In this document: positions 1 through 64,000 of the stretch, in pieces
How positions within the stretch are numbered: the stretch's first letter is position 1
Layout of the letters: every line of letters starts with the position of its first letter
Origin: Silvibacterium acidisoli
Lineage (GTDB): Bacteria; Acidobacteriota; Terriglobia; Terriglobales; Acidobacteriaceae
DNA length: 64,000 nucleotides
Assembly: GCA_022870745.1 (NCBI GenBank)
Contig: CP085323.1
Coordinates: 4,092,001-4,156,000 of the forward strand
Reading direction: 5' to 3'
Translations under genes and position numbers: made by a program
The notes under the pieces: generated by a model
Database searches by the model: none
The model's input: only the letters and a program-made list of their open reading frames with translations
What the model was told of the DNA's origin: nothing

Positions 1-2642
1 TCATTTGGGCTTTCCTGCAGCGAGTCGAGCCTGGTGCGCTCGGGCAGGAAGACCCGGAAGGCCGCGCCGCTTCCTGCAGGATTGTGCTCTGCCCAGATGC
101 GTCCACCATGCTGCTGCAGGATGGTGCGGCAGATAGCGAGCCCCAGTCCGGTGCCGCCTTTCTGACGAGAATCCGATGCGTCCACCTGCTGGAAACGGTC
201 GAAGATCGTCTCCAGCTTGTCCGTCGGAATGCCGCGCCCGTTGTCGATGACGCTCAGCATAGCCCCGTCGCGGGTTGGGCCAACCTCGACGGTGACAGTT
301 GCCTCGGGCGGAGAGAACTTGATGGCATTGCTCAACAGGTTGGTGATCACCTGCTGGATGCGGTCTGGATCGACCTCGCTCTGCGTGGGCACGGCATGCA
401 GTGCCAAGCGGATGCTGGCAGCGTCGGCCATGGGCTGGACTGCCTCGACCACCTGCTTTGCCAGGTCATCGAGCGAAATCTCGCGGAAGTTCAGCGGGGC
501 GCGGCCCGACTGCATGCGTTCCAGGTCGAGAATGTCGTTGATCAGGCGCACCAGCCGGTCGGAGTTCGACAGCGCAATCCGCATCAGGTTTCCGGCCTTC
601 TCGCTGATCTCGCCAAGCAGGCCGGAAGATAGCAGGCCGAGCGCGCCGCGGATCGATGTGAGCGGCGTGCGCAGCTCGTGGCTGACCGTCGAGATGAACT
701 CGTCCTTCATACGGTCAAGGGCATATCGCTCACTGATGTCCCGGAAGCTCAGCACGCTGCCGATTGCCGTGCCGTGCTCGAGCATCGGCGTGACCGAAAA
801 CTCCACGGGGAAGGGGCGTCCGTCGAGCCGGTAGAAGACGTCCTGCCCGCTGGTTGTCTCATGCAGCAGAAAAGCGCGGCGGGTGCGGCACTGTTCGCCG
901 CAGGCCTCGGGCGAGGCTCCTGAGTGCAGGATGGAATGAACGGGGCGTCCGGCCAGCTCTGCCGGGGATGCGCCCAGCATGGCTGCTGCCGCCGGGTTCA
1001 CGAAGTCGACCCGTCCTTCCGGGTCCGCGCCGAAGATGCCGTCCGCCACCGAGTTCAGAATGAACTCGTTCTGCTGGTGCAGCTCGCGGACCCGCATTTC
1101 CTGTGCCGAACGGGCCATGAACTGACCGATGGAGGCGCAGACGGTTTCGACCGAACTCATGGTCTCCGGATCTTCGTCGCGGCGTTGCCGGCTGTAAAAC
1201 TCGACCGCAGCGATAACGCGGTTACCCACGCGAACCGGAACGGCCAGGCCGCTGTTCAGGCCGGTAAGGCGCGCGGAGTGACGCCGCGTAAAGCTGGGAT
1301 CGTTGCGGAGATCAGCAGACCAGCGTGGCGCGCCGAGCGCCCACACCATTCCCGGCATGCCTTCGCCGCGCGTGAAAACGCGGCTCTGGGTGTCGCGCAG
1401 GAATTCGTCGTGGTTGCGGTCCGGGACCGACCAGCTGCAGTCGAAGCGGATCTGTTGCAGGGTGTCGTCGACCACCCAGAGGTTGGCCATATCGTAGCCC
1501 AGGGTGTTGCACAGAGCTGCCAGCACCTTCGGCAGCGCCTCCTCGCGAGAGGTGGATTCGCCGACGATCTGGCTGACTTCAAGCTGCATGCCCATGCGGC
1601 GCTCGCGGCGGTTGCGCTGGGTAACGTCACGCAGGATGCAGCGGACGGTAGCCGGGCGATTGGCGCTCCGTCGGCTGCTGAGGCTGGCTTCGACTTCCAC
1701 CCTCCCGCCGTGCGGGTTCCTCAGCTGGAGAGATTCGCGCTCGACCCGCTCGCCCAGCAGGGCGCGACGGAAAAGCGCCGCCACCTCAGCCTGCACCTCG
1801 GGCGGAAAAGCCGACTCGAAGCTCATCAGGGTTTCAAAGCCTTCGCTGCTGATGCCGAAAAGCTCTTCCCACGCCGGATTCACGTAGAGATAGTTGCCCT
1901 GCTCGTTCATGGTCGCGATCATTTCAACCGCGTTCTCAAACAGGTCCTGGTAACGTTCTTCGCTTTCGTGCAGCAGATCGTCGACCCGCCGGGCAGAGCT
2001 CAGGTCGGTGCCGAGCAGCAACAGGCCGGAGAGTTCACCATCTTCATCCTCGATGACGGTCAAATGCACCGTGGCCGGAAATGTCCAGCCATTGCGGTTG
2101 CGGAAGTTCATCTCCAGGGGACGGGCCCGGCCGGAAGGGAAGTCGCGAAGATAGCTGAGGCAAAGATCGAAGATCGATGGAGACAGTCCGGCAGGCTGCT
2201 GCGAGGCCAGAAGCGTCCGGCCGATGCGCTGGCCCTCGCCCTCGGCGAACATCTGCCGGAGAGCGATCCGGCCGAGAACTTCGTCGGCCGTATAGCCGAG
2301 CAGCAGCTCCGCCCCGGCATTGAAGGTGGTGATGTCGCCTTCGAGGTTTGTGGTGATCAGCAGGGTGCCGTCAGAGGAGAGAATGCTCTGCTGGACCGGC
2401 AGCACCTGCGAGATCGCCTGGTCCTGGCGCCGCCTCAGGAAGTAGGAGCGGATATGAAAGAGGCCGGCGAGGAAGAGAAGCAGAATGGCCAGCAGCCAGC
2501 AGGTGACAAAGCAGCCTATGGGAAGCAGCCCGATGTGATGCCGCTCCGCGCACCATGCCAGCACGGCCGCGCCGCCGAGGACAAATAGCAGGGCGGCAAC
2601 ATAAAAACTGATCTGCGTTCGTGTGCTGCTCGGTAAGGTCAC
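1..2642 (-). CDS. Multi-PAS/GAF membrane sensor histidine kinase (3' end cut by window edge)
   Basis: Reading the minus strand from a GTG at 2642 gives about 880 codons with no stop before base 1, so only the last few residues are missing. An in-frame TGA lies four codons upstream of the GTG. Two transmembrane helices lie in the first ~60 residues. PAS segments, a GAF-like segment and a further PAS follow. The HisKA motif SHELRTP has its phospho-acceptor at about His655, and the HATPase domain ends with GGTGLGLAIC. This should be an inner-membrane two-component sensor with cytoplasmic ligand/redox sensing. No response regulator adjoins it here. No good Shine-Dalgarno precedes the GTG, so the exact start is uncertain; the kinase identity is secure. 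Confidence 0.88.
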   Translation of the reverse strand, partial: MTLPSSTRTQISFYVAALLFVLGGAAVLAWCAERHHIGLLPIGCFVTCWLLAILLLFLAGLFHIRSYFLRRRQDQAISQVLPVQQSILSSDGTLLITTNLEGDITTFNAGAELLLGYTADEVLGRIALRQMFAEGEGQRIGRTLLASQQPAGLSPSIFDLCLSYLRDFPSGRARPLEMNFRNRNGWTFPATVHLTVIEDEDGELSGLLLLGTDLSSARRVDDLLHESEERYQDLFENAVEMIATMNEQGNYLYVNPAWEELFGISSEGFETLMSFESAFPPEVQAEVAALFRRALLGERVERESLQLRNPHGGRVEVEASLSSRRSANRPATVRCILRDVTQRNRRERRMGMQLEVSQIVGESTSREEALPKVLAALCNTLGYDMANLWVVDDTLQQIRFDCSWSVPDRNHDEFLRDTQSRVFTRGEGMPGMVWALGAPRWSADLRNDPSFTRRHSARLTGLNSGLAVPVRVGNRVIAAVEFYSRQRRDEDPETMSSVETVCASIGQFMARSAQEMRVRELHQQNEFILNSVADGIFGADPEGRVDFVNPAAAAMLGASPAELAGRPVHSILHSGASPEACGEQCRTRRAFLLHETTSGQDVFYRLDGRPFPVEFSVTPMLEHGTAIGSVLSFRDISERYALDRMKDEFISTVSHELRTPLTSIRGALGLLSSGLLGEISEKAGNLMRIALSNSDRLVRLINDILDLERMQSGRAPLNFREISLDDLAKQVVEAVQPMADAASIRLALHAVPTQSEVDPDRIQQVITNLLSNAIKFSPPEATVTVEVGPTRDGAMLSVIDNGRGIPTDKLETIFDRFQQVDASDSRQKGGTGLGLAICRTILQQHGGRIWAEHNPAGSGAAFRVFLPERTRLDSLQESPN

Positions 2643-2763
2643 GTCAGTCGCTCAGGGGGGAGCAGCTGCCTGCGGTCCCGTTCTTACGTGCCGGGCGAAT
2701 GTGCCTTCCGGCGTGAAATTCGGGGTGGACGCAAGCCTATCCCGCTGATGTTGGAAGAATTGA

Positions 2764-2777
2764 ATCTTCCGGAAGAT
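2764..2777. repeat. Perfect 14-bp palindrome ATCTTCCGGAAGAT
   Basis: The 14 bases read identically on both strands. A further GGAAGA half-copy lies just to the left and forms an overlapping inverted repeat with the TCTTCC arm. It sits about 120 bp upstream of the kinase start at 2642, a plausible position for a dimeric regulator site. Function is inferred only. Confidence 0.4.
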
Positions 2778-2801
2778 CAGTTTGCAGTATAGGGGGAATC
2801 A

Positions 2802-2842
2802 CCTCCGAAAGTATGCAATAAATTGCAAGTTTCTTTCGGAGG
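2802..2842. repeat. Nested inverted repeat (10-bp outer, 6-bp inner arms)
   Basis: The outer arms CCTCCGAAAG (2802-2811) and CTTTCGGAGG (2833-2842) are perfectly complementary. Between them lies a second perfect inverted repeat, TGCAAT-AA-ATTGCA (2814-2827). As RNA either strand could fold into a long hairpin; as DNA the inner element resembles a dimeric operator. No T-run follows in either direction, so it is not a simple intrinsic terminator. Confidence 0.5.
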
Positions 2843-2887
2843 CGACTCCTGCGGCTTAGATAGTGAGCCCTGCTGACGAGACGAGAG

Positions 2888-3073
2888 TTAGAAGCGGGAT
2901 CGGGAGCGGCCGGTCGATTGAACTCGCTGGCCCCTCTCAAAAGGGATGAGGTTGGATACTCGCTCCGCACGATATGTCTCGAGAGCCTTGCGGGCCGAAG
3001 AGCGGCAAAACGTCAGGAACCAAAGAAACGAAACCAGATAAAGACCTATGCATACTTCGAGCGTCAGCAACAC
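2888..3073 (-). CDS. Putative small single-pass membrane protein (61 aa)
   Basis: A GTG start at 3073 is preceded by AAGGAG with 7-nt spacing, a strong ribosome-binding site for this window. The product has a hydrophobic helix at residues 5-25 (rich in L, V, F and W, with two Cys) followed by a basic, Arg-rich tail, so a single-pass membrane protein with a cytoplasmic tail is likely. No family is recognised. The overlapping plus-strand frame (2918-3118) lacks a ribosome-binding site and looks like noise. A palindrome-rich region lies just downstream. Confidence 0.5.
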   Translation of the reverse strand: MLLTLEVCIGLYLVSFLWFLTFCRSSARKALETYRAERVSNLIPFERGQRVQSTGRSRSRF

Positions 3074-3197
3074 AGCGGTACTCCTTATAAATCCGGGGAA
3101 GGAAGTAAGTATGAATAAATTATGTGGGGAATGCTACTCTCCGATGAATAATACGCGCCATAAGAAAATGCAGGAAATTTCTTCGCTTTGATGATGC

Positions 3198-3237
3198 AAA
3201 AAAGGGAAGGGCCGCTGATCGATAGAATCAGCGGCCC
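3198..3237 (-). terminator. Intrinsic terminator of the deoxyhypusine-synthase-like gene
   Basis: Perfect 11-bp stem (3209-3219 with 3227-3237) and 7-nt loop. On the minus strand it is followed within five bases by TTTTTT. It lies about 20 bp beyond the stop codon at 3258. Confidence 0.8.
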
Positions 3238-3257
3238 CGTCTAACCGGTTGCGAAAG

Positions 3258-4319
3258 TTATGCCGTGACCGGCTCGAGAACGCCGGCCCAGTTCTTACCC
3301 TTGCGGCCTTCGTGTGCCTTCTTGTGGTAGGCGTATCCGGTGATCAACGGCAGCGCCAGGGTGGCTTCGCTGTAGACCATCTGCTCGAAGGTCGTGTCGA
3401 CCTTGCCCCACGAGCTGGCTTCCTTGAGCGTGCTCGAAGAGAGCGCACCGTCGCGGACATCGGCAACCGTAATCTGGATGGCGTACTTGTGCATCGGGGC
3501 TTCCTGTCCGAGGATGTCCGCAGCCACGACAATGTCCTGCGCGAAGTTCTTCGGCACGCCGCCGCCGATCATCAGCAGGCCGGTGGTCGGGTTGGCAATC
3601 TTCAGCTGCGTGATTTCGTAGAAATCCTTGGCGGAGTCCAGCGAGAGCATGGGTTTGCCTTGGTGCTTGTGCTGGTGGGCAACAAGTCCGAAGCCGGCCG
3701 AGCAGTCGCTGAAAGCCGGGCAGAAGATCGGCACACCCTTTTCGTAGGCTGCATGCACGATCGAATCCACGCCGCCCTGCGCCAGCGTCTTGCCGTTCTT
3801 CTCGAGGTAAGCGCCCATGGCTGCGATGAATTCGCGCGAGCTGTAGGGACGCGGTTCGAGCGCATCGGCAATGTGTTCGGTGGTTTCGTCGCAGATGCGA
3901 AGCTCTTCTTCGTCGATCAGCGTGTCATAGATGCGGTCGATCATCAGCTCGCGCAGCGTGCCGTCTTCGGTGCCCTGCTTGAGCAGGTCGTCGGCGATCC
4001 AGTGCTTGAAGCCGAGGCCTTCGAAGAAGTCCTGGTCAACGATGTTGGCGCCGGTCGAGACAATGGCGTCGACCATGTTGTTGCGGATCAGATCGATGAA
4101 GATCTGCTTGAGCCCAGCCGAAATCAGCGAGCCGGCCAGGCACAGAATGACGCCGCATTCCTTGTCCTGCAGCATGCGCTCGTAGATCGACGATGCCCGG
4201 TAAAGGTCACGGGAGCTGTAGGCCATGTGCTGCATGGCGTCGACGAGGGCTACGACATTGTGCTGCTTGATGTCGATGTGCTGAATGGGGTCTTTGAGGA
4301 GTTCCTTTTTCGTAGGCAT
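3258..4319 (-). CDS. Deoxyhypusine synthase family protein (bacterial, polyamine-related)
   Basis: The 353-aa product matches the deoxyhypusine synthase fold along its length. It has a CLAGSLISAG segment, a glycine-rich GGGVPKN cofactor region, and a C-terminal SSWGK whose lysine (about K306) matches the catalytic lysine in the SWGK of eukaryotic enzymes. The eukaryotic enzyme moves the aminobutyl group of spermidine onto eIF5A using NAD+. Bacteria lack eIF5A, so the substrate here is unknown; databases often call this bacterial group 'homospermidine biosynthesis protein'. It is monocistronic, with its own terminator and a divergent promoter region at 4320-4505. Family call is strong, reaction uncertain. 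Confidence 0.85.
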   Translation of the reverse strand: MPTKKELLKDPIQHIDIKQHNVVALVDAMQHMAYSSRDLYRASSIYERMLQDKECGVILCLAGSLISAGLKQIFIDLIRNNMVDAIVSTGANIVDQDFFEGLGFKHWIADDLLKQGTEDGTLRELMIDRIYDTLIDEEELRICDETTEHIADALEPRPYSSREFIAAMGAYLEKNGKTLAQGGVDSIVHAAYEKGVPIFCPAFSDCSAGFGLVAHQHKHQGKPMLSLDSAKDFYEITQLKIANPTTGLLMIGGGVPKNFAQDIVVAADILGQEAPMHKYAIQITVADVRDGALSSSTLKEASSWGKVDTTFEQMVYSEATLALPLITGYAYHKKAHEGRKGKNWAGVLEPVTA

Positions 4320-4505
4320 AGCTATTTCAGGATAGCAATTAAGTGCAGCGGATTTTGTAAAAATCCATCAGCAATGAGGCGGCCAGCCGGAATTCGGTCA
4401 GATAAACCGATCACCCGACGACAACCGAATCGCTGTCCGGAACTTAACTGAAGCTTTAAAGCTGACCGGTCCCCAGCCAACCGGCCTCCAGCTAAACTGG
4501 GACTC

Positions 4506-5486
4506 ATGTCCGGAAACCGACTCACACAGCTTGCTGCCCTCGTTCTGCTGTCATTCGTATCCGTGCCCGCTTCGTTTGCCTGGGGAAGCAAGGGCCACAC
4601 CATGATCAACGAGCTTGCGGCGCAGAGTCTGCCTGCCGATGTTCCGGCTTTTCTGCGGACACCCGAGGCGGTGCAGGAAATCGCCTATCTCGGCCCCGAG
4701 CCGGACCGCTGGCGCTCGCTGGGTGAGCCCGAACTGAGCGCTGAGCAGGCGCCCGACCACTTCATCGATATCGAATACGCCGACCTGATCGGTCCGCTGC
4801 CTCGCCGCCGCTACGAATACATCGCCGCGCTCGAGGCATATGCAGCCCAGCATCCAGACATGGCGAAGCTGCTGGCGCCGGACAAGGTAGGCTTCCAGCC
4901 ATACATCACCAACGAAGTGTGGGAGCGCCTGAAGTCGGCCATGCGCGATTACCGCGATCTGAGTGCCCAGCACGACGACACAAAGCCGGTCGAGGCAGCG
5001 ATCGTGTTTTATGCCGGATGGCTCGGCCACTACGTCGGCGATGGTTCGCAACCATTGCACGTGACCATCAACTACAACGGCTGGGTGCTTAAGGACAATC
5101 CAAACGGCTACACCACCGATCACCACATTCACTCGCAGTTTGAAACGGCCTTCGTCGATGCCGCCATCAACATCGACGACGTGCGTTCAAAGATGACACC
5201 CGTCGCTCCGGTAAGCGACGAATGGGACGCTTACATGACTTACCTGCGCCATACGGGATCGCTGGTCGAGCGCACCTATCAGCTCGAAAAGGCGAAGGGT
5301 TTCGAGGACCAGGGAACTGCCGAGTCCCGCGAGTTCACGGCCGAGCGCCTCGCCGCTGGCGCCAGCGAGTTGCGCGACCTGATCGCCTCGGCGTGGATCG
5401 AGAGCGCGAAACCGGTTCCGAAATGGCATGAGCCGACTGCTCCGGCGACAGCCGTTCCTGCAGGGAAGTCTGCCGCCGGCTTCTGA
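4506..5486 (+). CDS. Exported S1/P1-type zinc nuclease (or Zn-dependent phospholipase-like) protein
   Basis: A signal peptide (residues 1-25) ends in ASFA, and the mature protein begins WGSKGH. An N-terminal Trp after cleavage supplies a zinc ligand in the S1/P1 nuclease and phospholipase C superfamily. Further ligand motifs are visible: GHYVGDGSQPLHV near residue 180 and HHIHSQFE near residue 207. Members use three zinc ions to cleave single-stranded nucleic acids and 3'-nucleotides, usually to salvage phosphate outside the cytoplasm. It is transcribed divergently from the deoxyhypusine-synthase-like gene. No strong ribosome-binding site is visible before the ATG. Confidence 0.85.
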   Translation: MSGNRLTQLAALVLLSFVSVPASFAWGSKGHTMINELAAQSLPADVPAFLRTPEAVQEIAYLGPEPDRWRSLGEPELSAEQAPDHFIDIEYADLIGPLPRRRYEYIAALEAYAAQHPDMAKLLAPDKVGFQPYITNEVWERLKSAMRDYRDLSAQHDDTKPVEAAIVFYAGWLGHYVGDGSQPLHVTINYNGWVLKDNPNGYTTDHHIHSQFETAFVDAAINIDDVRSKMTPVAPVSDEWDAYMTYLRHTGSLVERTYQLEKAKGFEDQGTAESREFTAERLAAGASELRDLIASAWIESAKPVPKWHEPTAPATAVPAGKSAAGF

Positions 5487-5549
5487 CGGCAGGCTCGATC
5501 AAACGTGTCATCGTTAAGGTGCTGGGAATCTAATAAAACCCCCAGCGCC

Positions 5550-7040
5550 CTAGGCCATGTTCATGGAGCGGAGGGCATCGCCCACCGCACGCAGGTCGGC
5601 TAGCTTCATCTCCGAGTATTTCCGCGAGATCAGTACGCCGTCAGCGCCGCCTTTGAATGCAGCTTCGACGACCTGCTTCGTCATTGCCGGTGTACCTTTC
5701 GCGCTGCCGGGGCCGGTTGGGATATCGACATCGATGCCGGGCCATAGCTGCGTCTTCGTGCCGGCCAGATCCTGTTTCGCGCGCTTCGTCTCGCGAAAAA
5801 CGTAGTCGGCGGAAAAACCAGTCGCGGCAAGGTGAGCCATATCCGCCTCCGGGCCGTAATCGAGGACGCGATAGTGAAAGTCCAGCAGCTCCTGCTTCGG
5901 AACGTCGGCGAAATAGGTGGCGCCCACTGAATTGATGTAATCCACCATGCGTTCTCCGGCGCAATTCTGATAAATCACGACCTTGAGAAAGTCTGAGTAC
6001 GGCGCCATCTCAGCGTAGTCCTGCTCGGCGCGATAGATGGGGTTAAACGAGTTGTTATGCCAGATGTGCCAGCCGACCCCCATCTCCAGCTTGATGGATT
6101 TCACCTTGTCGTAAACCGCCTTCTGCGTCTCCCGCAGGCTCTGTGTCCACAGTGCCTCCCACGCCAGCAGCTCGGGATACTTCAGCATCAGGCGCCACAG
6201 CATGACGTAGTAGCCATCGGTGGGCCGTACGCCCTTGCGTGAGGCTGTTACGAATTTCTCCAGCTCCTCGTAGCCCTTTTTCGCGCGGTCCGCGTTGATG
6301 CCCTGGGCCTTCGCCTTGGCAATCGTGGATTCGGAGAAATCGCATACCTCTGAAAGGCGCGGATCTCCATGGCTCGCGCCCAGCGCATTCGATAGCGGAC
6401 CCTGACGCTCAGATCCCCACATAATGCCATCGAGATCGTAGTTCCGCGTCCAGTTCTCGACCATGCCGAGAATCCATGCGCGGTACCCGGGGGCGTTGAA
6501 ATTCATCGTCGAGATCTTCTCGCCCTGCAGGTTCACGTCCTGCATCGGTTTGATCCCGGGAAGGTTCTTTCCCATTACGTCTTCGAACCATGCGATGGTC
6601 TTTACGCCGCGCTTCTTAGCCTTGGGGATCACGTCTTCGAGCACGTCATAGTCGCCGAAGTCCGGTGCCCGGAACTCTTTCAGCGTGGTGTCGGCGAAGT
6701 ATTTCCTGTCGTAGTTCGTGTAGCAGCCTCCGACGAAAGTGTCCTTGTCGTACTGCTGCTTGCCGTGGTCAGGCAATGGCTGTCCAGGAATCTGGCGTCC
6801 GGCGATACCGCGGCCATAGGTGAAGGCGGCCACGAAGAGCGTATTGACGAACGCGTCGCGCTGGCACTCTTCGATGACGGCGTCCGTGCCTTCATCCCTG
6901 AAGGACACCGCACCAATCTGGATGCCGATCATGGGAGCATTCTTTTTGGGTGCGGCCTGGGCGAGAAGATTCACACCCGGTACTGCCTGTGCTGCTGCCA
7001 GCGCCGCTCCGGTCCCGGCGATGAATTGACGACGATCCAT
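5550..7040 (-). CDS. Tat-exported TIM-barrel protein, possible glycoside hydrolase
   Basis: The start is placed at the ATG at 7040 because AAGGTGG lies 5 nt upstream and the product then begins with a twin-arginine-type leader (DRRQFIAGTG plus a hydrophobic stretch). A longer frame to 7100 would bury this leader. The ~496-aa protein has strand-helix patterning with motifs such as IAWFEDV, LDGIMWGSE, GWHIWHNN and DGVLISRKYSE. This suggests a TIM barrel with acidic and aromatic residues at strand ends, as in glycoside hydrolases, but I recognise no precise family. The Tat signal implies export of a folded protein. No close operon partner: hemW ends about 160 bp upstream on the same strand. Confidence 0.7.
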   Translation of the reverse strand: MDRRQFIAGTGAALAAAQAVPGVNLLAQAAPKKNAPMIGIQIGAVSFRDEGTDAVIEECQRDAFVNTLFVAAFTYGRGIAGRQIPGQPLPDHGKQQYDKDTFVGGCYTNYDRKYFADTTLKEFRAPDFGDYDVLEDVIPKAKKRGVKTIAWFEDVMGKNLPGIKPMQDVNLQGEKISTMNFNAPGYRAWILGMVENWTRNYDLDGIMWGSERQGPLSNALGASHGDPRLSEVCDFSESTIAKAKAQGINADRAKKGYEELEKFVTASRKGVRPTDGYYVMLWRLMLKYPELLAWEALWTQSLRETQKAVYDKVKSIKLEMGVGWHIWHNNSFNPIYRAEQDYAEMAPYSDFLKVVIYQNCAGERMVDYINSVGATYFADVPKQELLDFHYRVLDYGPEADMAHLAATGFSADYVFRETKRAKQDLAGTKTQLWPGIDVDIPTGPGSAKGTPAMTKQVVEAAFKGGADGVLISRKYSEMKLADLRAVGDALRSMNMA

Positions 7041-7198
7041 TCCTTCCACCTTTCGCTCGTTGAAACTCATCCCGGTCGCGGCTGAGTTGGCAGGAATCAT
7101 CCAGCTTCACCCGTCATGTGCCGAGGTAAGGAGTTTACCCGGCACACAACAGGACACGAAAGCCGGTCCATCGTGCGAGGTGGAGTAGTGTTCTGTCG

Positions 7199-8380
7199 TT
7201 ACGAAACCGGGGTGGTAGCCAGAAATCTCTCGAAGACTTCATTCGAGACCATGCGTCCGCGCGCGGTGAGCCGCACTTCACTACCTGAAAGCACAATCAG
7301 ATCCTCGCACTCCAGATCGACCAATGTCGGTTGGATCTCGCGGACGGTCTCCTCGCCGAATTGGGCGGCAAGCTCGCGGAGGTTTACCCCGGCGTTGCGA
7401 CGCAGGCCAAGGAACCACGTCTCTTCCAGCTCCTCTTCGCGGGCCAGCCGACGAGGCTGCCACGACGGCGCTTCCATGTAACCGGGCAACTCGTCGGTCG
7501 TAGCGAATCGCATCGCTGCACCGTCCTCCGCGCGCAACATCGAGTGCGCGTCGAGACCGAGGCCGAGATAGGGCTTGCGGTCCCAGTACTTCAGGTTGTG
7601 GCGGGACTCGCGCCCTTTGCGGGCGAAGTTCGAGATTTCGTACTGCTGCAGGCCGAGCTTTTCCAGGAAGCCGGTCGCCTCTTCGTACATATCAGTGATG
7701 GCCTCGTCGGTGGGAACCTGCGGCGCGTAGTAGCGGAAGCCTCCGGCATTTACTTCACGGCCCAGCCGGGAGTCGTCATCGACTTCGAGCATGTAAACGC
7801 TGGCATGATCGACGCCGGTCGAGCCTAGAACTTCAAGAGACTCCTGCCATGATCCCGCCGTCTGGCCGGGCAGTCCGGCGATCAGATCGAGGCTGAGGCG
7901 CGAAATGCCAGCACTGCGAACGCGGTTGAGGTCGGCAAGCGCCATCTCGCGGGTATGCAGGCGGCCGGAGTGCTTCGCCTCGGCGTCGATGAACGACTGC
8001 ACGCCGAAGCTGATGCGGTTGACGCCGTTCTCTGCCATGGATGCGAGGGACGCGTCTTCGAGCTGGCCCGGAGCACATTCGACTGTGATCTCTGACGCAG
8101 GCAGCACGACGAACTCGCGGCGGAGCGCAGAGAAGAGCCGGGAAAGTTGTTCAGCGGAAAGCAGTGAAGGCGTGCCGCCGCCGAGATAAACCGTATCGAC
8201 GATCTCGGGCAGCTCCGTGCCCCATTCCGCTGCATGGCTGCGCATGGCCCGCAGGTCATCGATCACGCGGGTGATATAGCCATCGATCTGTGAAGCCGGA
8301 TATACCCCGGAGGCGAAGTTACAGTAAGTGCATTTCGACTTACAGAAGGGAATCGAAAGATAGAGGCCGAGCGTCTGCAT
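7199..8380 (-). CDS. hemW: Radical SAM heme chaperone HemW
   Basis: The 393-aa product begins with the radical SAM cluster motif CKSKCTYC (Cys13, 17, 20), which binds a 4Fe-4S cluster and S-adenosylmethionine. GGGTPSLL and the HemW-type C-terminal domain follow. HemW resembles oxygen-independent coproporphyrinogen oxidase (HemN) but carries heme to acceptor proteins instead of oxidising the porphyrinogen. The CxxxCxxC with Phe-Ala next to the third Cys fits HemW. It is the last gene of a minus-strand group after xseB, 38 bp upstream. GAGG lies only 3 nt before the ATG. Confidence 0.9.
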   Translation of the reverse strand: MQTLGLYLSIPFCKSKCTYCNFASGVYPASQIDGYITRVIDDLRAMRSHAAEWGTELPEIVDTVYLGGGTPSLLSAEQLSRLFSALRREFVVLPASEITVECAPGQLEDASLASMAENGVNRISFGVQSFIDAEAKHSGRLHTREMALADLNRVRSAGISRLSLDLIAGLPGQTAGSWQESLEVLGSTGVDHASVYMLEVDDDSRLGREVNAGGFRYYAPQVPTDEAITDMYEEATGFLEKLGLQQYEISNFARKGRESRHNLKYWDRKPYLGLGLDAHSMLRAEDGAAMRFATTDELPGYMEAPSWQPRRLAREEELEETWFLGLRRNAGVNLRELAAQFGEETVREIQPTLVDLECEDLIVLSGSEVRLTARGRMVSNEVFERFLATTPVS

Positions 8381-8418
8381 CTGCCTCTATCTTACTGTGC
8401 CGGAGAGGCGCGGATAGA

Positions 8419-8649
8419 TTACTCCTGTACCTTCAGTGGCGCAAAAGGCTCGCGGGCCATCGAGCCGTCGCGGCGCTTCACCAGCAGCTCGACCTTGCCC
8501 TCCGCCTCTTCCAGCTGCTTCTTGCACTCGGCGGAAAGCTCCATGCCCTTTTCGAAGACCCGGATGGATTCCTCGAGCGGCAGATCTCCGCGTTCAAGCT
8601 GGGCGACAACGGTTTCGAGCTGCTTCAGAGATTCTTCAAAGCTGGCCAA
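8419..8649 (-). CDS. xseB: Exodeoxyribonuclease VII small subunit
   Basis: The 76-aa helical product has the XseB pattern: FEESLKQLE, then a central acidic segment with LEESI and FEKGMEL, then the [10 protein letters not shown] helix. XseB packs along the coiled-coil stalk of XseA to form the exonuclease that degrades single-stranded DNA from both ends. No xseA is present in this window. The ATG lies inside the 3' end of the upstream methyltransferase/reductase gene (14-nt overlap in another frame), implying translational coupling; hemW follows. Confidence 0.92.
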
Positions 8650-10597
8650 CTACGGCTCCTTCTGTTTCGGTTGCAGTGGCGGGGACAGCCGCGGGCGAGG
8701 CCGAGGGCAAAACTTCGGCCATGACTTCGGCGGCGAGCGGATAGCGGCCAAACGGAGCGCTCACTTGCACCCCCTGCACCATCGGGCGCGCCGCTGCAAG
8801 CATCTCCTGCGCGATCTTTACGCCCTCGGCGCGGGCCAGCTCGGGCGTGGATGCCTGCTGCATGCGCAGCAGGATGCTGTCCGGCACGCTGACGCGCAGG
8901 TCGTTGCGCATGAACTCCGCATTGCGCAGGCTGGTGAGCGGCCAGATACCCGCGATGACCGGAATCCGGAAGCCCTCGATGCGCTTGAGGAATGTCTCCA
9001 GGATCTTCAGGTCGAAGACCGGCTGTGTAATGGCGTACTCTGCGCCTGCCTCGACCTTGAAGGCGAAGCGGCGAATTTCATTGTCGATGTCGGGTACGCC
9101 GGGGTTGGCGGCAACGGCGATGGTGAATCCAGTGGAGGCGCCGATGGGGTTGCTGCCGATGTCGAGGCCATGATTGAGCCGGCGAACGATGTTGACGAGA
9201 CCGATGGCGTCCACATCGAAGACCGCCGTGGCATCGGGATAGTTGCCGAGCTTCGGTGGATCGCCGGTGAGGCACAGGATGTTGCGCAGTCCGATGGACG
9301 ACGCGCCTAACAAGTCACTCTGTATGCTCAGCACATTGCGGTCGCGGCAGGTGTAGTGCAGCAGCGTCTCGATGCCGACCGACTGCTGAATCTGGATGCA
9401 GAGGCTCTGCGCGCTCATGCGTGCCGAGGCGCGCGGCGAGTCGGGAATATTGATGATGTGCACGCCCTTGCCGGCGAGCAGGCGCGCGCCTTCGATCTCC
9501 TTTCGGGCGTCGATGCCGCGCGGCGGCACGATCTCGACCATGGTGACGAAGGTGCCTTCGGCGATGAGCTTGCCGATCTTCGAACGTTCTGCGAGCGGCG
9601 GAGGCGGCGTCTCGCTTTCAATCGGAGCGCTTACCGGATTTTGCGTGCTCACCTTCTGCGATTCGACTGCGCGAAGCGACGACTTCATGGCGCGGATGTG
9701 GCTGGGCGTAGTGCCGCAGCAGCCGCCGATGAACTGCGCGCCGCCCTTGAGAAACTTGCGCGCGAAGCTGGCCATGTATTCAGGCGAGGAAAGATAGATG
9801 TTGCGTCCGTCGACGGCACGCGGCATTCCGGCGTTGGGCATCGCGGCCAGAGGCTTGCCGGTTGCTGCGGCGATGCGTTCAAGCGCGCTCAGCACGGTCG
9901 CCGGGCCGGAACTGCAGTTGCAGCCGATGGCGTCAGCGCCCCACTGGCCCAGGCGTGCGGCGGCTGTCTCCGGAGTCGCGCCGTCGAGGCAGCGGACGTC
10001 GTCATCGACCGTCACCATTGCGATGATCGGGATATCCGGCGCGACCTCGCGGGCGGCGAGAATCGCCTGCTCGGCTTCATTCAGGGCAACGATGGTCTCG
10101 ATCACGAGCAGATCGACGCCGACACCGGGGCCGCCCTCGGTGAGCGCGCGGATCTGTTCGGCGAAGGCATCGCGTGCTTCCTGGAGGCTGGTCTTGCCCA
10201 GCGGTTCGAGCCGTATACCCAGCGGCCCGACGGCTCCGGCGACCCACGCCTTGCCGGCCTGTTTCTCCTGGAGATGTTCCACGGATTTGCGTGCCAGCCG
10301 CACGCCGGCGCGATTGATCTCGGCTACCTGATCCTGAAAGCCATAGCGCTGCAGGCGAAAGCGATTTGCGCCAAACGTATTGGTCTCAATAACCTCGGCG
10401 CCTGCCTGCAGGTAATCTTCGTGGACTGACCGGACAAGGTCGGCCTGCGAGAGGTTCAGCTCGTCGTAGCAGCGGTTGATAAAAACGCCACGGTCGTAGA
10501 GCATGGTGCCCATGGCTCCGTCGCAGAGAACTGTGCGATTGCCAAAGATCTGCTGGAGACGATTCTGCACGGGACTGTCTATAGACCTGTCTGTCAT
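8636..10597 (-). CDS. Bifunctional homocysteine S-methyltransferase / methylenetetrahydrofolate reductase
   Basis: The ATG at 10597 has GAAGG 8 nt upstream; the frame stays open to 10720 but would then run into the divergent gene. Residues ~20-310 form a zinc-dependent homocysteine methyltransferase with GCNCSSG (Cys228) and GGCCG (Cys293-294) as metal ligands. A proline-rich linker (~330-335) leads to a MetF-type reductase domain (~345-640, starting [11 protein letters not shown]). The first domain makes methionine from homocysteine and a methyl donor; the second reduces methylene-tetrahydrofolate with FAD. The order matches Bacillus YitJ-type fusions. First gene of the group with xseB and hemW. 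Confidence 0.92.
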
Positions 10598-10660
10598 TGT
10601 TGAGCCTTCAGGTGATGGTACGCCAAGGCAGCCCGCGATTTCCAGCTTACCGGCTTGCTT

Positions 10661-10669
10661 TGCTATACT
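10661..10669 (+). promoter_or_regulatory. Extended -10 promoter element before the lipoprotein gene
   Basis: TGCTATACT is a TGn extended -10 with a 5/6 match to TATAAT, 33 bp upstream of the TTG start at 10702. No convincing -35 hexamer is seen, as is common with extended -10 promoters. Confidence 0.4.
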
Positions 10670-10701
10670 TGGACTTCCCACGCATGGTGAGGTTTTAGAT
10701 T

Positions 10702-12177
10702 TTGAAGAAAAGAAGTTCACTGGTTCTGTGGTCCGCCCCTCTTCTCGTATTTGCTGTCGTTTTCCTGATGAGCGGTTGCGGGAAAAACTACTTTTACGCA
10801 GGCCGAAACCTTCCTCCCAGCGGACTACTTTATAGAGTCCTGATCGCGGAACAGAACCCCAGCGCTCTGTCGAAGGGTGCTCTGCCGTTTGTCGATGCTT
10901 TCTACGACATTCGTCACGCGTATAACAGCTCGACCAGCACGTTCTCGATCAGCGGTTATTCGGGCGCCCTGCCATCGCAGATCCAGAACATGCCTGTAGA
11001 GCAGGTCGGCGCTGTGTATGGCTCCGGTGACGGCAGCCTGGCGCTGGTAAGCTACGCGACGGAGAAAGAGCTCTCGACGGTGGCGATTCCGGCGGGTGTC
11101 TCTTCGAGCGTCTTCATTACGCAGAACGAGAAGTATGCCTTTGCAGCCAACCAGCAGAGCCACGTAGTTTCGGTGGTTCCGATCGGTACCACCGGCTACC
11201 AGCTGAACCTGCCGAATGTGTATCGCGTTTCCGTCAACCCTGGCGGAACCATCGCGCTGGCGTTTGTGCAGAACTCGAGCCAGCCAGCCGGGCAGGCAGT
11301 CGGTGCGACCCCGGCAGACTTCAGCGTCTACAGTGTGGTTCAGCTCACGACCGCACAGTCGCAGGCGGCGGCCAACAATCCGAACTACCAGGGCGCGCAG
11401 GACTGTGAACCGCAGAACCTGCCCGCATACTGCCTCTTCCCGGTCAGTACCGGCGCAAATGCAAGCTTCGATCACCCGACCAAGGCTGTGTTCTCCGCTG
11501 ATGGTTCAACGGCATACATCCTGAACTGCGGACCGGAGTGCGGTAATACGACGCCGGGCGCGCAGGCCAGCGTGAGCGTGGTTCCGATCCAGTTAGCTTC
11601 GCTGAACCCAGGGGTGCAGGGACCAGCGGGCATTGCGCTGACGGCGACCCAAAATATACCGATTCCTGGTGGGGCGACGAACGCCATCTTTAACGGCAAT
11701 ACGATGTACATCGCCGGCCAGAACCAGGCGGCCGACGGCCTCTTTCAGGGCAACCTGACGGTTCTGAACACAGAAACGAACGCGATCAGCGGAACTTACC
11801 AGATCAGCGACGGCAACCACACCAAGATGCTCTTCGGCGATGACGATACGCTGTGGGTCGGTTCGACGCAGTGCCAGAACGGCGAGCGTTACAAGCAGGC
11901 CCAGGCGAATCCCACGGCGAATATCGCTTTCGGCTGCATGACCATGTTCAACACTTCGACCAACGCCGTGTTAGTTGAGTCGTACAAGGGTGATGGAACA
12001 GGCATCGCTTCGGTCACCGGACTGAGCAAGGTCTACACCTCCGAGGGCGGACAGGTCTACATCTACAACACCACGGACGGAAGCGAGCGTGACAACACGA
12101 ACGTCGCCGTTACCGGCACCGCCGCTGACGTGGCCTACATGGACGGCGCAACCGACGGAAACAATACAGCCTACTAA
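10702..12177 (+). CDS. Lipoprotein with beta-propeller-like repeats
   Basis: The TTG start at 10702 has GTGAGG about 8 nt upstream. The product has a lipoprotein signal with lipobox LMSGC (lipidated Cys26). The remaining ~465 residues carry repeated strand-rich units (LALVSYATE, YAFAANQQSHVVSVVPIG, TAYILNCG, TMYIAGQN, DTLWVGST) typical of seven-bladed YVTN/WD-like propellers. Such proteins are membrane-anchored and probably bind ligands or proteins in the periplasm. No catalytic residues are evident and the function is unknown. It has a single-gene layout with its own promoter and a downstream terminator. Confidence 0.8.
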   Translation: MKKRSSLVLWSAPLLVFAVVFLMSGCGKNYFYAGRNLPPSGLLYRVLIAEQNPSALSKGALPFVDAFYDIRHAYNSSTSTFSISGYSGALPSQIQNMPVEQVGAVYGSGDGSLALVSYATEKELSTVAIPAGVSSSVFITQNEKYAFAANQQSHVVSVVPIGTTGYQLNLPNVYRVSVNPGGTIALAFVQNSSQPAGQAVGATPADFSVYSVVQLTTAQSQAAANNPNYQGAQDCEPQNLPAYCLFPVSTGANASFDHPTKAVFSADGSTAYILNCGPECGNTTPGAQASVSVVPIQLASLNPGVQGPAGIALTATQNIPIPGGATNAIFNGNTMYIAGQNQAADGLFQGNLTVLNTETNAISGTYQISDGNHTKMLFGDDDTLWVGSTQCQNGERYKQAQANPTANIAFGCMTMFNTSTNAVLVESYKGDGTGIASVTGLSKVYTSEGGQVYIYNTTDGSERDNTNVAVTGTAADVAYMDGATDGNNTAY

Positions 12178-12196
12178 ACGGGCTGCATGAACTGGC

Positions 12197-12228
12197 AAGG
12201 CACGGCGCTGACAGGCTCCGTGCCTTTT
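12197..12228 (+). terminator. Intrinsic terminator after the propeller lipoprotein gene
   Basis: Nine-bp stem AAGGCACGG (12197-12205) with CCGTGCCTT (12218-12226), 12-nt loop and a following T-run, 20 bp beyond the stop. Confidence 0.75.
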
Positions 12229-12245
12229 GCTTTGCGGGAGAAACG

Positions 12246-12971
12246 ATGGCAGCCAACGAGTCTATTGCCGAAGTACTTGCAATCGCGGCGCACCGCGACG
12301 ATGTGGAACAGACCTGCGGAGGAACGCTTCTGGTGCAGAAATCGCTGGGCGTACGCACTGCGATCCTCGACCTGACACGCGGCGAGGGCGGCACCCGCGG
12401 TACCGCGGAAGAGCGCGGCGCCGAAGCGGCGGAGGCAGCGAAGATACTCGGCGCGGTGTGGCGCGAGGCGCTGGATATCCCTGACAGCCGCGTCGAAAAC
12501 ACCTGGAAGAACCGGTTGAAGATTGTCGAGGTGCTGCGGCGGGTCCGCCCTCGCGTCGTCATCCTGCCGTACTGGGAAGGCCGGCACCCGGATCACTACA
12601 ACTCGGCCCAGCTTGGCTACGAAGCCTGCTTCCTCAGCGGACTCGCCCGCATCGATACCGGCACCGCGCCGCATCGGCCCTACAAGATTCTCTACGCCAG
12701 CCTCTATGCCGACGTGCGGCCGAGCCTGGTGGTCGATATCACGCCCTTCATCGAGGAGCGCCATCGTTCGCTGATGGCCTACAAGTCGCAGTACGCGAAC
12801 CAGCAGCAGGGCGGGGGATTGTTCGTTCCGGAGGAAGAAATTCGCGAGCGCACCTTTGCGGTGGCGCGGCATTACGGATTGCTGGCGGGTGTCCGCTACG
12901 CCGAGCCCTTTGTGCAGAAGGAAGTAGGGATCGCGGAGGACCTCACCCTGCTCGGCGTGCAGTCGATGTGA
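12246..12971 (+). CDS. bshB1: Bacillithiol biosynthesis N-acetylglucosaminyl-malate deacetylase
   Basis: The 241-aa LmbE/PIG-L family protein has the metal-binding motif AHRDDVE near residue 15 (AHPDD in most relatives) and a second motif GRHPDHY near residue 116. In bacillithiol synthesis it removes the acetyl group from GlcNAc-malate before cysteine is added. The RGEGGTRGTAEER segment fits the BshB1 subgroup. GGGAG precedes the ATG at good spacing. The usual proline of AHPDD is Arg here, but both Asp residues are kept. Convergent with the CHASE3 kinase gene, stops 3 bp apart. Confidence 0.87.
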   Translation: MAANESIAEVLAIAAHRDDVEQTCGGTLLVQKSLGVRTAILDLTRGEGGTRGTAEERGAEAAEAAKILGAVWREALDIPDSRVENTWKNRLKIVEVLRRVRPRVVILPYWEGRHPDHYNSAQLGYEACFLSGLARIDTGTAPHRPYKILYASLYADVRPSLVVDITPFIEERHRSLMAYKSQYANQQQGGGLFVPEEEIRERTFAVARHYGLLAGVRYAEPFVQKEVGIAEDLTLLGVQSM

Positions 12972-12973
12972 AG

Positions 12974-14803
12974 TTAGTCGCCTGACTCATTTCTGTGATC
13001 TGGCGTAACTCCTGGGATTACGTGTGCGGTGGCGCGGCTCGATGCGCTGGCCAGCGTCCGTTCGGGCAGATAAATCTGCACCGCCGCCCCGCTGTAGCCG
13101 GGATCGGTGCTGTTGGCGATGCGGATCGTGCCGCCGTGCTTCTGGATGATGCCAAGGCTGACCCACAAACCGAGGCCGGTCCCATCCTCGCCCTTGGTCG
13201 TGAAAAAGGGCTGGAAGAGGCTCTTGGCGTCCTTGTTGGCGATGCCGGGGCCGCTATCCAGGACATCGACGATCATTCCGGCAGAGCGGGTTTCGTCTGG
13301 CCGTACCGGCTTGATGCGGATGAGCATGTGGCCATTCTTGCCGGTGGCCTCGAGCGCGTTGACGATCACATTGGTGAAGACCTGCCGCAGCTCGGCAGGG
13401 AAACCTTCAACCAGCGCGGGTTTCACAATCTCGCGCGTGACCTCGATGTTGTTCTGAGTCAGGCGCCGCTCCAGGAGCAGCAGTACACCATCGGCCAGCT
13501 CGCCGAGATCCACGACCACCGGGGCCTTCGGCTCCCGGTAAAGGCTAAGCAGCGTGCGGCTGATCTGCATGGTGCGGCCCAGCTCCTGCTGTGCCATCTG
13601 CAGATACTGGGTGCGCCTTTCTGCGTCGTTTTCGCTGATCAGCAGGAAATGCAGATTGGCAACCGAGTCGAGCGGGTTATGAATCTCGTGAGCGATGCTC
13701 GCGGCCAGCCGGCCGGCAACGGCGAGTTTTTCCCCCGCAACTAGCGCGGCTTCTGCGCGGCGCAACTCGGTCACATCGCGGAAGACGAGCACGATGCCGC
13801 ACATGTTGCCTTCCGTATCCGGAATGGGAGCGGCGCTGTCGTCGATGATGTATTCCGGTCCGTTCTTCGAGATCAGCGCGGTATGGTTTGCCAATCCAAC
13901 GACCGTCTTGAGACGGCGCACCTTGTCGACGGGGTTCTCGACGACTTCGCGGGTTTCTTCATTAATGATGTTGAAGACCTTTTCGAGCGGCTGCCCAAAG
14001 GCTTCATGCGAGTTCCAGCCGGTCAGGTTCTGAGCGACGGCGTTAATAAATTTGACGCGGCCATCCTCATCGCAGGCGATTACGGCGTCGCCGATGGATT
14101 CAAGCGTCGTCTGCAGCCATTGGCGGCTTTCGTAGATCTCCTCAGCCTGGGTCTTTACCTCTTTCAGCGCCCGGTCATAGCTGCGGGAGACGCGCCGGAT
14201 CCGCGAGAGCGTAAAGATGCCCAGCGTGATTCCGACCAGCAGGGCTCCGAGAACTATGCCTATGATCTGGCGGCGTTCCAATTGCTCAGCGGCGGTCGAA
14301 AGCCGTCGGTGCTGCCGTGCTTCCGACAGCGCCATCTGGTGGACCTGCTCGCGGATGTCGTCCATGCGCTGCTTGGCGTGCTGATTGAGCTGCGGATCGC
14401 CGATGACGGCGGGATCGCGGGCGATCACCCGCTGTGAAAAGCCCAGCCAGAGCTCATAGCTGTCCCTGAGATGAGCCAGGCGCCCGAGCTGCTTGTTGCG
14501 GCCATCGATCATTGTTCGCAGGTTATCGAGATGCGTGTGAACCTCGGGCGTGGCCGCTTCGTAGGGAGCCAGCATCGACCTGTCATTCGTCAGCTGGAAG
14601 CCACGGAGGCCCGTTTCCTGGTCGATGATGAGCTTTTCAACCTCGACAATTTCTGAGGCGATGTCTTCGCTCTTGTCGATAGACTGCAGCGAGCGCTGGT
14701 ACTGGACAAACTGCCAGAGGATGAAACCCGCCAGAACGAGGAGGAGAAGGACGGGAAGTAACAGGGTCTGCCGGAGGATCCGCCGGAACTCAGGCACGTT
14801 CAC
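12974..14803 (-). CDS. CHASE3-PAS sensor histidine kinase
   Basis: The 609-aa product has a first TM helix (~12-32), a CHASE3-type extracytoplasmic helical domain (~40-175, with [10 protein letters not shown]), a second TM helix (~180-200), a PAS domain (~225-350), a HisKA helix with AHEIHNPL (His372), and a HATPase ending [10 protein letters not shown]. It should sense a periplasmic signal and pass phosphate to a receiver. Its ATG overlaps by 4 nt (ATGA) the stop of an upstream receiver gene, its probable partner. The catalytic core closely resembles kinases at 25779-27371 and 47593-49272. Confidence 0.9.
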
Positions 14804-15255
14804 CGCCGGTCCTCCCTGTGTTTTTCCAGCATCAGCCGGATCTTGGATAGCAACTCTTCCGGGCCTTCGCCCTTGAGGAGTGTAAACTCTGCCATTTTAA
14901 CGACTTCCTGGGGTAAGTTGATGTATGCCGTCAGCAGGAGGATGGGGATTTCCGGGCGGCTGCGACGCATCTCCGCCGCGACCTGGCCACCGTCCATACC
15001 GGGCATGAAAAAGTCGAGCACAACGCCGTCAATCGGCTGCGTGCGGAAGAGGTCAAGTCCGGAGTTTCCATCGAGAGCCGTTATAACGCGGTAGCCCGCA
15101 CGCTCGAGCACGGTTTTCCGAATCTCCAGGCCAAGCTTTTCGTCGTCAATGCAGAGGAGCAGGACGGGGCGCTTGGCGGCCGGGAGCTTTTCCGGCGAAT
15201 TCCATTGTGAGAGGCCGGGAATACTCATCTGCCTGTTCGATCCTGAGTCATCCAT
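14800..15255 (-). CDS. Single-domain response regulator receiver
   Basis: The 151-aa protein has a ~28-residue variable N-terminus and then one receiver domain: acidic pair in CIDDEK (Asp37-38), phospho-acceptor Asp81 in [12 protein letters not shown], switch Thr in LLTAY, and Lys in LLKGEG. There is no output domain, so it may relay phosphate or act by protein contact. It ends in a 4-nt overlap with the CHASE3 kinase, indicating co-translation of a matched pair. The next gene, phoB, is divergent across a 264-bp gap that should hold both promoters. Confidence 0.88.
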
Positions 15256-15519
15256 CGGGCTCCGGTTTATGCGGTCAGCGTAATTACGGATCGAGTCCGA
15301 CCCGTGGCGAGAGCACGCTCTCCTTTGAACAGTTAGCAGTATAACAACAGCGGTTGGCTCTACAAAGGGCTGATGTAATTGGTGATGCAGGCCGAAACGG
15401 AATCCTTTCGGGAGATGAATACCGGATCAAATTCACAGAACGTTTGCATTCTCTTTGCCTGACTGATTTAGGCTTGGAGTGGCCGATTACGCCTGTAATC
15501 CGCGAAGAGGGAATCCGGT

Positions 15520-16218
15520 TTGAGCCAGACAATCTTTGTTCTCGAAGACGACACAGACATTTCAAGACTTGTGCAGCATCACCTGGAAGCCTCGGGCTTC
15601 GGGGTGCGGGTTTTCGGAACCCCAGCTAACCTGATTCCAGACGCAGAGCGCCAGGCGCCTTCGCTCTTTCTGCTCGACATCATGGTCCCGGGCGGCGACG
15701 GACTCGACGTCTGCCGCCGGCTTCGCAGCCATTCGGCCCTCAGCACCGTGCCCATCATATTTATGACCGCGCGCGCCGCGGAGAACGACCGCATCCTCGG
15801 GCTCGAACTGGGCGCGGATGACTACATCACCAAGCCGTTCTCGATGCGCGAGCTGCTGGCCCGCGTGAAGGCCGTGCTGCGCCGCTTCGAGCGTCCGACG
15901 ACGCCGTCGCTGATCACCTTCGACGAGATCGCGATTGACGCCAGCGCCATGCAGCTTAAGGTTCGCGGAGAGCTGACGACGACCACGGCGACGGAATTTC
16001 GCCTGCTCGATTACCTTGCCCGTCACCCCGGGCGCGTATTCAGCCGCGACCATCTGCTCGACGCGGTCTGGGGCGATGCCCGTTTCGTGACGCCGCGTTC
16101 GGTGGACGTATATGTGCGCCGTATCCGCGAGAAGATCGAAACCGATCCTGAAAATCCGCGCTATCTGAAGACGGTGCGTGGCGCCGGCTACCGCTTCGAG
16201 ATGCCGAAGACGGTTTAG
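15520..16218 (+). CDS. phoB: Phosphate regulon response regulator PhoB (OmpR/PhoB family)
   Basis: Receiver domain with acidic pair at residues 10-11, phospho-acceptor Asp53 (LLDIMVPGGDG) and TKPF lysine, followed by a winged-helix DNA-binding domain (~130-230) ending TVRGAGYRFE. The TTG start at 15520 has AGAGGG about 8 nt upstream. It is assigned as PhoB rather than a generic OmpR regulator because phoR, pstSCAB and phoU follow on the same strand. It should activate the pst genes and others when phosphate is scarce. Confidence 0.88.
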   Translation: MSQTIFVLEDDTDISRLVQHHLEASGFGVRVFGTPANLIPDAERQAPSLFLLDIMVPGGDGLDVCRRLRSHSALSTVPIIFMTARAAENDRILGLELGADDYITKPFSMRELLARVKAVLRRFERPTTPSLITFDEIAIDASAMQLKVRGELTTTTATEFRLLDYLARHPGRVFSRDHLLDAVWGDARFVTPRSVDVYVRRIREKIETDPENPRYLKTVRGAGYRFEMPKTV

Positions 16219-16268
16219 CAATTCGCCTTCGCACGCTTCCTGCTTTGCTCGAAATGACGATATACACG

Positions 16269-16310
16269 ATGACACGGGCTCTGCGTGAATGCCAGGGCCT
16301 GTGTCATTTT
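16269..16310 (+). terminator. Terminator-like hairpin between phoB and phoR
   Basis: Fifteen-bp stem with two G-T wobbles (16269-16283 with 16293-16307), 9-nt loop and TTTT tail. It lies 50 bp after the phoB stop and 84 bp before phoR, so the two genes are probably partly uncoupled. Confidence 0.7.
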
Positions 16311-16393
16311 GATCTCCCCTGGAAACGTGTGATGATCTTTCGCCGCTGCGTTTTACACTTGCCCGAACTCACTTTGCGGGCCGGGATGGTTCT

Positions 16394-18100
16394 GTGACTG
16401 GCAGGGTCTTTACCAAGCTCTTTCTTTCGTTCGTGCTCGTGCTTGCGACAAGCGCCGCAATCCTCGAATTCACGCTTCGCAGTATCGTGGAGCACTCGCT
16501 GCGCACGCAGGCCGGGCAGTCGCTCGAAGGCAAGGCGCGCCTGCTGGCGAACGAAGTGCATCCGGGTGATGTCGCAGCGCTGCGGCAGGCGGCAGTACGC
16601 GGAGCGATGGACGCCAAGGCGCAGGTCACATTTTTCGGGCGTGACGGAGCCGTGCTTTCGAGCTCGGCGGTCCAGGCGCAGCCATCGGATCCGGAAGAGG
16701 TGCGGACTGCGATCGCCAGCGCGGACGGACTTGGCCAGAGCGAACGCAATGGCATGTTGTACGTCGCCGTGGCCGGACATGGCTTGGTCGTGCAGCTGGC
16801 GTATCCGCTGAACGCGATCGATGAAACGATGCATGTGATCCGCCGGGATCTGCTGCTGGCAATTCTTGTAGCCAGCGGGCTCGCGATTCTGCTGGCGGCA
16901 TTCCTTGCCCAGCGTGGAGCGAAACGGCTGGAGCGCATCGTTGTTTTTGCAGGAAGGATCTCCGCGGGCGACTTCTCGGCACGTGTCGAAGAGGGCAATC
17001 TTGATGAGATCTCAGAAGTTGCCCATGCGCTGGATGTCACGGCGAGCCGCCTCGAAGCGAGCTTCCAGGCGCTCGAAGCCAAGCAGCGCGAGCTGGCTGC
17101 GCTGCTCGACAGTATGCAGGAAGCGGTGGTCGCGGTCGACGGCGCGGGACGCATCAGCTGGTCGAACTCGGTGATGCAGCGGATTACGCCAATGGCCTCG
17201 CTGTCAGGCCGGGCGCTGGTGCATGCTCTCCGGGATCCGGAAGTTTTGGCATGCGTCGAAACCGCGTTGCACCAGCGCGAGGTGAGGAGCGGCAAGGCCA
17301 CCTCGGTTGCCCCCGGAAGGGTCTTCGACGTCAACGCCGCGCCGACGCCCGACGGCGGCGCAGTCGCGGTGCTGCACGATGTGACCGAAATCGAGCGTGC
17401 AGAGAAGATGCGCCGCGATTTCGTGGCCAATGTCTCGCATGAGTTGCGCACGCCTCTGACCTCAATTTCCGGCTATGTTGAGACGCTGCTCGACGATCCG
17501 ACGGATCAGCTTGCGCCGATGGCGCGGGAGTTCCTGGGCATCATTCTGAAGAATGCGACGCGCATGAATCGCCTCACCGAAGACCTTTTGGCCCTGGCGT
17601 CGGTCGAATCCGGACGCTACCGGGTAAAGCTGCAGCCGGTGGCGGCTGCGACCCTGGTAGAGGATTCGCTCGAGTCGCTGGCGGGCATGACCGTCGATTC
17701 CGGCGTAGCTCTTGAAGCCGACGGGCTGACGAACACCCTGGTGATGGTCGATGAGGATGCGTTGACGCAGGTCTTCGGGAATCTGGTGGAGAATGCCATG
17801 AAGTACGGCAAGAGCGGTGGACGGGTGCTGGTGGGGGCGCGCGATATCGCTGACGCGGTCGAGTTTTATGTCCAGGACTTCGGGCCGGGGATCGGGTCGG
17901 AGCATGTCGATCGCATCTTCGAGCGGTTCTACCGGGTGGATAAGGCGCGCTCGCGTGACTCTGGCGGAACCGGCCTGGGACTCGCGATTGCAAAACATAT
18001 CGTGCTGGCGCATGGTGGAACGATCCGGGTGGAAAGCGAACTCGGTGCCGGAGCGACGTTCCTGTTTACCCTGCCTTCAACGCCTCCCAGGGCTTCCTAA
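16394..18100 (+). CDS. phoR: Phosphate regulon sensor histidine kinase PhoR
   Basis: The 568-aa kinase has TM helices at ~8-28 and ~153-172 flanking a ~120-residue periplasmic domain, then HAMP (~173-225), PAS (~232-335), HisKA with VSHELRTPLTS (His349), and a HATPase ending GGTGLGLAIAK. This order is that of Gram-positive-type PhoR/WalK kinases. The GTG start lacks a strong ribosome-binding site. Neighbours phoB and pst-phoU support control by the phosphate transporter through PhoU. Confidence 0.88.
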   Translation: MTGRVFTKLFLSFVLVLATSAAILEFTLRSIVEHSLRTQAGQSLEGKARLLANEVHPGDVAALRQAAVRGAMDAKAQVTFFGRDGAVLSSSAVQAQPSDPEEVRTAIASADGLGQSERNGMLYVAVAGHGLVVQLAYPLNAIDETMHVIRRDLLLAILVASGLAILLAAFLAQRGAKRLERIVVFAGRISAGDFSARVEEGNLDEISEVAHALDVTASRLEASFQALEAKQRELAALLDSMQEAVVAVDGAGRISWSNSVMQRITPMASLSGRALVHALRDPEVLACVETALHQREVRSGKATSVAPGRVFDVNAAPTPDGGAVAVLHDVTEIERAEKMRRDFVANVSHELRTPLTSISGYVETLLDDPTDQLAPMAREFLGIILKNATRMNRLTEDLLALASVESGRYRVKLQPVAAATLVEDSLESLAGMTVDSGVALEADGLTNTLVMVDEDALTQVFGNLVENAMKYGKSGGRVLVGARDIADAVEFYVQDFGPGIGSEHVDRIFERFYRVDKARSRDSGGTGLGLAIAKHIVLAHGGTIRVESELGAGATFLFTLPSTPPRAS

Positions 18101-18113
18101 GCGTCACAATTTC

Positions 18114-18132
18114 TTTCGGTTAGAAACCGAAA
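18114..18132. repeat. Perfect hairpin TTTCGGTT-AGA-AACCGAAA after phoR
   Basis: An 8-bp perfect inverted repeat with a 3-nt spacer lies 14 bp beyond the phoR stop and about 95 bp before pstS. No T-run follows directly. It may be a weak terminator or a regulator site upstream of pstS. Confidence 0.4.
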
Positions 18133-18227
18133 CCCGGGCATTGATTCTCCCCCTTTTCACATGGTAGTAAAGCGTTCGTAACAATCGACCGCGACAATCT
18201 CGAAAGAAAATCCACGAGGAGAAATCC

Positions 18228-19232
18228 GTGAAAAAAGGTGTCATTCTTGCAGCATTGCTTGCCATTGGGGCGTCTCAGGGGTTTGCGCAGAAGCTGAACG
18301 GCGCGGGAGCTTCGTTCCCGTATCCGATCTATTCGAAGTGGTTCAGCGAGTACAGCCAGCAGCACTCTGGCGTGCAGATCAACTATCAGTCGATTGGCTC
18401 TGGCGGCGGCATCAAGCAGGTTACGTCGGGCGTGGTAGACTTCGGCGCCAGCGACGGCCCGATGAGCGATGCGCAGCTGGCCGAGTCCAAGGTCAAGCTG
18501 GTGCACATCCCCACCGTCCTGGGCGCGGTTGTGCCGATCTACAATCTTCCCGGTGTTTCGGCCGAGCTGAAGTTCTCTCCCGATGTGCTCGCGGACATCT
18601 ATCTGGGCAAGCTGACCAACTGGAGCGATCCCCGCATCGCCAAGGACAACCCGGGAGTGAAGCTTCCGGATACGAAGATCAACGTGGTGCATCGCTCCGA
18701 TGGCAGCGGCACGACCTACATCTTTACCGACTACTTGTCGAAGGTGAGTGCTGACTGGAAGAACAGCGTTGGCAAGAACACCGCTGTGCCGTGGCCCCTG
18801 GGCATCGGCGCCAAGGGCAACGAAGCTGTTGCCGGAATGGTGCGCCAGCTGCCGGGCACGATCGGCTACGTAGAGCTGATCTACGCGCTTCAGAACAAGA
18901 TTCCTTTCGGCTATATCAAGAACTCTTCCGGTAACTGGGTGAAGGGAAGCATCGAAGGCGTGACCGAGGCTGCGGCCAGCGTTAAGGAAATGCCTGCCGA
19001 CTACCGCGTGTCGATCACTAACGCGCCGGGCAAGGAATCTTACCCGATCTCGAGCTTCACCTGGCTGCTGATCCCAGTCAAGGCTCAGGATGCTGAAAAG
19101 GGCAAGGTTATCAAGGACTTCCTGAACTGGATGCTGGATCAGGGTGAGTCGCAGGCCAGCTCGCTGTACTACGCTCCTCTGCCGAAGTCGGTGGCGGACA
19201 AGGTCAGGGCGTCGATTTCCAAGCTCCAGTAA
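18228..19232 (+). CDS. pstS: Phosphate ABC transporter substrate-binding protein
   Basis: The 334-aa product has a signal peptide (residues 1-20, cleavage after GFA) and PstS motifs: GAGASFPYPIY at the mature N-terminus, GSGGGIKQ, FGASDGPM, HRSDGSGTTYIFTDYL, and GYVELIYA. It captures phosphate in the periplasm and delivers it to PstCA. The GTG start has AGGAG 7 nt upstream, one of the better ribosome-binding sites here. A terminator separates it from pstC, which would keep pstS mRNA in excess, as is usual for binding proteins. Confidence 0.95.
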   Translation: MKKGVILAALLAIGASQGFAQKLNGAGASFPYPIYSKWFSEYSQQHSGVQINYQSIGSGGGIKQVTSGVVDFGASDGPMSDAQLAESKVKLVHIPTVLGAVVPIYNLPGVSAELKFSPDVLADIYLGKLTNWSDPRIAKDNPGVKLPDTKINVVHRSDGSGTTYIFTDYLSKVSADWKNSVGKNTAVPWPLGIGAKGNEAVAGMVRQLPGTIGYVELIYALQNKIPFGYIKNSSGNWVKGSIEGVTEAAASVKEMPADYRVSITNAPGKESYPISSFTWLLIPVKAQDAEKGKVIKDFLNWMLDQGESQASSLYYAPLPKSVADKVRASISKLQ

Positions 19233-19252
19233 GGTTGGGTAAACCAGAGCGG

Positions 19253-19289
19253 GGCGCGCCTTGATTGCGGGTGCGCCTTTGCTTTTTTT
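19253..19289 (+). terminator. Terminator/attenuator between pstS and pstC
   Basis: GGCGCGCC (19253-19260) pairs with GGTGCGCC (19270-19277) with one mismatch; TTTGC and seven T follow. Partial read-through would give a high pstS to pstCAB ratio. Confidence 0.7.
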
Positions 19290-19382
19290 GACAGGCGGAT
19301 GAACGCATTTTAAAAGACGTTACGCCTTATTTTTCAATGCGTTTAACACTCCTTTCATTTTTGAGAATTAGGGTAGATACTG

Positions 19383-20435
19383 GTGATTCATAAGCTTCAG
19401 GAAGTTCGTGTGCCAGGACCCTTCGATACCCCTGATCCGGTAAAGCAAACGCCCCCCGCGCTCCCTCCGGGACAGGAACCGTCGGCGATCCGCAAATTTC
19501 TGCTGAGCCGTGGCAGCTCGGCGCTGGCCGACCGGGGCTTCCGGTGGCTGATGATCGGCTGCGCGCTTTCAATCTTCGCGATTGTCGCGCTGATCGCCAC
19601 TGAGCTGGTGATGCGGTCTCAGCTGACCATTGCCAAATTCGGCCTCAAGTTCTTCTTCGGCACAGCGTGGGATCCCGTTAATGGTGACTTTGGTGCGTTG
19701 CCATTTATCTACGGCACCCTGGTCTCCTCGGCGGTGGCCCTGGTGATCGCTGTCCCGCTGGCCGTGGGCGTCTCCATCTTTATTACGGAGATGTGTCCGA
19801 AGTTCCTTCGCGGGCCGCTTTCGTTCCTCACCGAGCTGCTGGCGGCGATTCCCTCGGTGGTCTACGGCCTGTGGGCGATCTTCGTGCTGGTTCCGCTGCT
19901 GCGTGAGCATGTGAATCCGGTGCTGATGAAGCTCTTCGGGTGGAGCGGACTCTTTGTCGAGCCAAACTTCGGCATCGGCATGCTGGCCGCGGGCGTGATT
20001 CTCTCCATCATGATCCTGCCGGTCATTTCGTCTCTGACCCGCGAGGTGATGACCTCCGTTCCGCATTCGCAGCGGGAAGCGGTGCTGGCGCTGGGCGCGA
20101 CGCGGTGGGAGATGATCCGCATGGGCGTGCTGCGCAATGCGCGCATCGGTATCGTCGGCTCGATCATTCTCGGTCTTGGCCGCGCGCTGGGCGAGACGAT
20201 GGCCGTAACCATGGTGATCGGCAACCGGCCGGACATCGTGAAGAACCTGTTGGCCCCGGGCTACAGCATGGCCAGCGTGATCGCCAACGAGTTCAGCGAA
20301 GCCTCTGACGATATGTACCTGAGCGCGCTGATTGAGATCGGCCTGGCTCTCTTTATCGTGACCATTATCGTGAATGCGCTGGCCCGCCTGCTGGTATGGG
20401 CGGTAACGCGCGGCGCTCCGGCGCGGGTGAACTAG
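19383..20435 (+). CDS. pstC: Phosphate ABC transporter permease PstC
   Basis: The 350-aa integral membrane protein has a long cytoplasmic N-terminus (~50 residues) and six or more TM helices. The ABC permease EAA-type loop reads HSQREAVLALGATRWEMI, followed by GLGRALGETMAV. With PstA it forms the phosphate channel across the inner membrane. The annotated start is a GTG; a second GTG 27 bp later is possible. It is the first gene after the pstS terminator and is followed 4 bp later by pstA. Confidence 0.93.
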   Translation: MIHKLQEVRVPGPFDTPDPVKQTPPALPPGQEPSAIRKFLLSRGSSALADRGFRWLMIGCALSIFAIVALIATELVMRSQLTIAKFGLKFFFGTAWDPVNGDFGALPFIYGTLVSSAVALVIAVPLAVGVSIFITEMCPKFLRGPLSFLTELLAAIPSVVYGLWAIFVLVPLLREHVNPVLMKLFGWSGLFVEPNFGIGMLAAGVILSIMILPVISSLTREVMTSVPHSQREAVLALGATRWEMIRMGVLRNARIGIVGSIILGLGRALGETMAVTMVIGNRPDIVKNLLAPGYSMASVIANEFSEASDDMYLSALIEIGLALFIVTIIVNALARLLVWAVTRGAPARVN

Positions 20436-20439
20436 ACCG

Positions 20440-21330
20440 ATGCCAACTCCTGCGATGACAAACTCCTTTCGGGTGAGCAAGGCGAACCATCTGCGCCGCC
20501 GCCTTGCTGACCATGCAGCCAGCGCCCTGGCGGTCGCCGCCACGATTATTGTGGTCGCGCCGCTGGTCGCCATTTTTGTCTACCTGCTTTACAAGGGCGC
20601 GAGCTCGCTGAATCTCGACTTCTTCACGAAGATCCCCAAGGGACCGGGCGAGACCGGCGGCGGCATGGCGAACGCCATCTGGGGCTCAGCGATTCTGCTC
20701 GGTATCGGAAGCCTGTTGGGCGTGCCGATCGGTATCGCCGCGGGTATCTTCCTGGCCGAGTACGGGCGGGGCAGCAAGCTGGCCAATATCGTGCGCTTTA
20801 CGGCAGACGTGCTGAACGGCGTGCCCTCGATCGTAATGGGTATCTCGGTTTACTCGCTGATCGTGCTGCCGCAGAAGCATTTCTCGGCCTTCGCGGGAGG
20901 CGTGGCGCTCGGGATCATGATGATTCCGACGATCACACGAACCACTGAAGAGATGCTGCTGATGGTGCCGCATGCGATTCGCGAAGCGGCGCTGGGACTG
21001 GGCGTTCCGAACTGGCGGTCGGTGCTTTCGATCACGCTGCGCACGGCTTCGCCGGGCGTGATCACGGGCTGCATGCTGGCCTTTGCGCGTGTCGCGGGTG
21101 AAACGGCTCCGCTGCTCTTTACCGCGCTCGGTAACCAGTTCTGGAGCTCGAGCCTGAATGAGCCAATTGCGGCTTTACCGCTGCAGATTTATACATACGC
21201 GATTTCGCCTTATGACGACTGGCACCGGCTGGCGTGGGCGGGAGCGCTGGTGCTGATTCTTCTGATCATGGTTTCTGTTTCTCTGGTGCGTTACGTGACA
21301 ACGCGCGGTGTATTGAAAGGGGCGAATTAA
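20440..21330 (+). CDS. pstA: Phosphate ABC transporter permease PstA
   Basis: The 296-aa protein has about six TM helices and the PstA signatures GIAAGIFLAEYGR, LNGVPSIVMG and the cytoplasmic EAA loop IREAALGLGVPNWRSV, followed by RVAGETAPLLFTA. It pairs with PstC in the inner membrane. It starts 4 bp after pstC and its stop directly abuts the pstB start, so all three are co-translated. Confidence 0.94.
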   Translation: MPTPAMTNSFRVSKANHLRRRLADHAASALAVAATIIVVAPLVAIFVYLLYKGASSLNLDFFTKIPKGPGETGGGMANAIWGSAILLGIGSLLGVPIGIAAGIFLAEYGRGSKLANIVRFTADVLNGVPSIVMGISVYSLIVLPQKHFSAFAGGVALGIMMIPTITRTTEEMLLMVPHAIREAALGLGVPNWRSVLSITLRTASPGVITGCMLAFARVAGETAPLLFTALGNQFWSSSLNEPIAALPLQIYTYAISPYDDWHRLAWAGALVLILLIMVSVSLVRYVTTRGVLKGAN

Positions 21331-22089
21331 GTGGGCGTCGGGATCCAGGTAGACAATCTGAATGCCTGGTATGGGTCGAACCATACTCTGCTGGACATTA
21401 ATCTGCATATTCCGGCAAACCAGGCGACGGCGCTGATCGGCCCTTCGGGTTGCGGCAAGTCGACCTTTGTGCGCTGCCTGAACCGCATGCACGAGACCAA
21501 CCCCGTGGCCAAGGTGACCGGCTCGGTGCGCATCGGAGAGATCGACATTTATGCCGATGCTTCTCCCGTGGAAATTCGTCGCCGCATCGGTATGGTCTTT
21601 CAGAGGCCCAATCCTTTCCCCACGATGTCGATTTACGACAATGTGGCGTCAGGCCTTAAGTTGAATGGCTTCCGCAACCGCCGCGTGACGGACGAAGTGG
21701 TAGAGCGCTCCCTGCAGCAGGCGGCGTTGTGGGACGAAGTGAAGAACGACCTCAAGAAAAAGTCGGGAGCGAGCCTGTCCGGCGGCCAGCAGCAACGTCT
21801 ATGTATTGCGAGGGCGCTGGCGGTCGATCCTGAAGTGCTGCTGATGGACGAGCCGGCTTCAGCGCTCGATCCGGTTTCTACGGCGAAGATCGAAGATCTG
21901 ATTTTTCAATTGAAGTCGCAGTACACGATCGTGATCGTCACACACAATATGCAGCAGGCCGCGCGCGTCGCAGAACGCACCGGCTTCTTCCTGAGCGGAA
22001 AACTTGTCGAGTTTGATTCGACTCACAAGATATTTACAAACCCCGGTGACAAGCGGACGGAAGATTACATCACGGGTAGGTTCGGATAA
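21331..22089 (+). CDS. pstB: Phosphate ABC transporter ATP-binding protein PstB
   Basis: The 252-aa ATPase has Walker [10 protein letters not shown] (residues 37-45), the PstB-type Q-loop region [18 protein letters not shown] signature LSGGQQQR, Walker [13 protein letters not shown] and the H-loop THNM. It powers PstCA. A GTG start directly follows the pstA stop; its final base is shared with the phoU start (TAATG). Confidence 0.96.
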
Positions 22090-22766
22090 TGAGACTTCGT
22101 TTTCAGCGCAGCCTGGATGACCTGAAAGAGAAATTGCTGGTAATGGCCGGCATGGCCGAGCAGTCGATCCAGCGTGCGGTGGAAGCGTATCGCGTCCGCG
22201 ACCTCTCGGTGTGCGACCTTGTCGATCACGGCGAGCTTGCAATCAACCGGTTCGAACGCGAGATCGACCAGATGGCGCTCGACCTTCTTGCCATGGAACA
22301 ACCCATGGCCATCGACCTGCGTTTTATCCTCGCCGTCATCAAGATCAATGCCGACCTCGAGCGCGTAGGCGATGCCGCGACCAGCATCAGCGACCGCGTA
22401 CGGGAGCTCGAAGCATTTCCCGTGGCCGATCTTCCTGTCGACACACCCAAGATGGCTTCGCTCGCCGCGGCCATGGTGCGTAAGGCCTTGCAGGCCTTTA
22501 TCGAAGCCGATGCGAACATTGCCGAATCCGTGCTGGCAATGGATGACAGCGTGGACAAGCTGAATGAGACGGCCTACTTTACGCTGCTCAACGTCATGAA
22601 GACGCAGCCGCACATGACGCCGCAGGCGCTGAGCGCGCTGATGATCTCGCGCAGCCTGGAACGTGTGGCCGATCACGCGACGAACATTGCCGAGGATGTC
22701 ATCTTCTGGGTGCGTGGTGCCGATGTGCGGCACTACGTGCCGGTGAATCAGCCTCGTCCCGCCTGA
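22089..22766 (+). CDS. phoU: Phosphate signalling protein PhoU
   Basis: The 225-aa all-helical protein consists of two repeated three-helix PhoU units, with the metal-binding EreIDqmaLDLLA and LERVGDAATSI / LERVADHATNIAED motifs visible. PhoU links PstB to PhoR and keeps PhoR inactive when phosphate is plentiful. It overlaps pstB by one base and ends the operon; the next gene is convergent. Confidence 0.95.
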   Translation: MRLRFQRSLDDLKEKLLVMAGMAEQSIQRAVEAYRVRDLSVCDLVDHGELAINRFEREIDQMALDLLAMEQPMAIDLRFILAVIKINADLERVGDAATSISDRVRELEAFPVADLPVDTPKMASLAAAMVRKALQAFIEADANIAESVLAMDDSVDKLNETAYFTLLNVMKTQPHMTPQALSALMISRSLERVADHATNIAEDVIFWVRGADVRHYVPVNQPRPA

Positions 22767-22849
22767 TCTTTCCCCTGTACCGGCGCTGGAGCGGTGGATG
22801 TGCGGTTTGCTCCGGCCGGGCAGGAAGGTGCGGAACCTTCGACTCCGCT

Positions 22850-23926
22850 TTAGCGGAATCCGCGAAAGAATTCAGCCATGTCTGCCGCCAGCAAGGCCGG
22901 TTCCTCAACCGGAGCGAAATGGCCGCCGCGAGGAAAGACCGTCCATCGCTGGATATTGTAGACACGCTCAAGCCACGAGCGCGGCGGATCGCCTTCGGGC
23001 ACGGTCTGATGCGCAAAAACACCGAATGCCGTGGGTGTGTCGACGGCGACGCGGCCTGCCGGAAAGCAGCGATTATCCCAGTAGTCACGCATGGATGAAG
23101 TGATGGTCTGCGTGGCCCAGTAGAGCGTGAAGGTAGCGCAGAGAAAGTCATGCGAGGGCGTGACGTCGCTCCATGAGTGCCACTTCTCGCCGAGATATGC
23201 AGCCAGGCCGGCAGGAGAGTCGTTGAGTCCATAGCCGATGGTCTGCGGCTTTGTGGACTGGATGGCGCTGTAGCCGCGCTCTGTGGTATCCCACGCCCGG
23301 TTGACGGCAAGGTACTCGGCTTCGCTGGCTGAGAGCTCGGCGTCGTCGACCTCGGGCGTCAGGTCCGATTCGAGAGTGGTGAGATGGATTCCGAAGACGG
23401 ACGCGGGATGGCCGGCTGCGAGGAGGGTTGTGACCCCGGCGCCGAAGTCGTAGCCTGCCGCGCCGTAGCGGGCATATCCGAGAGCGGACATCAGGCGATG
23501 CCAGCGCTCCGCTACAAATCGATAGTTGATGCCGGTTCGGGCGGGACGGGGCGAAAATCCATAACCGGGAAGGGAAGGAATTACCACGTCAAACTCGTCG
23601 AGCATGGGTAAGAGGCCGAGATAATCGAGGAAGCTTCCTGGCCAGCCATGCGTAAGCAGAAGCGGCATCCCATGGCCGGAGGCTGCGCGCCGGTGCACGA
23701 AGTGGATGCCCTCCCAGCTGAAGTGGTCGAGCGCGTTCAGCCTCTGTTCCCAGCCGCGCCAGTCAAACTCTGCGGCCCAGTAGGCGACGAGGGATTGTAT
23801 CCAGGCGGGATCGGTCCCTTGTTTCCAGCCGATGCCGGGAACGTGATCCGGCCATCGGGTATGGTGAAGCCGCAAACGAAGGTCTTCAAGGACTGTTTCC
23901 GGCAGGTGAATATTCAGCTTCTGCAT
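22850..23926 (-). CDS. Epoxide hydrolase (alpha/beta-hydrolase with EHN domain)
   Basis: The start at 23926 is chosen because GGGAGGTGAG immediately precedes the ATG; a longer frame to 24058 adds an unlikely Arg-rich leader. The 358-aa protein has the N-terminal epoxide-hydrolase domain (LHHTRWPD), the oxyanion motif HGWPGS (93-98), nucleophile Asp160 in GYDFGA, and catalytic His near 336 (GGHFAP). It should open epoxides by a covalent ester intermediate. The nucleophile motif has Phe where many relatives have Trp. Convergent with phoU; divergent from the exporter gene. Confidence 0.88.
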   Translation of the reverse strand: MQKLNIHLPETVLEDLRLRLHHTRWPDHVPGIGWKQGTDPAWIQSLVAYWAAEFDWRGWEQRLNALDHFSWEGIHFVHRRAASGHGMPLLLTHGWPGSFLDYLGLLPMLDEFDVVIPSLPGYGFSPRPARTGINYRFVAERWHRLMSALGYARYGAAGYDFGAGVTTLLAAGHPASVFGIHLTTLESDLTPEVDDAELSASEAEYLAVNRAWDTTERGYSAIQSTKPQTIGYGLNDSPAGLAAYLGEKWHSWSDVTPSHDFLCATFTLYWATQTITSSMRDYWDNRCFPAGRVAVDTPTAFGVFAHQTVPEGDPPRSWLERVYNIQRWTVFPRGGHFAPVEEPALLAADMAEFFRGFR

Positions 23927-24108
23927 CTCACCTCCCTGATACGGGGAGCACCGGCAGGCGATTTGGCGGCTGATTCCATTCCGAGGAGTTCTTTCCTGCT
24001 CCGGCCGTGTTTTGCCCGCGGTTGGCTGACTTTTTGCAACCTCATATAGACGCGGCACATCCAGTTACATACGGTATCTGAAACTAAAGCCTGGGGTGTC
24101 GTTTTCGG

Positions 24109-25689
24109 ATGGATCATTCTGCATGGAAGCCGAAGGCGAATCCCTGGCTGATTGCTGCAACGGTTGCACTGGCTGCGTTCATGGAGGTGCTGGACACCTC
24201 GATTGCGAACGTGGCGCTTCCACACATCGCCGGTGATCTTGGCGCCAGCCAGGACCAGGGAACCTGGGTGTTGACCAGCTACCTGGTGGCGAATGCGATC
24301 GTGCTGCCAGCGGGCGCCTGGGCGTCGAGCGTAATCGGCCGGCGCAACTTCTTTCTCTCCTGCATCGCCATTTTCACCGTATCGAGTTTTCTTTGCGGCA
24401 TTGCTCCCTCGCTTCCTATCCTGCTGCTCTCGCGTGTACTACAGGGCACGGGCGGCGGTGGCCTGCAGCCGATGGCGCAGGCGATCATGGCGGACAGCTT
24501 CGATGAGAAGCGGCGCGGACAGGCTTTCGCGCTCTATGGCCTGGTGGCGGTGCTGGCTCCGTCGATTGGACCGACGCTGGGCGGCTGGATCACGGACAAT
24601 TACTCATGGCGATGGATCTTCTATATCAACATCCCGGTGGGTATCCTTGCGTTCCTGCTGGTGACGAGGCTGGTCGAGGATCCGCCGTGGATCGCGCCTT
24701 CGCGCAAGAACCTGAGAAACCTCGATTACGTGGGCCTCGGCTTTCTTACCCTTGCCATGGGCGGCATGCAGATATTTCTCGATAAGGGCCAGGAGAAGGA
24801 CTGGTTCGGTTCGGATTTCATCCGCGTCTTTGCAGCGTGCTTTGCCCTGGGCATGATCGGGCTGATCTGGTGGGAGTTCAAGGTCAAGAACCCCATCATG
24901 AACCTGCGGCTCTTCAGGTACAAAAACTTCGCGATCTGTTGCCTGCTTATGCTGCTGGTGGGCGGCGTGCTGAATGCTGCCACGGTGCTGCAGCCGCAGT
25001 TCATGCAATCGCTGCTGGGGTACACGGCTACGATCGCCGGGGAGGCGCTGACGGGTGGAGGCATCGCGCTGATTATCGTGATGCCGCTGGCAGGCGCAGC
25101 CGTGGGAAGGTTCGCAGCCCGCAACCTGGTGATGATCGGGTTTGCCTTCTTCGCCTTCAGTTTTTACTACTCTTCGACGCACGTTACGCCGAACATGTCG
25201 TTTTGGGACAATACCATCCTGCGTATCATGCAGGTGCTGCCCATTCCGTTTGCCTTCATCTCGATTACGAACGCGGCATACGTAGGCCTGCCGCGCGAGG
25301 CGTCGAACCAGGTGTCGGGCATCATCAACTTCGTACGTAACGTGGGCGGCTCGATCCTGATCGCACTCACCGGGGCGGGGGTGGTGCAGCGATCCGCCTT
25401 CCACGCCTCCCGGTTGCAGAACTTTATGCAGCCGAACAGCCCGGGATACGCGGCTCAGCTGAGCGCTTCTACCAGCTTTTTCCAGGGAGTGGTAAACAGC
25501 AAGGCGGATGCCGGCGCCATGGCCCAGGCCAACATCTACAACCAGCTGAATCAGCAGGCAGCGGTCCTGGCTTACCAGGATATCTACCGCGTGTTGTGCT
25601 GGGTGTCAGTCTGCCTGGTTCTTTTCGGCCTGCTGCTGAGTAAGAACAGGCCCGGACAGGGAGCTCCAAAGGGAGAAGCCGTCCACTAA
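24109..25689 (+). CDS. DHA2-family MFS multidrug exporter (EmrB/QacA type)
   Basis: The 526-aa protein has about 14 TM helices. It starts with the DHA2 motif MEVLDTSIANVALPHIAGDL and continues with motif A region IGRRNFFLSC and motif C-like GLVAVLAPSIGPTLGG. Such proteins export drugs or lipophilic compounds using the proton gradient, often with an EmrA adaptor and TolC. No adaptor or outer-membrane partner is adjacent, so it may act alone or with distant partners. The adjacent divergent epoxide hydrolase may share a regulatory region. Confidence 0.9.
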   Translation: MDHSAWKPKANPWLIAATVALAAFMEVLDTSIANVALPHIAGDLGASQDQGTWVLTSYLVANAIVLPAGAWASSVIGRRNFFLSCIAIFTVSSFLCGIAPSLPILLLSRVLQGTGGGGLQPMAQAIMADSFDEKRRGQAFALYGLVAVLAPSIGPTLGGWITDNYSWRWIFYINIPVGILAFLLVTRLVEDPPWIAPSRKNLRNLDYVGLGFLTLAMGGMQIFLDKGQEKDWFGSDFIRVFAACFALGMIGLIWWEFKVKNPIMNLRLFRYKNFAICCLLMLLVGGVLNAATVLQPQFMQSLLGYTATIAGEALTGGGIALIIVMPLAGAAVGRFAARNLVMIGFAFFAFSFYYSSTHVTPNMSFWDNTILRIMQVLPIPFAFISITNAAYVGLPREASNQVSGIINFVRNVGGSILIALTGAGVVQRSAFHASRLQNFMQPNSPGYAAQLSASTSFFQGVVNSKADAGAMAQANIYNQLNQQAAVLAYQDIYRVLCWVSVCLVLFGLLLSKNRPGQGAPKGEAVH

Positions 25690-25778
25690 GTCGTCGATTA
25701 GCTCTCCGGTAACCTGCGATGTTACCGAAGCTCCGCACTTATTCTCCTTCATGGATTGACGCATCGTACATAGTGCGA

Positions 25779-27371
25779 ATGTCGGAGACTTCACAACAGG
25801 CATTATGGCCGGCTGGCGGAGGCGCCTGCGGGCAGGCGATCAGGGAAAAGGACTGGTCAGGGCACCCGCTCGGGCCATTGGGCGCGTGGCCGGACATCCT
25901 GCGGTCCGTGGTCGATGCGATCCTGGCCAGCCGCTTCCCCATGATCGTGCTGTGGCGGCGGGAACTCTTCCAGATCTATAACGACGGCTATGCCGCGATC
26001 ATGGGGGAGCGGCACCCGGCAGGCATGGGGCAGTCGACGGGGGAGTGCTGGCCGGAGGCATGGGAGGCTCTCCGCGAGATCTATGCTCGCGTCTTTACGG
26101 GAGAGACGGTCGACCTTCGCAGCTATTACCTTCCTCTTCTGCGCCATGGAGTGCTTGAGGATTACTACTTCGACCTGTCCTACAGCCCTATCCACTCGGC
26201 AGATGGCGAGATCGTCGGCATCCTGGTTCCAGTTATCGATGTGACCGATCAGAAGAAGGCGGAGCGTGAGTTACAGCTGAGCAATCGCCGGCTGAATGCG
26301 CTGGTGGCGGCAACGTCCTATTCCACGTACAGCATGAACGCCGACTGGACCGAGATGAAGCAGATGGAGGGGTCCAGCTTTCTCGCCAGGACGGCGCGGA
26401 ACAACCGCAACTGGCTCCTTGAGTATGTTCATCCCGACGATCAGGAGCTGGTGAGGCAGGCGGTCGCCAGGGCGATTGCCTCAGAGACCATGTTTGAACT
26501 GGAGCATCGTGTCTGGATGGCCGATGGCTCAGTTGGCTGGACGGAGTCGCGCGCGGTGCCGGTCCGCGACGAGCAGGGCAAGGTGATTGAGTGGTTTGGA
26601 GCGGCCAGCGACATCACGGCGAGAAAACTCTCGGAGCGGGCTTTGCTCGAGAATGAAAAGCTCGCGGTGGTGGGCAGGCTGGCAAGCTCGATTGCGCATG
26701 AGATCAACAATCCGCTGGAGGCAGTAACGAACCTGCTATACCTGGCGCAGTTAACCGTGACCGATGAAGAGACCCGCGAGCATCTGCGGCTGGCAAACGC
26801 GGAGCTGGAACGCGTAAGTCACATCGCCGCCGCTACGTTACGCTTTCACAGGCAGAGCCGGACGCCCAGCCTGGTCAACCTGAACGAGGTAGTCGATTCA
26901 GTACTGACGCTGCATCAGGGCCGGCTCAGGTCCAACCATGTGAAGGTGGAGAAACGCTACGGGAGAAACGTGTTCATCATCTGCTGGCCAAATGAGATTC
27001 GGCAGGTCGTAGCGAACGTGGTTTCGAATGCAATCGACGCGATGAAGGTTGTGCCGCGGCCGAAGCTGACCGTGAGAACGCGCTCGATCGGCCAGGAGAA
27101 CAGTGCGGGTGCGGTCGTTCTCATCAGCGATACGGGAACAGGCATGTCCACGGGGACGATGCGGCGTATCTACGATCCTTTCTTCACAACGAAAGAGACG
27201 TCCGGGACGGGGCTGGGCCTGTGGGTTTCAAAGAACATTATGGAACGGCACGGCGGCAGCATTCGCGTACGCAGTACGCAACGCGCGGGTTGTGAAGGGA
27301 CCATCTTCGGGCTCTCGTTTCTGAAGATGCCGGTCCTCGAAAATGCAACAGGGGATCCGGACACGGACTAG
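25779..27371 (+). CDS. Soluble PAS-PAS sensor histidine kinase
   Basis: The frame opens at 25719, but the ATG at 25779 (product starting MSETSQQ) gives a typical N-terminus; neither has a strong ribosome-binding site. There are no TM helices. Two PAS/PAC segments (~45-160 and ~180-285 from this start) precede a HisKA helix with AHEINNPL (about His307) and a HATPase ending [11 protein letters not shown]. The PAC motif EHRVWMADGSVGWTESR is clear. No receiver gene is adjacent, so it is an orphan cytoplasmic sensor. Its core is strikingly like the kinase at 47593-49272. Confidence 0.85.
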   Translation: MSETSQQALWPAGGGACGQAIREKDWSGHPLGPLGAWPDILRSVVDAILASRFPMIVLWRRELFQIYNDGYAAIMGERHPAGMGQSTGECWPEAWEALREIYARVFTGETVDLRSYYLPLLRHGVLEDYYFDLSYSPIHSADGEIVGILVPVIDVTDQKKAERELQLSNRRLNALVAATSYSTYSMNADWTEMKQMEGSSFLARTARNNRNWLLEYVHPDDQELVRQAVARAIASETMFELEHRVWMADGSVGWTESRAVPVRDEQGKVIEWFGAASDITARKLSERALLENEKLAVVGRLASSIAHEINNPLEAVTNLLYLAQLTVTDEETREHLRLANAELERVSHIAAATLRFHRQSRTPSLVNLNEVVDSVLTLHQGRLRSNHVKVEKRYGRNVFIICWPNEIRQVVANVVSNAIDAMKVVPRPKLTVRTRSIGQENSAGAVVLISDTGTGMSTGTMRRIYDPFFTTKETSGTGLGLWVSKNIMERHGGSIRVRSTQRAGCEGTIFGLSFLKMPVLENATGDPDTD

Positions 27372-27376
27372 CTGCG

Positions 27377-27838
27377 CTACGCCAGCTGCTTGCGCATGAA
27401 GACGGTGGCCTGCGGGTTGTCGTTGTATCGCTCGCAGCGTTGATATCCCCGGCGCTCGTAGAGTGCAATGGCCGTCTTCAGCCCGTCGTGCGTGTCGAGA
27501 TACATCCACTGCATGCCCAGGCGGAGTGCCTGCTCTTCAAGAGCGTCGAGCAGAAGATCGGCGACGTCGTGTCCGCGCGCGGATGGCTTCACGTAGAGGC
27601 GCTTGCACTCTCCTGCTTCGGGGATCGAAGGCAGATCCTTGAGGACGACGCACCCGACTGCTTCTGAACCTGCGAATGCGAGCCATACTCCGGAGCGGCT
27701 GCCGTGAATGAGCTTATGTAGCGCTCCTGGTTCGTCGCGCTGGATCACGTCGACTGCTTCGTAGTATTCCTCGAGGATTTGTTGCGCGGCTTCTGTTGGC
27801 GCGGTGAGCCGCTCGATGCGGATACGTTCGTGTGGCAA
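27377..27838 (-). CDS. GNAT-family N-acetyltransferase
   Basis: The 153-aa protein has the GNAT fold: VGCVVLKDLP strand, motif A with KRLYVKPSARGHDVADLLLDAL (acetyl-CoA pyrophosphate loop, R-G-H-x-V variant), and the C-terminal ALYERRGYQRCERYN motif. It transfers an acetyl group from acetyl-CoA to an unknown acceptor. It lies 21 bp after the YdeI-like gene on the same strand, so they are probably co-transcribed. Confidence 0.88.
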   Translation of the reverse strand: MPHERIRIERLTAPTEAAQQILEEYYEAVDVIQRDEPGALHKLIHGSRSGVWLAFAGSEAVGCVVLKDLPSIPEAGECKRLYVKPSARGHDVADLLLDALEEQALRLGMQWMYLDTHDGLKTAIALYERRGYQRCERYNDNPQATVFMRKQLA

Positions 27839-27859
27839 TGCAAAAATCCTGCTGCGCTC

Positions 27860-28495
27860 TTAGCCCTGGTACTTCCAGTTGCGCTGTTTGCCTTCGGCGA
27901 TCCACTCGACTGCCTGGGCGATTCTCTTGTCGCGTGTCTCTTCGCGCTTGGCCTCGGTGATCCACTCCATATATTCGCGACGATGAGAGGGGCTGAAGCC
28001 ATCGTATGTCTTCTGCGCTGCTTTGTTCTTCTTGAGAGCGTTCAGAAACTCTGCTGGTGGGGCGATCTCTGCCTTGGGCGGTTTGACGGAGCGCATTGCC
28101 TTCAGCGGATTGTTCAATCCTTCGGTGAGGTCCTTTGCTGCCTGCTGGAGAAGCCGCGCGATCTCCTTCGCGGTCGGCAGATCTTTAACGGAAGTGATGC
28201 GTCCAAAGGTTCCCATCGCCTCCGACGAATCGCGGCCGGTGGCCTTGATGGCCGATGCAACCTCAGTGTTCCAGATGCCAAAGGTGCAGTGCGCTTTGAA
28301 TGCCGAGAGATTGCAGAGAATCTTGCCGTTGTAGAGGAAAAACGGGCGTGACCACTTGATCTCTTCAGTGACCTGCGGCACGGCCTTGTGAATGACTTCG
28401 CGCAGGTGTTGGAGAATCGGCTGCGCAAAAGGTGCGGACTTCTCGATATAGGCATCGATGCGCGGGTCGCGGTTGAAGGTGTCGTTGGCTGCCAT
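27860..28495 (-). CDS. YdeI/OmpD-associated family protein with DUF1801 domain
   Basis: The 211-aa product has an N-terminal DUF1801-type domain (~20-120, with IKWSRPFFLYNGKILCNLSAFK) and a C-terminal YdeI helical tail with AKREETRDKRIAQAVEWIAEGK. The tail is the Bacteroidetes/actinobacterial 'YdeI' signature of regularly spaced Arg/Lys and Trp. The function of the family is poorly defined; a cytoplasmic protein is expected. First gene of a two-gene unit with the GNAT gene. Confidence 0.85.
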   Translation of the reverse strand: MAANDTFNRDPRIDAYIEKSAPFAQPILQHLREVIHKAVPQVTEEIKWSRPFFLYNGKILCNLSAFKAHCTFGIWNTEVASAIKATGRDSSEAMGTFGRITSVKDLPTAKEIARLLQQAAKDLTEGLNNPLKAMRSVKPPKAEIAPPAEFLNALKKNKAAQKTYDGFSPSHRREYMEWITEAKREETRDKRIAQAVEWIAEGKQRNWKYQG

Positions 28496-28521
28496 GGCGT
28501 GACGCGTCCATCATAGCTCCG

Positions 28522-30153
28522 ATGGCGGTCTGCAGGAAATTGCAGATGACGGGCAGAGAAAACCGGCCTACCATGCTGGCCATGGAAAGCTTTGCCGCGA
28601 AACAGTCATCGAGGCGGCCGTCGCGCGCGGCTGGCGACGTTGCGCGAAGAACGAAGGCAGAGCCTGCGCGCGTCCCGGGGCTTGTGCTCCCGCCGGGCCG
28701 CATTCCTGTGCATGCAAACGATGCTTTCAATGCCGGTGGCATGCGGCTGCAGCGCAAGCTGGCCGTGGGCGCGGTGAACGATCCGCTGGAAAGCGAGGCG
28801 GACGCGGTAGCGGATCGCGTGATGCGCGGAGTTCCAGTAGCGGCAGCGCAGGGCGCAGGTGTGCAGATGCTGCAACGGTGTGCTTGCGGTGGCGATGCAG
28901 GTCACGAATGCGACAGCTGCAAAAAGAATCGTGAAGACAAGCTGCAACGGAAGGCGGGCAGCGGCGGGTTGGTGCATGAGGCTCCGGACAGCGTGCATAC
29001 GGCGCTGCGTTCGCCGGGCAGTCCGCTAGACGAGTCAACGCAGAGTTGGATGGGGGCGCGTTTCGGCCTCGACTTTCGCCACGTGCGGATTCACGCCGAT
29101 GCAGCGGCCGCGGAGTCGGCGCGAGCAGTCAACGCGCTGGCCTACACGGTGGGGCGGGATATTGTTTTCGACAGCGGGCAGTACCGGCCGCAGAGCCATG
29201 AAGGACGGCGATTGCTGGCCCATGAGCTTTCGCACGTGGTGCAGCAGCAGGGTGGGCTGTTGCCGCGGGTGCAACGCGCCTGCCGTTCGGCGGCAGCGTG
29301 CGGCCTCGCGAGCGCGGGAAATGCCGCGGCATTCGGTCGCTCAGTCGAAGCGGAGAGCGAAGCACTCGCCGTCGCAAGCGGAGGCGTGGCCGTTGCGGGA
29401 GGACACGCCGATTGTAAGAAGCCGCGCCACGGAGACAGGGCAACCAACTTTGAAAAACTGGCGCTTACATCGGGACTTGGCGTGACGATGGATCCGGGCA
29501 TCGAGGGCTTCTTTCTCAACGCGTGCCTTTCGCCGCGCGACGGTGCGAACAACTCCGCCTGTTCGGATTTCCCCGGCGGAGCACCGGCGGGAACGAATCC
29601 TGCGAAGCAATGCGTGCAGATTCATACGACGGACGAAGACATGGCGACAGCGTTGCTTGCGAAACCCAAGCCTCTCGCGTTTGGGGATCTGAAGAACTTT
29701 CTATGGATCGCAGGAACGATCAAGCACGAGTCACAGCATCTCAGCTTCGATTCCCGCGCTGGCACGGTTGTGCCCGCGGCTCCTGATTGCAACATCAACA
29801 CGCCGGTTCCAAACGCGGGAGGAGCGCCGGTGGAATCGCTGTTGAGTGAGATCGCCGCAGAGACATCGGAGTTTGATGTCTACTTCAGGAACAGGAAGGC
29901 GAATCCTGGGAGGGGCAGCTCCCTCGCGACGGAGACTGAACTGCATGATGTGGCCACACGTGGCGGTGAAAATATTCTGGGCAACATCAAGGATATTCAG
30001 TGCGTCTGCAATTGCGATACGACAGCGAAGTTTGTAGAAGAGGTCTTCAACGATACGAGCAGCGCCTGGACACCCGATGAGAAGGCCGAATTCAAGAAAG
30101 CGATGACCGGTTTTCTGCCGAGCTTCTGGCCGAAATCGCTGCATCAGAGCTAA
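28522..30153 (+). CDS. DUF4157 (eCIS core-domain) protein with two HExxH motifs, toxin/effector-like
   Basis: Residue numbers are from the ATG at 28522; ATGs at 28573 and 28582 are equally possible. Features in order: an EADAVADRVM helix (~92-101), a Cys-rich stretch (Cys120, 122, 130, 133), then the DUF4157 domain (~175-243) with FGLDFRHVRIH, AYTVGRDIVF and LLAHELSHVVQQQ (HELSH at 234-238). The C-terminal half is not recognised, but carries a second HExxH, KHESQH (402-406), followed by LSEIAAETSEFD, a candidate third zinc ligand. DUF4157 domains are typical of cargo of extracellular contractile injection systems and other polymorphic toxins. No injection-system genes lie in this window. Convergent with, and overlapping by 4 bp, the AddA-like gene. 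Confidence 0.75.
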   Translation: MAVCRKLQMTGRENRPTMLAMESFAAKQSSRRPSRAAGDVARRTKAEPARVPGLVLPPGRIPVHANDAFNAGGMRLQRKLAVGAVNDPLESEADAVADRVMRGVPVAAAQGAGVQMLQRCACGGDAGHECDSCKKNREDKLQRKAGSGGLVHEAPDSVHTALRSPGSPLDESTQSWMGARFGLDFRHVRIHADAAAAESARAVNALAYTVGRDIVFDSGQYRPQSHEGRRLLAHELSHVVQQQGGLLPRVQRACRSAAACGLASAGNAAAFGRSVEAESEALAVASGGVAVAGGHADCKKPRHGDRATNFEKLALTSGLGVTMDPGIEGFFLNACLSPRDGANNSACSDFPGGAPAGTNPAKQCVQIHTTDEDMATALLAKPKPLAFGDLKNFLWIAGTIKHESQHLSFDSRAGTVVPAAPDCNINTPVPNAGGAPVESLLSEIAAETSEFDVYFRNRKANPGRGSSLATETELHDVATRGGENILGNIKDIQCVCNCDTTAKFVEEVFNDTSSAWTPDEKAEFKKAMTGFLPSFWPKSLHQS

Positions 30154-33100
30154 TCGTATTGCCACCAGTCGAACTTCGCGATGCGCGGATAATAGAGGCC
30201 CAGGCGAATCGGTGCGGATGGCCCCTCGATCTGGCGCAGGATGCCCGCATAGCCCCTCAGCTGAGGCGAGTAGTACTGTCGCTGACGCAGGAGAAAGTCT
30301 TCCAGCGCCTCACCGGCGGGCGTGCTCATCTTGTAGTCGATGATCCAGAGATGATCCTCTCCTGCCTGGCCAGGTTCAGCGCCTGCGCGGAAGAGGCGAT
30401 CGGCGCGCAGGGTCTTGAGTCCATTTTCGAGCCAGCCCGTCCATGAGATTTCCGATTGTGCGTCCTTGTGTGCGGCCAGAATCCATTGGCCTGTCGTGTC
30501 CGCGGAACAGAGTGTTACCGCATCGACAACTTCTTTTACTGCTTCTTCGAGTGCGCGTCCACTGAGGGCGCTGCGGCGCAGGAGGTTACGGGCCTGTGCG
30601 GGAACCGGCAGACTGCGCGCGCCGTTCGCCAGCTGATCGAAGATCGCGTGTACGGCATTGCCGACAGCGCGGGCGCGGCGAGAGCCTTCAGGACGCTTGA
30701 ATGCAGGCCCGGCAATTTCTGTAACAGCGGTGGTGGCTTGTTGTGGTTCGGCTTCAACGGTAGCAGGCGCGGGCAGGCGATGAAGGGTGAGTTTGCCGGA
30801 CTCGACCGTGGCCGCAAGTTCGATGCTCTCTGCCGCGGAAGGCTCTGGAAAGGGAAGCAGGTTGCTCTCGGCCTCGTCCTCTGATCGGCCTTCGAAGGCG
30901 GCCACGAACCTGTCTTCAAAGGCCGGCCACGCGATGGCGAGGAGGCTGCGCGAGTGTTCGGCACGGATGCCTTCTTTACCGGCGACCGCCGCCCCCAGCA
31001 GGTGAAGCTCGCGGCGCGCGCGTGTGCAGGCGACGTAGAGCAGGCGCTTCGACTCTTCGTCGAGCCGCTGCTGGCGCTGCTTCTGAATCCATTGATAGGT
31101 CGGATGAGTGCTGCTGCCGCGTGTGCTGATCGGCGCCAACAGCATCTCCGACCGGCCTCCGGGCGCGCAGCGCTCAAGCGATGTGAGCAGGGGTGAGCCG
31201 TCCATGGCGGGCTTGCGGTCGAGGCCTGGAACGATAACAACTTCGAAGCCGAGCCCCTTGGACTTGTGAATGGTCATCAGCTGCACACCGGCGCGTTCGC
31301 TGACGGAGGGGTCCGGGTGTGCATAGAGGGTGTTGAATGCGGCGGCGAAATCTTCTGTGAGAGCGGCCATGCCGTCGGGCGCGACCTCATCGAGCATGGA
31401 GAAGAAGACCTGTACGTTTTCATGCGCGATGGTGTCCAGGCACTCGGGGCCGCCAAGGGTGCGCCATGTACGCTCGATCCATGTAGAGAAGGACGAGGCG
31501 TGTGGGCCATGGAAGCGGGTTGCAAGCGCCTGTTTCAGAACCTTGACCGTCCGTTGAGCGCGCGTTGCGGAATCGTCATCGAGCAGGGAGATGTTCTGCT
31601 CGATCAACTCAAGCATGGGGCGCCGTCTTGCGGCGCGGTTGTCTCCGCCGCTGAGCGCGTGCAGGGCATGCAGCGGCAGCCCGCACCACGGTGCACGCAA
31701 CACGGCGAGCCATGCCACGCGATCCATCGGATGCAGCAAGGCGCGGGTGAGCGAGAGCAGGTCCTGCAGCTCCTGCCGCTCGGTAAGGGTTTCGATTTCG
31801 ACGGCGCGGAAGGGAATGCCGCGTTGGCGCAGGAGGCGAATGATCTTCGCAAGATGCTGACGAGCACGCACGAGCACAGCGACGCGATATTCGCTTCCGG
31901 ATGCGAGCGCCTGTGCGATGACGGGCAGGTGGTCTTCGATAATGCTTGCGACCTGCTGCGCTTCGCCTTCACGCGCGTCATTTTTCTCCTGCTCAGCAGC
32001 AGCATTCTCGGCGCTGCCAAGCACCTGCGGGTACACCTGAACCGCTTCGATGGGCAAGGCTTCTTCCGCGGCATACGAGGCCTCGAAGGCGACGGATGCT
32101 GCATTGACGTTCCGAGAGAAGATGGTTTCGAAGATGCTGTTCCAATGATCGGTGAGCCCGCTGTGCGAGCGGAAGTTTGTGGTCAGCCGCAGCTGTTCGC
32201 ACTCGAGAAGAAAGTCCTCGGAGCCGATGCCATTTTGTTCGACTTCCGTGAAGAGTTCTACTTCGGCCTGCCGGAACATGTAGATCGACTGCATGGGATC
32301 GCCGACAAGAAAGCCTGTGCGTGCGTCACCCGCATCCCATGCGCGGATCAGCTGCCGGATGAGGTCGTGCTGCGAGCGCGAGGTGTCCTGGAACTCATCG
32401 ACCAGCAGGTGGCGGATGTTGCCGCTGATGAGGAGCAGCGCGTCGGGGTCGGCGTCTTTGAGAACCTGCCGCGCGGCGAGTCCGACTTCGACAAAGTCTA
32501 CCTCGTTACGCTCAGCGAACAGCACGCGGAGATGAGCGATCGCGTAACGCAGCGTGGCGAAGAAGTGACGGATTGTCTCCCACTGTTCCTCTGTGTAGCC
32601 GGGCAACGGCAGAGACTCGAAGCTACAGAGCACTTCGCGCAGACCGTCGATGCGGCCGAGCTCTTCGAGAAGCTTGCCCATGGCCTGCTTCTTTGTCTTT
32701 TGCTCAGCGGGGAAGCCGTGATTCTTGTTGATGCCGCCAGGCTTGCGCCACTCGCCTTCGCTGGTCAGCAGGAAATGCGCAACGCACTTCCAGTGCTCGA
32801 CGCTCATGCTGCCGGGCGAAGGCACGGTGAAGATGCCGGTGAGTCCGGCGAGCCTGTCATTGCCGTTATCGCAGGCGAAGTTTGCCAGCTCGAAAAGGGT
32901 ATTAGCAAGCAGCGGCTGCGAGCTGAGATAGCCGTGAGCGATCGAACAGACCTTCTTCACCTCATCGCGAAAGGGTTGTTCGAGTTCGTGACGCAGGTCG
33001 TCGTTCAGCTCGGCGGTAAGAAGGCTCCCCCACTGGTCGCGACGCGCGAGCATGCCGGTGACGAGGCGCTCGCAATCGGCAAGATTGTTGTCGCGCATGG

Positions 33101-33623
33101 CGAGCATGTGCGACACGGATTCAGCTGCGGGCGTGTTGCTGCCAAGCATGGCGAGCGTGCGACGTGCGGCGAGGGCGTAGAGCGGTGCCGCGTGTTCGGT
33201 CGGAGTGAGCCGTCCACCCATGCGCGAGAGCAGCGGCTGGCCGTGCGCGATGCGCAGGCAGAGCGAATCGATGGTCTCGACATTCAAGCGATGCGGCTGT
33301 TCGAGCAGCCGCCATCCGCGCTCGGCAGAGTGGGCCAGCGCGGCGCGCGCGAGGGTGATGGTCTGGCCTTCATCGATGGACGGCTCGGTGCGCGCGGCGG
33401 CCTCAAGCTGCTTCAGGATGCGGGCGCGCATCTCTGCCGTTGCTGCGCGCGTGAAGGTGATGGCGAGAATCTCTTCCGGCTCATCGACGATGGCGAGCAG
33501 GCGCAGGAAGCGGCTGGTAAGCAGAGCCGTCTTACCCGAGCCTGCGGGTGCGCGCACGATAAAGTTGCGCGATGGATCGAGAGCTTCTTCGCGTTGCTTG
33601 AGGTCGCGGATCGGTTCAGGCAT
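30150..33623 (-). CDS. addA: AddA-type UvrD helicase/nuclease, double-strand break repair
   Basis: The 1157-aa protein begins with a Q-motif and Walker A APAGSGKT (residues 25-32) of superfamily 1A helicases. It has DEFQDTSRSQ (Walker B), a VGDPMQSIYMFR motif, and motif V/VI elements (LMTIHKSKGLGFEVV, YVACTRARRELH). The C-terminal nuclease domain has IDYK (Asp1096, Lys1098) and QLRGYA, the RecB-type active site. AddA unwinds and cuts DNA at breaks before recombination. Its ATG overlaps the upstream AddB-like gene by 8 nt, giving an addB-addA order. I see nothing truncated. Confidence 0.88.
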   Translation of the reverse strand: MPEPIRDLKQREEALDPSRNFIVRAPAGSGKTALLTSRFLRLLAIVDEPEEILAITFTRAATAEMRARILKQLEAAARTEPSIDEGQTITLARAALAHSAERGWRLLEQPHRLNVETIDSLCLRIAHGQPLLSRMGGRLTPTEHAAPLYALAARRTLAMLGSNTPAAESVSHMLAMRDNNLADCERLVTGMLARRDQWGSLLTAELNDDLRHELEQPFRDEVKKVCSIAHGYLSSQPLLANTLFELANFACDNGNDRLAGLTGIFTVPSPGSMSVEHWKCVAHFLLTSEGEWRKPGGINKNHGFPAEQKTKKQAMGKLLEELGRIDGLREVLCSFESLPLPGYTEEQWETIRHFFATLRYAIAHLRVLFAERNEVDFVEVGLAARQVLKDADPDALLLISGNIRHLLVDEFQDTSRSQHDLIRQLIRAWDAGDARTGFLVGDPMQSIYMFRQAEVELFTEVEQNGIGSEDFLLECEQLRLTTNFRSHSGLTDHWNSIFETIFSRNVNAASVAFEASYAAEEALPIEAVQVYPQVLGSAENAAAEQEKNDAREGEAQQVASIIEDHLPVIAQALASGSEYRVAVLVRARQHLAKIIRLLRQRGIPFRAVEIETLTERQELQDLLSLTRALLHPMDRVAWLAVLRAPWCGLPLHALHALSGGDNRAARRRPMLELIEQNISLLDDDSATRAQRTVKVLKQALATRFHGPHASSFSTWIERTWRTLGGPECLDTIAHENVQVFFSMLDEVAPDGMAALTEDFAAAFNTLYAHPDPSVSERAGVQLMTIHKSKGLGFEVVIVPGLDRKPAMDGSPLLTSLERCAPGGRSEMLLAPISTRGSSTHPTYQWIQKQRQQRLDEESKRLLYVACTRARRELHLLGAAVAGKEGIRAEHSRSLLAIAWPAFEDRFVAAFEGRSEDEAESNLLPFPEPSAAESIELAATVESGKLTLHRLPAPATVEAEPQQATTAVTEIAGPAFKRPEGSRRARAVGNAVHAIFDQLANGARSLPVPAQARNLLRRSALSGRALEEAVKEVVDAVTLCSADTTGQWILAAHKDAQSEISWTGWLENGLKTLRADRLFRAGAEPGQAGEDHLWIIDYKMSTPAGEALEDFLLRQRQYYSPQLRGYAGILRQIEGPSAPIRLGLYYPRIAKFDWWQYD

Positions 33624-36276
33624 CGGCTTCCTCCAAAAGATCGACTTCGCCAGCTTCGGCAGGCTCGCCGCTTAGCTCGGCAATGCGGCAGAGCGATGGC
33701 AGTGCGCAGTAGCGGCAGGTGCTGCGCCCGTTCTTGGGTGCGACGCGCGCCTCGCCGTGAAGAAACTCGTCCGCGAGCGAGAGCAGTGCGCTGGTCCAGC
33801 CTTCATGCATGGCGTGCGTGTAAGGCTCTTTAACCAGGCCGCTGCGTGGAGTCAGCGAGGCATTGAGCTGTTCTTTCGCGTTGGCGATGTTGCCGCTGAA
33901 CTTGCTGTCCCCGGTGCGGATCTGCGCGAAGAGCGCACCGATCACACGTTCGACGTTGCCGAAGACGGCGTAGAGCGGCAGCTGTGGTTCGTCGGGGCGT
34001 TCGCTCTTCCACGCGGAAGGCGATACGAGTCCGGTCTTGTAGTCGATGAGCAGGTGCCCGTCGCCGACGCGGTCGATGCGGTCGGCGCGAAGGCGCAGGT
34101 TGAGTCCGCCGACGTTTACATTGCGCAGGTCCTGTTCAGTTGCTTCGACCTCGAATGGTTGTCGTTCGGCCTCCCCGCGCAGCCATTCGCCCAGCAGCGT
34201 ATGCAGGCGATTCTTCTCAAGAGCGAGATAAGCATCAGACCATTCGTCGTGCGGCTTTTCTTCAGCGAAGGCATTCTTGATGGCTTCATCGAGGAAGATA
34301 TCGAGTTCGCCTTCGCGGATGGTCGTCACGAGCGCGTCATGTGTAGCGAGACCATCTTTTGCAGGCGACCACACGTACTCGAGCACGGCGTGGAGCAGGC
34401 TGCCGCGGCGTGCGGGCGTCAGTCCCCAGTCGGTGCGGTTGAGCGGCTCTGCTCCGAGGCGGATGTTTGCGAAGGCGCGAAAGGGGCATGCTGCCTGATC
34501 GCGAATGACCTCGGAGCCTCCGGCACTTTGCTCGATCGGCCAGGGAATGGCGGCCGAGCCTTCGGTGACGGTTTCGAGTTTCGGCTTGATGCGCTCCGGC
34601 TTTTCTTCGGGCTGCTTCTGCCACTCTCCGGTGCGATCCAGCAGTGGCGAGGGCCGCTGTTCGCCGTCGGCGTTGAGCTCGCCGTAGCTCACAAAGACGA
34701 CCGGAGCGCTGCCCAGGATGCGGGCGGTGACGATCCCGGCATACTCGAGGTCAGCTTCGGGTGAGGCATAGGGCATGCGCTGGCGGCGCTGCAATTCTCC
34801 AGGCAGAAGTGGATGCATGCTGCCGCGTGCCGGCCACTTCTGATCGTCTGCCCCGAGAAACCACAAGGCATCGAAGTGCTGCCCCGAGGCTTCGAGCGCA
34901 CCCATCACCTGTATTGGCGCACCAAGTGATTCGGGCGCGAAGATGGTCTCGCGGGCCTGTTCGCCGAGGATGAAGAGGAAGTCGCGGTAACTGATTCTTG
35001 CGCCGTCGAAGTCCAGTAGCGCAACTTCGTTCAGAAGCCGCTCCCACGCGGTCTGTGCCTGGTAGAAGAGCGAATCGTTCTGCGCGTTTCCGGGCCAGCC
35101 TGCGCGATCGAGCAGCGGCTGCACCAGGTCGGCCCACGTGCCTGCGGTGCGCTCGTCGTTGAAGCGGGCGGCGGAGTCGAGTGCTGATTTTAGTGCATCC
35201 TGTGTCGCGACAGGCAGCCGGTTGCGGCGCAGCAGGTCTGCGAGATCGATCTCGATGGAAAGCGAATCGGCGTTGCGCAGAGATGCGTCAAAGACGGCGT
35301 GGGGCAGGTAGTCGGCCTGCTTGCCGAGGAAGCCCGAGAGCAGCAGCCATGTGACCTCCTCTTCTTCAAGCGGTGAGGTCATCCAACGCAGCAGTAAGAG
35401 CGCGGCGCGGATCAGCGGCACGTCGCCAAGCGGTTGGCCGAGCGAGAACTCCCACGGTAGCGGTTGTGTGACGAAGAGACTGTCACTTGCAGGTGCGAGT
35501 ATGCGGCGGAAGATCCGATCAACGACCGGGCGAACCGCGCCGACATCCGGTACGATGACGCCGAGCCGCGCAGCAGGATTCTGCACGAGTTGCTGTTTAA
35601 GAAAACGAGCACAGGCGTTTGCTTCCTGCGCGAGATCGGTAGCGCAGATGTGCTCGGCTTCCGTGGCTTCCGGCAGCGAAGCGTAGACGATCCTTGTGCC
35701 GCGTGAATGAATCGCTTCGAGCAGGCCTTGATCCGCAGGAGCCATCCGTTCGAAGCCGGCGAGCACAATTTCTGCGGGCAGTGGTACGGAGAGCGATGCA
35801 GCGAGCCTTAGCGGCAGATGCGAGGCGCTCAGCCAGTTCTGACGCGAACATTCGCGGTCGAAGTTTTCCGCCCAGACGCGGAAGTGGTCGGCATCTGTCT
35901 TGCCCCATGGATAGCGGCGCTCGTCGTGCGCGTCGTAATCAGAGAGCAGTGCATAGGCAGACTGGGCAAGTGCGGCCATACTCTCCGGCGAGACAAGCTG
36001 CCCGGCATCGGCGCGCAGCATGCGCAGCCATACGCGGCGTTCCTGGAGCGGTGTGAGGACGAGCGGCGGATCGGCTTCGAGGGCAGATTGCTGCTGCCAC
36101 AAGCCTGCGACGAAGGCGTCCCATGACTCGATTGCCGGAGATGCGAAGACAGCGCGCCCGGCCTCGCGCTGGCGCACGGCATACTCGCGGCGCAGCCAGT
36201 GCGCGGCGCGTACGTTCGCGGTGAGGATGGCCGCGCCGGATGCAAAAGCCGATTCGATTTCGTGAGGAAGCTGCAT
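33616..36276 (-). CDS. addB: AddB-type PD-(D/E)XK nuclease subunit with Fe-S motif
   Basis: The 886-aa protein lacks an intact Walker A, as expected for a scaffold helicase-like subunit. Its C-terminal RecB-family nuclease has LLIDYKTG (Asp745, Lys747) and QLPLYA. A Cys in ACPFRAF (Cys597) and three Cys in CRYCALPSLC (854, 857, 863) match the iron-sulphur 'staple' that encloses AddB-type nuclease domains. It should partner the AddA-like helicase encoded directly downstream. It is shorter than Bacillus AddB (~1166 aa), within the range of proteobacterial-type AddB. Confidence 0.83.
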   Translation of the reverse strand: MQLPHEIESAFASGAAILTANVRAAHWLRREYAVRQREAGRAVFASPAIESWDAFVAGLWQQQSALEADPPLVLTPLQERRVWLRMLRADAGQLVSPESMAALAQSAYALLSDYDAHDERRYPWGKTDADHFRVWAENFDRECSRQNWLSASHLPLRLAASLSVPLPAEIVLAGFERMAPADQGLLEAIHSRGTRIVYASLPEATEAEHICATDLAQEANACARFLKQQLVQNPAARLGVIVPDVGAVRPVVDRIFRRILAPASDSLFVTQPLPWEFSLGQPLGDVPLIRAALLLLRWMTSPLEEEEVTWLLLSGFLGKQADYLPHAVFDASLRNADSLSIEIDLADLLRRNRLPVATQDALKSALDSAARFNDERTAGTWADLVQPLLDRAGWPGNAQNDSLFYQAQTAWERLLNEVALLDFDGARISYRDFLFILGEQARETIFAPESLGAPIQVMGALEASGQHFDALWFLGADDQKWPARGSMHPLLPGELQRRQRMPYASPEADLEYAGIVTARILGSAPVVFVSYGELNADGEQRPSPLLDRTGEWQKQPEEKPERIKPKLETVTEGSAAIPWPIEQSAGGSEVIRDQAACPFRAFANIRLGAEPLNRTDWGLTPARRGSLLHAVLEYVWSPAKDGLATHDALVTTIREGELDIFLDEAIKNAFAEEKPHDEWSDAYLALEKNRLHTLLGEWLRGEAERQPFEVEATEQDLRNVNVGGLNLRLRADRIDRVGDGHLLIDYKTGLVSPSAWKSERPDEPQLPLYAVFGNVERVIGALFAQIRTGDSKFSGNIANAKEQLNASLTPRSGLVKEPYTHAMHEGWTSALLSLADEFLHGEARVAPKNGRSTCRYCALPSLCRIAELSGEPAEAGEVDLLEEADA

Positions 36277-36312
36277 CGATGGGGAAGGTTCCTCCTAAGT
36301 GTAAACTGAAGG

Positions 36313-37227
36313 GTGAACCGGTATAAATGGCTGCTTCAGGGCTGCTTTGCCACGGCCCTCATCCTTGGAGGGCTGGGGTGCCATGGCGGCTCCCAGAGCT
36401 CTTCGCAGAGCGACGTCAAGCAATATCATGTGCGCGGCGTAGTGGTTTCTACCGATGCCTCCAAGGGCTCGGTCACGCTGGATGGCGACGCCATCCCCGG
36501 CTACATGGAAGCCATGATCATGCCGTATCAGCTGAAGAATCCCACGATCATCAGCGAGCTGCATCCGGGCGATACGATTACGGCGACGCTGCTGGCTTCG
36601 AACGACAGCGACGTGCTGGATGAGATCGACGTCATCAAGCAGGCGAAGGCCGATTATGTGCCCCCTGTGACGTATCACCCGCTCGATCCAGGTACGCCTG
36701 TTCCCGATTTCAAGTTGCTGAACCAGAGTGACCGTACGATTCACCTGGGGCAGTTTCGCGGAAAGATCCTGCTCATCACATTTATCTATACCCGCTGTCC
36801 GCTGGCGGATTACTGCCCGCGCATGAGCCGCAATTTTGCGGAGCTGGACCGGGCGCTGGCGAAGGACCCGGCACTGTATGCGAAGACGCATCTGCTGAGC
36901 GTGAGCTTCGACCCCAAGTACGACACGCCCGCGGTGCTGAAGAGTTATGGCGGCAGCTACACGGGCAAATTCACGCAGGAAAAGTTCGAGCATTGGGACT
37001 TCGCCGCTCCGCAGGAGAAGGAGCTCCCTGATGTGCTGAAGTTCTTTGTGCTCGGCGTCACTCCGGAGAAGGACAAGACAATTACCCACTCGCTTTCAAC
37101 GATTGTGGTGGGGCCGGACGGCAAGGTGGCGAAGTGGTACGGCACGAATGACTGGACCCCCGATGAATTGCTGAAAGACGTGAAAGAATTGGACGCGAAG
37201 AACGTTGCGGAGAACAAAGGTAGATGA
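36313..37227 (+). CDS. Copper lipoprotein: CusF-like domain fused to SCO1/SenC
   Basis: A GTG start gives a lipoprotein signal with lipobox LGGLGC (Cys23). Residues ~38-95 resemble the CusF copper-binding barrel (IPGYMEAMIMPY, LHPGDTITATLL). Residues ~125-295 form a SCO1/SenC thioredoxin fold with CPLADYC (Cys162, Cys168) and the copper-ligand His259 (KTITHSL). SCO proteins deliver copper to the CuA site of cytochrome oxidase or reduce its cysteines. The cysteines are spaced CX5C rather than the canonical CX3C. The stop overlaps the gluconokinase start by 4 nt. The neighbouring copper genes at 57-63 kb make copper handling the likely role. Confidence 0.87.
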   Translation: MNRYKWLLQGCFATALILGGLGCHGGSQSSSQSDVKQYHVRGVVVSTDASKGSVTLDGDAIPGYMEAMIMPYQLKNPTIISELHPGDTITATLLASNDSDVLDEIDVIKQAKADYVPPVTYHPLDPGTPVPDFKLLNQSDRTIHLGQFRGKILLITFIYTRCPLADYCPRMSRNFAELDRALAKDPALYAKTHLLSVSFDPKYDTPAVLKSYGGSYTGKFTQEKFEHWDFAAPQEKELPDVLKFFVLGVTPEKDKTITHSLSTIVVGPDGKVAKWYGTNDWTPDELLKDVKELDAKNVAENKGR

Positions 37228-37721
37228 TTGCGATTCTGATGGGAGTTACGGGTTCGGGCAAGTCGACAGTCGCAAAGGCCCTGGTCGAGCTGACCGGGTG
37301 GCAGTTTGCCGAGGGCGACGATTATCACAGCGAAGCCAACAAGGCGAAGATGCACGCGGGTATTCCGCTGACCGACGCCGATCGTGCGCCGTGGCTCGAA
37401 AGCCTGCACGAAGTGATCGCGGGCTGGTACAAGGCTGGGGAGAGCGGCATCATGACCTGCTCGGCTTTGAAGCAGTCGTATCGGGATACCCTGGCGAAGG
37501 ACGTTCCAAAAGACATGTGCCGGTTTGTGCTGCTTGATGTGCCCTATGATGTGCTGGAGAAGCGGATGCAGGCGCGTAAGGGGCACTATATGAATCCCGA
37601 CCTGCTTGCGAGCCAGATAGCGACACTGGAGGCTCCGGCGGATGCCTTGAAGGTCGATGCGACCGAGAACCCGGCCATGGTGGCGAAGAAGATCGTGGCG
37701 GCACTGGGCGCCAAGGCTTAA
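37224..37721 (+). CDS. gntK: Gluconokinase
   Basis: The 165-aa kinase has the P-loop GVTGSGKST (residues 7-15), the substrate region EGDDYHSEANKAKMHAGIPLTDADRAPWL, CSALKQSYRD and a lid with RKGHYMNPDLLASQ. These are diagnostic of GntK, which phosphorylates gluconate to 6-phosphogluconate. Its ATG overlaps the stop of the copper lipoprotein gene (ATGA), so translation is coupled, although no functional link is obvious. Confidence 0.92.
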   Translation: MIAILMGVTGSGKSTVAKALVELTGWQFAEGDDYHSEANKAKMHAGIPLTDADRAPWLESLHEVIAGWYKAGESGIMTCSALKQSYRDTLAKDVPKDMCRFVLLDVPYDVLEKRMQARKGHYMNPDLLASQIATLEAPADALKVDATENPAMVAKKIVAALGAKA

Positions 37722-37772
37722 AGTTTTGCCGCGTTTGCGGTGTTTGATGAATCTTGTTGAGAGGCGATAGTG

Positions 37773-38153
37773 ATGGCTAAGCTAACGATTTTTTTTGGAC
37801 TGGTTTTGATTCTGGTGGGCGTGTTTGGGTTTGTGGGCACGGGCAGTCATGCGCCGACTGCGCTGATTCCGGCCGTGATCGGCCTGATTCTTGCGATTCT
37901 CGGTTTCCTTGCGAACACTGACGATGCAAAGAAGCGCATGCTCAACATGCACATTGCAGTCACGGTGGGCCTGCTTGGCTTCCTCGGTACGGCGAAGAGC
38001 ATTTACGACTACATCGAGATGAAGACCGCGGGACGCCAGTTTCCGCATCCCGCCGCGGTGACGGAGAAGGCTGCGACAGCAGCGGTGTTGCTTTTCTTCG
38101 TGCTTCTTTGCGTGCGTTCGTTCATCGCTGCGCGCCGGGGACGGGCGGCTTAA
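37773..38153 (+). CDS. Four-helix membrane protein of unknown function
   Basis: The ATG at 37773 has GAGAGG 8 nt upstream; a GTG directly before it is also in frame. The 126-aa product has four hydrophobic helices (~3-22, 30-48, 58-80, 98-118) with short loops and a basic C-terminus. No domain is recognised. It lies 52 bp after gntK and 3 bp before the ABC exporter gene, so it probably belongs to the same transcript and might assist the exporter. Confidence 0.75.
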   Translation: MAKLTIFFGLVLILVGVFGFVGTGSHAPTALIPAVIGLILAILGFLANTDDAKKRMLNMHIAVTVGLLGFLGTAKSIYDYIEMKTAGRQFPHPAAVTEKAATAAVLLFFVLLCVRSFIAARRGRAA

Positions 38154-38156
38154 AAG

Positions 38157-40049
38157 ATGCCTTCCGGAATGAGGATGGGCAACATGTCGGCGAAAGCGGA
38201 ACGCTCAACCTCTTCGCGTGGTGCGATGCGGGCCGCCGCCGGCGACATGCCCAAGCGGAAGCCGAAGATGAAGAAGGTGCTGCCGGAGATTTGGCGGCTG
38301 GTTCGTCCGCGTCGCTGGCTGATTCTTTTTGGCCTCATCCTCACCGCCGTCAGCCGTGCTGCGGGTCTGGTGCTGCCGCTTTCGACGAAATACTTCATCG
38401 ATACGGTGCTTACCCACCACCATGTAGAGAAGCTGCTTCCGCTGGTGATAGCAGTGTTCGCCGCAACCGTTGTCCAGGCATTCACTTCATTTGCCCTGAC
38501 TCAGCTTTTATCGAAGGCAGCGCAGCGGATGATCGCGGATCTGCGCATGCAGGTGCAGGAGCATGTGGGCAGGCTGCCGGTGCGTTTTTACGACGATAAC
38601 CGCACGGGCGTGCTGGTGTCCCGCATCATGACGGATGTCGAGGGTGTTCGCAACCTGATCGGAACGGGGCTGGTGGAGCTTGTTGGCGGCCTGCTGACGG
38701 CGGCGATGGCGTTCGTTGTGCTGATTCGCGTGAGCCACAAGATGACCTTCATGGTCTTCGGCGTGCTCCTGATCTTTGGCCTGGTGCTGCAGTATGCTCT
38801 GCGCACGATCCGGCCGATCTTTCGCGAGCGCACCAAGATCAATGCCGAGGTATCGGGCCGTCTGACCGAGTCGCTGGGCGGCGTGCGGGTGATTAAGGGG
38901 TACCATGCCGAGCAGCGCGAGTCGGCGGTCTTCGCCGAAGGCGTAAAGCGGCTGCTTGAGAACGTCATGAAGACGTTAACCGGCACCAGTGCCTTGTCGT
39001 TGGTGTCGACGGGCATTATGGGAATCGTCGGTGCGCTGGTGATGCTGGTGGGCGGCCACGAGGTGCTGGCCGGACGCATGACGACCGGTGGCTATTTCCA
39101 GTACACCGCCATGCTTGCATTTATGATCATGCCGGTCTTCCAGATCGCGAATATTGGTACCCAGCTGACGGAATCAGTTGCCGGCCTGGACCGCACGATT
39201 GAGCTGCTTGGCGAAAGCGACGAATTCAGCGACCCTGAGCGAACAGAGCGCCTGGGCACGATCCAGGGAGACGTGGTCTTCGACCGTGTCGAGTTTGCCT
39301 ATGAGCCTGACAAGCCGGTGCTGCGCGGCATTTCGTTCGAATCGAGGCCGGGAACGGTGACTGCGCTGGTGGGTTCGTCGGGATCGGGCAAATCGACCAT
39401 TATCAGCCTCATCTGCGCCTTCCATAAGCCGAATACGGGCCAGGTGCGGATCGATGATGTTGACCTGGCGACGATCCGGCTGGACGATTACCGCTCGCAA
39501 CTTGGAGTGGTTCTGCAGGAATCGTTTCTCTTCGATGGCTCGATTCGCGATAACGTGTTGTTTTCGAATCCCGGTGCTACCGAGGAGGATTTTCTTTCCG
39601 CCTGCAGAATTGCCCGCGTGGATGAGTTTGCCGAACGCTTTCCAGAGAGGTACGACACGATTGTGGGCGAGCGCGGCGTGAAGCTTTCCGGCGGTCAGCG
39701 GCAGCGGCTTTCGATTGCGCGCGCCATTCTGGCAAATCCGCGCATCCTGATCCTCGACGAGGCAACTTCTTCGCTCGATTCCGAGTCGGAGGCGATGATT
39801 CAACAGGGGTTGAACTTCCTGATGCAGGGCCGGACCACCTTCGTGATTGCGCACCGGCTTTCGACGATCCGCCGGGCCGACCAGATCCTGGTGGTCGAGG
39901 CCGGGGAGATTATCGAGCGTGGCACGCACGACAGCCTGTACGCACTGGGGGGCCGCTACCACGATCTCTATACGCGCCAGCATGGGCTGGACCAGAATCT
40001 TTTCCTTGCGCCCGGCGAGGGAGATATCGTGGTCGAGGAAGCAAAATAA
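38157..40049 (+). CDS. MsbA-type ABC exporter (fused TM and ATPase domains)
   Basis: The 630-aa protein has a basic N-terminal tail (~40 residues) and a six-helix exporter domain with the intracellular coupling motifs FYDDNRTGVLVSRIMTDVE and NAEVSGRLTESLGGVRVIKGY. The ATPase domain follows: Walker A GSSGSGKST, LSGGQRQRLSIARA, LILDEATSSLDSE and AHRLSTI. It should work as a homodimer to flip lipid or export a hydrophobic substrate. Several ATGs cluster at the start; the one at 38184 has the best ribosome-binding site (GAGGATGG). The substrate cannot be told from context. Confidence 0.9.
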   Translation: MPSGMRMGNMSAKAERSTSSRGAMRAAAGDMPKRKPKMKKVLPEIWRLVRPRRWLILFGLILTAVSRAAGLVLPLSTKYFIDTVLTHHHVEKLLPLVIAVFAATVVQAFTSFALTQLLSKAAQRMIADLRMQVQEHVGRLPVRFYDDNRTGVLVSRIMTDVEGVRNLIGTGLVELVGGLLTAAMAFVVLIRVSHKMTFMVFGVLLIFGLVLQYALRTIRPIFRERTKINAEVSGRLTESLGGVRVIKGYHAEQRESAVFAEGVKRLLENVMKTLTGTSALSLVSTGIMGIVGALVMLVGGHEVLAGRMTTGGYFQYTAMLAFMIMPVFQIANIGTQLTESVAGLDRTIELLGESDEFSDPERTERLGTIQGDVVFDRVEFAYEPDKPVLRGISFESRPGTVTALVGSSGSGKSTIISLICAFHKPNTGQVRIDDVDLATIRLDDYRSQLGVVLQESFLFDGSIRDNVLFSNPGATEEDFLSACRIARVDEFAERFPERYDTIVGERGVKLSGGQRQRLSIARAILANPRILILDEATSSLDSESEAMIQQGLNFLMQGRTTFVIAHRLSTIRRADQILVVEAGEIIERGTHDSLYALGGRYHDLYTRQHGLDQNLFLAPGEGDIVVEEAK

Positions 40050-40244
40050 GCCTCGTCTAAGCCTGGTGGCCTCGGCCTGTAAAACGAAATTTCACCTATT
40101 CCCTGCACAAATCACGTAGCATCAAAGAGAAGAGATTCTGATGCTGGACACCTCCAGGCCCGTGGCGTTCGACCGCCTCGGCCGTGATCCGGGCTTGGTG
40201 TCCCGCTGTCCGGTCACATCCGGCACAAAAAGGTGGATTTCCTT

Positions 40245-41087
40245 TTGCGACATAAGTTTACAGCGCCCGCGGCGCTGGTTTTAGGTGTGTTTCTCTCCAT
40301 GAACGGAGCCCGGGCGATGGCGCTCGATGAGACTCCGAACTTGCCTGACGATCCTTCGATCCAGCAGGCGAGCGGAGAGACCGATACAAATAAGCAGCAG
40401 CCATTGACGGCTGAGGAGCAGTTGAAGCTGCAGGAACAGCAGCGCGTGATGGGGGTGATGGCTACCTTCAACACGACGAACAATCGCGACGCGGCTCCGC
40501 TGACTTCGAAACAGAAGTTTTCACTGTTCTTAAAGAGCGCCAGCGATCCCTGGCCTTTTCTGTTGTCGGGCTTTCTGGCCGGTATCAACCAGGCGCAGAC
40601 CGACCCTTATGAATACGGTGGAGGCTGGGAAGGCTATGGGAAGCGTTTTGGCGCCTCCTATGGTGACTATTTCATCGGCAACTTCTTCGGCAATGCGCTT
40701 TTGCCCTCGCTACTGCACGAAGACCCGCGCTATTTCCAGATGGGGCAGGGCAGCTATAAAAAGCGTGCGTTATGGGCAGCGGCCAGCACGGTATGGAGCA
40801 AGCGCGATAACGGCGGCTGGGGCTTTAACTACTCGAACATCATCGGCAACCTGATCGGTGCTTCGATCTCGAACGTCTATTATCCGGCCTCGGAGCGGAC
40901 GGTGGGCGACACGATCAGCCGTGGTTTCACGGTCAGCGCCGAAGGCATTGTGGGTGCGGAAGTGATCGAGTTCTGGCCGGACATTGCCCGCGCTCATGCC
41001 CGCAAGACGCGTGAGAAAGCCGCGAAAAAGCAGGCTCAGCAGGACGCAAAGGACGCTGCCAGCCAGCAGGCGAGCCCTAAGAACTAA
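40245..41087 (+). CDS. Exported protein of unknown function (280 aa)
   Basis: The TTG at 40245 is chosen because AAGGTGG lies 8 nt upstream and the product then starts with a clean signal peptide (MRHKF..., hydrophobic core, cleavage near ARA). A GTG at 40233 in the same frame would lack a ribosome-binding site. The mature protein has a Gln-rich segment (~35-65), then a Gly/aromatic-rich region with GINQAQTDPYEYGGGWEGYGKRFGASYGDYFIG and HEDPRYFQMG, and a Lys/Ala/Gln-rich charged tail. An envelope-associated protein is likely; no domain is recognised. Two terminators follow. Confidence 0.75.
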   Translation: MRHKFTAPAALVLGVFLSMNGARAMALDETPNLPDDPSIQQASGETDTNKQQPLTAEEQLKLQEQQRVMGVMATFNTTNNRDAAPLTSKQKFSLFLKSASDPWPFLLSGFLAGINQAQTDPYEYGGGWEGYGKRFGASYGDYFIGNFFGNALLPSLLHEDPRYFQMGQGSYKKRALWAAASTVWSKRDNGGWGFNYSNIIGNLIGASISNVYYPASERTVGDTISRGFTVSAEGIVGAEVIEFWPDIARAHARKTREKAAKKQAQQDAKDAASQQASPKN

Positions 41088-41094
41088 CCTCCAT

Positions 41095-41124
41095 AAAAAA
41101 TCCCCGGCCGCAAGACCGGGGTTT
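41095..41124. terminator. Bidirectional terminator
   Basis: CCCCGG (41102-41107) pairs with CCGGGG (41116-41121) around an 8-nt loop. Six A on the left give a T-run for the minus-strand ABC-F operon, and TTT on the right serves the exported-protein gene. Confidence 0.7.
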
Positions 41125-41201
41125 CAGGAGGTTGTTTCTAATAACTCCTCAAGATTAGTTCCAGGTACGGTCCACGTCTTGGTCCGGATGATCGTTTTTT
41201 G

Positions 41202-41226
41202 ACTCCACCGTTTGGTGGAGTTTTTT
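41202..41226 (+). terminator. Intrinsic terminator overlapping the end of the ABC-F gene
   Basis: ACTCCACC (41202-41209), 4-nt loop, GGTGGAGT (41214-41221) and six T. It acts on plus-strand transcripts from the exported-protein gene and shares its last base with the stop codon of the convergent ABC-F gene. Confidence 0.8.
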
Positions 41227-43028
41227 CAGGACTGTTTGGCTTCGAGCTCGGCCCAGCGGGCGTAGAGAGTATCGGCTGCGGCCTGGGCGCGGTCCTGTTC
41301 GACGAGGGCCGCCTGCAGGCGAACCGCGTCGACGGCCACGGCTGGATCTTCAAGCGTGGCACGTGCTTTCTGGAGAGCCTCCTCGGCTTCCATCACGCGT
41401 TCTTCGATGCTCGCGAACTCTCGCGCTTCCAGATACGAAAGCTTTTTCTTCGACCCGGATTGTGCCGGAGCTGCTTCCGCGGGCTTCGCGGTCTCGGCGG
41501 GCCGCTTCTTTGCCTGCTCGCGTTCGGCGAGCCAGGCTTCCCACTGCTCGTAGTCCGCGAAGACGGCGGCGTTGCCGTCGCCGTCGAGTCCGACGACGAT
41601 GTTTGCGATGCGGTCGAGCATGTAGCGGTCGTGGGTGACAAGCACCAGCGAGCCGGGGTACTCGAGCAGCGTCTCTTCAAGAATTTCCAGCGTGGGAATG
41701 TCGAGATCGTTGGTCGGCTCGTCGAGCAGCAGGACATCGGCTGGCTGCAGCATGAGCTGCGCGATGAGCACGCGGGCGCGCTCGCCGCCGCTGAGGCGCG
41801 AGACGGGCTGGTTGAGCTGTTCGCCGGTGAAGAGAAAGCGAGCAGCCCACGAGGCCACGTGGATGACGCGATCCTGGTAGACGATGGAGTCGCTCTCGGG
41901 TGCGAGGGCGCGGCGGAGCGTCTGGTTGCCATCGATGGTGCGTGCCTGCTCGAAGTAGGTGAGGCGAAGCTGGTTAGCACGCTTGATCTGGCCTGATGTG
42001 GGTTCGGTTTCGCCGGTCAACAGGCGCAACAGCGTGGTCTTGCCGCTGCCGTTCGGGCCGACGAGGCCTACGCGCATGCCTGCGGTGAGATAGAAAGTCA
42101 GCTTGTCGAAGAGGGTGCGGTCGCCGACTTTGTAGGTGAGGTCTTCGAGCTCTACTAGCCGCTTGGTCTGGCGGCCTGTCGATGTGAAGTCGAAGTTCGC
42201 GCTGACGGTTTTGCTGCGCGAGTTCAGGTCGGCCAGTTCGGCGATGAGGCGATTCGCGTTGTCGATGCGTGCCTTGGCCTTGGTGGCGCGGGCCTTCGGG
42301 CCGCGGCGGAGCCACTCTTTCTCGGTGCGGACGCGATTTTCGAGGGCTTCCTGGTGACGCGTCTGCGCGTGCAGGAAGGCTTCCTTGGCTTCGAGAAACT
42401 GGCTGTAATTCCCGGCGGAGCGCAGCATGCCGTTGGGGTAGGCACGGTTCAGCTCGGCCATCTGTGTGGCCACGTTCTCGAGGAAGTAGCGGTCGTGGCT
42501 GATGACGACGGTGGCGAAATCGCCCGAGGCAAGCAGCGACTCCAGCCACTCGATGCCTACGAAGTCGAGGTGGTTGGTGGGTTCGTCGAGAAGCAATAGG
42601 TCAGGCTGCTGGACGATTGCTTCCGCGATGGCGAGACGCTTGCGCCAGCCTCCGGAAAATGTAACTGCCTCGGTATCGAGACTGTCGAAACCGGTGAGGC
42701 CGAAGGTCAGGTGCAGATGCTGGTCCCAGTCGGACTCGGCGATGCGCGCCCGCTTGAGTGCGGCTTCGAGCACGTTGCGAACCGTCATGCCGGCAGAGAA
42801 CTCGGAGTCCTGCGCGACGTAGGCCATGCGCAGGTTCTTTCGCGGAGTGACCTGGCCTGCATCGGCGTCGATCTCACCGGCGAGCATCTTCAGCAGCGTG
42901 GATTTGCCGCTGCCGTTGGGGCCGATGAGGCCGATGCGGTCTCCGTCGTTGACGGTGAAGGAGACATCGCGAAAGAGCGTGGTCGCTCCGAAGGACTTGG
43001 TGATGCTCTGTGCGTTGAGAATAAGCAA
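41226..43028 (-). CDS. ABC-F ATPase, Uup-like
   Basis: The 600-aa soluble protein has two ABC domains: Walker A GPNGSGKST near residue 38 and again near 329, Walker B LLLDEPTNHLDF and LLLDEPTNDLDI, plus the ABC-F linker (~230-290). The C-terminal tail (~520-600) is a coiled coil (YLEAREFASIEERVMEAEEALQKA), as in Uup. ABC-F proteins bind the ribosomal E site and relieve stalled or abnormal states; Uup also affects transposon excision and growth competition. It starts with TTG (AGGA 9 nt upstream), six bases after the DUF3565 gene, and is the last gene of a three-gene unit. Confidence 0.88.
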   Translation of the reverse strand: MLILNAQSITKSFGATTLFRDVSFTVNDGDRIGLIGPNGSGKSTLLKMLAGEIDADAGQVTPRKNLRMAYVAQDSEFSAGMTVRNVLEAALKRARIAESDWDQHLHLTFGLTGFDSLDTEAVTFSGGWRKRLAIAEAIVQQPDLLLLDEPTNHLDFVGIEWLESLLASGDFATVVISHDRYFLENVATQMAELNRAYPNGMLRSAGNYSQFLEAKEAFLHAQTRHQEALENRVRTEKEWLRRGPKARATKAKARIDNANRLIAELADLNSRSKTVSANFDFTSTGRQTKRLVELEDLTYKVGDRTLFDKLTFYLTAGMRVGLVGPNGSGKTTLLRLLTGETEPTSGQIKRANQLRLTYFEQARTIDGNQTLRRALAPESDSIVYQDRVIHVASWAARFLFTGEQLNQPVSRLSGGERARVLIAQLMLQPADVLLLDEPTNDLDIPTLEILEETLLEYPGSLVLVTHDRYMLDRIANIVVGLDGDGNAAVFADYEQWEAWLAEREQAKKRPAETAKPAEAAPAQSGSKKKLSYLEAREFASIEERVMEAEEALQKARATLEDPAVAVDAVRLQAALVEQDRAQAAADTLYARWAELEAKQS

Positions 43029-43034
43029 GCGGTT

Positions 43035-43262
43035 TCAATCCTGATTTGCTGGCGGTTCTTCGCAGCGGACGCAGTAGAGAATGCGACCGATGTGCTGCGC
43101 GCGTCCGGCTTGGGTCGTTACCCACGGCCGCTCTTCCCAGGGCGGACGATGCCGGACGTGCTGGCCGTGTCCGCAGGCAAGGTCGGCGACCCAGTCTCCC
43201 TGCTCGTCCTGGTGAAAGCCGCGAATAGGTTGCGCCTTGCCGGGGCGAGTGTCGGAGGTCAT
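43035..43262 (-). CDS. DUF3565 small protein
   Basis: The 75-aa product has the DUF3565 pattern: GFHQDEQGDWVADLACGHGQHVRHRPPW, then WV near residue 47 and a C-terminal CVRC. The CGHxQHxRH stretch with the closing CxxC suggests a metal site, probably zinc. The function is unknown. It sits between two ABC-F genes on the same strand, 62 bp after ybiT and 6 bp before the uup-like gene. Confidence 0.85.
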   Translation of the reverse strand: MTSDTRPGKAQPIRGFHQDEQGDWVADLACGHGQHVRHRPPWEERPWVTTQAGRAQHIGRILYCVRCEEPPANQD

Positions 43263-43276
43263 CGTGTTGCAGTCTT

Positions 43277-43301
43277 CGGCCTTCCCGGCATGGGAAGGCC
43301 G
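43277..43301. repeat. Perfect 10-bp stem hairpin between ABC-F and DUF3565 genes
   Basis: CGGCCTTCCC and GGGAAGGCCG flank a 5-nt loop. No T-run follows on the minus strand (the direction of transcription), so it may be an mRNA-processing or stability hairpin rather than a terminator. Confidence 0.5.
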
Positions 43302-43324
43302 TTCTGTTGGTGGCTCTGGTCCTG

Positions 43325-44935
43325 CTACTTGCTGGCGCCGGAGGTGGCCGTCAGGAATTCCTCATATGGGCCCTTGAAGTCGTCGATGGTGCCGTTGTCG
43401 AAGTGCCAGATGCGGGTGGCGACTTCGTCGATCAGGTCGTGATCGTGAGTGACCAGCAGCAGCGTGCCTTCGTACTTTTGCAGCGAGATGTTCAGCGCGT
43501 TGATCGATTCGAGATCGAGGTGGTTGGTTGGCTCGTCCAGGATGAGGATGTTCGGCTTCTGCATCATGAGCTTGCAGAAGAGCAGCCGCGCGGTTTCGCC
43601 GCCCGAGAGTGCCTTCGTTGGCTTGAGTCCTTCTTCGCCGCGGAAGAGCATCTGGCCGAGGATGCCGCGAATTTCTTCAGCGGACTTCTTCATGTCCCAC
43701 TGGTGCAGCCAGTCGGCGACGGTCAGCCCGTGCTCGATCATGCCGGTGTGGTCCTGCGGGAAGTAGCCGATCTGGGCTTCGTGTCCCCACTTGATTTCGC
43801 CAGCGGTCAGCGTGAATTCCTTATCCTTGAGATCCGGCTCAGCGGTCAGCAGGGACTTGAGCATCGTGGTCTTGCCCTGGCCGTTACGGCCCATCAGTAC
43901 GATCTTGTCCCCGCGCTGCACCATGCCGCCGAAGCCCTGAATCACCTTGAGGTCATCGTACGACTTGGTGACATTCTCAAACTCGAGAGCGGTCTTGCCC
44001 GAGGGGCGATTGATGTCGAAGCGGATGTAAGGACGCGAGATGTTCGAACGGGCCAGCTCGGTCGTTTGCAAGCGCTCGACTTCTTTCTTACGGCTGGTCA
44101 CCTGCGTCGAACGCGTACCGGCGGCGAAGCGCGCGATGAACTCGTTCAACTGCGCGATTTTCTTCTCGCGCTGCTCGTTCTGTGACTCGAGGCGGCTGCG
44201 CACCTGCGTCTTGGCGACGACCATGTCATCGTATCCACCGGTGTAGGTGATGATGGTCTGGTAGTCGATATCGGCGGTGTGGGTGGTCACGCTGTTGAGG
44301 AAGTGACGGTCGTGCGAGATGGTGATGAGGGTGCCCTCGAACTTGAGCAGGAAGTCCTGCAACCAGTGGATCGAATCGAGATCGAGGTGGTTCGTAGGTT
44401 CGTCCAGCAGCAATGCCTGCGGATTGCCGAAGAGCGCCTGTGCCAGCAGCACGCGGACCTTCTGGCCACCCTGCAGCTCGCTCATCTTGCGCTCGTGTAG
44501 CTCATCGGGAATGTCGAGGCCCTGCAGCAGGATGGCTGCATCGCTCTCGGCGGTGTAACCGTCTTCTTCGCCCACGACGCCTTCAAGCTCGCCGAGGCGC
44601 ATGCCGTCGTCATCGGTCAGCTCGGCCTTGGAGTAGATGGCGTCGCGTTCTTCAAGCGCGGCCCACAGCGGAGCGTTGCCCATGATGACGGTATCGATCA
44701 CGCGGTAGGCGTCGAATGCGTACTGGTCCTGGCGGAGAATGCCGAGCTTCTTCGGGCGTACGACATTGCCCTTCTGCGCGTCGAGCTCGCCGGTCAGAAC
44801 CTTCATAAAGGTGGATTTGCCCGCGCCGTTCGGGCCGGTCAGGCCATAGCGGCGTCCGGCGATAAAGGTGACACTGACGTCTTCGAAGAGAATCTTGGCG
44901 CCGTAGCGCATGCTTACGTTGCTGACTGAGATCAT
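43325..44935 (-). CDS. ABC-F ATPase, YbiT-like
   Basis: The 536-aa protein has two ABC domains (Walker A GPNGAGKST near residue 35 and GRNGQGKTT near 350; Walker B LLLDEPTNHLDLDS and LILDEPTNHLDLES) joined by an ABC-F linker (~240-300). The sequence RRYGLTGPNGAGKST and the degenerate first signature LQGGQKVRVLLAQ fit the YbiT group. It likely modulates translation at the ribosomal E site. First gene of the unit with DUF3565 and the Uup-like ATPase. Confidence 0.88.
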   Translation of the reverse strand: MISVSNVSMRYGAKILFEDVSVTFIAGRRYGLTGPNGAGKSTFMKVLTGELDAQKGNVVRPKKLGILRQDQYAFDAYRVIDTVIMGNAPLWAALEERDAIYSKAELTDDDGMRLGELEGVVGEEDGYTAESDAAILLQGLDIPDELHERKMSELQGGQKVRVLLAQALFGNPQALLLDEPTNHLDLDSIHWLQDFLLKFEGTLITISHDRHFLNSVTTHTADIDYQTIITYTGGYDDMVVAKTQVRSRLESQNEQREKKIAQLNEFIARFAAGTRSTQVTSRKKEVERLQTTELARSNISRPYIRFDINRPSGKTALEFENVTKSYDDLKVIQGFGGMVQRGDKIVLMGRNGQGKTTMLKSLLTAEPDLKDKEFTLTAGEIKWGHEAQIGYFPQDHTGMIEHGLTVADWLHQWDMKKSAEEIRGILGQMLFRGEEGLKPTKALSGGETARLLFCKLMMQKPNILILDEPTNHLDLESINALNISLQKYEGTLLLVTHDHDLIDEVATRIWHFDNGTIDDFKGPYEEFLTATSGASK

Positions 44936-45069
44936 GTTGTTCCTGTACTTCTATTATCTGCGAAGTCGCCGAAAATAGACGCCACGATGCGCGGGATTTA
45001 ACCGCTTTTGCGGCGGAATCCAGTCAAAAGCCAGCGATGTGCGCGCAAATACAGGAGAGAGTGGGGAAA

Positions 45070-45555
45070 TCAATCGCCTGCGATGCCGATTTCGTTGCCC
45101 TCCGGGTCGTGAAGAGCGAGGTGCTGGATCTTTCCGTCTTTATCGCGATATGCCTTCACGTCCGTGCCTTTCTGCTTCAGGTAGAGATATGTCTGTGCGA
45201 CGTCTTTTGTATTGAAGACAATGTGCAGCCAGCCCTGCTCGGCGGCGTCATTGGCTATTCCGTGACGGGCTGAGCCCTTCTGCCATACGAGATCGATGCG
45301 GGTGCCGGGCATAGTCATCTGGTAGCTGAGAAAGCCGCCGCTGCCGAGGCGCGGACCGCGCTGGAAGCCAAAAATATGCTGGTACCAGAGGGATTCCTTT
45401 TCGAGGTTGGCGACCGAGGCGGTGGCGTGATGAATGGAAAGCCCCAGTGGATTTGCCGGTGCGGACTGGGCATGCAGTGGCCGGTTCGCGGCAGATAAAA
45501 GTAACAGGGTTATGCAGAACTGCAGGATTGTTCCGGCGGGCACCGAACGGCTCAT
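45070..45555 (-). CDS. Exported VOC-family (glyoxalase-fold) protein
   Basis: The 161-aa product has an N-terminal signal peptide (~1-28, ending LHA) and a single glyoxalase/bleomycin-resistance (VOC) domain: SIHHATASVANLEKESLWYQ, FGFQRGP, GWLHIVFNTKD, and the closing HDPEGNEIGIAG. His and Glu at expected metal positions are visible. Export of a VOC protein is unusual, since most are cytoplasmic. The substrate is unknown. It is divergent from the DUF885 gene. Confidence 0.83.
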   Translation of the reverse strand: MSRSVPAGTILQFCITLLLLSAANRPLHAQSAPANPLGLSIHHATASVANLEKESLWYQHIFGFQRGPRLGSGGFLSYQMTMPGTRIDLVWQKGSARHGIANDAAEQGWLHIVFNTKDVAQTYLYLKQKGTDVKAYRDKDGKIQHLALHDPEGNEIGIAGD

Positions 45556-45638
45556 GAATATTGGACGTGATCGGCAACGCCGAAGACGGCATGGTTGCGG
45601 AAAGCAGTCTGCTGCGGCGATCTGCTATTTTTCAGGAG

Positions 45639-47378
45639 ATGCGAATTCATCCGATCGTTCTCTCCCTGGCTGTCGGCGCAACCGCCCTGGCACAGACCTC
45701 TCCTGTTGCAACCCGGCTGGCTGCGCAAAACGAGCTCTTCGAGCAACAGTATCAGTCCGACCTGAAGCTTTCGCCGCAGCTGGCTACGAGCCTTGGAGAC
45801 TACCGTTATAACGACCAGCTCGGCGACTATTCCATCGCAGGGCAGGAGATAGCGAACAAGGCAGACGAGCGTTTTCTGGAGCGCATCGAAGCGATCTCGA
45901 CCGAAGGCTTTCCGGAACGGGACCAGCTTTCGCATGACCTGATGGTGCGCACCCTGAAACAGCGAATCACGGATTATGGCTTCAAGGACTGGGAGATGCC
46001 GGTGAACCAGATGAACGGCGCTCCAACGGACCTTGCCGACCTGCCGCTCTCGGTCCCGTTCGACTCAGTGAAGCACTATGAGGACTACATCGCGCGCCTG
46101 CGGCAGATTCCGACGGCCCTGAAGCAGACCGAAGAGGTGATGCGCGCCGGCATGAAGGACAACCTGATGCCGGTGAAGTTCCTTCTCGAAAAGGTGCCCG
46201 CGCAGATCGATGGTATCGTCTCGGAAGATCCTTACCTGATTCCGACGAAGAAATATCCGGCATCCATCTCCGCTGCCGACCAGCAGCGCCTGACCAGGGA
46301 GATTACCGAAGCCGTCAACACCCAGGTCTTCCCGGCATATAAGGCTTTCAGGGCGTTTCTTGTCGATGAATACGATTCGCACGGCCGTACCACCCTTGCC
46401 ATCACTTCGCTTCCGAATGGCGAGGCTCGCTACCAGAACGACATCGTAGATTCCACGACAACGCATATGAGCGCGAACGAGATTCACGAGATCGGTCTTA
46501 AAGAAGTTACCCGCATCAATGCCCAGATCGAAGAGATCGCGCACAAGGAAGGCTTTGCCGACGTGGCCAGCTTCCGCAAGTCGCTGACTACGAATAAGAA
46601 ATATATTCCGACTTCGAGCGAGCAGATTCTCGATGACTACCGGCACTATATCGCGCAGATGCAGCCGAAGTTGAAGGATCTGTTTACCGTGATCCCGTCG
46701 CAGCCCGTGACGGTGGAAGCGATTCCTTCGTTCCAGTCGGCGATGGCTACGCACTACCAGCAGGGAACACCGGATGGGAAGCGCCCGGGACGCGTAGTGG
46801 TGGCGACCTCGGATTTCGCCCACCGGTCGCTGGTTGGCGATGAATCGATTGCCTACCACGAAGGCATTCCGGGTCATCATATGCAGATCTCCATTGCAGA
46901 AAGCCTGAAGGGAATTCCGAAGTTCCGGACGATCCAGTTCAACTCCGGTTACATCGAAGGCTGGGCCCTTTATGCCGAGCAACTGGGCAAGGAAGTCGGC
47001 TTCTACCAGGATCCGGTCAGCGATTATGGACGACTGAGCAGCGAGCTTTTCCGCGCGATGCGCCTGGTTGTGGATACAGGCATCCACGAAAAGGGATGGA
47101 CCCGCGAGCAGGTCGTCGAACAGCTGCGGACCACTGGCATCGATGAGCCCGAGGTGCAGTCGGAGACGGACCGCTACATCGCGTGGCCGGGGCAGGCTCT
47201 GAGCTATAAGCTGGGGCAGTTGACCATCCTGAAGCTGCGCGCCCGTGCGAAGGAGCAGCTCGGCTCGAAGTTCGATATAAGGACCTTCAATGACGAGATT
47301 CTTTCCGGCGGAGTGCTGCCTCTCGATGTGCTGGAAGCTCGGGTCGATAAGTGGATCGCCGGGCAGAAGGGGCTCTGA
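45639..47378 (+). CDS. DUF885 family exported putative metallopeptidase
   Basis: The frame opens at 45561, but the ATG at 45639 begins a signal peptide (MRIHPIVLSLAVGATALAQ). The 579-aa mature-type protein is largely helical and belongs to DUF885. It has the motif AYHEGIPGHHMQ, a HExxxxHH-type zinc site, and DFAHRS and GYIEGWALYAEQL motifs upstream and downstream. DUF885 proteins are thought to be carboxypeptidase-like zinc peptidases. The adjacent AGGAG lies unusually close to this ATG, so the start is not certain. It is alone in its transcription unit. Confidence 0.85.
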   Translation: MRIHPIVLSLAVGATALAQTSPVATRLAAQNELFEQQYQSDLKLSPQLATSLGDYRYNDQLGDYSIAGQEIANKADERFLERIEAISTEGFPERDQLSHDLMVRTLKQRITDYGFKDWEMPVNQMNGAPTDLADLPLSVPFDSVKHYEDYIARLRQIPTALKQTEEVMRAGMKDNLMPVKFLLEKVPAQIDGIVSEDPYLIPTKKYPASISAADQQRLTREITEAVNTQVFPAYKAFRAFLVDEYDSHGRTTLAITSLPNGEARYQNDIVDSTTTHMSANEIHEIGLKEVTRINAQIEEIAHKEGFADVASFRKSLTTNKKYIPTSSEQILDDYRHYIAQMQPKLKDLFTVIPSQPVTVEAIPSFQSAMATHYQQGTPDGKRPGRVVVATSDFAHRSLVGDESIAYHEGIPGHHMQISIAESLKGIPKFRTIQFNSGYIEGWALYAEQLGKEVGFYQDPVSDYGRLSSELFRAMRLVVDTGIHEKGWTREQVVEQLRTTGIDEPEVQSETDRYIAWPGQALSYKLGQLTILKLRARAKEQLGSKFDIRTFNDEILSGGVLPLDVLEARVDKWIAGQKGL

Positions 47379-47592
47379 TCACATTGCGGAGACGCCTGTC
47401 CGGCTCGTCCGAAGTGGGATCATTGACGGCGAGCGGTCGAACGGAGAATGATGCAGTTGGAGTTCGGAGTCTTCAGTCGCGGTATGGATTGCCTGCCCTG
47501 CGTCAATAGGCAGTCACATAGTTTCGGCCGTGTTCGTTTTCTGACCTCTGGCCCCTCGATTTCGCCATGCATTTGCCATCTAAGAGATAGAC

Positions 47593-49272
47593 ATGACGAA
47601 AGATCCTGAAGATCAGATTGCTGAACTTCGCCGCGAGCTTGAATTTGTTCGTGAGCGTGAAAAACTTTTGATCCAGATTGACGCTGCTGCCCGCGTCGCC
47701 ACAGATCCGAGTGAAATTACCGATAGCGCTGTTCGCCTGCTTGGGCAGCATTTGCAGGTAAATCGCTGTGGCTATGCCGAGGTCGAATCCGACCAGGACA
47801 GACTTGTGGTCGTGGGCAACTATGTCGATGGTCTGCCGTCGATCATCGGTGAGCACACGCTTCGTCACTTCTCGAACTCTGCCTATGACCTGCTGACAGT
47901 GGGACAACCATTCATCGTGGAAGACTCGGAGATGGATCCGCGCTGTGCAGAGGGCATCGAGACCTTTCGCGCCGCGGCGGTGCGGGCGACGATCTCGTGG
48001 CCGCTGATGAAAGAGGGTCGGCTGCGGGCAATTCTCGCAGTGCATTCGAAAGAGCCTCGCATCTGGAATTCCCAGGAATCGGACATGGTAGGCTCGGTTG
48101 CTTCCCGCTGTTGGGAGTCGATCGAACGCGGGCGAGTGTTACGCGCCCTCGAAGCCGACCGCGAAGAACTGCGGCTTAAGTCCATCGAAGCCGAACGCCA
48201 GCATGCGGAGCTGAAGACGATCTACGATACTGCGCCGATCGGGCTTGCTTATTTCGATCTGGACGACTACCACTACCTCCGTTTGAACGAGCGGCAAGCT
48301 GCGTTCTTCGGCCTGAAGCCCGCCCAGGTGGTTGGCAAGACGCTTACGCAGATGGCGCCCATCGAGGGCCTTCGTGAACTTTTTGACCAGGTAGCTCGCG
48401 GCGAGCCGGTCATCAACTTCCCGCTGGAAGGGACGCTGGTGACGGATCCGGTTGAGTACCGCTATTGGACTGTGAGTTATTTTCCGGTTTACGGCCCGGA
48501 CGAACAGATCCAGGGCATTACCGCGGCATCGCAGGAGATCACGCAGCAGAAGAAGGCGGAAAAGGCTCTCATGCAGTCGGAGAAGATCGCTGCCGTGGGA
48601 CGCCTCGCTGCTTCCATCGCTCACGAGATCAACAATCCGCTCGAGTCCGTCACGAACCTGCTCTACCTGGCGAGTCACAGCGACGATCTTGAGGAGGCTC
48701 GTGAATTTCTCAAGATCGCGGAGACAGAGCTGCAGCGGGTCTCCGCCATCACGGCGCAGACGCTTCGGTTTCACCGGCAGGCCAGCAGTCCGCAGGAGGT
48801 CGATACGGCAGCGCTGGTGATGGAGATATTGAACGTCTACCAGGGCCGGCTGCACAACTCCAACGCAGAGCTCGCGACGCGGCTGCGGGCACAGCGCACC
48901 ATCCGGTGCTTTGCCGGCGAGATCCGGCAGGTGCTTGCCAACCTGATTGCCAACTCGCTGGACGCGATGAGCCAGGCTCCCGGGTATCTGCATATACGCA
49001 CGCGCGAAGGTACGCGATGGTCTACGGGCGAATGCGGCATTGTGTTTACCGTCGCCGACAGCGGTTCCGGCATCTCGAAAGAAACCGCCAAGCGCCTCTA
49101 CGAGCCTTTTTTCACTACAAAGGGAACGATTGGCACGGGTCTTGGCCTCTGGGTCAGCAAAGAGATCATCGATCGCCATCGGGGAACGATCCGCCTGCGC
49201 TCAGTCCAGTCACAGAAGCGCCATGGGACTGTGTTCACGATCTTCTTTCCGTTCGATGGGGCTGCGTGCTGA
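47593..49272 (+). CDS. Soluble GAF-PAS sensor histidine kinase
   Basis: The 559-aa product has no TM helix. A short coiled N-terminus leads to a GAF domain (~25-180), a coiled linker (~180-205), a PAS domain (~207-320), HisKA with AHEINNPL (His344), and HATPase with GSGISK and [14 protein letters not shown] may bind a small ligand or chromophore; Cys59 and Cys118 lie in it. No receiver gene is adjacent, so it is an orphan sensor. The HisKA-HATPase part is very similar to that of the kinase at 25779-27371. Confidence 0.88.
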   Translation: MTKDPEDQIAELRRELEFVREREKLLIQIDAAARVATDPSEITDSAVRLLGQHLQVNRCGYAEVESDQDRLVVVGNYVDGLPSIIGEHTLRHFSNSAYDLLTVGQPFIVEDSEMDPRCAEGIETFRAAAVRATISWPLMKEGRLRAILAVHSKEPRIWNSQESDMVGSVASRCWESIERGRVLRALEADREELRLKSIEAERQHAELKTIYDTAPIGLAYFDLDDYHYLRLNERQAAFFGLKPAQVVGKTLTQMAPIEGLRELFDQVARGEPVINFPLEGTLVTDPVEYRYWTVSYFPVYGPDEQIQGITAASQEITQQKKAEKALMQSEKIAAVGRLAASIAHEINNPLESVTNLLYLASHSDDLEEAREFLKIAETELQRVSAITAQTLRFHRQASSPQEVDTAALVMEILNVYQGRLHNSNAELATRLRAQRTIRCFAGEIRQVLANLIANSLDAMSQAPGYLHIRTREGTRWSTGECGIVFTVADSGSGISKETAKRLYEPFFTTKGTIGTGLGLWVSKEIIDRHRGTIRLRSVQSQKRHGTVFTIFFPFDGAAC

Positions 49273-49289
49273 AGCCTCGCTGCTTCTGG

Positions 49290-49305
49290 AAGGGCCTGCC
49301 CTTTT
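49290..49305 (+). terminator. Weak terminator after the GAF-PAS kinase
   Basis: AAGGG-CCTG-CCCTT with following T residues, 18 bp beyond the kinase stop. The stem is only five base pairs, so termination may be inefficient. Confidence 0.3.
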
Positions 49306-49351
49306 ACAGGACATATCTCCTAAAAGAAACAGGGGCGTATGCCGGTGCGCT

Positions 49352-51253
49352 CTAGCGCACGAAGTGGGTGACGATCTGGTTGGTCGCGAGAGCGGCGATG
49401 TAGGCGAGTCCGGTCATGTAGACGAACTGCAGGGCAGGCCACTTCCAGCTATTGGTTTCGCGCTTCACGATGGCCATGGTCGAGGTGCACTGCATGGCGA
49501 AGGCGAAGAAGACGACCAGCGCCAGCGCTCCACCCAGGGTCAGGTCATGGCGAAGGGCAGCCTGCAGGTTGAGTGACTGCGTGGCGGGGTCGGCTCCGTA
49601 GAGAGTGCCGAGCGTTCCGACGATCACCTCACGGGCGACAATCGAGCTGAGCAGGCCAATACCAATCTTCCAGTTGAAGCCGAGGGGTCGGATGACCGGC
49701 TCGATCCACTGACCGACGTGTCCGACGACGCTGCCGGGCAGATCCGAGTGGAAGGGGATATGGCTAAGGATCCAGAGCACCACGGTGACGCACAGAATGA
49801 TGGTGCCTGCCTGCTTCAGGAAGACCTTGCCGCGATCGACGACGCGCAGGCCCAGCGAGCGCAGGGTGGGCAGGCGGTACTGCGGGAGCTCGAGGATGAA
49901 CGGCGCGGTCGAGGTCTTGAGGATCGACGACTTCAGCAGGCGCGCTGTCACCAGCGCGGCGAGAAAGCCGAGCAGATAAAGCGAAAGCATCACTGCGGCT
50001 TTCATTCCGAAGAAATCCCCGAGGATAGGCTTGTTGGGGATGAAGGCCGAAATGATCAGGATGTAGATAGGCAGGCGCGCCGAGCAGGTCATGAACGGCG
50101 TGACCAGGATGGTTGCGAAGCGGTCGCGCTTATTCTCAATGGTGCGCGTGGCCATGATTGCCGGAACTGCGCAGGCATAGGCCGAGAGTAGCGGAATGAA
50201 AGCCTTGCCGTTGAGGCCGATGGATCGCATCATGCGGTCGGCGATGAGCGCGGCGCGGGCGAGATAGCCCGAATCCTCAAGCACTCCAATAAACAGGAAA
50301 AGCAGCAGGATCTGCGGCAGGAAGACGAGCACCGAGGCCACGCCTTTCCAGATGCCGTCGATCAGCAGCGATTCCAGCCATCCAGTGCCGAGGAGGGTTC
50401 CGACTTTATCGCCCACGGCGTTCAGAACACTGCCGAGGCCATCGCTGAGCGGCTGTCCGATGGAGAAGACCACCTGGAAGACGGAGATGACGACGGCAAG
50501 GAACAGGATCGGTCCGGCAATGCGGTTCAGCAGGACGCGGTCGAGCTTCTGTGTCCACTCGGACGAGAGCGGCGCCTTGTACTTGGTGCGCGTGCTGATG
50601 CCGGTGGCCCACTGGCGATAGGAGCGGGCGTTGCCGACGACGGGCAACTCCAGCCGGTTGGCGCTGGGCAGCGTAGGCTCGCTCTTGCGATTGAGGAAAT
50701 GCGTGATGGAATCGAGACCGGTGCCACGCGAACCGCTGATTTTGGCAACCGGAACGCCGAGCTCCTGCGCAAGCGCGAGTGAATCGACCTCGCCGCCGCG
50801 CGTTTCCATCAGGTCGCTCATGTTCAGCAGGACCAGCGTAGGCAGGTTGAGCGCAAGAATCGGAGCGGCCAGCATTAACTGGCGGCGCAGGTGCAGGGAA
50901 TCGAGCACCAGCAGGACGGCATCCGGCACAGGGCTGCCGGGCATATTGCCGTGCAGCACGTCGACGGCGACGCGGGCATCTTCGGAATACGAATCGAGAG
51001 AATAGATGCCGGGCAGATCGATCAGGACGAGGTCGCTGCGGCCGATGCCGCTGAGCTTACCGAAGTGCTGCTCGACGGTCACGCCGGGGTAATTTGCGAC
51101 CTTCTGCCGGAGTCCGGTGAGGCGGTTGAAAAGGGTGGACTTACCGGAGTTTGGCGGTCCGACGAGGGCGACGGTGCGGATCTTGCCGGCAACGCGCGGG
51201 GTGAGCGATTCGGCGGGCAGTTCGATGGTATCGGTGGAACAGCAGTCGCTCAT
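49352..51253 (-). CDS. feoB: Ferrous iron transporter FeoB
   Basis: The 633-aa protein has an N-terminal G domain: G1 GPPNSGKST (32-40), G3 DLPG, G4 NMSD (variant of NxxD). TM gates follow with ACAVPAIMATRTI and CSARLPIYILI, and about eight helices. It takes up Fe2+ across the inner membrane. It is shorter than E. coli FeoB (773 aa) but has all core parts. It starts inside the feoA stop (4-nt overlap). Confidence 0.93.
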   Translation of the reverse strand: MSDCCSTDTIELPAESLTPRVAGKIRTVALVGPPNSGKSTLFNRLTGLRQKVANYPGVTVEQHFGKLSGIGRSDLVLIDLPGIYSLDSYSEDARVAVDVLHGNMPGSPVPDAVLLVLDSLHLRRQLMLAAPILALNLPTLVLLNMSDLMETRGGEVDSLALAQELGVPVAKISGSRGTGLDSITHFLNRKSEPTLPSANRLELPVVGNARSYRQWATGISTRTKYKAPLSSEWTQKLDRVLLNRIAGPILFLAVVISVFQVVFSIGQPLSDGLGSVLNAVGDKVGTLLGTGWLESLLIDGIWKGVASVLVFLPQILLLFLFIGVLEDSGYLARAALIADRMMRSIGLNGKAFIPLLSAYACAVPAIMATRTIENKRDRFATILVTPFMTCSARLPIYILIISAFIPNKPILGDFFGMKAAVMLSLYLLGFLAALVTARLLKSSILKTSTAPFILELPQYRLPTLRSLGLRVVDRGKVFLKQAGTIILCVTVVLWILSHIPFHSDLPGSVVGHVGQWIEPVIRPLGFNWKIGIGLLSSIVAREVIVGTLGTLYGADPATQSLNLQAALRHDLTLGGALALVVFFAFAMQCTSTMAIVKRETNSWKWPALQFVYMTGLAYIAALATNQIVTHFVR

Positions 51254-51492
51254 CGAGTCCCCTCCTCGGCCAGCCGCACGCGGATTGCGCGGGCCGTGTC
51301 CCGGCGAAGCGCGATCTCGAAGCCGTCGATGGCATAAACGGTGGGATCGCCTGCTGGTGCGCGGCGAAGTACGACGACCCGTGCATCGGGCGTAAAGCCC
51401 ATGTGCATCAGGTGGTGCCCCACCTCTTCCGGCAGATCAAGGCTTTCGACAACCGCCATGGCTCCGATATTCAGCTCGCTGAGTGCCTTCAA
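51250..51492 (-). CDS. feoA: Ferrous iron transport protein FeoA
   Basis: The 80-aa SH3-like protein has the FeoA pattern (LSELNIGAMAVVESLD, HHLMHMGFTPDARVVVLRRAP, IALRRDTARAIRV). It supports FeoB at the membrane. A TTG start is preceded by GGACGGA. Start is supported by the FeoA N-terminus. The upstream 51493-51577 gap carries an inverted repeat and is shared with the divergent small gene; an iron-responsive regulator site there is plausible but not shown. Confidence 0.9.
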   Translation of the reverse strand: MKALSELNIGAMAVVESLDLPEEVGHHLMHMGFTPDARVVVLRRAPAGDPTVYAIDGFEIALRRDTARAIRVRLAEEGTR

Positions 51493-51529
51493 CTTCCGTC
51501 CAACCCACGTTAAAAATTAATGATATCGC

Positions 51530-51553
51530 AATGCGGACTGAATTGCTCGCATT
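51530..51553. promoter_or_regulatory. Inverted repeat in the feoA upstream region
   Basis: AATGCG (51530-51535) and CGCATT (51548-51553) are separated by 12 bp, roughly one helical turn. The position between divergent genes suits a dimeric regulator, but it does not match Fur or DtxR consensus sites that I know. Confidence 0.25.
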
Positions 51554-51577
51554 TAGGGGGAGATTAGAATCCTGACC

Positions 51578-51865
51578 ATGAACTTTGACGATTTTGTGAC
51601 AAGTCTGAATGGTCCGGAGCCACCTGAGAACCTGCCCCTGCTGGCAGTAGCGATGTGGTGGGACGGCAAGGGTAAGTGGAACCGCGCCCATGAGATCGCG
51701 CAGGATATCGATACGCCCGAGGGCTCGTGGGTGCATGCCTACCTGCACCGCAAGGAAGGCGATGAGGGGAACGCCGGGTACTGGTATCAGCAGGCCGGCA
51801 AACCGCATTCGCGTCTTCCTCTTGAAGCCGAATGGGACGAGATATCACGCGCGCTGATCGCCTGA
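51578..51865 (+). CDS. Conserved small protein of unknown function (95 aa)
   Basis: The soluble product is rich in Trp and His, with LAVAMWWDGKGKWNRAHEIAQDI and HRKEGDEGNAGYWYQQAGKP motifs, suggesting a helical-hairpin repeat (TPR-like). It resembles short conserved hypothetical proteins of other phyla. No catalytic motif is apparent. It is divergent from feoA and followed 144 bp later by the first permease gene. Confidence 0.8.
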   Translation: MNFDDFVTSLNGPEPPENLPLLAVAMWWDGKGKWNRAHEIAQDIDTPEGSWVHAYLHRKEGDEGNAGYWYQQAGKPHSRLPLEAEWDEISRALIA

Positions 51866-52009
51866 ACTGTTCGATTCCGAACAGCCTTTCCGTGTCCGGA
51901 CAATCTGCACGATTGCCGGATAACGCAAAGCCGTTTGTCCTGAGCGTTTTGCCACTTTCCTGGTCTGGGCCGGTGCTTGCAGTTATGTGTGACTGGAGAA
52001 CTGCAGATT

Positions 52010-54559
52010 ATGGTTCAGGACATTCTTTACGCTCTACGGCAGCTAAGAAAATCGCCGGGGTTTGCGGTGACGGCGATTCTTACACTTGCGTTGGGGATTG
52101 GCGCGACAACAGCGATTTTTACGCTGGTGCACGCGGTACTGCTGAAGTCGCTTCCAGTGGCGAAGCCGGAAGAGCTCTACAAGCTCGGTAACAAAACGCA
52201 TTGCTGCGTGTGGGGCGGTTATTCGCAGTCGGAGGAGTACTCGATCTTCTCCTACGAGCTTTATCGCTATTTCCGCGACCACACGCCAGCGTTCAGCGAC
52301 CTGGCAGCGTTCCAGGGAGGCAATGAGTCTCTCTCAGGCCGGCGGGCCGGCAGCAGCCAGCCGGCGCAGCCATTCAATGGCGAGTTCGTGTCGGGGAATT
52401 TCTTCCGCACCTTCGGTGTGCAGGCGTGGGCAGGCCGCATGTTGAACGAATCGGATGATCATCCCATCGCGTCACCGGCTGCCGTCATGAGCTTCCATGT
52501 CTGGCAGCAAAAGTTTGGCAGCGACCCCGCTGTGATCGGCTCGACCTATCAACTCAACGGCAAATCCTTCACCGTGGTGGGAGTGGCAGCGCCGGGGTTC
52601 TTCGGCGCGTTCCTGGGCAGCGGCCGGACTCCAGACTTCTGGCTGCCATTGCAGATGGAGCCGATGCTCGAGGGCGCCAGCTCGCACCTGAACACGCCGG
52701 ACACCCACTGGCTCGAGGTGATCGGGCGGGTGCGTCCGGGTACGGATCCCCGGCAGCTCGAATCGCAGTTGAAGCTGGAGTTGCGCCAGTGGCTGGACAG
52801 CCATGCCGCGGACATGCCGCAGCAGACCAGGAATGACATTCCCAAGCAGACGCTGCATCTGGCCCCGGGCGGCGCCGGCATCACCCAGATGCGTGAAGAC
52901 TATGGAGCGGGACTGAAGCTGCTGCTCGCGGCTTCCGGCTGCGTGCTGCTCATTGCCTGCGCCAATCTTGCAAACCTGTTGCTGGCTCGCGGACTGGGAA
53001 GAAAACAGGAGCTGTCAGTGCGGATGGCTCTCGGGGCTTCGCGTCCTCGCCTGGTGAAAAAAGCGATAGTGGAGAGCCTGCTGCTGAGTGCACTGGGAGG
53101 GCTTGCCGGAATTGGAGTGGCTTATGCCGGCACCACGATGATTCTTCACCTCGCATTCCGCAGTAAGGATTATGTTCCGATCGATGCGGCTCCTTCGCCG
53201 GCGGTGCTGTTGTTTGCGTTCGGTGCGTCTTTGTTGACCGGTGTCCTCTTTTCGCTGGCCCCTGCATGGATCACGACGCATGCCGAGCCTGTAGAGGCGA
53301 TGCGCGGAGCAAACCGGGCAATCGGCGCGAACGGCCCGAAGGCGGCGCTGCCGCAGCGGATCCTGGTGATGGGGCAGGCGGTGATGTCGCTGGTACTGCT
53401 GAGCTCTGCAGCTATGTTGTCGCAGAGCCTGCATCAATTGCACCATCAGAACTTCGGGTTCGAAACGCGAAACCGGTATATCGTGTGGCTCGATCCGAGA
53501 GAGGCCGGTTATAAACCGGAGCAGCTTGAGAACCTGTTCGAACGCCTGCAGGAACGGTTTGAGGCAATCCCGGGCGTGCATGCGGTCGGTGAATCGCTCT
53601 ACGCGCCCATGAGCGGCGATAGTTGGAATAATGGGGTCTCGATCGAAGGCAGACCACCGAACAACTACGACGAAGCGAGCATGACTCGTGTCGGACCGGG
53701 ATTCTTCGAAGCGATCGGCGACCGAATCGTCATGGGACGCCCCATCACGAAGCAGGACACGGCAGCTTCGAGAAAAGTTGTGGTGATCAACCAGGCCTTT
53801 GCGAAGAAGTTCTTCAAAAATCAAAGTCCCATCGGCCAGCACTTTGGGTTGAATAGTCCGAGCCACGCGGGCGATTGGGAGATCGTCGGCGTCGCATCCG
53901 ATGCTCGTTACGTTACAGGTCCGATGAACGATCCGATACGGCAGATGTTTTTTGTGCCGGAGACACAGTCGGTTAACTTTGTCGAAGCAAACCAGCAACG
54001 CAGCGAGGTTGAGTCGCATTATCTGCAGAACATCGTTCTTTGGGCCTCGGGGACGCCGGCAAACCTGAACGACCAGGTACGCCATGCGTTGGCCGACGTG
54101 GACCCGAACCTGGTCCTGCAGGACTTCACATCGTACGACGAGGTACTCAGCCTCGATTTCTCCCAGCAGAATATGATCGCTCAGCTCACATCGCTGTTTG
54201 GCGGGCTGGCGTTGGTCCTGGCGGCGATCGGTCTCTACGGCGTGATGTCTTATGCGGTAGAGCAGCGGCGTGGCGAGATCGGTATCCGCATGGCGTTGGG
54301 CGCTGATCGCGTTTCGGTCGTGAAGATGGTGATGCGCAACGCATTCACGCAGATTGCTTTCGGGCTGGCGCTTGGGGTTCCTGCGGCCATCGGAGCGGGT
54401 TACGCCATCGCCAACCAGCTCTTTGCGGTGAAGCCGTACAGCCCGGTGATTCTGGGAGGGGCTGCATTGCTGCTGAGCGGAGCGGCGCTGATTGCGGCGG
54501 CGATTCCGGCCCAGCGCGCCTCGTCGGTCGAGCCGATGGAAGCCTTGCGCGCCGAATAA
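52010..54559 (+). CDS. Acidobacterial duplicated orphan permease (MacB/FtsX type), first copy
   Basis: The ATG at 52010 (product starting MVQDILYALRQL) is preferred over an upstream TTG at 51977. The ~850-aa protein has an N-terminal TM helix (~20-45), a MacB-type periplasmic domain, an FtsX domain (ACANLANLLLARGLGRKQELSVRMALGASR), a second TM cluster near 400-430, another periplasmic domain, and a final FtsX domain (RRGEIGIRMALGADR). No ATPase gene accompanies it, the 'orphan' trait of this acidobacterial family, thought to be energised by a distant MacB-like ATPase or to work differently. It is followed 21 bp later by a second copy. Confidence 0.9.
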   Translation: MVQDILYALRQLRKSPGFAVTAILTLALGIGATTAIFTLVHAVLLKSLPVAKPEELYKLGNKTHCCVWGGYSQSEEYSIFSYELYRYFRDHTPAFSDLAAFQGGNESLSGRRAGSSQPAQPFNGEFVSGNFFRTFGVQAWAGRMLNESDDHPIASPAAVMSFHVWQQKFGSDPAVIGSTYQLNGKSFTVVGVAAPGFFGAFLGSGRTPDFWLPLQMEPMLEGASSHLNTPDTHWLEVIGRVRPGTDPRQLESQLKLELRQWLDSHAADMPQQTRNDIPKQTLHLAPGGAGITQMREDYGAGLKLLLAASGCVLLIACANLANLLLARGLGRKQELSVRMALGASRPRLVKKAIVESLLLSALGGLAGIGVAYAGTTMILHLAFRSKDYVPIDAAPSPAVLLFAFGASLLTGVLFSLAPAWITTHAEPVEAMRGANRAIGANGPKAALPQRILVMGQAVMSLVLLSSAAMLSQSLHQLHHQNFGFETRNRYIVWLDPREAGYKPEQLENLFERLQERFEAIPGVHAVGESLYAPMSGDSWNNGVSIEGRPPNNYDEASMTRVGPGFFEAIGDRIVMGRPITKQDTAASRKVVVINQAFAKKFFKNQSPIGQHFGLNSPSHAGDWEIVGVASDARYVTGPMNDPIRQMFFVPETQSVNFVEANQQRSEVESHYLQNIVLWASGTPANLNDQVRHALADVDPNLVLQDFTSYDEVLSLDFSQQNMIAQLTSLFGGLALVLAAIGLYGVMSYAVEQRRGEIGIRMALGADRVSVVKMVMRNAFTQIAFGLALGVPAAIGAGYAIANQLFAVKPYSPVILGGAALLLSGAALIAAAIPAQRASSVEPMEALRAE

Positions 54560-54580
54560 GTAACGATTACGGAGAAGAAT

Positions 54581-57040
54581 ATGATCGATGACCTGAAATT
54601 CGCTCTGCGTCAGTTACATAAGGCTCCGGGATTTGCACTCGCTGTGATCGCCACGCTTGCGCTGGGTGTGGGCGTGAACACGGCTGTCTTCAGCATGGTG
54701 GATGGATTCCTGCTGAGGAAGCTGCCGTACCCGGAGCCGGAGAAGCTGGCCCTGTTGATGACGCATGTCGAGGGCATGCACGGAGACGCCCAGGAGAACA
54801 GCAGTGTCGATACGAAGATCTGGCGGAACGTCCACGACAATGCGCGTTCCGTAACGATTGCGGCTTACGAGGAGAGCATCGACTCTGAGGGAAACGGAGC
54901 GAATCTGAACCCGGGAAGCGCGGGTGGAAATGCCGCCCGCTATGTCCGCTCGGGCGCAGTCACTTCGCATTACTTCGAGGCTTTGGGCATTCGCCCCTAC
55001 CTCGGCCGGGAGTTTTCGGAAGAGGAAACGCTTGCGGGCGGCCAGAATGCGGCGATATTGAGCTATGCGCTCTGGCAATCAACCTTCCATGGTGATACCG
55101 GAGTGGTGGGCCGATCTGTCGAGATCAAGGGAGAGCCCTATTCGGTGGTAGGCGTGATGCCCGCGAACCTCGCCGCTCCAGGTGGAAACGCGGAGTTATG
55201 GACCTCGTTGAAGCCCGGCATAAATGGTGCTTGTGACGGTTACGATTGCGGCATCATGGTGCGTTTGAAGCCGGGGACAAGCTGGCAGCAGGCGCAGTCG
55301 GAGCTGGGACGAATCGAAGTGCATCCCGACTACGAACACGCCAAGAGTGCCCGGCTCTACGCGCAGCCGATGGAGCAGAGTAATGCATCCGGCATGAAGC
55401 CGAAGCTGACAGCGTTGATGCTGGTGGTGGGTGCGATCCTGCTGATTGCCTGTGCCAACCTCGCCGGACTTACGCTGGTGCGGATTTCGCGACGCACGCA
55501 GGAGATTGCCACGCGCCTGGCACTGGGCGCTACACGCGGCGACATTCTGCGCCAGGTGTGGATCGAGAATTTGGTGCTTGCCGTCATCGGTTCGCTGGCC
55601 GGACTCGGGCTTGCGGAACTCATTCTGGCAGGACTGCCTGACTTTTTGCCGAAGGGGATGATACCGGCCCAGGGCCTGGCCCTCGACTACCGAGTGCTGG
55701 GCTTTACGCTGGCGTTGAGCGTGGGGACGAGCCTGCTCTTCGGAGCGTTGCCTGCCCTGGTGACGCGGCGTGTGGACCTGCGCACTTCGCTCGCAACCTC
55801 AAGCCGCTCGATTGCCGGAGGGTCCAACCGTGTGCGCAAGACGCTTATTGGCGCGGAGATCGCGATTACACTGGTGCTGATTGCCGGTTCAGGCTTGCTG
55901 GTGCGCACGCTCACACACCTTGAGACTCTGCCTCCGGGATTCGATTCGCATAATGTGCTGACGGCTAAGGCATCTCTCGATGATGCGCGCTACCGCGATG
56001 GCGCGGCTTTTCAAACGCTCCTCCGCAATAGCGTTGCCGCGATGAAGCGGATCCCAGGCGTGGAGGACGCAGCGGCAGGATTAAGTTTGCCCTATGAGCG
56101 TGGGCTTAACCTTCCCATTCTCATTCTTGACGGGAAGCAGGCAGGAAACGGTACGGCCTCGAGCATGACCTATGTCACTCCAGAATACTTCTCAACTCTG
56201 CGCGTCCCACTGCTGACCGGTCGCGGGTTTACTGACAGCGATACAGCCACAAGCGAGCCGGTCGTCGTGGTGAATGCGGGATTTGCGAAGGAGTTTTTCG
56301 GGACGACAGCCGTAGTCGGACGGCATATCGCAAACTCGTTCGGCGCGAGCCACTCGACGCCGATGGAAATTATTGGCGTGGTCAGCGACGTGACCAAAGA
56401 GCAGGGAATTCGATCGTCGGCGCCGCTTGGCACTGAACCTGTCTACTACATGCCCGCGACGCAGTTTCCGGTGTCGGGCCTCGCCACTGTGCACACATGG
56501 TTTCAGCCTTCATGGATCGTACGCGCAGATGCAATCACGCCACAGTTGCCGATTGCTATGCGTGAGGCGATGGCGAAGGTGGATCCTCGGCTGCCATTCT
56601 CAGGCTTTTATTCGATGGATCAGATCATGCGGCATGAACTCGAGACGCAGAGGATCGAGGTGCTGCTGCTCACGGTGCTCGCTGGGTTGGCGTTGTTGTT
56701 GTCGGCGGTGGGCGTATATGCGCTGGTTTCGAGCCTCGTGGTACAACAGATGCGCGAGATCGGCATTCGCATTGCGTTGGGAGCTTCGACCGGCCGCGTG
56801 ATGCGCGAGATGCTTGCTTCCGGAGTGGTCGCCGCTGGGTTTGGCATCGCTGCCGGATTGGGAATTTCGCTGCTGGTGCTGCGCGTGTTGAAGAGCGAAT
56901 TGTATGGCGTGGGCGTGTACGATCCTGTGACGTTGATTGGTGCTCCGCTGCTGTTGGCTCTGATTGTTTTGGCAGCGAGTGTGCCTCCTGCGCTGCGGGC
57001 GGGGCGGGTGGATCCGGCTTCTACGCTGCGGTCGGAGTGA
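54581..57040 (+). CDS. Acidobacterial duplicated orphan permease, second copy
   Basis: The 819-aa protein has the same layout as the upstream copy: N-terminal MIDDLKFALRQLHKAPGFAL, TM helix, periplasmic domain, FtsX domain (ACANLAGLTLVRISRRTQEIATRLALGATR), TM cluster (~330-400), second periplasmic domain and a terminal FtsX domain (QQMREIGIRIALGAS). The ATG has GGAGAAG just upstream. It is a diverged paralogue rather than a recent duplicate, since the two periplasmic domains differ. Followed by an intergenic repeat cluster. Confidence 0.9.
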   Translation: MIDDLKFALRQLHKAPGFALAVIATLALGVGVNTAVFSMVDGFLLRKLPYPEPEKLALLMTHVEGMHGDAQENSSVDTKIWRNVHDNARSVTIAAYEESIDSEGNGANLNPGSAGGNAARYVRSGAVTSHYFEALGIRPYLGREFSEEETLAGGQNAAILSYALWQSTFHGDTGVVGRSVEIKGEPYSVVGVMPANLAAPGGNAELWTSLKPGINGACDGYDCGIMVRLKPGTSWQQAQSELGRIEVHPDYEHAKSARLYAQPMEQSNASGMKPKLTALMLVVGAILLIACANLAGLTLVRISRRTQEIATRLALGATRGDILRQVWIENLVLAVIGSLAGLGLAELILAGLPDFLPKGMIPAQGLALDYRVLGFTLALSVGTSLLFGALPALVTRRVDLRTSLATSSRSIAGGSNRVRKTLIGAEIAITLVLIAGSGLLVRTLTHLETLPPGFDSHNVLTAKASLDDARYRDGAAFQTLLRNSVAAMKRIPGVEDAAAGLSLPYERGLNLPILILDGKQAGNGTASSMTYVTPEYFSTLRVPLLTGRGFTDSDTATSEPVVVVNAGFAKEFFGTTAVVGRHIANSFGASHSTPMEIIGVVSDVTKEQGIRSSAPLGTEPVYYMPATQFPVSGLATVHTWFQPSWIVRADAITPQLPIAMREAMAKVDPRLPFSGFYSMDQIMRHELETQRIEVLLLTVLAGLALLLSAVGVYALVSSLVVQQMREIGIRIALGASTGRVMREMLASGVVAAGFGIAAGLGISLLVLRVLKSELYGVGVYDPVTLIGAPLLLALIVLAASVPPALRAGRVDPASTLRSE

Positions 57041-57046
57041 GCCTCA

Positions 57047-57060
57047 GGGCCTGAAGGCCC
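57047..57060. repeat. Hairpin GGGCCT-GA-AGGCCC
   Basis: A 6-bp perfect stem with a GA loop lies just after the permease stop. It has the same CTGAAG tip as the larger hairpin at 57080, suggesting members of one intergenic repeat family. Confidence 0.45.
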
Positions 57061-57079
57061 ATTGTCATTGCCATTAGGT

Positions 57080-57099
57080 GCGCGGGCTGAAGCCCGCGC
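57080..57099. repeat. REP-like hairpin GCGCGGGCT-GA-AGCCCGCGC
   Basis: Nine-bp perfect inverted repeat with a GA tip, flanked by GGT and ACC. Elements of the form GCGGGCTGAAGCCCGC are common between acidobacterial genes. It could act as a bidirectional mRNA-stabilising or terminating hairpin. Confidence 0.6.
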
Positions 57100-57162
57100 C
57101 TACCTTTGTGAGTCAGCTTAGGCATTACCGCCACGTGTAAACCACTCATGGCCAAGTGTGTA

Positions 57163-57195
57163 CCCACCCATGACGAAACGGCCGTCATGGATGGG
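57163..57195. repeat. Long inverted repeat with CCCACCCATGACG arm
   Basis: Arms at 57163-57175 and 57183-57195 match at 12 of 13 positions, with a 7-nt loop. A 14-base relative of the left arm, CCCACCCGTGACGA, occurs at 60189-60202, suggesting a dispersed repeat. It lies 19 bp beyond the bufC-like stop on that gene's transcript and could terminate it. Confidence 0.5.
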
Positions 57196-57213
57196 GCACC
57201 CGCTGCATACCCG

Positions 57214-58098
57214 TTACTTAACCAGCGTGACAAACCAGCCGAGTTCTGCCCAGGTGGCGAAGGCCTGCTGCAGAAAGGCTCCGCGTTCTTCCTCGGGGAT
57301 AGTTGTGTCAGTGAAGGCGTACTCGATGGCTTCTCCCAGGGGCTTGCCGGAGAGCACTGCGTCGAGCAGGCGATAGTCTTCGCGGTGCAGACGCTTGTAG
57401 TAGATCGAGTTGTCGTGGCGATGCACAGCGAGATGAATCTCTTCCGCGGGTAGGGAAGAGACGCGGCGCACATGCCTGCGCTTGCGCTCGATGCTGGCAT
57501 TGTTGCTCGACGAGTCGGCGCTGCCGTTTTCGCTGCGCAGCTCGATGAGCAGGTCGTCGACCGGATAGTTCAGCTCGAGCACGCGCAGGAACGGCTGGAG
57601 TTTGAGAATGGACTGCTCGTTGATCGAGGCCAGCTCGTCGGCATCGATAGGGGGCAGTTGCGCGGAGTCGAAGGCGTCGATGTGCGCCCACTCAAGCCGT
57701 GCCATATCGAGCGCGAGCTGCGGACGCGGTCCCAGGTGTTCCGGATTTTCGTTGAGCCACTTATCGAGCTTCGACCCCAGGTTGCGCAGCGAGAAAGACG
57801 TTGATGGTCGCTCGGTAAGGTAAGCGCGCATCAGCTTATCGAAGCGCGTGCTGCCAATGATCGCCTTCACTCCTGGAAAGTCTTCTTCGAAGCAGGAGTA
57901 GAGCCGGAACCAGTACTGCCGGTTGTAGATCTCGAGGCGATCGAAGGATGTAAGCCGGTCGTTTGGCTTGATCATCGCTTCGGCTTCAGTGCGGTTCAAG
58001 CGGCCATCCGGCTGCTTGCGCGGCATCGTCTCGGCGCGGGTGAGCGGCTGCATGACGGCGGCGGCAACGCGGCGCTGGAGTTCGAGTAGCTCGCTCAT
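57214..58098 (-). CDS. DUF2063/BufC-HvfC family partner of the MNIO enzyme
   Basis: The ATG at 58098 overlaps the bufB-like stop by 4 nt (ATGA). Residues ~1-105 match the DUF2063 'putative DNA-binding' domain: RLEIYNRQYWFRLYSCFEEDFPGVKAIIG. The C-terminal part (~130-294) includes RLEWAHIDAFD and PVDDLLIELRSE and is typical of BufC/HvfC. In related systems the protein presents the precursor peptide to the MNIO enzyme; DNA binding is not supported. It is the last gene of the three-gene cluster. Confidence 0.86.
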   Translation of the reverse strand: MSELLELQRRVAAAVMQPLTRAETMPRKQPDGRLNRTEAEAMIKPNDRLTSFDRLEIYNRQYWFRLYSCFEEDFPGVKAIIGSTRFDKLMRAYLTERPSTSFSLRNLGSKLDKWLNENPEHLGPRPQLALDMARLEWAHIDAFDSAQLPPIDADELASINEQSILKLQPFLRVLELNYPVDDLLIELRSENGSADSSSNNASIERKRRHVRRVSSLPAEEIHLAVHRHDNSIYYKRLHREDYRLLDAVLSGKPLGEAIEYAFTDTTIPEEERGAFLQQAFATWAELGWFVTLVK

Positions 58099-58970
58099 TT
58101 CGCGGCCTCTTCGAGTGCTGGTTCTTCTTTCGTGGGCTTCGCGGCTGCGAGATAGCGATGGGCCTTGAGTGCCTCGGCATGCACTTCTTCGAAGCTGGGG
58201 ATGTTGTCGTCCCACTCGAGCAGCGTTGCTGTGGGGCCGGCGCGTTCGATGGTACGCGCGTAGAGATCCCACACTGGGTCGAGCACGGGATGATCGTGCG
58301 TGTCGAGAATGTACTTCTCGAACTTCGAGTGGCCGGCAATGTGGATCTGTGCGATTCGCTCTGCGGGCACTGAGTTTACGTAGGTAAACGGATCGAAGCT
58401 ATGGTTCTGAGACGAGACATAAATGTTGTTCACGTCGAGCAGGATGCCGCAGTCGGCGCTTTCGACGACTTCGTTGAGGAACTCCCATTCGGTCATCTCG
58501 GAGACGTGATACTCGGCGTAGCTCGAGACGTTTTCGACGGCGATAGGGATCTCAAGATAATCGCGCACATTGCGGATGCGCTCGGCGGTGACCTTTACGG
58601 CCTCCCAGGTATAAGGCATGGGAAGCAGGTCGTGCGTGTAGCGGCCGTCGACGGAGCCCCAGCAGAGATGGTCGCTGAGCCATGGCGTGTTAGTGCGGCG
58701 TACGAGCTGCTTGAGGCGCTTTAAATGCTCGGGATCGGGATCGCTGGCGGAGCCGAAGTACATGGAGACGCCGTGCTGCACCACTTTGTATTGATCGAGA
58801 ATCTGATCGAGGATCTGCAGCGGACGGCCGCCATCGATCATGTAGTTTTCAGAGATGATTTCGAACCAGTCGACGACCGGCTTTTTCGAAAGGATGTGCT
58901 GGTAGTGCGGGATGCGAAGACCGATTCCGACTCCGTACTCGGTGAATCCGTTAAAACGATTGGCAGGCAT
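58095..58970 (-). CDS. DUF692 multinuclear non-heme iron oxidase (MNIO), BufB/HvfB-like
   Basis: The 291-aa TIM-barrel enzyme has clear metal-site motifs: QHGVSMYFG (His66), LSDHLCWG (His101), AVENVSSY (Glu146), LLDVNNIY (Asp179), QIHIAGH (His210, His214), DTHDHP (Asp223, His225/227), LLEWDDNIPS (Glu252). In the family these hold two or three irons and act on cysteines or other residues of a peptide substrate, for example to make oxazolones, thiooxazoles or thioamides. Context (Cys-rich exported peptide upstream, DUF2063 partner downstream) makes it a RiPP maturase. The gene lies 74 bp after the precursor, beyond a hairpin. Confidence 0.9.
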   Translation of the reverse strand: MPANRFNGFTEYGVGIGLRIPHYQHILSKKPVVDWFEIISENYMIDGGRPLQILDQILDQYKVVQHGVSMYFGSASDPDPEHLKRLKQLVRRTNTPWLSDHLCWGSVDGRYTHDLLPMPYTWEAVKVTAERIRNVRDYLEIPIAVENVSSYAEYHVSEMTEWEFLNEVVESADCGILLDVNNIYVSSQNHSFDPFTYVNSVPAERIAQIHIAGHSKFEKYILDTHDHPVLDPVWDLYARTIERAGPTATLLEWDDNIPSFEEVHAEALKAHRYLAAAKPTKEEPALEEAAK

Positions 58971-58994
58971 CGGAAGTTTGACTCCTGTTTGGGG

Positions 58995-59020
58995 AAAAGG
59001 GCCGGCATCGCTGCCGGCCC
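58995..59020 (-). terminator. Terminator/attenuator between precursor and MNIO genes
   Basis: GGGCCGGC (58999-59006) pairs perfectly with GCCGGCCC (59013-59020), 6-nt loop; TTTTCC follows on the minus strand. Partial read-through would give more precursor mRNA than enzyme mRNA, as in many RiPP clusters. Confidence 0.75.
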
Positions 59021-59044
59021 CGGGTTTGTAACAGAAGGGTAGAA

Positions 59045-59347
59045 CTACTTAGGCATTTTGGAGCCGTCAGTTGCGCAGCCGCCCTTGCCCTTGCAGCTGT
59101 TCTTGCCCTTGCAGCCATTGTCGCTGCTCTTGCAGCCGCCCTGGCCCTTGCAATCGTTCTTTCCTTTACAGGAGTGCTTGTCGTCAGCGAAGTTGGACGA
59201 AGCGCTGCTGAACGACGCTTTGCCCGCCTTAACTACGGGGTTGTTTGCCTGCGAGGTCGTGGCAGCCTGCATTGTGGCGGTTCCACCGAGCAGGCCGGAA
59301 ACGGCCGCAGCAACCATAAGGGTCTTCATCGAGTTTGTCATTGTCAT
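59045..59347 (-). CDS. Bufferin-like Cys-rich RiPP precursor (BufA type)
   Basis: The 100-aa product starts at an ATG with AAGGAG upstream; ATGs at 59341 and 59329 are alternatives. A Sec signal peptide spans ~1-28 (hydrophobic core LMVAAAVSGLLGG, cleavage near MQA). A linker of ~30 residues rich in Ser, Ala and Lys follows. The C-terminal core holds six Cys (60, 66, 72, 79, 85, 91), arranged as two near-copies of CKGKNxCKGxGGC separated by SSDNG. The MNIO and DUF2063 genes follow. The peptide is probably modified on its Cys and then exported to bind a soft metal such as copper. It lacks the four-Cys DUF2282 pattern, so the name is by analogy. Confidence 0.83.
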   Translation of the reverse strand: MTMTNSMKTLMVAAAVSGLLGGTATMQAATTSQANNPVVKAGKASFSSASSNFADDKHSCKGKNDCKGQGGCKSSDNGCKGKNSCKGKGGCATDGSKMPK

Positions 59348-59402
59348 TCCTCTCCTTCAGGTCAAGACCCGGCGTAGATGGCCGGCGGGAGACCTGTGCT
59401 GC

Positions 59403-59436
59403 GTACTAGGAGTACATCAGCGGGGTTAAGGTTACA
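59403..59436 (-). promoter_or_regulatory. Candidate regulated promoter of the bufferin cluster
   Basis: On the minus strand TGTAACC (59436-59430) resembles the AAC-containing -35 of ECF sigma factors. A 13-bp palindrome GTACT-AGG-AGTAC (59403-59415) lies 14 bp downstream, near the expected -10. Both sit within 90 bp of the precursor ATG. No ECF sigma gene is in the window. Confidence 0.3.
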
Positions 59437-59569
59437 GCATTTCTCAAAAAAAATACGTGCCATTTGTCACTTAAATGTTTTTGTTTTCTTCCACATCCAA
59501 ATGTCATCGCGGTTCGTTCTAGCGCACATCATTGCAGGCGTTACGCAGGCTGCGCCGCCGCTCGCAGGA

Positions 59570-60166
59570 TCATTCACCTCGGTTGCGCAGTGCGAAGGCG
59601 ATCGTGGTTGTTCCGCGCAATCCGCTCCGCTGCTCCGCAGCCTGATTGAGGCCTTCCTCTACTGGCGACCACTCGGTCGAGAGCTCGGCGGCGAGAATCT
59701 CCTGTTCGTTTGCTCCATCGAAACACAACTCGCATACTCCGATTCCTTCTTCGGTGCGCAGCGGCAGCCCGAATACGCGACAGGTGACGGGACGCCAGGA
59801 ATAAAGGTCGCACATGCCGGTTTGCGGATCGAGCACGGGGCAGGTCTCTTCGTTGCCGAAGTCTTCGAAGGATGGGTCTTCCTGGTTGAGAATGCCGGTG
59901 GCCGCGTCGCCCGGAAACTGCGGCGTGAGCCGTGCGACGGATTCAGCAACGCGCTTGCGAACGCGTGCGGCTCGAGCAGGATCGATCTGCGTGGTGATCT
60001 CAAGACCGTTGCGAAGACGCTCTGCATCGAGTTGGTTGATTGAGAAGATGCCGACGCAGCACTGCGTGCAGCCGGGGTGGCAATGCAGCCAGTGCCCTGC
60101 GCGCCTGGCAGCGTCCGCAGTCGCAGCATCGATGATCTGCACGAGCTGCTGATCGTTTGGGGGCAT
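59570..60166 (-). CDS. YkgJ-family cysteine cluster protein
   Basis: The ~198-aa protein has the N-terminal cluster CHPGCTQCC and a later set CPVLDPQTGMCDLYSWRPVTC with RVFGLP, the YkgJ pattern thought to bind zinc or an iron-sulphur centre. A GTG at 60193 is also in frame but, like the ATG at 60166, lacks a strong ribosome-binding site. It lies 222 bp upstream of the bufferin precursor on the same strand. The gap is long enough for a separate promoter, so operon membership is unclear. Confidence 0.8.
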   Translation of the reverse strand: MPPNDQQLVQIIDAATADAARRAGHWLHCHPGCTQCCVGIFSINQLDAERLRNGLEITTQIDPARAARVRKRVAESVARLTPQFPGDAATGILNQEDPSFEDFGNEETCPVLDPQTGMCDLYSWRPVTCRVFGLPLRTEEGIGVCELCFDGANEQEILAAELSTEWSPVEEGLNQAAEQRSGLRGTTTIAFALRNRGE

Positions 60167-60350
60167 GAGTTCAGGATAATGCGGAGTGCCCACCCGTGAC
60201 GAGGAGACAGCGTGGTTAGTGCGGCGATACTGTGCGCTTCTATAACGTATCGAAACTTCTTACTGCGTTCGGAATGACAGCTTATGAATGAGATAGCGCC
60301 CGCGATTTTGCGATCAAAGTGGTCGTATTCACTCCTGATACGTTGATTAT

Positions 60351-61205
60351 GTGAAGGTCCCTCGCAATTGCAGATTGAGATCGGTATGCGCGGTTGCGAT
60401 GCTGATCGTAGCGTGTGTGATGAGCCGCAGCGCCGCAGCGCAGGACAACTACGAGATCCAGGTATATGGAGCGGATACGATCGCTCCGAAGAGCACGATG
60501 GTGGAGCTGCACAGTAACTTCACCGCCGATGGATCGAGACCTCTGCCCGGCTCTGTCTACGCGGCAGACCGGATGTATCCGACGAACCACGCTCAGCATG
60601 AGACGGTTGAGATTACGCAGGGAATCAACAACTGGTCCGAGGTAGGCTTCTACATCTTTACGAGCTCGCGCAGCGGCCAGGGCGTGCAGTGGGTGGGCGA
60701 TCACATTCGTCCGCGAGTGCGTGTGCCCGACAGCTGGCACTGGCCGCTGGGCGTGAGCCTTTCAACCGAGATAGGCTACCAGCGCCGCGACTTCTCGACC
60801 GATACGTGGACGTGGGAGATTCGTCCGATTGTCGATAAGACGGTTGGCCGCTGGTATTTTGCGGTGAATCCGGCGCTCGAGCGTTCGTTCCATGGGCAGA
60901 CGGTGAGCGAGGGCGTGGGCTTTTCGCCGAGCGCGAAGGTCGGCTACGACTTCACCAAGCAGATCTCGGGCGGCCTGGAGTACTACGCCAACTATGGCAG
61001 GCTTGGCGCATTCGATTCTTTCCACGAGCAGGAACAGCAGTTCTTTCCCGCGGTGGATCTGAATGTGTCTCCGCAATGGGAGATTAACTTCGGTGTCGGA
61101 GTGGGTGTGACGGGAAGCACGGATCACCTGATCGTGAAGGCCATCGTGGGAAGGCACTTCGACTGGTCGCACCATCGGGCCGGAACCTCGGAGAGCACGC
61201 AATAG
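60351..61205 (+). CDS. Exported outer-membrane-barrel-like protein
   Basis: A GTG start yields a signal peptide (~1-30, ending SAAA). The ~254-residue mature protein is rich in alternating hydrophobic strands (VELHSNF, WSEVGFYIF, LSTEIGYQRRDF, WYFAVNPALERSF, SAKVGYDF, GLEYYANYG, INFGVGVGVTG, LIVKAIVGRHFDW) and ends near an aromatic residue, as expected for a beta-barrel. The product spans the outer membrane and might pass metal or solute. It is separated by 2 bp from the multicopper oxidase gene, so the two probably work together. Confidence 0.75.
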   Translation: MKVPRNCRLRSVCAVAMLIVACVMSRSAAAQDNYEIQVYGADTIAPKSTMVELHSNFTADGSRPLPGSVYAADRMYPTNHAQHETVEITQGINNWSEVGFYIFTSSRSGQGVQWVGDHIRPRVRVPDSWHWPLGVSLSTEIGYQRRDFSTDTWTWEIRPIVDKTVGRWYFAVNPALERSFHGQTVSEGVGFSPSAKVGYDFTKQISGGLEYYANYGRLGAFDSFHEQEQQFFPAVDLNVSPQWEINFGVGVGVTGSTDHLIVKAIVGRHFDWSHHRAGTSESTQ

Positions 61206-61207
61206 CC

Positions 61208-62542
61208 ATGCATGTGGACCGGCGAAAATTTCTAGGTATGGCGGCTGCAGCGGCCGCGGCGGCCCGGAGCGGCTGGGCGCAACCGGCGGCAGACGTGAGG
61301 CTGGAGATCGCTCCGTTGAAGCTCGAGATTGCGCCGGGTAAGGTCATTCACACGGTTGCTTATAACGGCAGTGTTCCCGGTCCGCTGATCCGCTGGCCCG
61401 AGGGCAAACCGATTGCGATCGACGTAGTGAATAAGACAGACGCTCCGGAGCTGGTGCATTGGCACGGGCAATGGATTCCTTCGCTGCAGGACGGGGCGAT
61501 GGAAGAAGGTTCGCCGATGATTGCGCCGGGCGGGCAGCTTCGTTATGAGTTCACGCCGCAGCCCGCGGGTTTTCGCTGGTACCACACGCACGGATATGCC
61601 GGGCACGACCTGAAAAAGAGCCTCTACTCGGGGCAGTTCGGTTGCTTCTACGTCGAGCCGAAGCAGGAGCCGGGCGACTTCGACCGCGAAGTCTTTCTAA
61701 CGCTGCACGACTGGAATGCCAGCATGGGCGGCGGCGCCGATGCGTCGATGGACGCAGTCTATGAATACGGGACCATAGGTGACCGGATGCTCGGCCACGG
61801 TGAACCGGTGCGTGTGAAACAGGGCGAGCGGGTGCTCTTTCGGGTGCTGAATGCCAGCGCAACCCTGACGCACTGGCTTGCGTTGGCCGGCCATGAGATG
61901 ACGGTTGTTGCGATGGACGGGAATGCTGTTCCTGCTCCACGGAAGGTGGCGGCTGTCAGGCTGGCCCCGGCGGAACGCGTCGATGTTGTGGTGGCGATGG
62001 ATCATCCCGGAGTGTGGGTGCTGGGCGAGACACGTGAAGACTATCGCAAGGCGGGCACAGGAATCGTTGTGGAGTATGCCGGGCAAACGGGCGAGGCGCG
62101 CTGGCAGGATCCGCCGGAAGCAACCTGGGACTACGGGATATTTGCGAGCGGATTATCGCAACAGAATCATGCCGATACGGTGGTCCCCCTCGTATTCAAG
62201 TCGAAGTTTCGCGGGCATGGCGAGTTCGATTACTGGATGATCAACGGAAAGTCTTTTCCGAAGACAGATGTCATTCCGCTGGTCGCTGGAAAGCGGTATC
62301 GGCTGGCGATGAAAAACATGAGCACGGACGATCACCCCATCCATCTGCATCGGCATTCGTTCGAAGTGACGAGCATCGATGGGAAGGCCATGAGTGGTTT
62401 GCACAAGGATGTGCTGGTGGTGAAGGCGAATGGGACGGCGGAGGTGGACTTCGTTGCTTCGAACCCGGGCGACACGCTCTTCCATTGCCATCAGCAGACA
62501 CACATGGATTTCGGGTTCATGATGCTGTTTCGATACCGGTGA
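61208..62542 (+). CDS. Tat-exported multicopper oxidase
   Basis: The 444-aa protein starts with a twin-arginine leader (DRRKFLG plus an Ala-rich stretch). Cupredoxin copper motifs are complete: HWHG (84-87), WYHTH (125-129), HPIHLHRH (~376-383) and HCHQQTHMDFGFMM (~426-439), giving three type-3/type-2 sites and a type-1 Cys (with Met). The family oxidises substrates with O2 reduction; Tat-exported members often oxidise Cu(I) to less toxic Cu(II). The upstream gene is 2 bp away and the locus neighbours the bufferin cluster and cutC, consistent with copper tolerance. Confidence 0.92.
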   Translation: MHVDRRKFLGMAAAAAAAARSGWAQPAADVRLEIAPLKLEIAPGKVIHTVAYNGSVPGPLIRWPEGKPIAIDVVNKTDAPELVHWHGQWIPSLQDGAMEEGSPMIAPGGQLRYEFTPQPAGFRWYHTHGYAGHDLKKSLYSGQFGCFYVEPKQEPGDFDREVFLTLHDWNASMGGGADASMDAVYEYGTIGDRMLGHGEPVRVKQGERVLFRVLNASATLTHWLALAGHEMTVVAMDGNAVPAPRKVAAVRLAPAERVDVVVAMDHPGVWVLGETREDYRKAGTGIVVEYAGQTGEARWQDPPEATWDYGIFASGLSQQNHADTVVPLVFKSKFRGHGEFDYWMINGKSFPKTDVIPLVAGKRYRLAMKNMSTDDHPIHLHRHSFEVTSIDGKAMSGLHKDVLVVKANGTAEVDFVASNPGDTLFHCHQQTHMDFGFMMLFRYR

Positions 62543-62551
62543 GCGAGCGGA

Positions 62552-62579
62552 CCTCAGCGGGCTGAGGTTCGCGCCCGCT
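62552..62579. repeat. Overlapping alternative hairpins between convergent genes
   Basis: CCTCAG-CGGG-CTGAGG (62552-62567) overlaps AGCGGGC...GCCCGCT (62556-62562 with 62573-62579); the two folds exclude each other. They lie between the oxidase and cutC stops. The composition resembles the GCGGGCTGAAGCCCGC-type intergenic repeats at 57 kb. Confidence 0.4.
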
Positions 62580-62611
62580 GGGAATGACAATGCAAATGGT
62601 GCGGGTTATTA

Positions 62612-63385
62612 CTAAGCGCTGTGTTCCGAGCTCTGATCGCTGCCTTTCAGCAACTCCGCGATAGCCTGAACATCTTCGGTTTTGGTTTCGAAGCGCAGGT
62701 ATTCACGGCCGGGAACACCGCCCATCGGTATGTTCTCGCGGCGGAAGGTCATGGGGCTGTCGGTCTGCTGAGCGAGATAGACGTGGAACTCGTTGGCCCT
62801 GGTTTTGCTGGCAACTTCGAGCAGGTTGTCTCTCTCGATGCCGCAGCCGGGCATGATGACGATACGGTCCCCGGCCTGCTCGACCATCTTTGCGACGACA
62901 TCGGTTGCGTCGACGACCGATGGCTTGCCGCCAGAGGTAAGGATGCGGGCGCATCCGGTCTCGATCACAGCTTCGAGCGACTCGAATAGATCCTTTGACA
63001 CGTCTATGGCGCGGTGAAAGGTGACAGGGAGTGGAGCGGCCAGTTCGACCAGTTCGCGGGTACGTGCCACGTCTACGGTGCCATCGGCTTTCAGTAGTCC
63101 AAGCACGATGCCGTCGGCTCCTGCCTCTTTTGCGACCTCGATGTCGCGGCGCATCATCTCGAACTCGGCGCCGGTGTAGAGGAAGTCGCCACCGCGTGGG
63201 CGAATCATGACCATAACGTCGATATCGAGGCGATCGCAGACCGCGTGGATCATTCCTGCGGAGGGTGTCGTTCCGCCTTCGAGCAGGTTGGCGCAGAGTT
63301 CGACCCGCTGCGCGCCGCCTTGCTGGGCGGCGAGACAGTCTTCGAAAGACTCAAGACAGATTTCGAGTAGGGGGAGATTTGTCAT
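62612..63385 (-). CDS. cutC: Copper homeostasis protein CutC
   Basis: The ~257-aa TIM-barrel protein has the CutC signatures LEICLESFEDCLAAQQGGAQRVELC, NLLEGGTTPS, MIRPRGGDFLYT, FHRAIDVSKD, LTSGGKPS and VIMPGCGI. Family members are linked to copper tolerance, although the molecular role is not settled. Start at 63385 (MTNLPLLEI) is chosen; an ATG three codons upstream is possible. It lies downstream of an exported hypothetical protein on the same strand and converges with the multicopper oxidase. Confidence 0.9.
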   Translation of the reverse strand: MTNLPLLEICLESFEDCLAAQQGGAQRVELCANLLEGGTTPSAGMIHAVCDRLDIDVMVMIRPRGGDFLYTGAEFEMMRRDIEVAKEAGADGIVLGLLKADGTVDVARTRELVELAAPLPVTFHRAIDVSKDLFESLEAVIETGCARILTSGGKPSVVDATDVVAKMVEQAGDRIVIMPGCGIERDNLLEVASKTRANEFHVYLAQQTDSPMTFRRENIPMGGVPGREYLRFETKTEDVQAIAELLKGSDQSSEHSA

Positions 63386-63406
63386 CGGTACCATTCTCTA
63401 GACAGC

Positions 63407-63970
63407 TTACTTGGCTCGCGTGAATTCGACGTAATTGCGGCCGAAGTAGAGCCGGTATTGGCCTGCGGTCGAACCGGCGAGAATCTGCAGCGGTGTGGGG
63501 CGATGCAGCTTGAGGTCGTTCACAGCCTGCGCGGAGAAAAGGTCGTGCGCGCCTATATCCATCACCTGGAAGGCGGGTGAGCCGGAGGCCTTGGTGATGC
63601 CGACGCCATAGGTTCCGGGGGGCAGGTTGTGGCCGCCGATGGAAAGCGGGACTTCGGTCAGGAGGTAAGCCTGGTACTTGTCCTGGATCCCGCTCGAGTA
63701 GCCGGAGTTGTCAACGATGATCGACAGGGTGAAGAAGCCATCGGCGTAGCGAACTCCCGTGGCATTGCGTGCCTGCGTGGTGGCGGTCTGTCCGCGGAAG
63801 AAGACCTGGTCGGGAAGAATCTTCGCCGCCTCAGCCGGATGCAGGATGGCTTCGGGCTGTGATGCGGTCGCGGCGGTAGGGGCCTGTGCAAAGAGCCGCG
63901 GGGAAAACGCGGTGAGCGAGGCGGAAAGCAACAGGGCTGCCGCGATCCGGTTGCGGAGAGAGGATTTCAT
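63407..63970 (-). CDS. Exported protein of unknown function (187 aa)
   Basis: AAGGAG lies upstream of the ATG at good spacing. A signal peptide (~1-28, ending LFA) precedes an exported domain with strand-rich segments (FFTLSIIVDNSGYSSG, AYLLTEVPLSIGGHNLPPGTYGVGI, AFQVMDIGAHDLF, YRLYFGRNYVEF). It resembles short acidobacterial exported hypothetical proteins; no catalytic motif is seen. It is 22 bp upstream of cutC on the same strand, so the two may be co-transcribed. Confidence 0.75.
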   Translation of the reverse strand: MKSSLRNRIAAALLLSASLTAFSPRLFAQAPTAATASQPEAILHPAEAAKILPDQVFFRGQTATTQARNATGVRYADGFFTLSIIVDNSGYSSGIQDKYQAYLLTEVPLSIGGHNLPPGTYGVGITKASGSPAFQVMDIGAHDLFSAQAVNDLKLHRPTPLQILAGSTAGQYRLYFGRNYVEFTRAK

Positions 63971-64000
63971 TCAGTGAATCTCCTTCATGACGATGCGGGG

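Follow-up and report, generated by a model that had tools for sequence, protein, structure and literature searches.

A Bufferin 2-type Gene Cluster of Silvibacterium acidisoli and Its Unlinked doxX-ECF Sigma Factor Pair

The bufABC cluster of Silvibacterium acidisoli most likely (we put the probability at about 80%) specifies a bufferin 2 (Buf2)-type periplasmic copper-buffering peptide, probably thiooxazole-modified and probably under ECF control, in a system split over two loci. The cluster lies in the window, the 64,000-nucleotide stretch of DNA that we analyzed, where a sequence-only reading had proposed a MNIO-based RiPP cluster with an unusual precursor; the MNIO RiPP cluster stands, whereas the precursor is not of a new type. 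Our analysis defines the gene order, family matches and conservation of the cluster, a promoter-like motif and an unlinked doxX-ECF pair, and from these we infer its chemistry, modified sites, export route, metal and regulation.

Results

The cluster comprises the following features.

bufA, 59045-59347, minus strand: 100-aa BufA2-type precursor (open reading frame, NF050166, relatives)
bufB, 58095-58970, minus strand: 291-aa MNIO (DUF692) maturase (NF050167, PF05114, match to 3BWW)
bufC, ATG at 58098 to 57214, minus strand: 294-aa DUF2063 (PME type 1-like) partner (PF09836)
Interval separating bufC from the opposite-strand FtsX-type permease gene, 57041-57213: 173 bases, the doxX position in relatives, with no DoxX remnant
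ECF-sigma-type promoter-like site, 59407-59436, minus strand: TGTAACCTT-N15-CTCCTA, starting 89 nt before the bufA ATG

These coordinates confirm the single minus-strand unit bufA-bufB-bufC that had been proposed, including the 4-nt overlap of the bufC ATG with the bufB stop codon; an alternative bufA start lies at 59341. Our genome collection contains 376 stretches encoding BufA relatives, and the best named ones are from Acidobacteriaceae, chiefly Silvibacterium and its neighbors. Among the best 80 named stretches of the 376, 73 contain a bufC match, and bufB is ∼75–90% identical and located 3' of bufA where the stored stretch includes it. Comparison with five relatives yields dN values of 0.12–0.25 for bufA, 0.07–0.11 for bufB, and 0.21–0.26 for bufC, which for all three genes are well below dS (at least 0.53 in every comparison, and saturated in one). 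Because bufB and bufC are kept in named relatives and dN is well below dS, the sequences argue that the bufABC association is more than chance. A MNIO of some kind occurs in 144 of the 399 genomes of the class.

BufA contains six cysteines in SCKGKNDCKGQGGCKSSDNGCKGKNSCKGKGGC, the number claimed by the sequence-only reading. They lie in two C-KGKN-x-C-KGxGG-C units behind a leader with a conserved AAxxGLLxG that is Sec-like as judged by eye, and an arrangement of six conserved cysteines in Cys-Lys motifs behind a Sec-like signal peptide is likewise seen in relatives. A search against the bufferin families, which that reading had suggested, returned BufA2 (NF050166, 36.1 bits, E = 5.6e-9, below the curated cut-off of 60) as the sole NCBIfam match. 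The scan covered 21 precursors, that of the window among them, and 20 match BufA2 at E ≤ 0.01. The DUF2282 side of that search gave nothing: Pfam contains no match to bufA at E ≤ 1, and so none to PF10048/DUF2282, an identity that we discarded. Buf2 precursors have been described as six-Cys (90%) or twelve-Cys proteins encoded in the order bufABC (PMC12452194), and the Cys-Lys precursor group takes in BufA2 (PMC13097082). We could therefore not uphold the view of the precursor pattern as lying outside the known families, given the below-cut-off BufA2 match and the published Buf2/'Cys-Lys' class, and we rejected a new precursor family on the strength of the BufA2 match.

The MNIO and DUF2063 assignments hold in Pfam, where bufB scores 361 bits with PF05114 (cut-off 25) and bufC 54.3 bits with PF09836/DUF2063 (cut-off 27.2). 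BufB further exceeds the cut-off of the NCBIfam BufB model (NF050167, 349.2 bits, cut-off 310) and can be aligned with 3BWW, an MNIO of known structure (E = 6.7e-52). These two results, with the BufA2 and Pfam matches, sustain the bufferin-like MNIO RiPP reading. Scores for the methanobactin, ApyH, and ChrH types are far below the respective cut-offs, and we dismissed these types. Asp-255 directly follows Asp-254, the residue aligned with the presumed catalytic base. Among 105 relatives, position 255, equated with the published selectivity position by alignment to 3BWW, is Asp in 88, Glu in 14, and Gln in three; 3BWW has Phe there. At the residue adjoining the catalytic Asp-249, Cys-Lys (Buf2) enzymes are reported to have Asp and Lys-Cys enzymes Phe (PMC13097082). 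By this alignment, bufB bears the predicted signature of a Cys-Lys enzyme. Taking the BufA2 match, the BufB score over its cut-off, the Cys-Lys motifs, and Asp-255 together, we assign the precursor by sequence to the ordinary Buf2 type.

The genome (one 5.36-Mb contig) contains a single MNIO and a single DUF2063 match (E ≤ 0.001), both at the buf locus, and BufA is therefore the natural substrate to assign to BufB and BufC. A DUF692 genome-neighborhood search, also suggested earlier, shows that 101 of the 105 class loci have a BufA-like frame upstream of bufB, no more than 1.5 kb away. BufC scores below the cut-off of the HvfC model (NF050145, 46.3 bits, cut-off 142). A PDB search with BufC, either alone or as a 39-sequence profile, gave chance matches only and none to the PME1 structure 3DEE; a putative RRE domain may form the bufC C terminus.

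We compared the cluster with known systems. With bufferin 2 (Buf2, Buf_6/12Cys; NCBIfam BufA2/BufB) and the 'Cys-Lys' captophorins it shares a six-Cys exported precursor with Cys-Lys motifs, the gene order bufABC, a BufB-type MNIO, a DUF2063 partner, and an Asp after the catalytic Asp. Unlike these systems, it lacks an adjoining doxX, has a BufA2 score under the curated cut-off, and is preceded by an ECF-type promoter-like site, whereas PMC12452194 describes sigma genes in Buf1 but not in Buf2 clusters. Bufferin 1 (DUF2282) resembles the window cluster in those sigma-factor genes and in the logic of MNIO, DUF2063 partner, and Sec-type precursor, and differs from it in DUF2282 and in the Cys pattern, window bufA having no Pfam match of any kind. 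The EGKCG-type systems (Oxazolin/HvfABC, fontiphorin, bulbicupramide) follow the same MNIO-DUF2063 logic, and their copper-linked products have been assigned as thiooxazoles (PMC13097082; PMC12538549, tentatively in the latter). They are set apart by their EGKCG (Lys-Cys) repeats, by Phe at the enzyme selectivity site, and by the HvfB model, on which window bufB reaches 259 (cut-off 360).

We surveyed 112 loci of the class and dropped seven with bufB <50% identical, leaving 105 among the matches listed; weaker-scoring and contig-edge MNIO matches were left out, and labels were assigned manually for L021, L168, L184, L190, L191, and L200. The 80 best named loci do not enter the Cys counts because they had been recovered with a six-Cys precursor. 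Six cysteines are found in 56 of the 105 loci, four in 28, twelve in seven, ten in four, five in three (with two odd forms in addition), and three in one; no precursor was found in three loci, and one is ambiguous. The four-Cys precursors (CKGKNDCKGQGGGKHPGKNDCKGKGGC type) are encoded beside BufB/BufC (e.g. L019, L020, L025, L026, L028, L033, L034, L039-L043, and L046) and are not mentioned in the searched text of PMC12452194, whose section 14 treats six- and twelve-Cys forms. They lack both C3 and C4; C4 alone is gone in the five-Cys forms and in three of four ten-Cys forms, and no precursor was seen that has lost C3 while retaining C4. The tree, a quick search with many weak forks, requires at least two changes to the four-Cys form, so that the losses did not arise many times independently. 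One stretch (L079) encodes two six-Cys BufA-like frames. Another type of MNIO found in the class (L018, L172, and L208) is accompanied by precursors of the form CYGIxKAGxNDC...C, which look Buf1/DUF2282-like.

An alignment of 85 Sec-type precursors shows no residue other than Cys in columns C1, C2, C5, and C6 (L171, which has one three-Cys unit, is partly gapped), and Lys follows C2 in 98% and C5 in 96%. In Buf1, the central Cys is modified and the outer pair forms a disulfide (PMC12452194, legend to Fig. 3). From this precedent and the conservation in relatives, C2 and C5 appear the likeliest modified sites. AA-x-x-G-L-L-x-G is near invariant within the signal peptide of the same 85 precursors, which fits preliminary Buf1 results in favor of the signal peptide being part of the BufB-BufC recognition sequence (PMC12452194).

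A branch of 13 loci (L008, L037, L038, L162, L166, L167, L169, L175, L177, L180, L188, L199, and L203) instead has RRxF twin-arginine-like leaders, with 12 or 10 cysteines in 10 of the 13; L021 is not counted because its RRxF sits in an over-long frame. Glu occupies BufB position 255 in 12 of these 13 loci and in just two others, L191 and L198, whose leaders are unreadable. Judged by these leaders, the branch possibly comprises Tat-exported bufferins; Tat or twin-arginine terms are absent from the main text of PMC12452194.

The absence of a DoxX partner at the locus, noted by the sequence-only reading, is borne out. Searching the window by tblastn with DoxX from two relatives returned no match (E ≤ 1e-4), and no DoxX fossil came to light between bufC and the permease gene. 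Of the named loci, 73 include bufC, and the stored sequence of 68 of them extends at least 700 bases beyond it; doxX follows within 1 kb in 67 of these 68 (62 within 300 bases, five more within 1 kb), and the exception, L080, has its DoxX elsewhere in the stretch. Of the 68, 15 (L080 included) have an ECF sigma gene no more than 1 kb past bufC, and 23 more have an ECF match elsewhere in the stretch. No ECF sigma gene follows bufC in the window, where 173 bases lead to the opposite-strand permease gene.

The genome does encode an HvfX-like DoxX ∼0.95 Mb from bufABC (C1:3199236-3199703; 61.6 bits, below the cut-off of 80), its single match at E ≤ 1e-20, and an ECF sigma gene comes next (C1:3198610-3199233). 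Using this DoxX to search 11 genomes at the same threshold, we obtained one match each in the genome itself and in G001, G002, G003, and G006 (beside buf in these last four), and no match in G004, G005, and G037-G040, which have no MNIO either. The nearest tree rows of this doxX are L109, L080 (Granulicella), and L095 (Edaphobacter) rather than Silvibacterium, on weakly supported branches, and the ECF factor is closest to two G003 copies located away from buf. Given these nearest relatives, the pair need not include the original bufD and may represent a replacement rather than a simply moved original. The block around it (L217:3108-4702, equivalent to G000:C1:3198607-3200201) consists of the DoxX, the ECF sigma factor, and a small frame that resembles a membrane protein and ends in a His-rich tail. 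This frame matches no family over cut-off; relatives of it are encoded in many of the named buf stretches, and it may act as a sensor or anti-sigma factor.

The regions upstream of bufA in relatives share the consensus C-TGTAACC-TTT, ∼14 bases, (A)CTC-NN-A. TGTWACC is present in 73 of 166 de-duplicated upstream regions and in 42 of 78 named regions, compared with a mean of 1.2 in shuffles, a type of control that ignores kinship among loci. The motif is found in 34 of 46 regions with an ECF gene in the stretch (13 of 15 with the gene adjacent, 21 of 31 with it elsewhere) versus eight of 32 without one. In the S. acidisoli genome, the strict pattern TGTAACCTTN{14,17}TCNNA matches once, at bufA, and its reversed control also once. 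With the seventh base freed (TGTAACNTTN{13,16}CTCNNA), a change made post hoc, after the near-copy before doxX was known, two sites appear, at bufA and at the doxX-ECF pair (one for the reversed control); the latter lies 25 bases above the doxX ATG. A looser pattern returns 10 rows versus three for its reversed control. Upstream of 26 ECF genes not adjacent to buf, preset patterns occur one, five, and four times (0.00, 0.58, and 0.36 in shuffles), and the post hoc pattern TGTAAC-N16-20-TC in 10 of 26 (0.16 in shuffles). Because of this promoter-motif evidence taken together, we propose with moderate confidence that the distant ECF factor would drive bufA and its own operon.

Two further sequence features were noted. 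Two of the rows given by the looser pattern are CTGTAACCAA...GGTAGTC sites 110–260 nt upstream of two mutually similar membrane-protein genes of the same genome (L215:697-1269 and L216:799-1401), which may be additional targets of this ECF factor or of a different one. The stretch from the promoter-like site to the bufA ATG contains another conserved block (AGGTCTCCCGCCGG ... GCCGGGTCT; window 59348-59410), also present in Silvibacterium-like loci and perhaps a leader hairpin. Our literature search found no report on bufferins in Acidobacteria, and, on Buf2 together with sigma factors or MNIO, nothing beyond PMC12452194 and PMC13097082, the latter with sigma terms in its reference list alone.

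Next to buf, the window encodes a 284-aa frame without a Pfam match and a multicopper oxidase whose N terminus is Tat-like (together 60351-62542). Both are kept beside buf in L055 (Silvibacterium bohemicum) and L073 (Paracidobacterium), the only two among 154 loci (many of which end before this position) with a ∼70% identical oxidase neighbor; L120 has an additional 29% match. On this count we discarded a conserved copper operon that includes the oxidase. Plasmid-borne BufA relatives were sought and not found at E ≤ 1e-3 with the BLAST low-complexity filter on, and plasmid MNIO matches are all <60% identical. BufA2-like loci also occur in metagenome-assembled genomes labeled Methylacidiphilales (L116) and Phycisphaerales (L127), with bufA 52 and 57% identical, respectively, and bufB 75%, which suggests transfer or mis-binning.

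Discussion

In the mechanism that we favor, BufA would be made with a signal peptide, and BufB, helped by BufC, would oxidize some of its cysteines in the cytoplasm. The products would most likely be 5-thiooxazoles at Cys-Lys sites, the middle Cys of each unit being the likeliest target and the outer cysteines forming disulfides or extra ligands; for Buf2 itself, PMC12452194 states that the chemical modifications were not identified. The modified peptide would then be exported to bind copper in the periplasm. Transcription of bufA would most likely depend on the ECF sigma factor encoded with the HvfX-like DoxX 0.95 Mb away.

A cluster of the same kind could serve mainly against a metal or stress other than copper, such as mercury, zinc, or oxidative stress. 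MerC-Buf2 fusions are tied to mercury loci (PMC12452194), copper protection or induction is not firmly shown for an EGKCG relative, on which its authors are hesitant (PMC12538549), and in most relatives no copper gene was seen next to buf, although just 64 of 151 bufB-containing loci reach 3 kb upstream. Bufferin 1, fontiphorin, and bulbicupramide are, however, copper-binding or copper-linked (PMC12452194, PMC13097082, PMC12538549), and the multicopper oxidase (61208-62542) is close by, so that we regard another main metal or stress as unlikely.

We consider it less probable still that bufABC is a decaying remnant which has lost doxX and its regulator and whose peptide is no longer made. The missing local doxX and ECF genes, which set the locus apart from its closest named relatives, would fit such decay, but none of the three frames is broken, dN stays well below dS, the ECF-like promoter site persists, and a doxX-ECF pair with a similar site exists elsewhere in the genome. 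Lowest of all we rank an unmodified, Cys-rich, metal-binding BufA with BufB acting on another peptide. The case for modification is here a sequence-based one, yet BufB is the sole MNIO of the genome, class loci nearly always place a BufA-like frame before bufB, and both enzyme and precursor belong to the Cys-Lys class.

Beyond the copper-buffering assignment, we advance a broader model, to which we give slightly less than even odds. Terriglobia Buf2 would form an ECF-sigma regulon of bufABC and doxX-ECF with a TGTAAC-based promoter, here split 0.95 Mb apart; C1, C2, C5, and C6 would be the functional core, with C2 and C5 as thiooxazole sites; and one branch would be exported by Tat rather than Sec. 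We propose this core because the four-Cys form is common in nature.

With the natural series of Cys losses, one can ask directly which Buf2 cysteines are modified. The Tat-like leaders bear on how premature export is avoided, which PMC12452194 poses as an open question, and a Tat route in one Buf2 branch would, if true, answer how export waits for modification. What had been presented as an odd RiPP is now a member of a widespread copper-buffering family, ordinary in kind and well conserved, and that family gains a candidate regulator and promoter.
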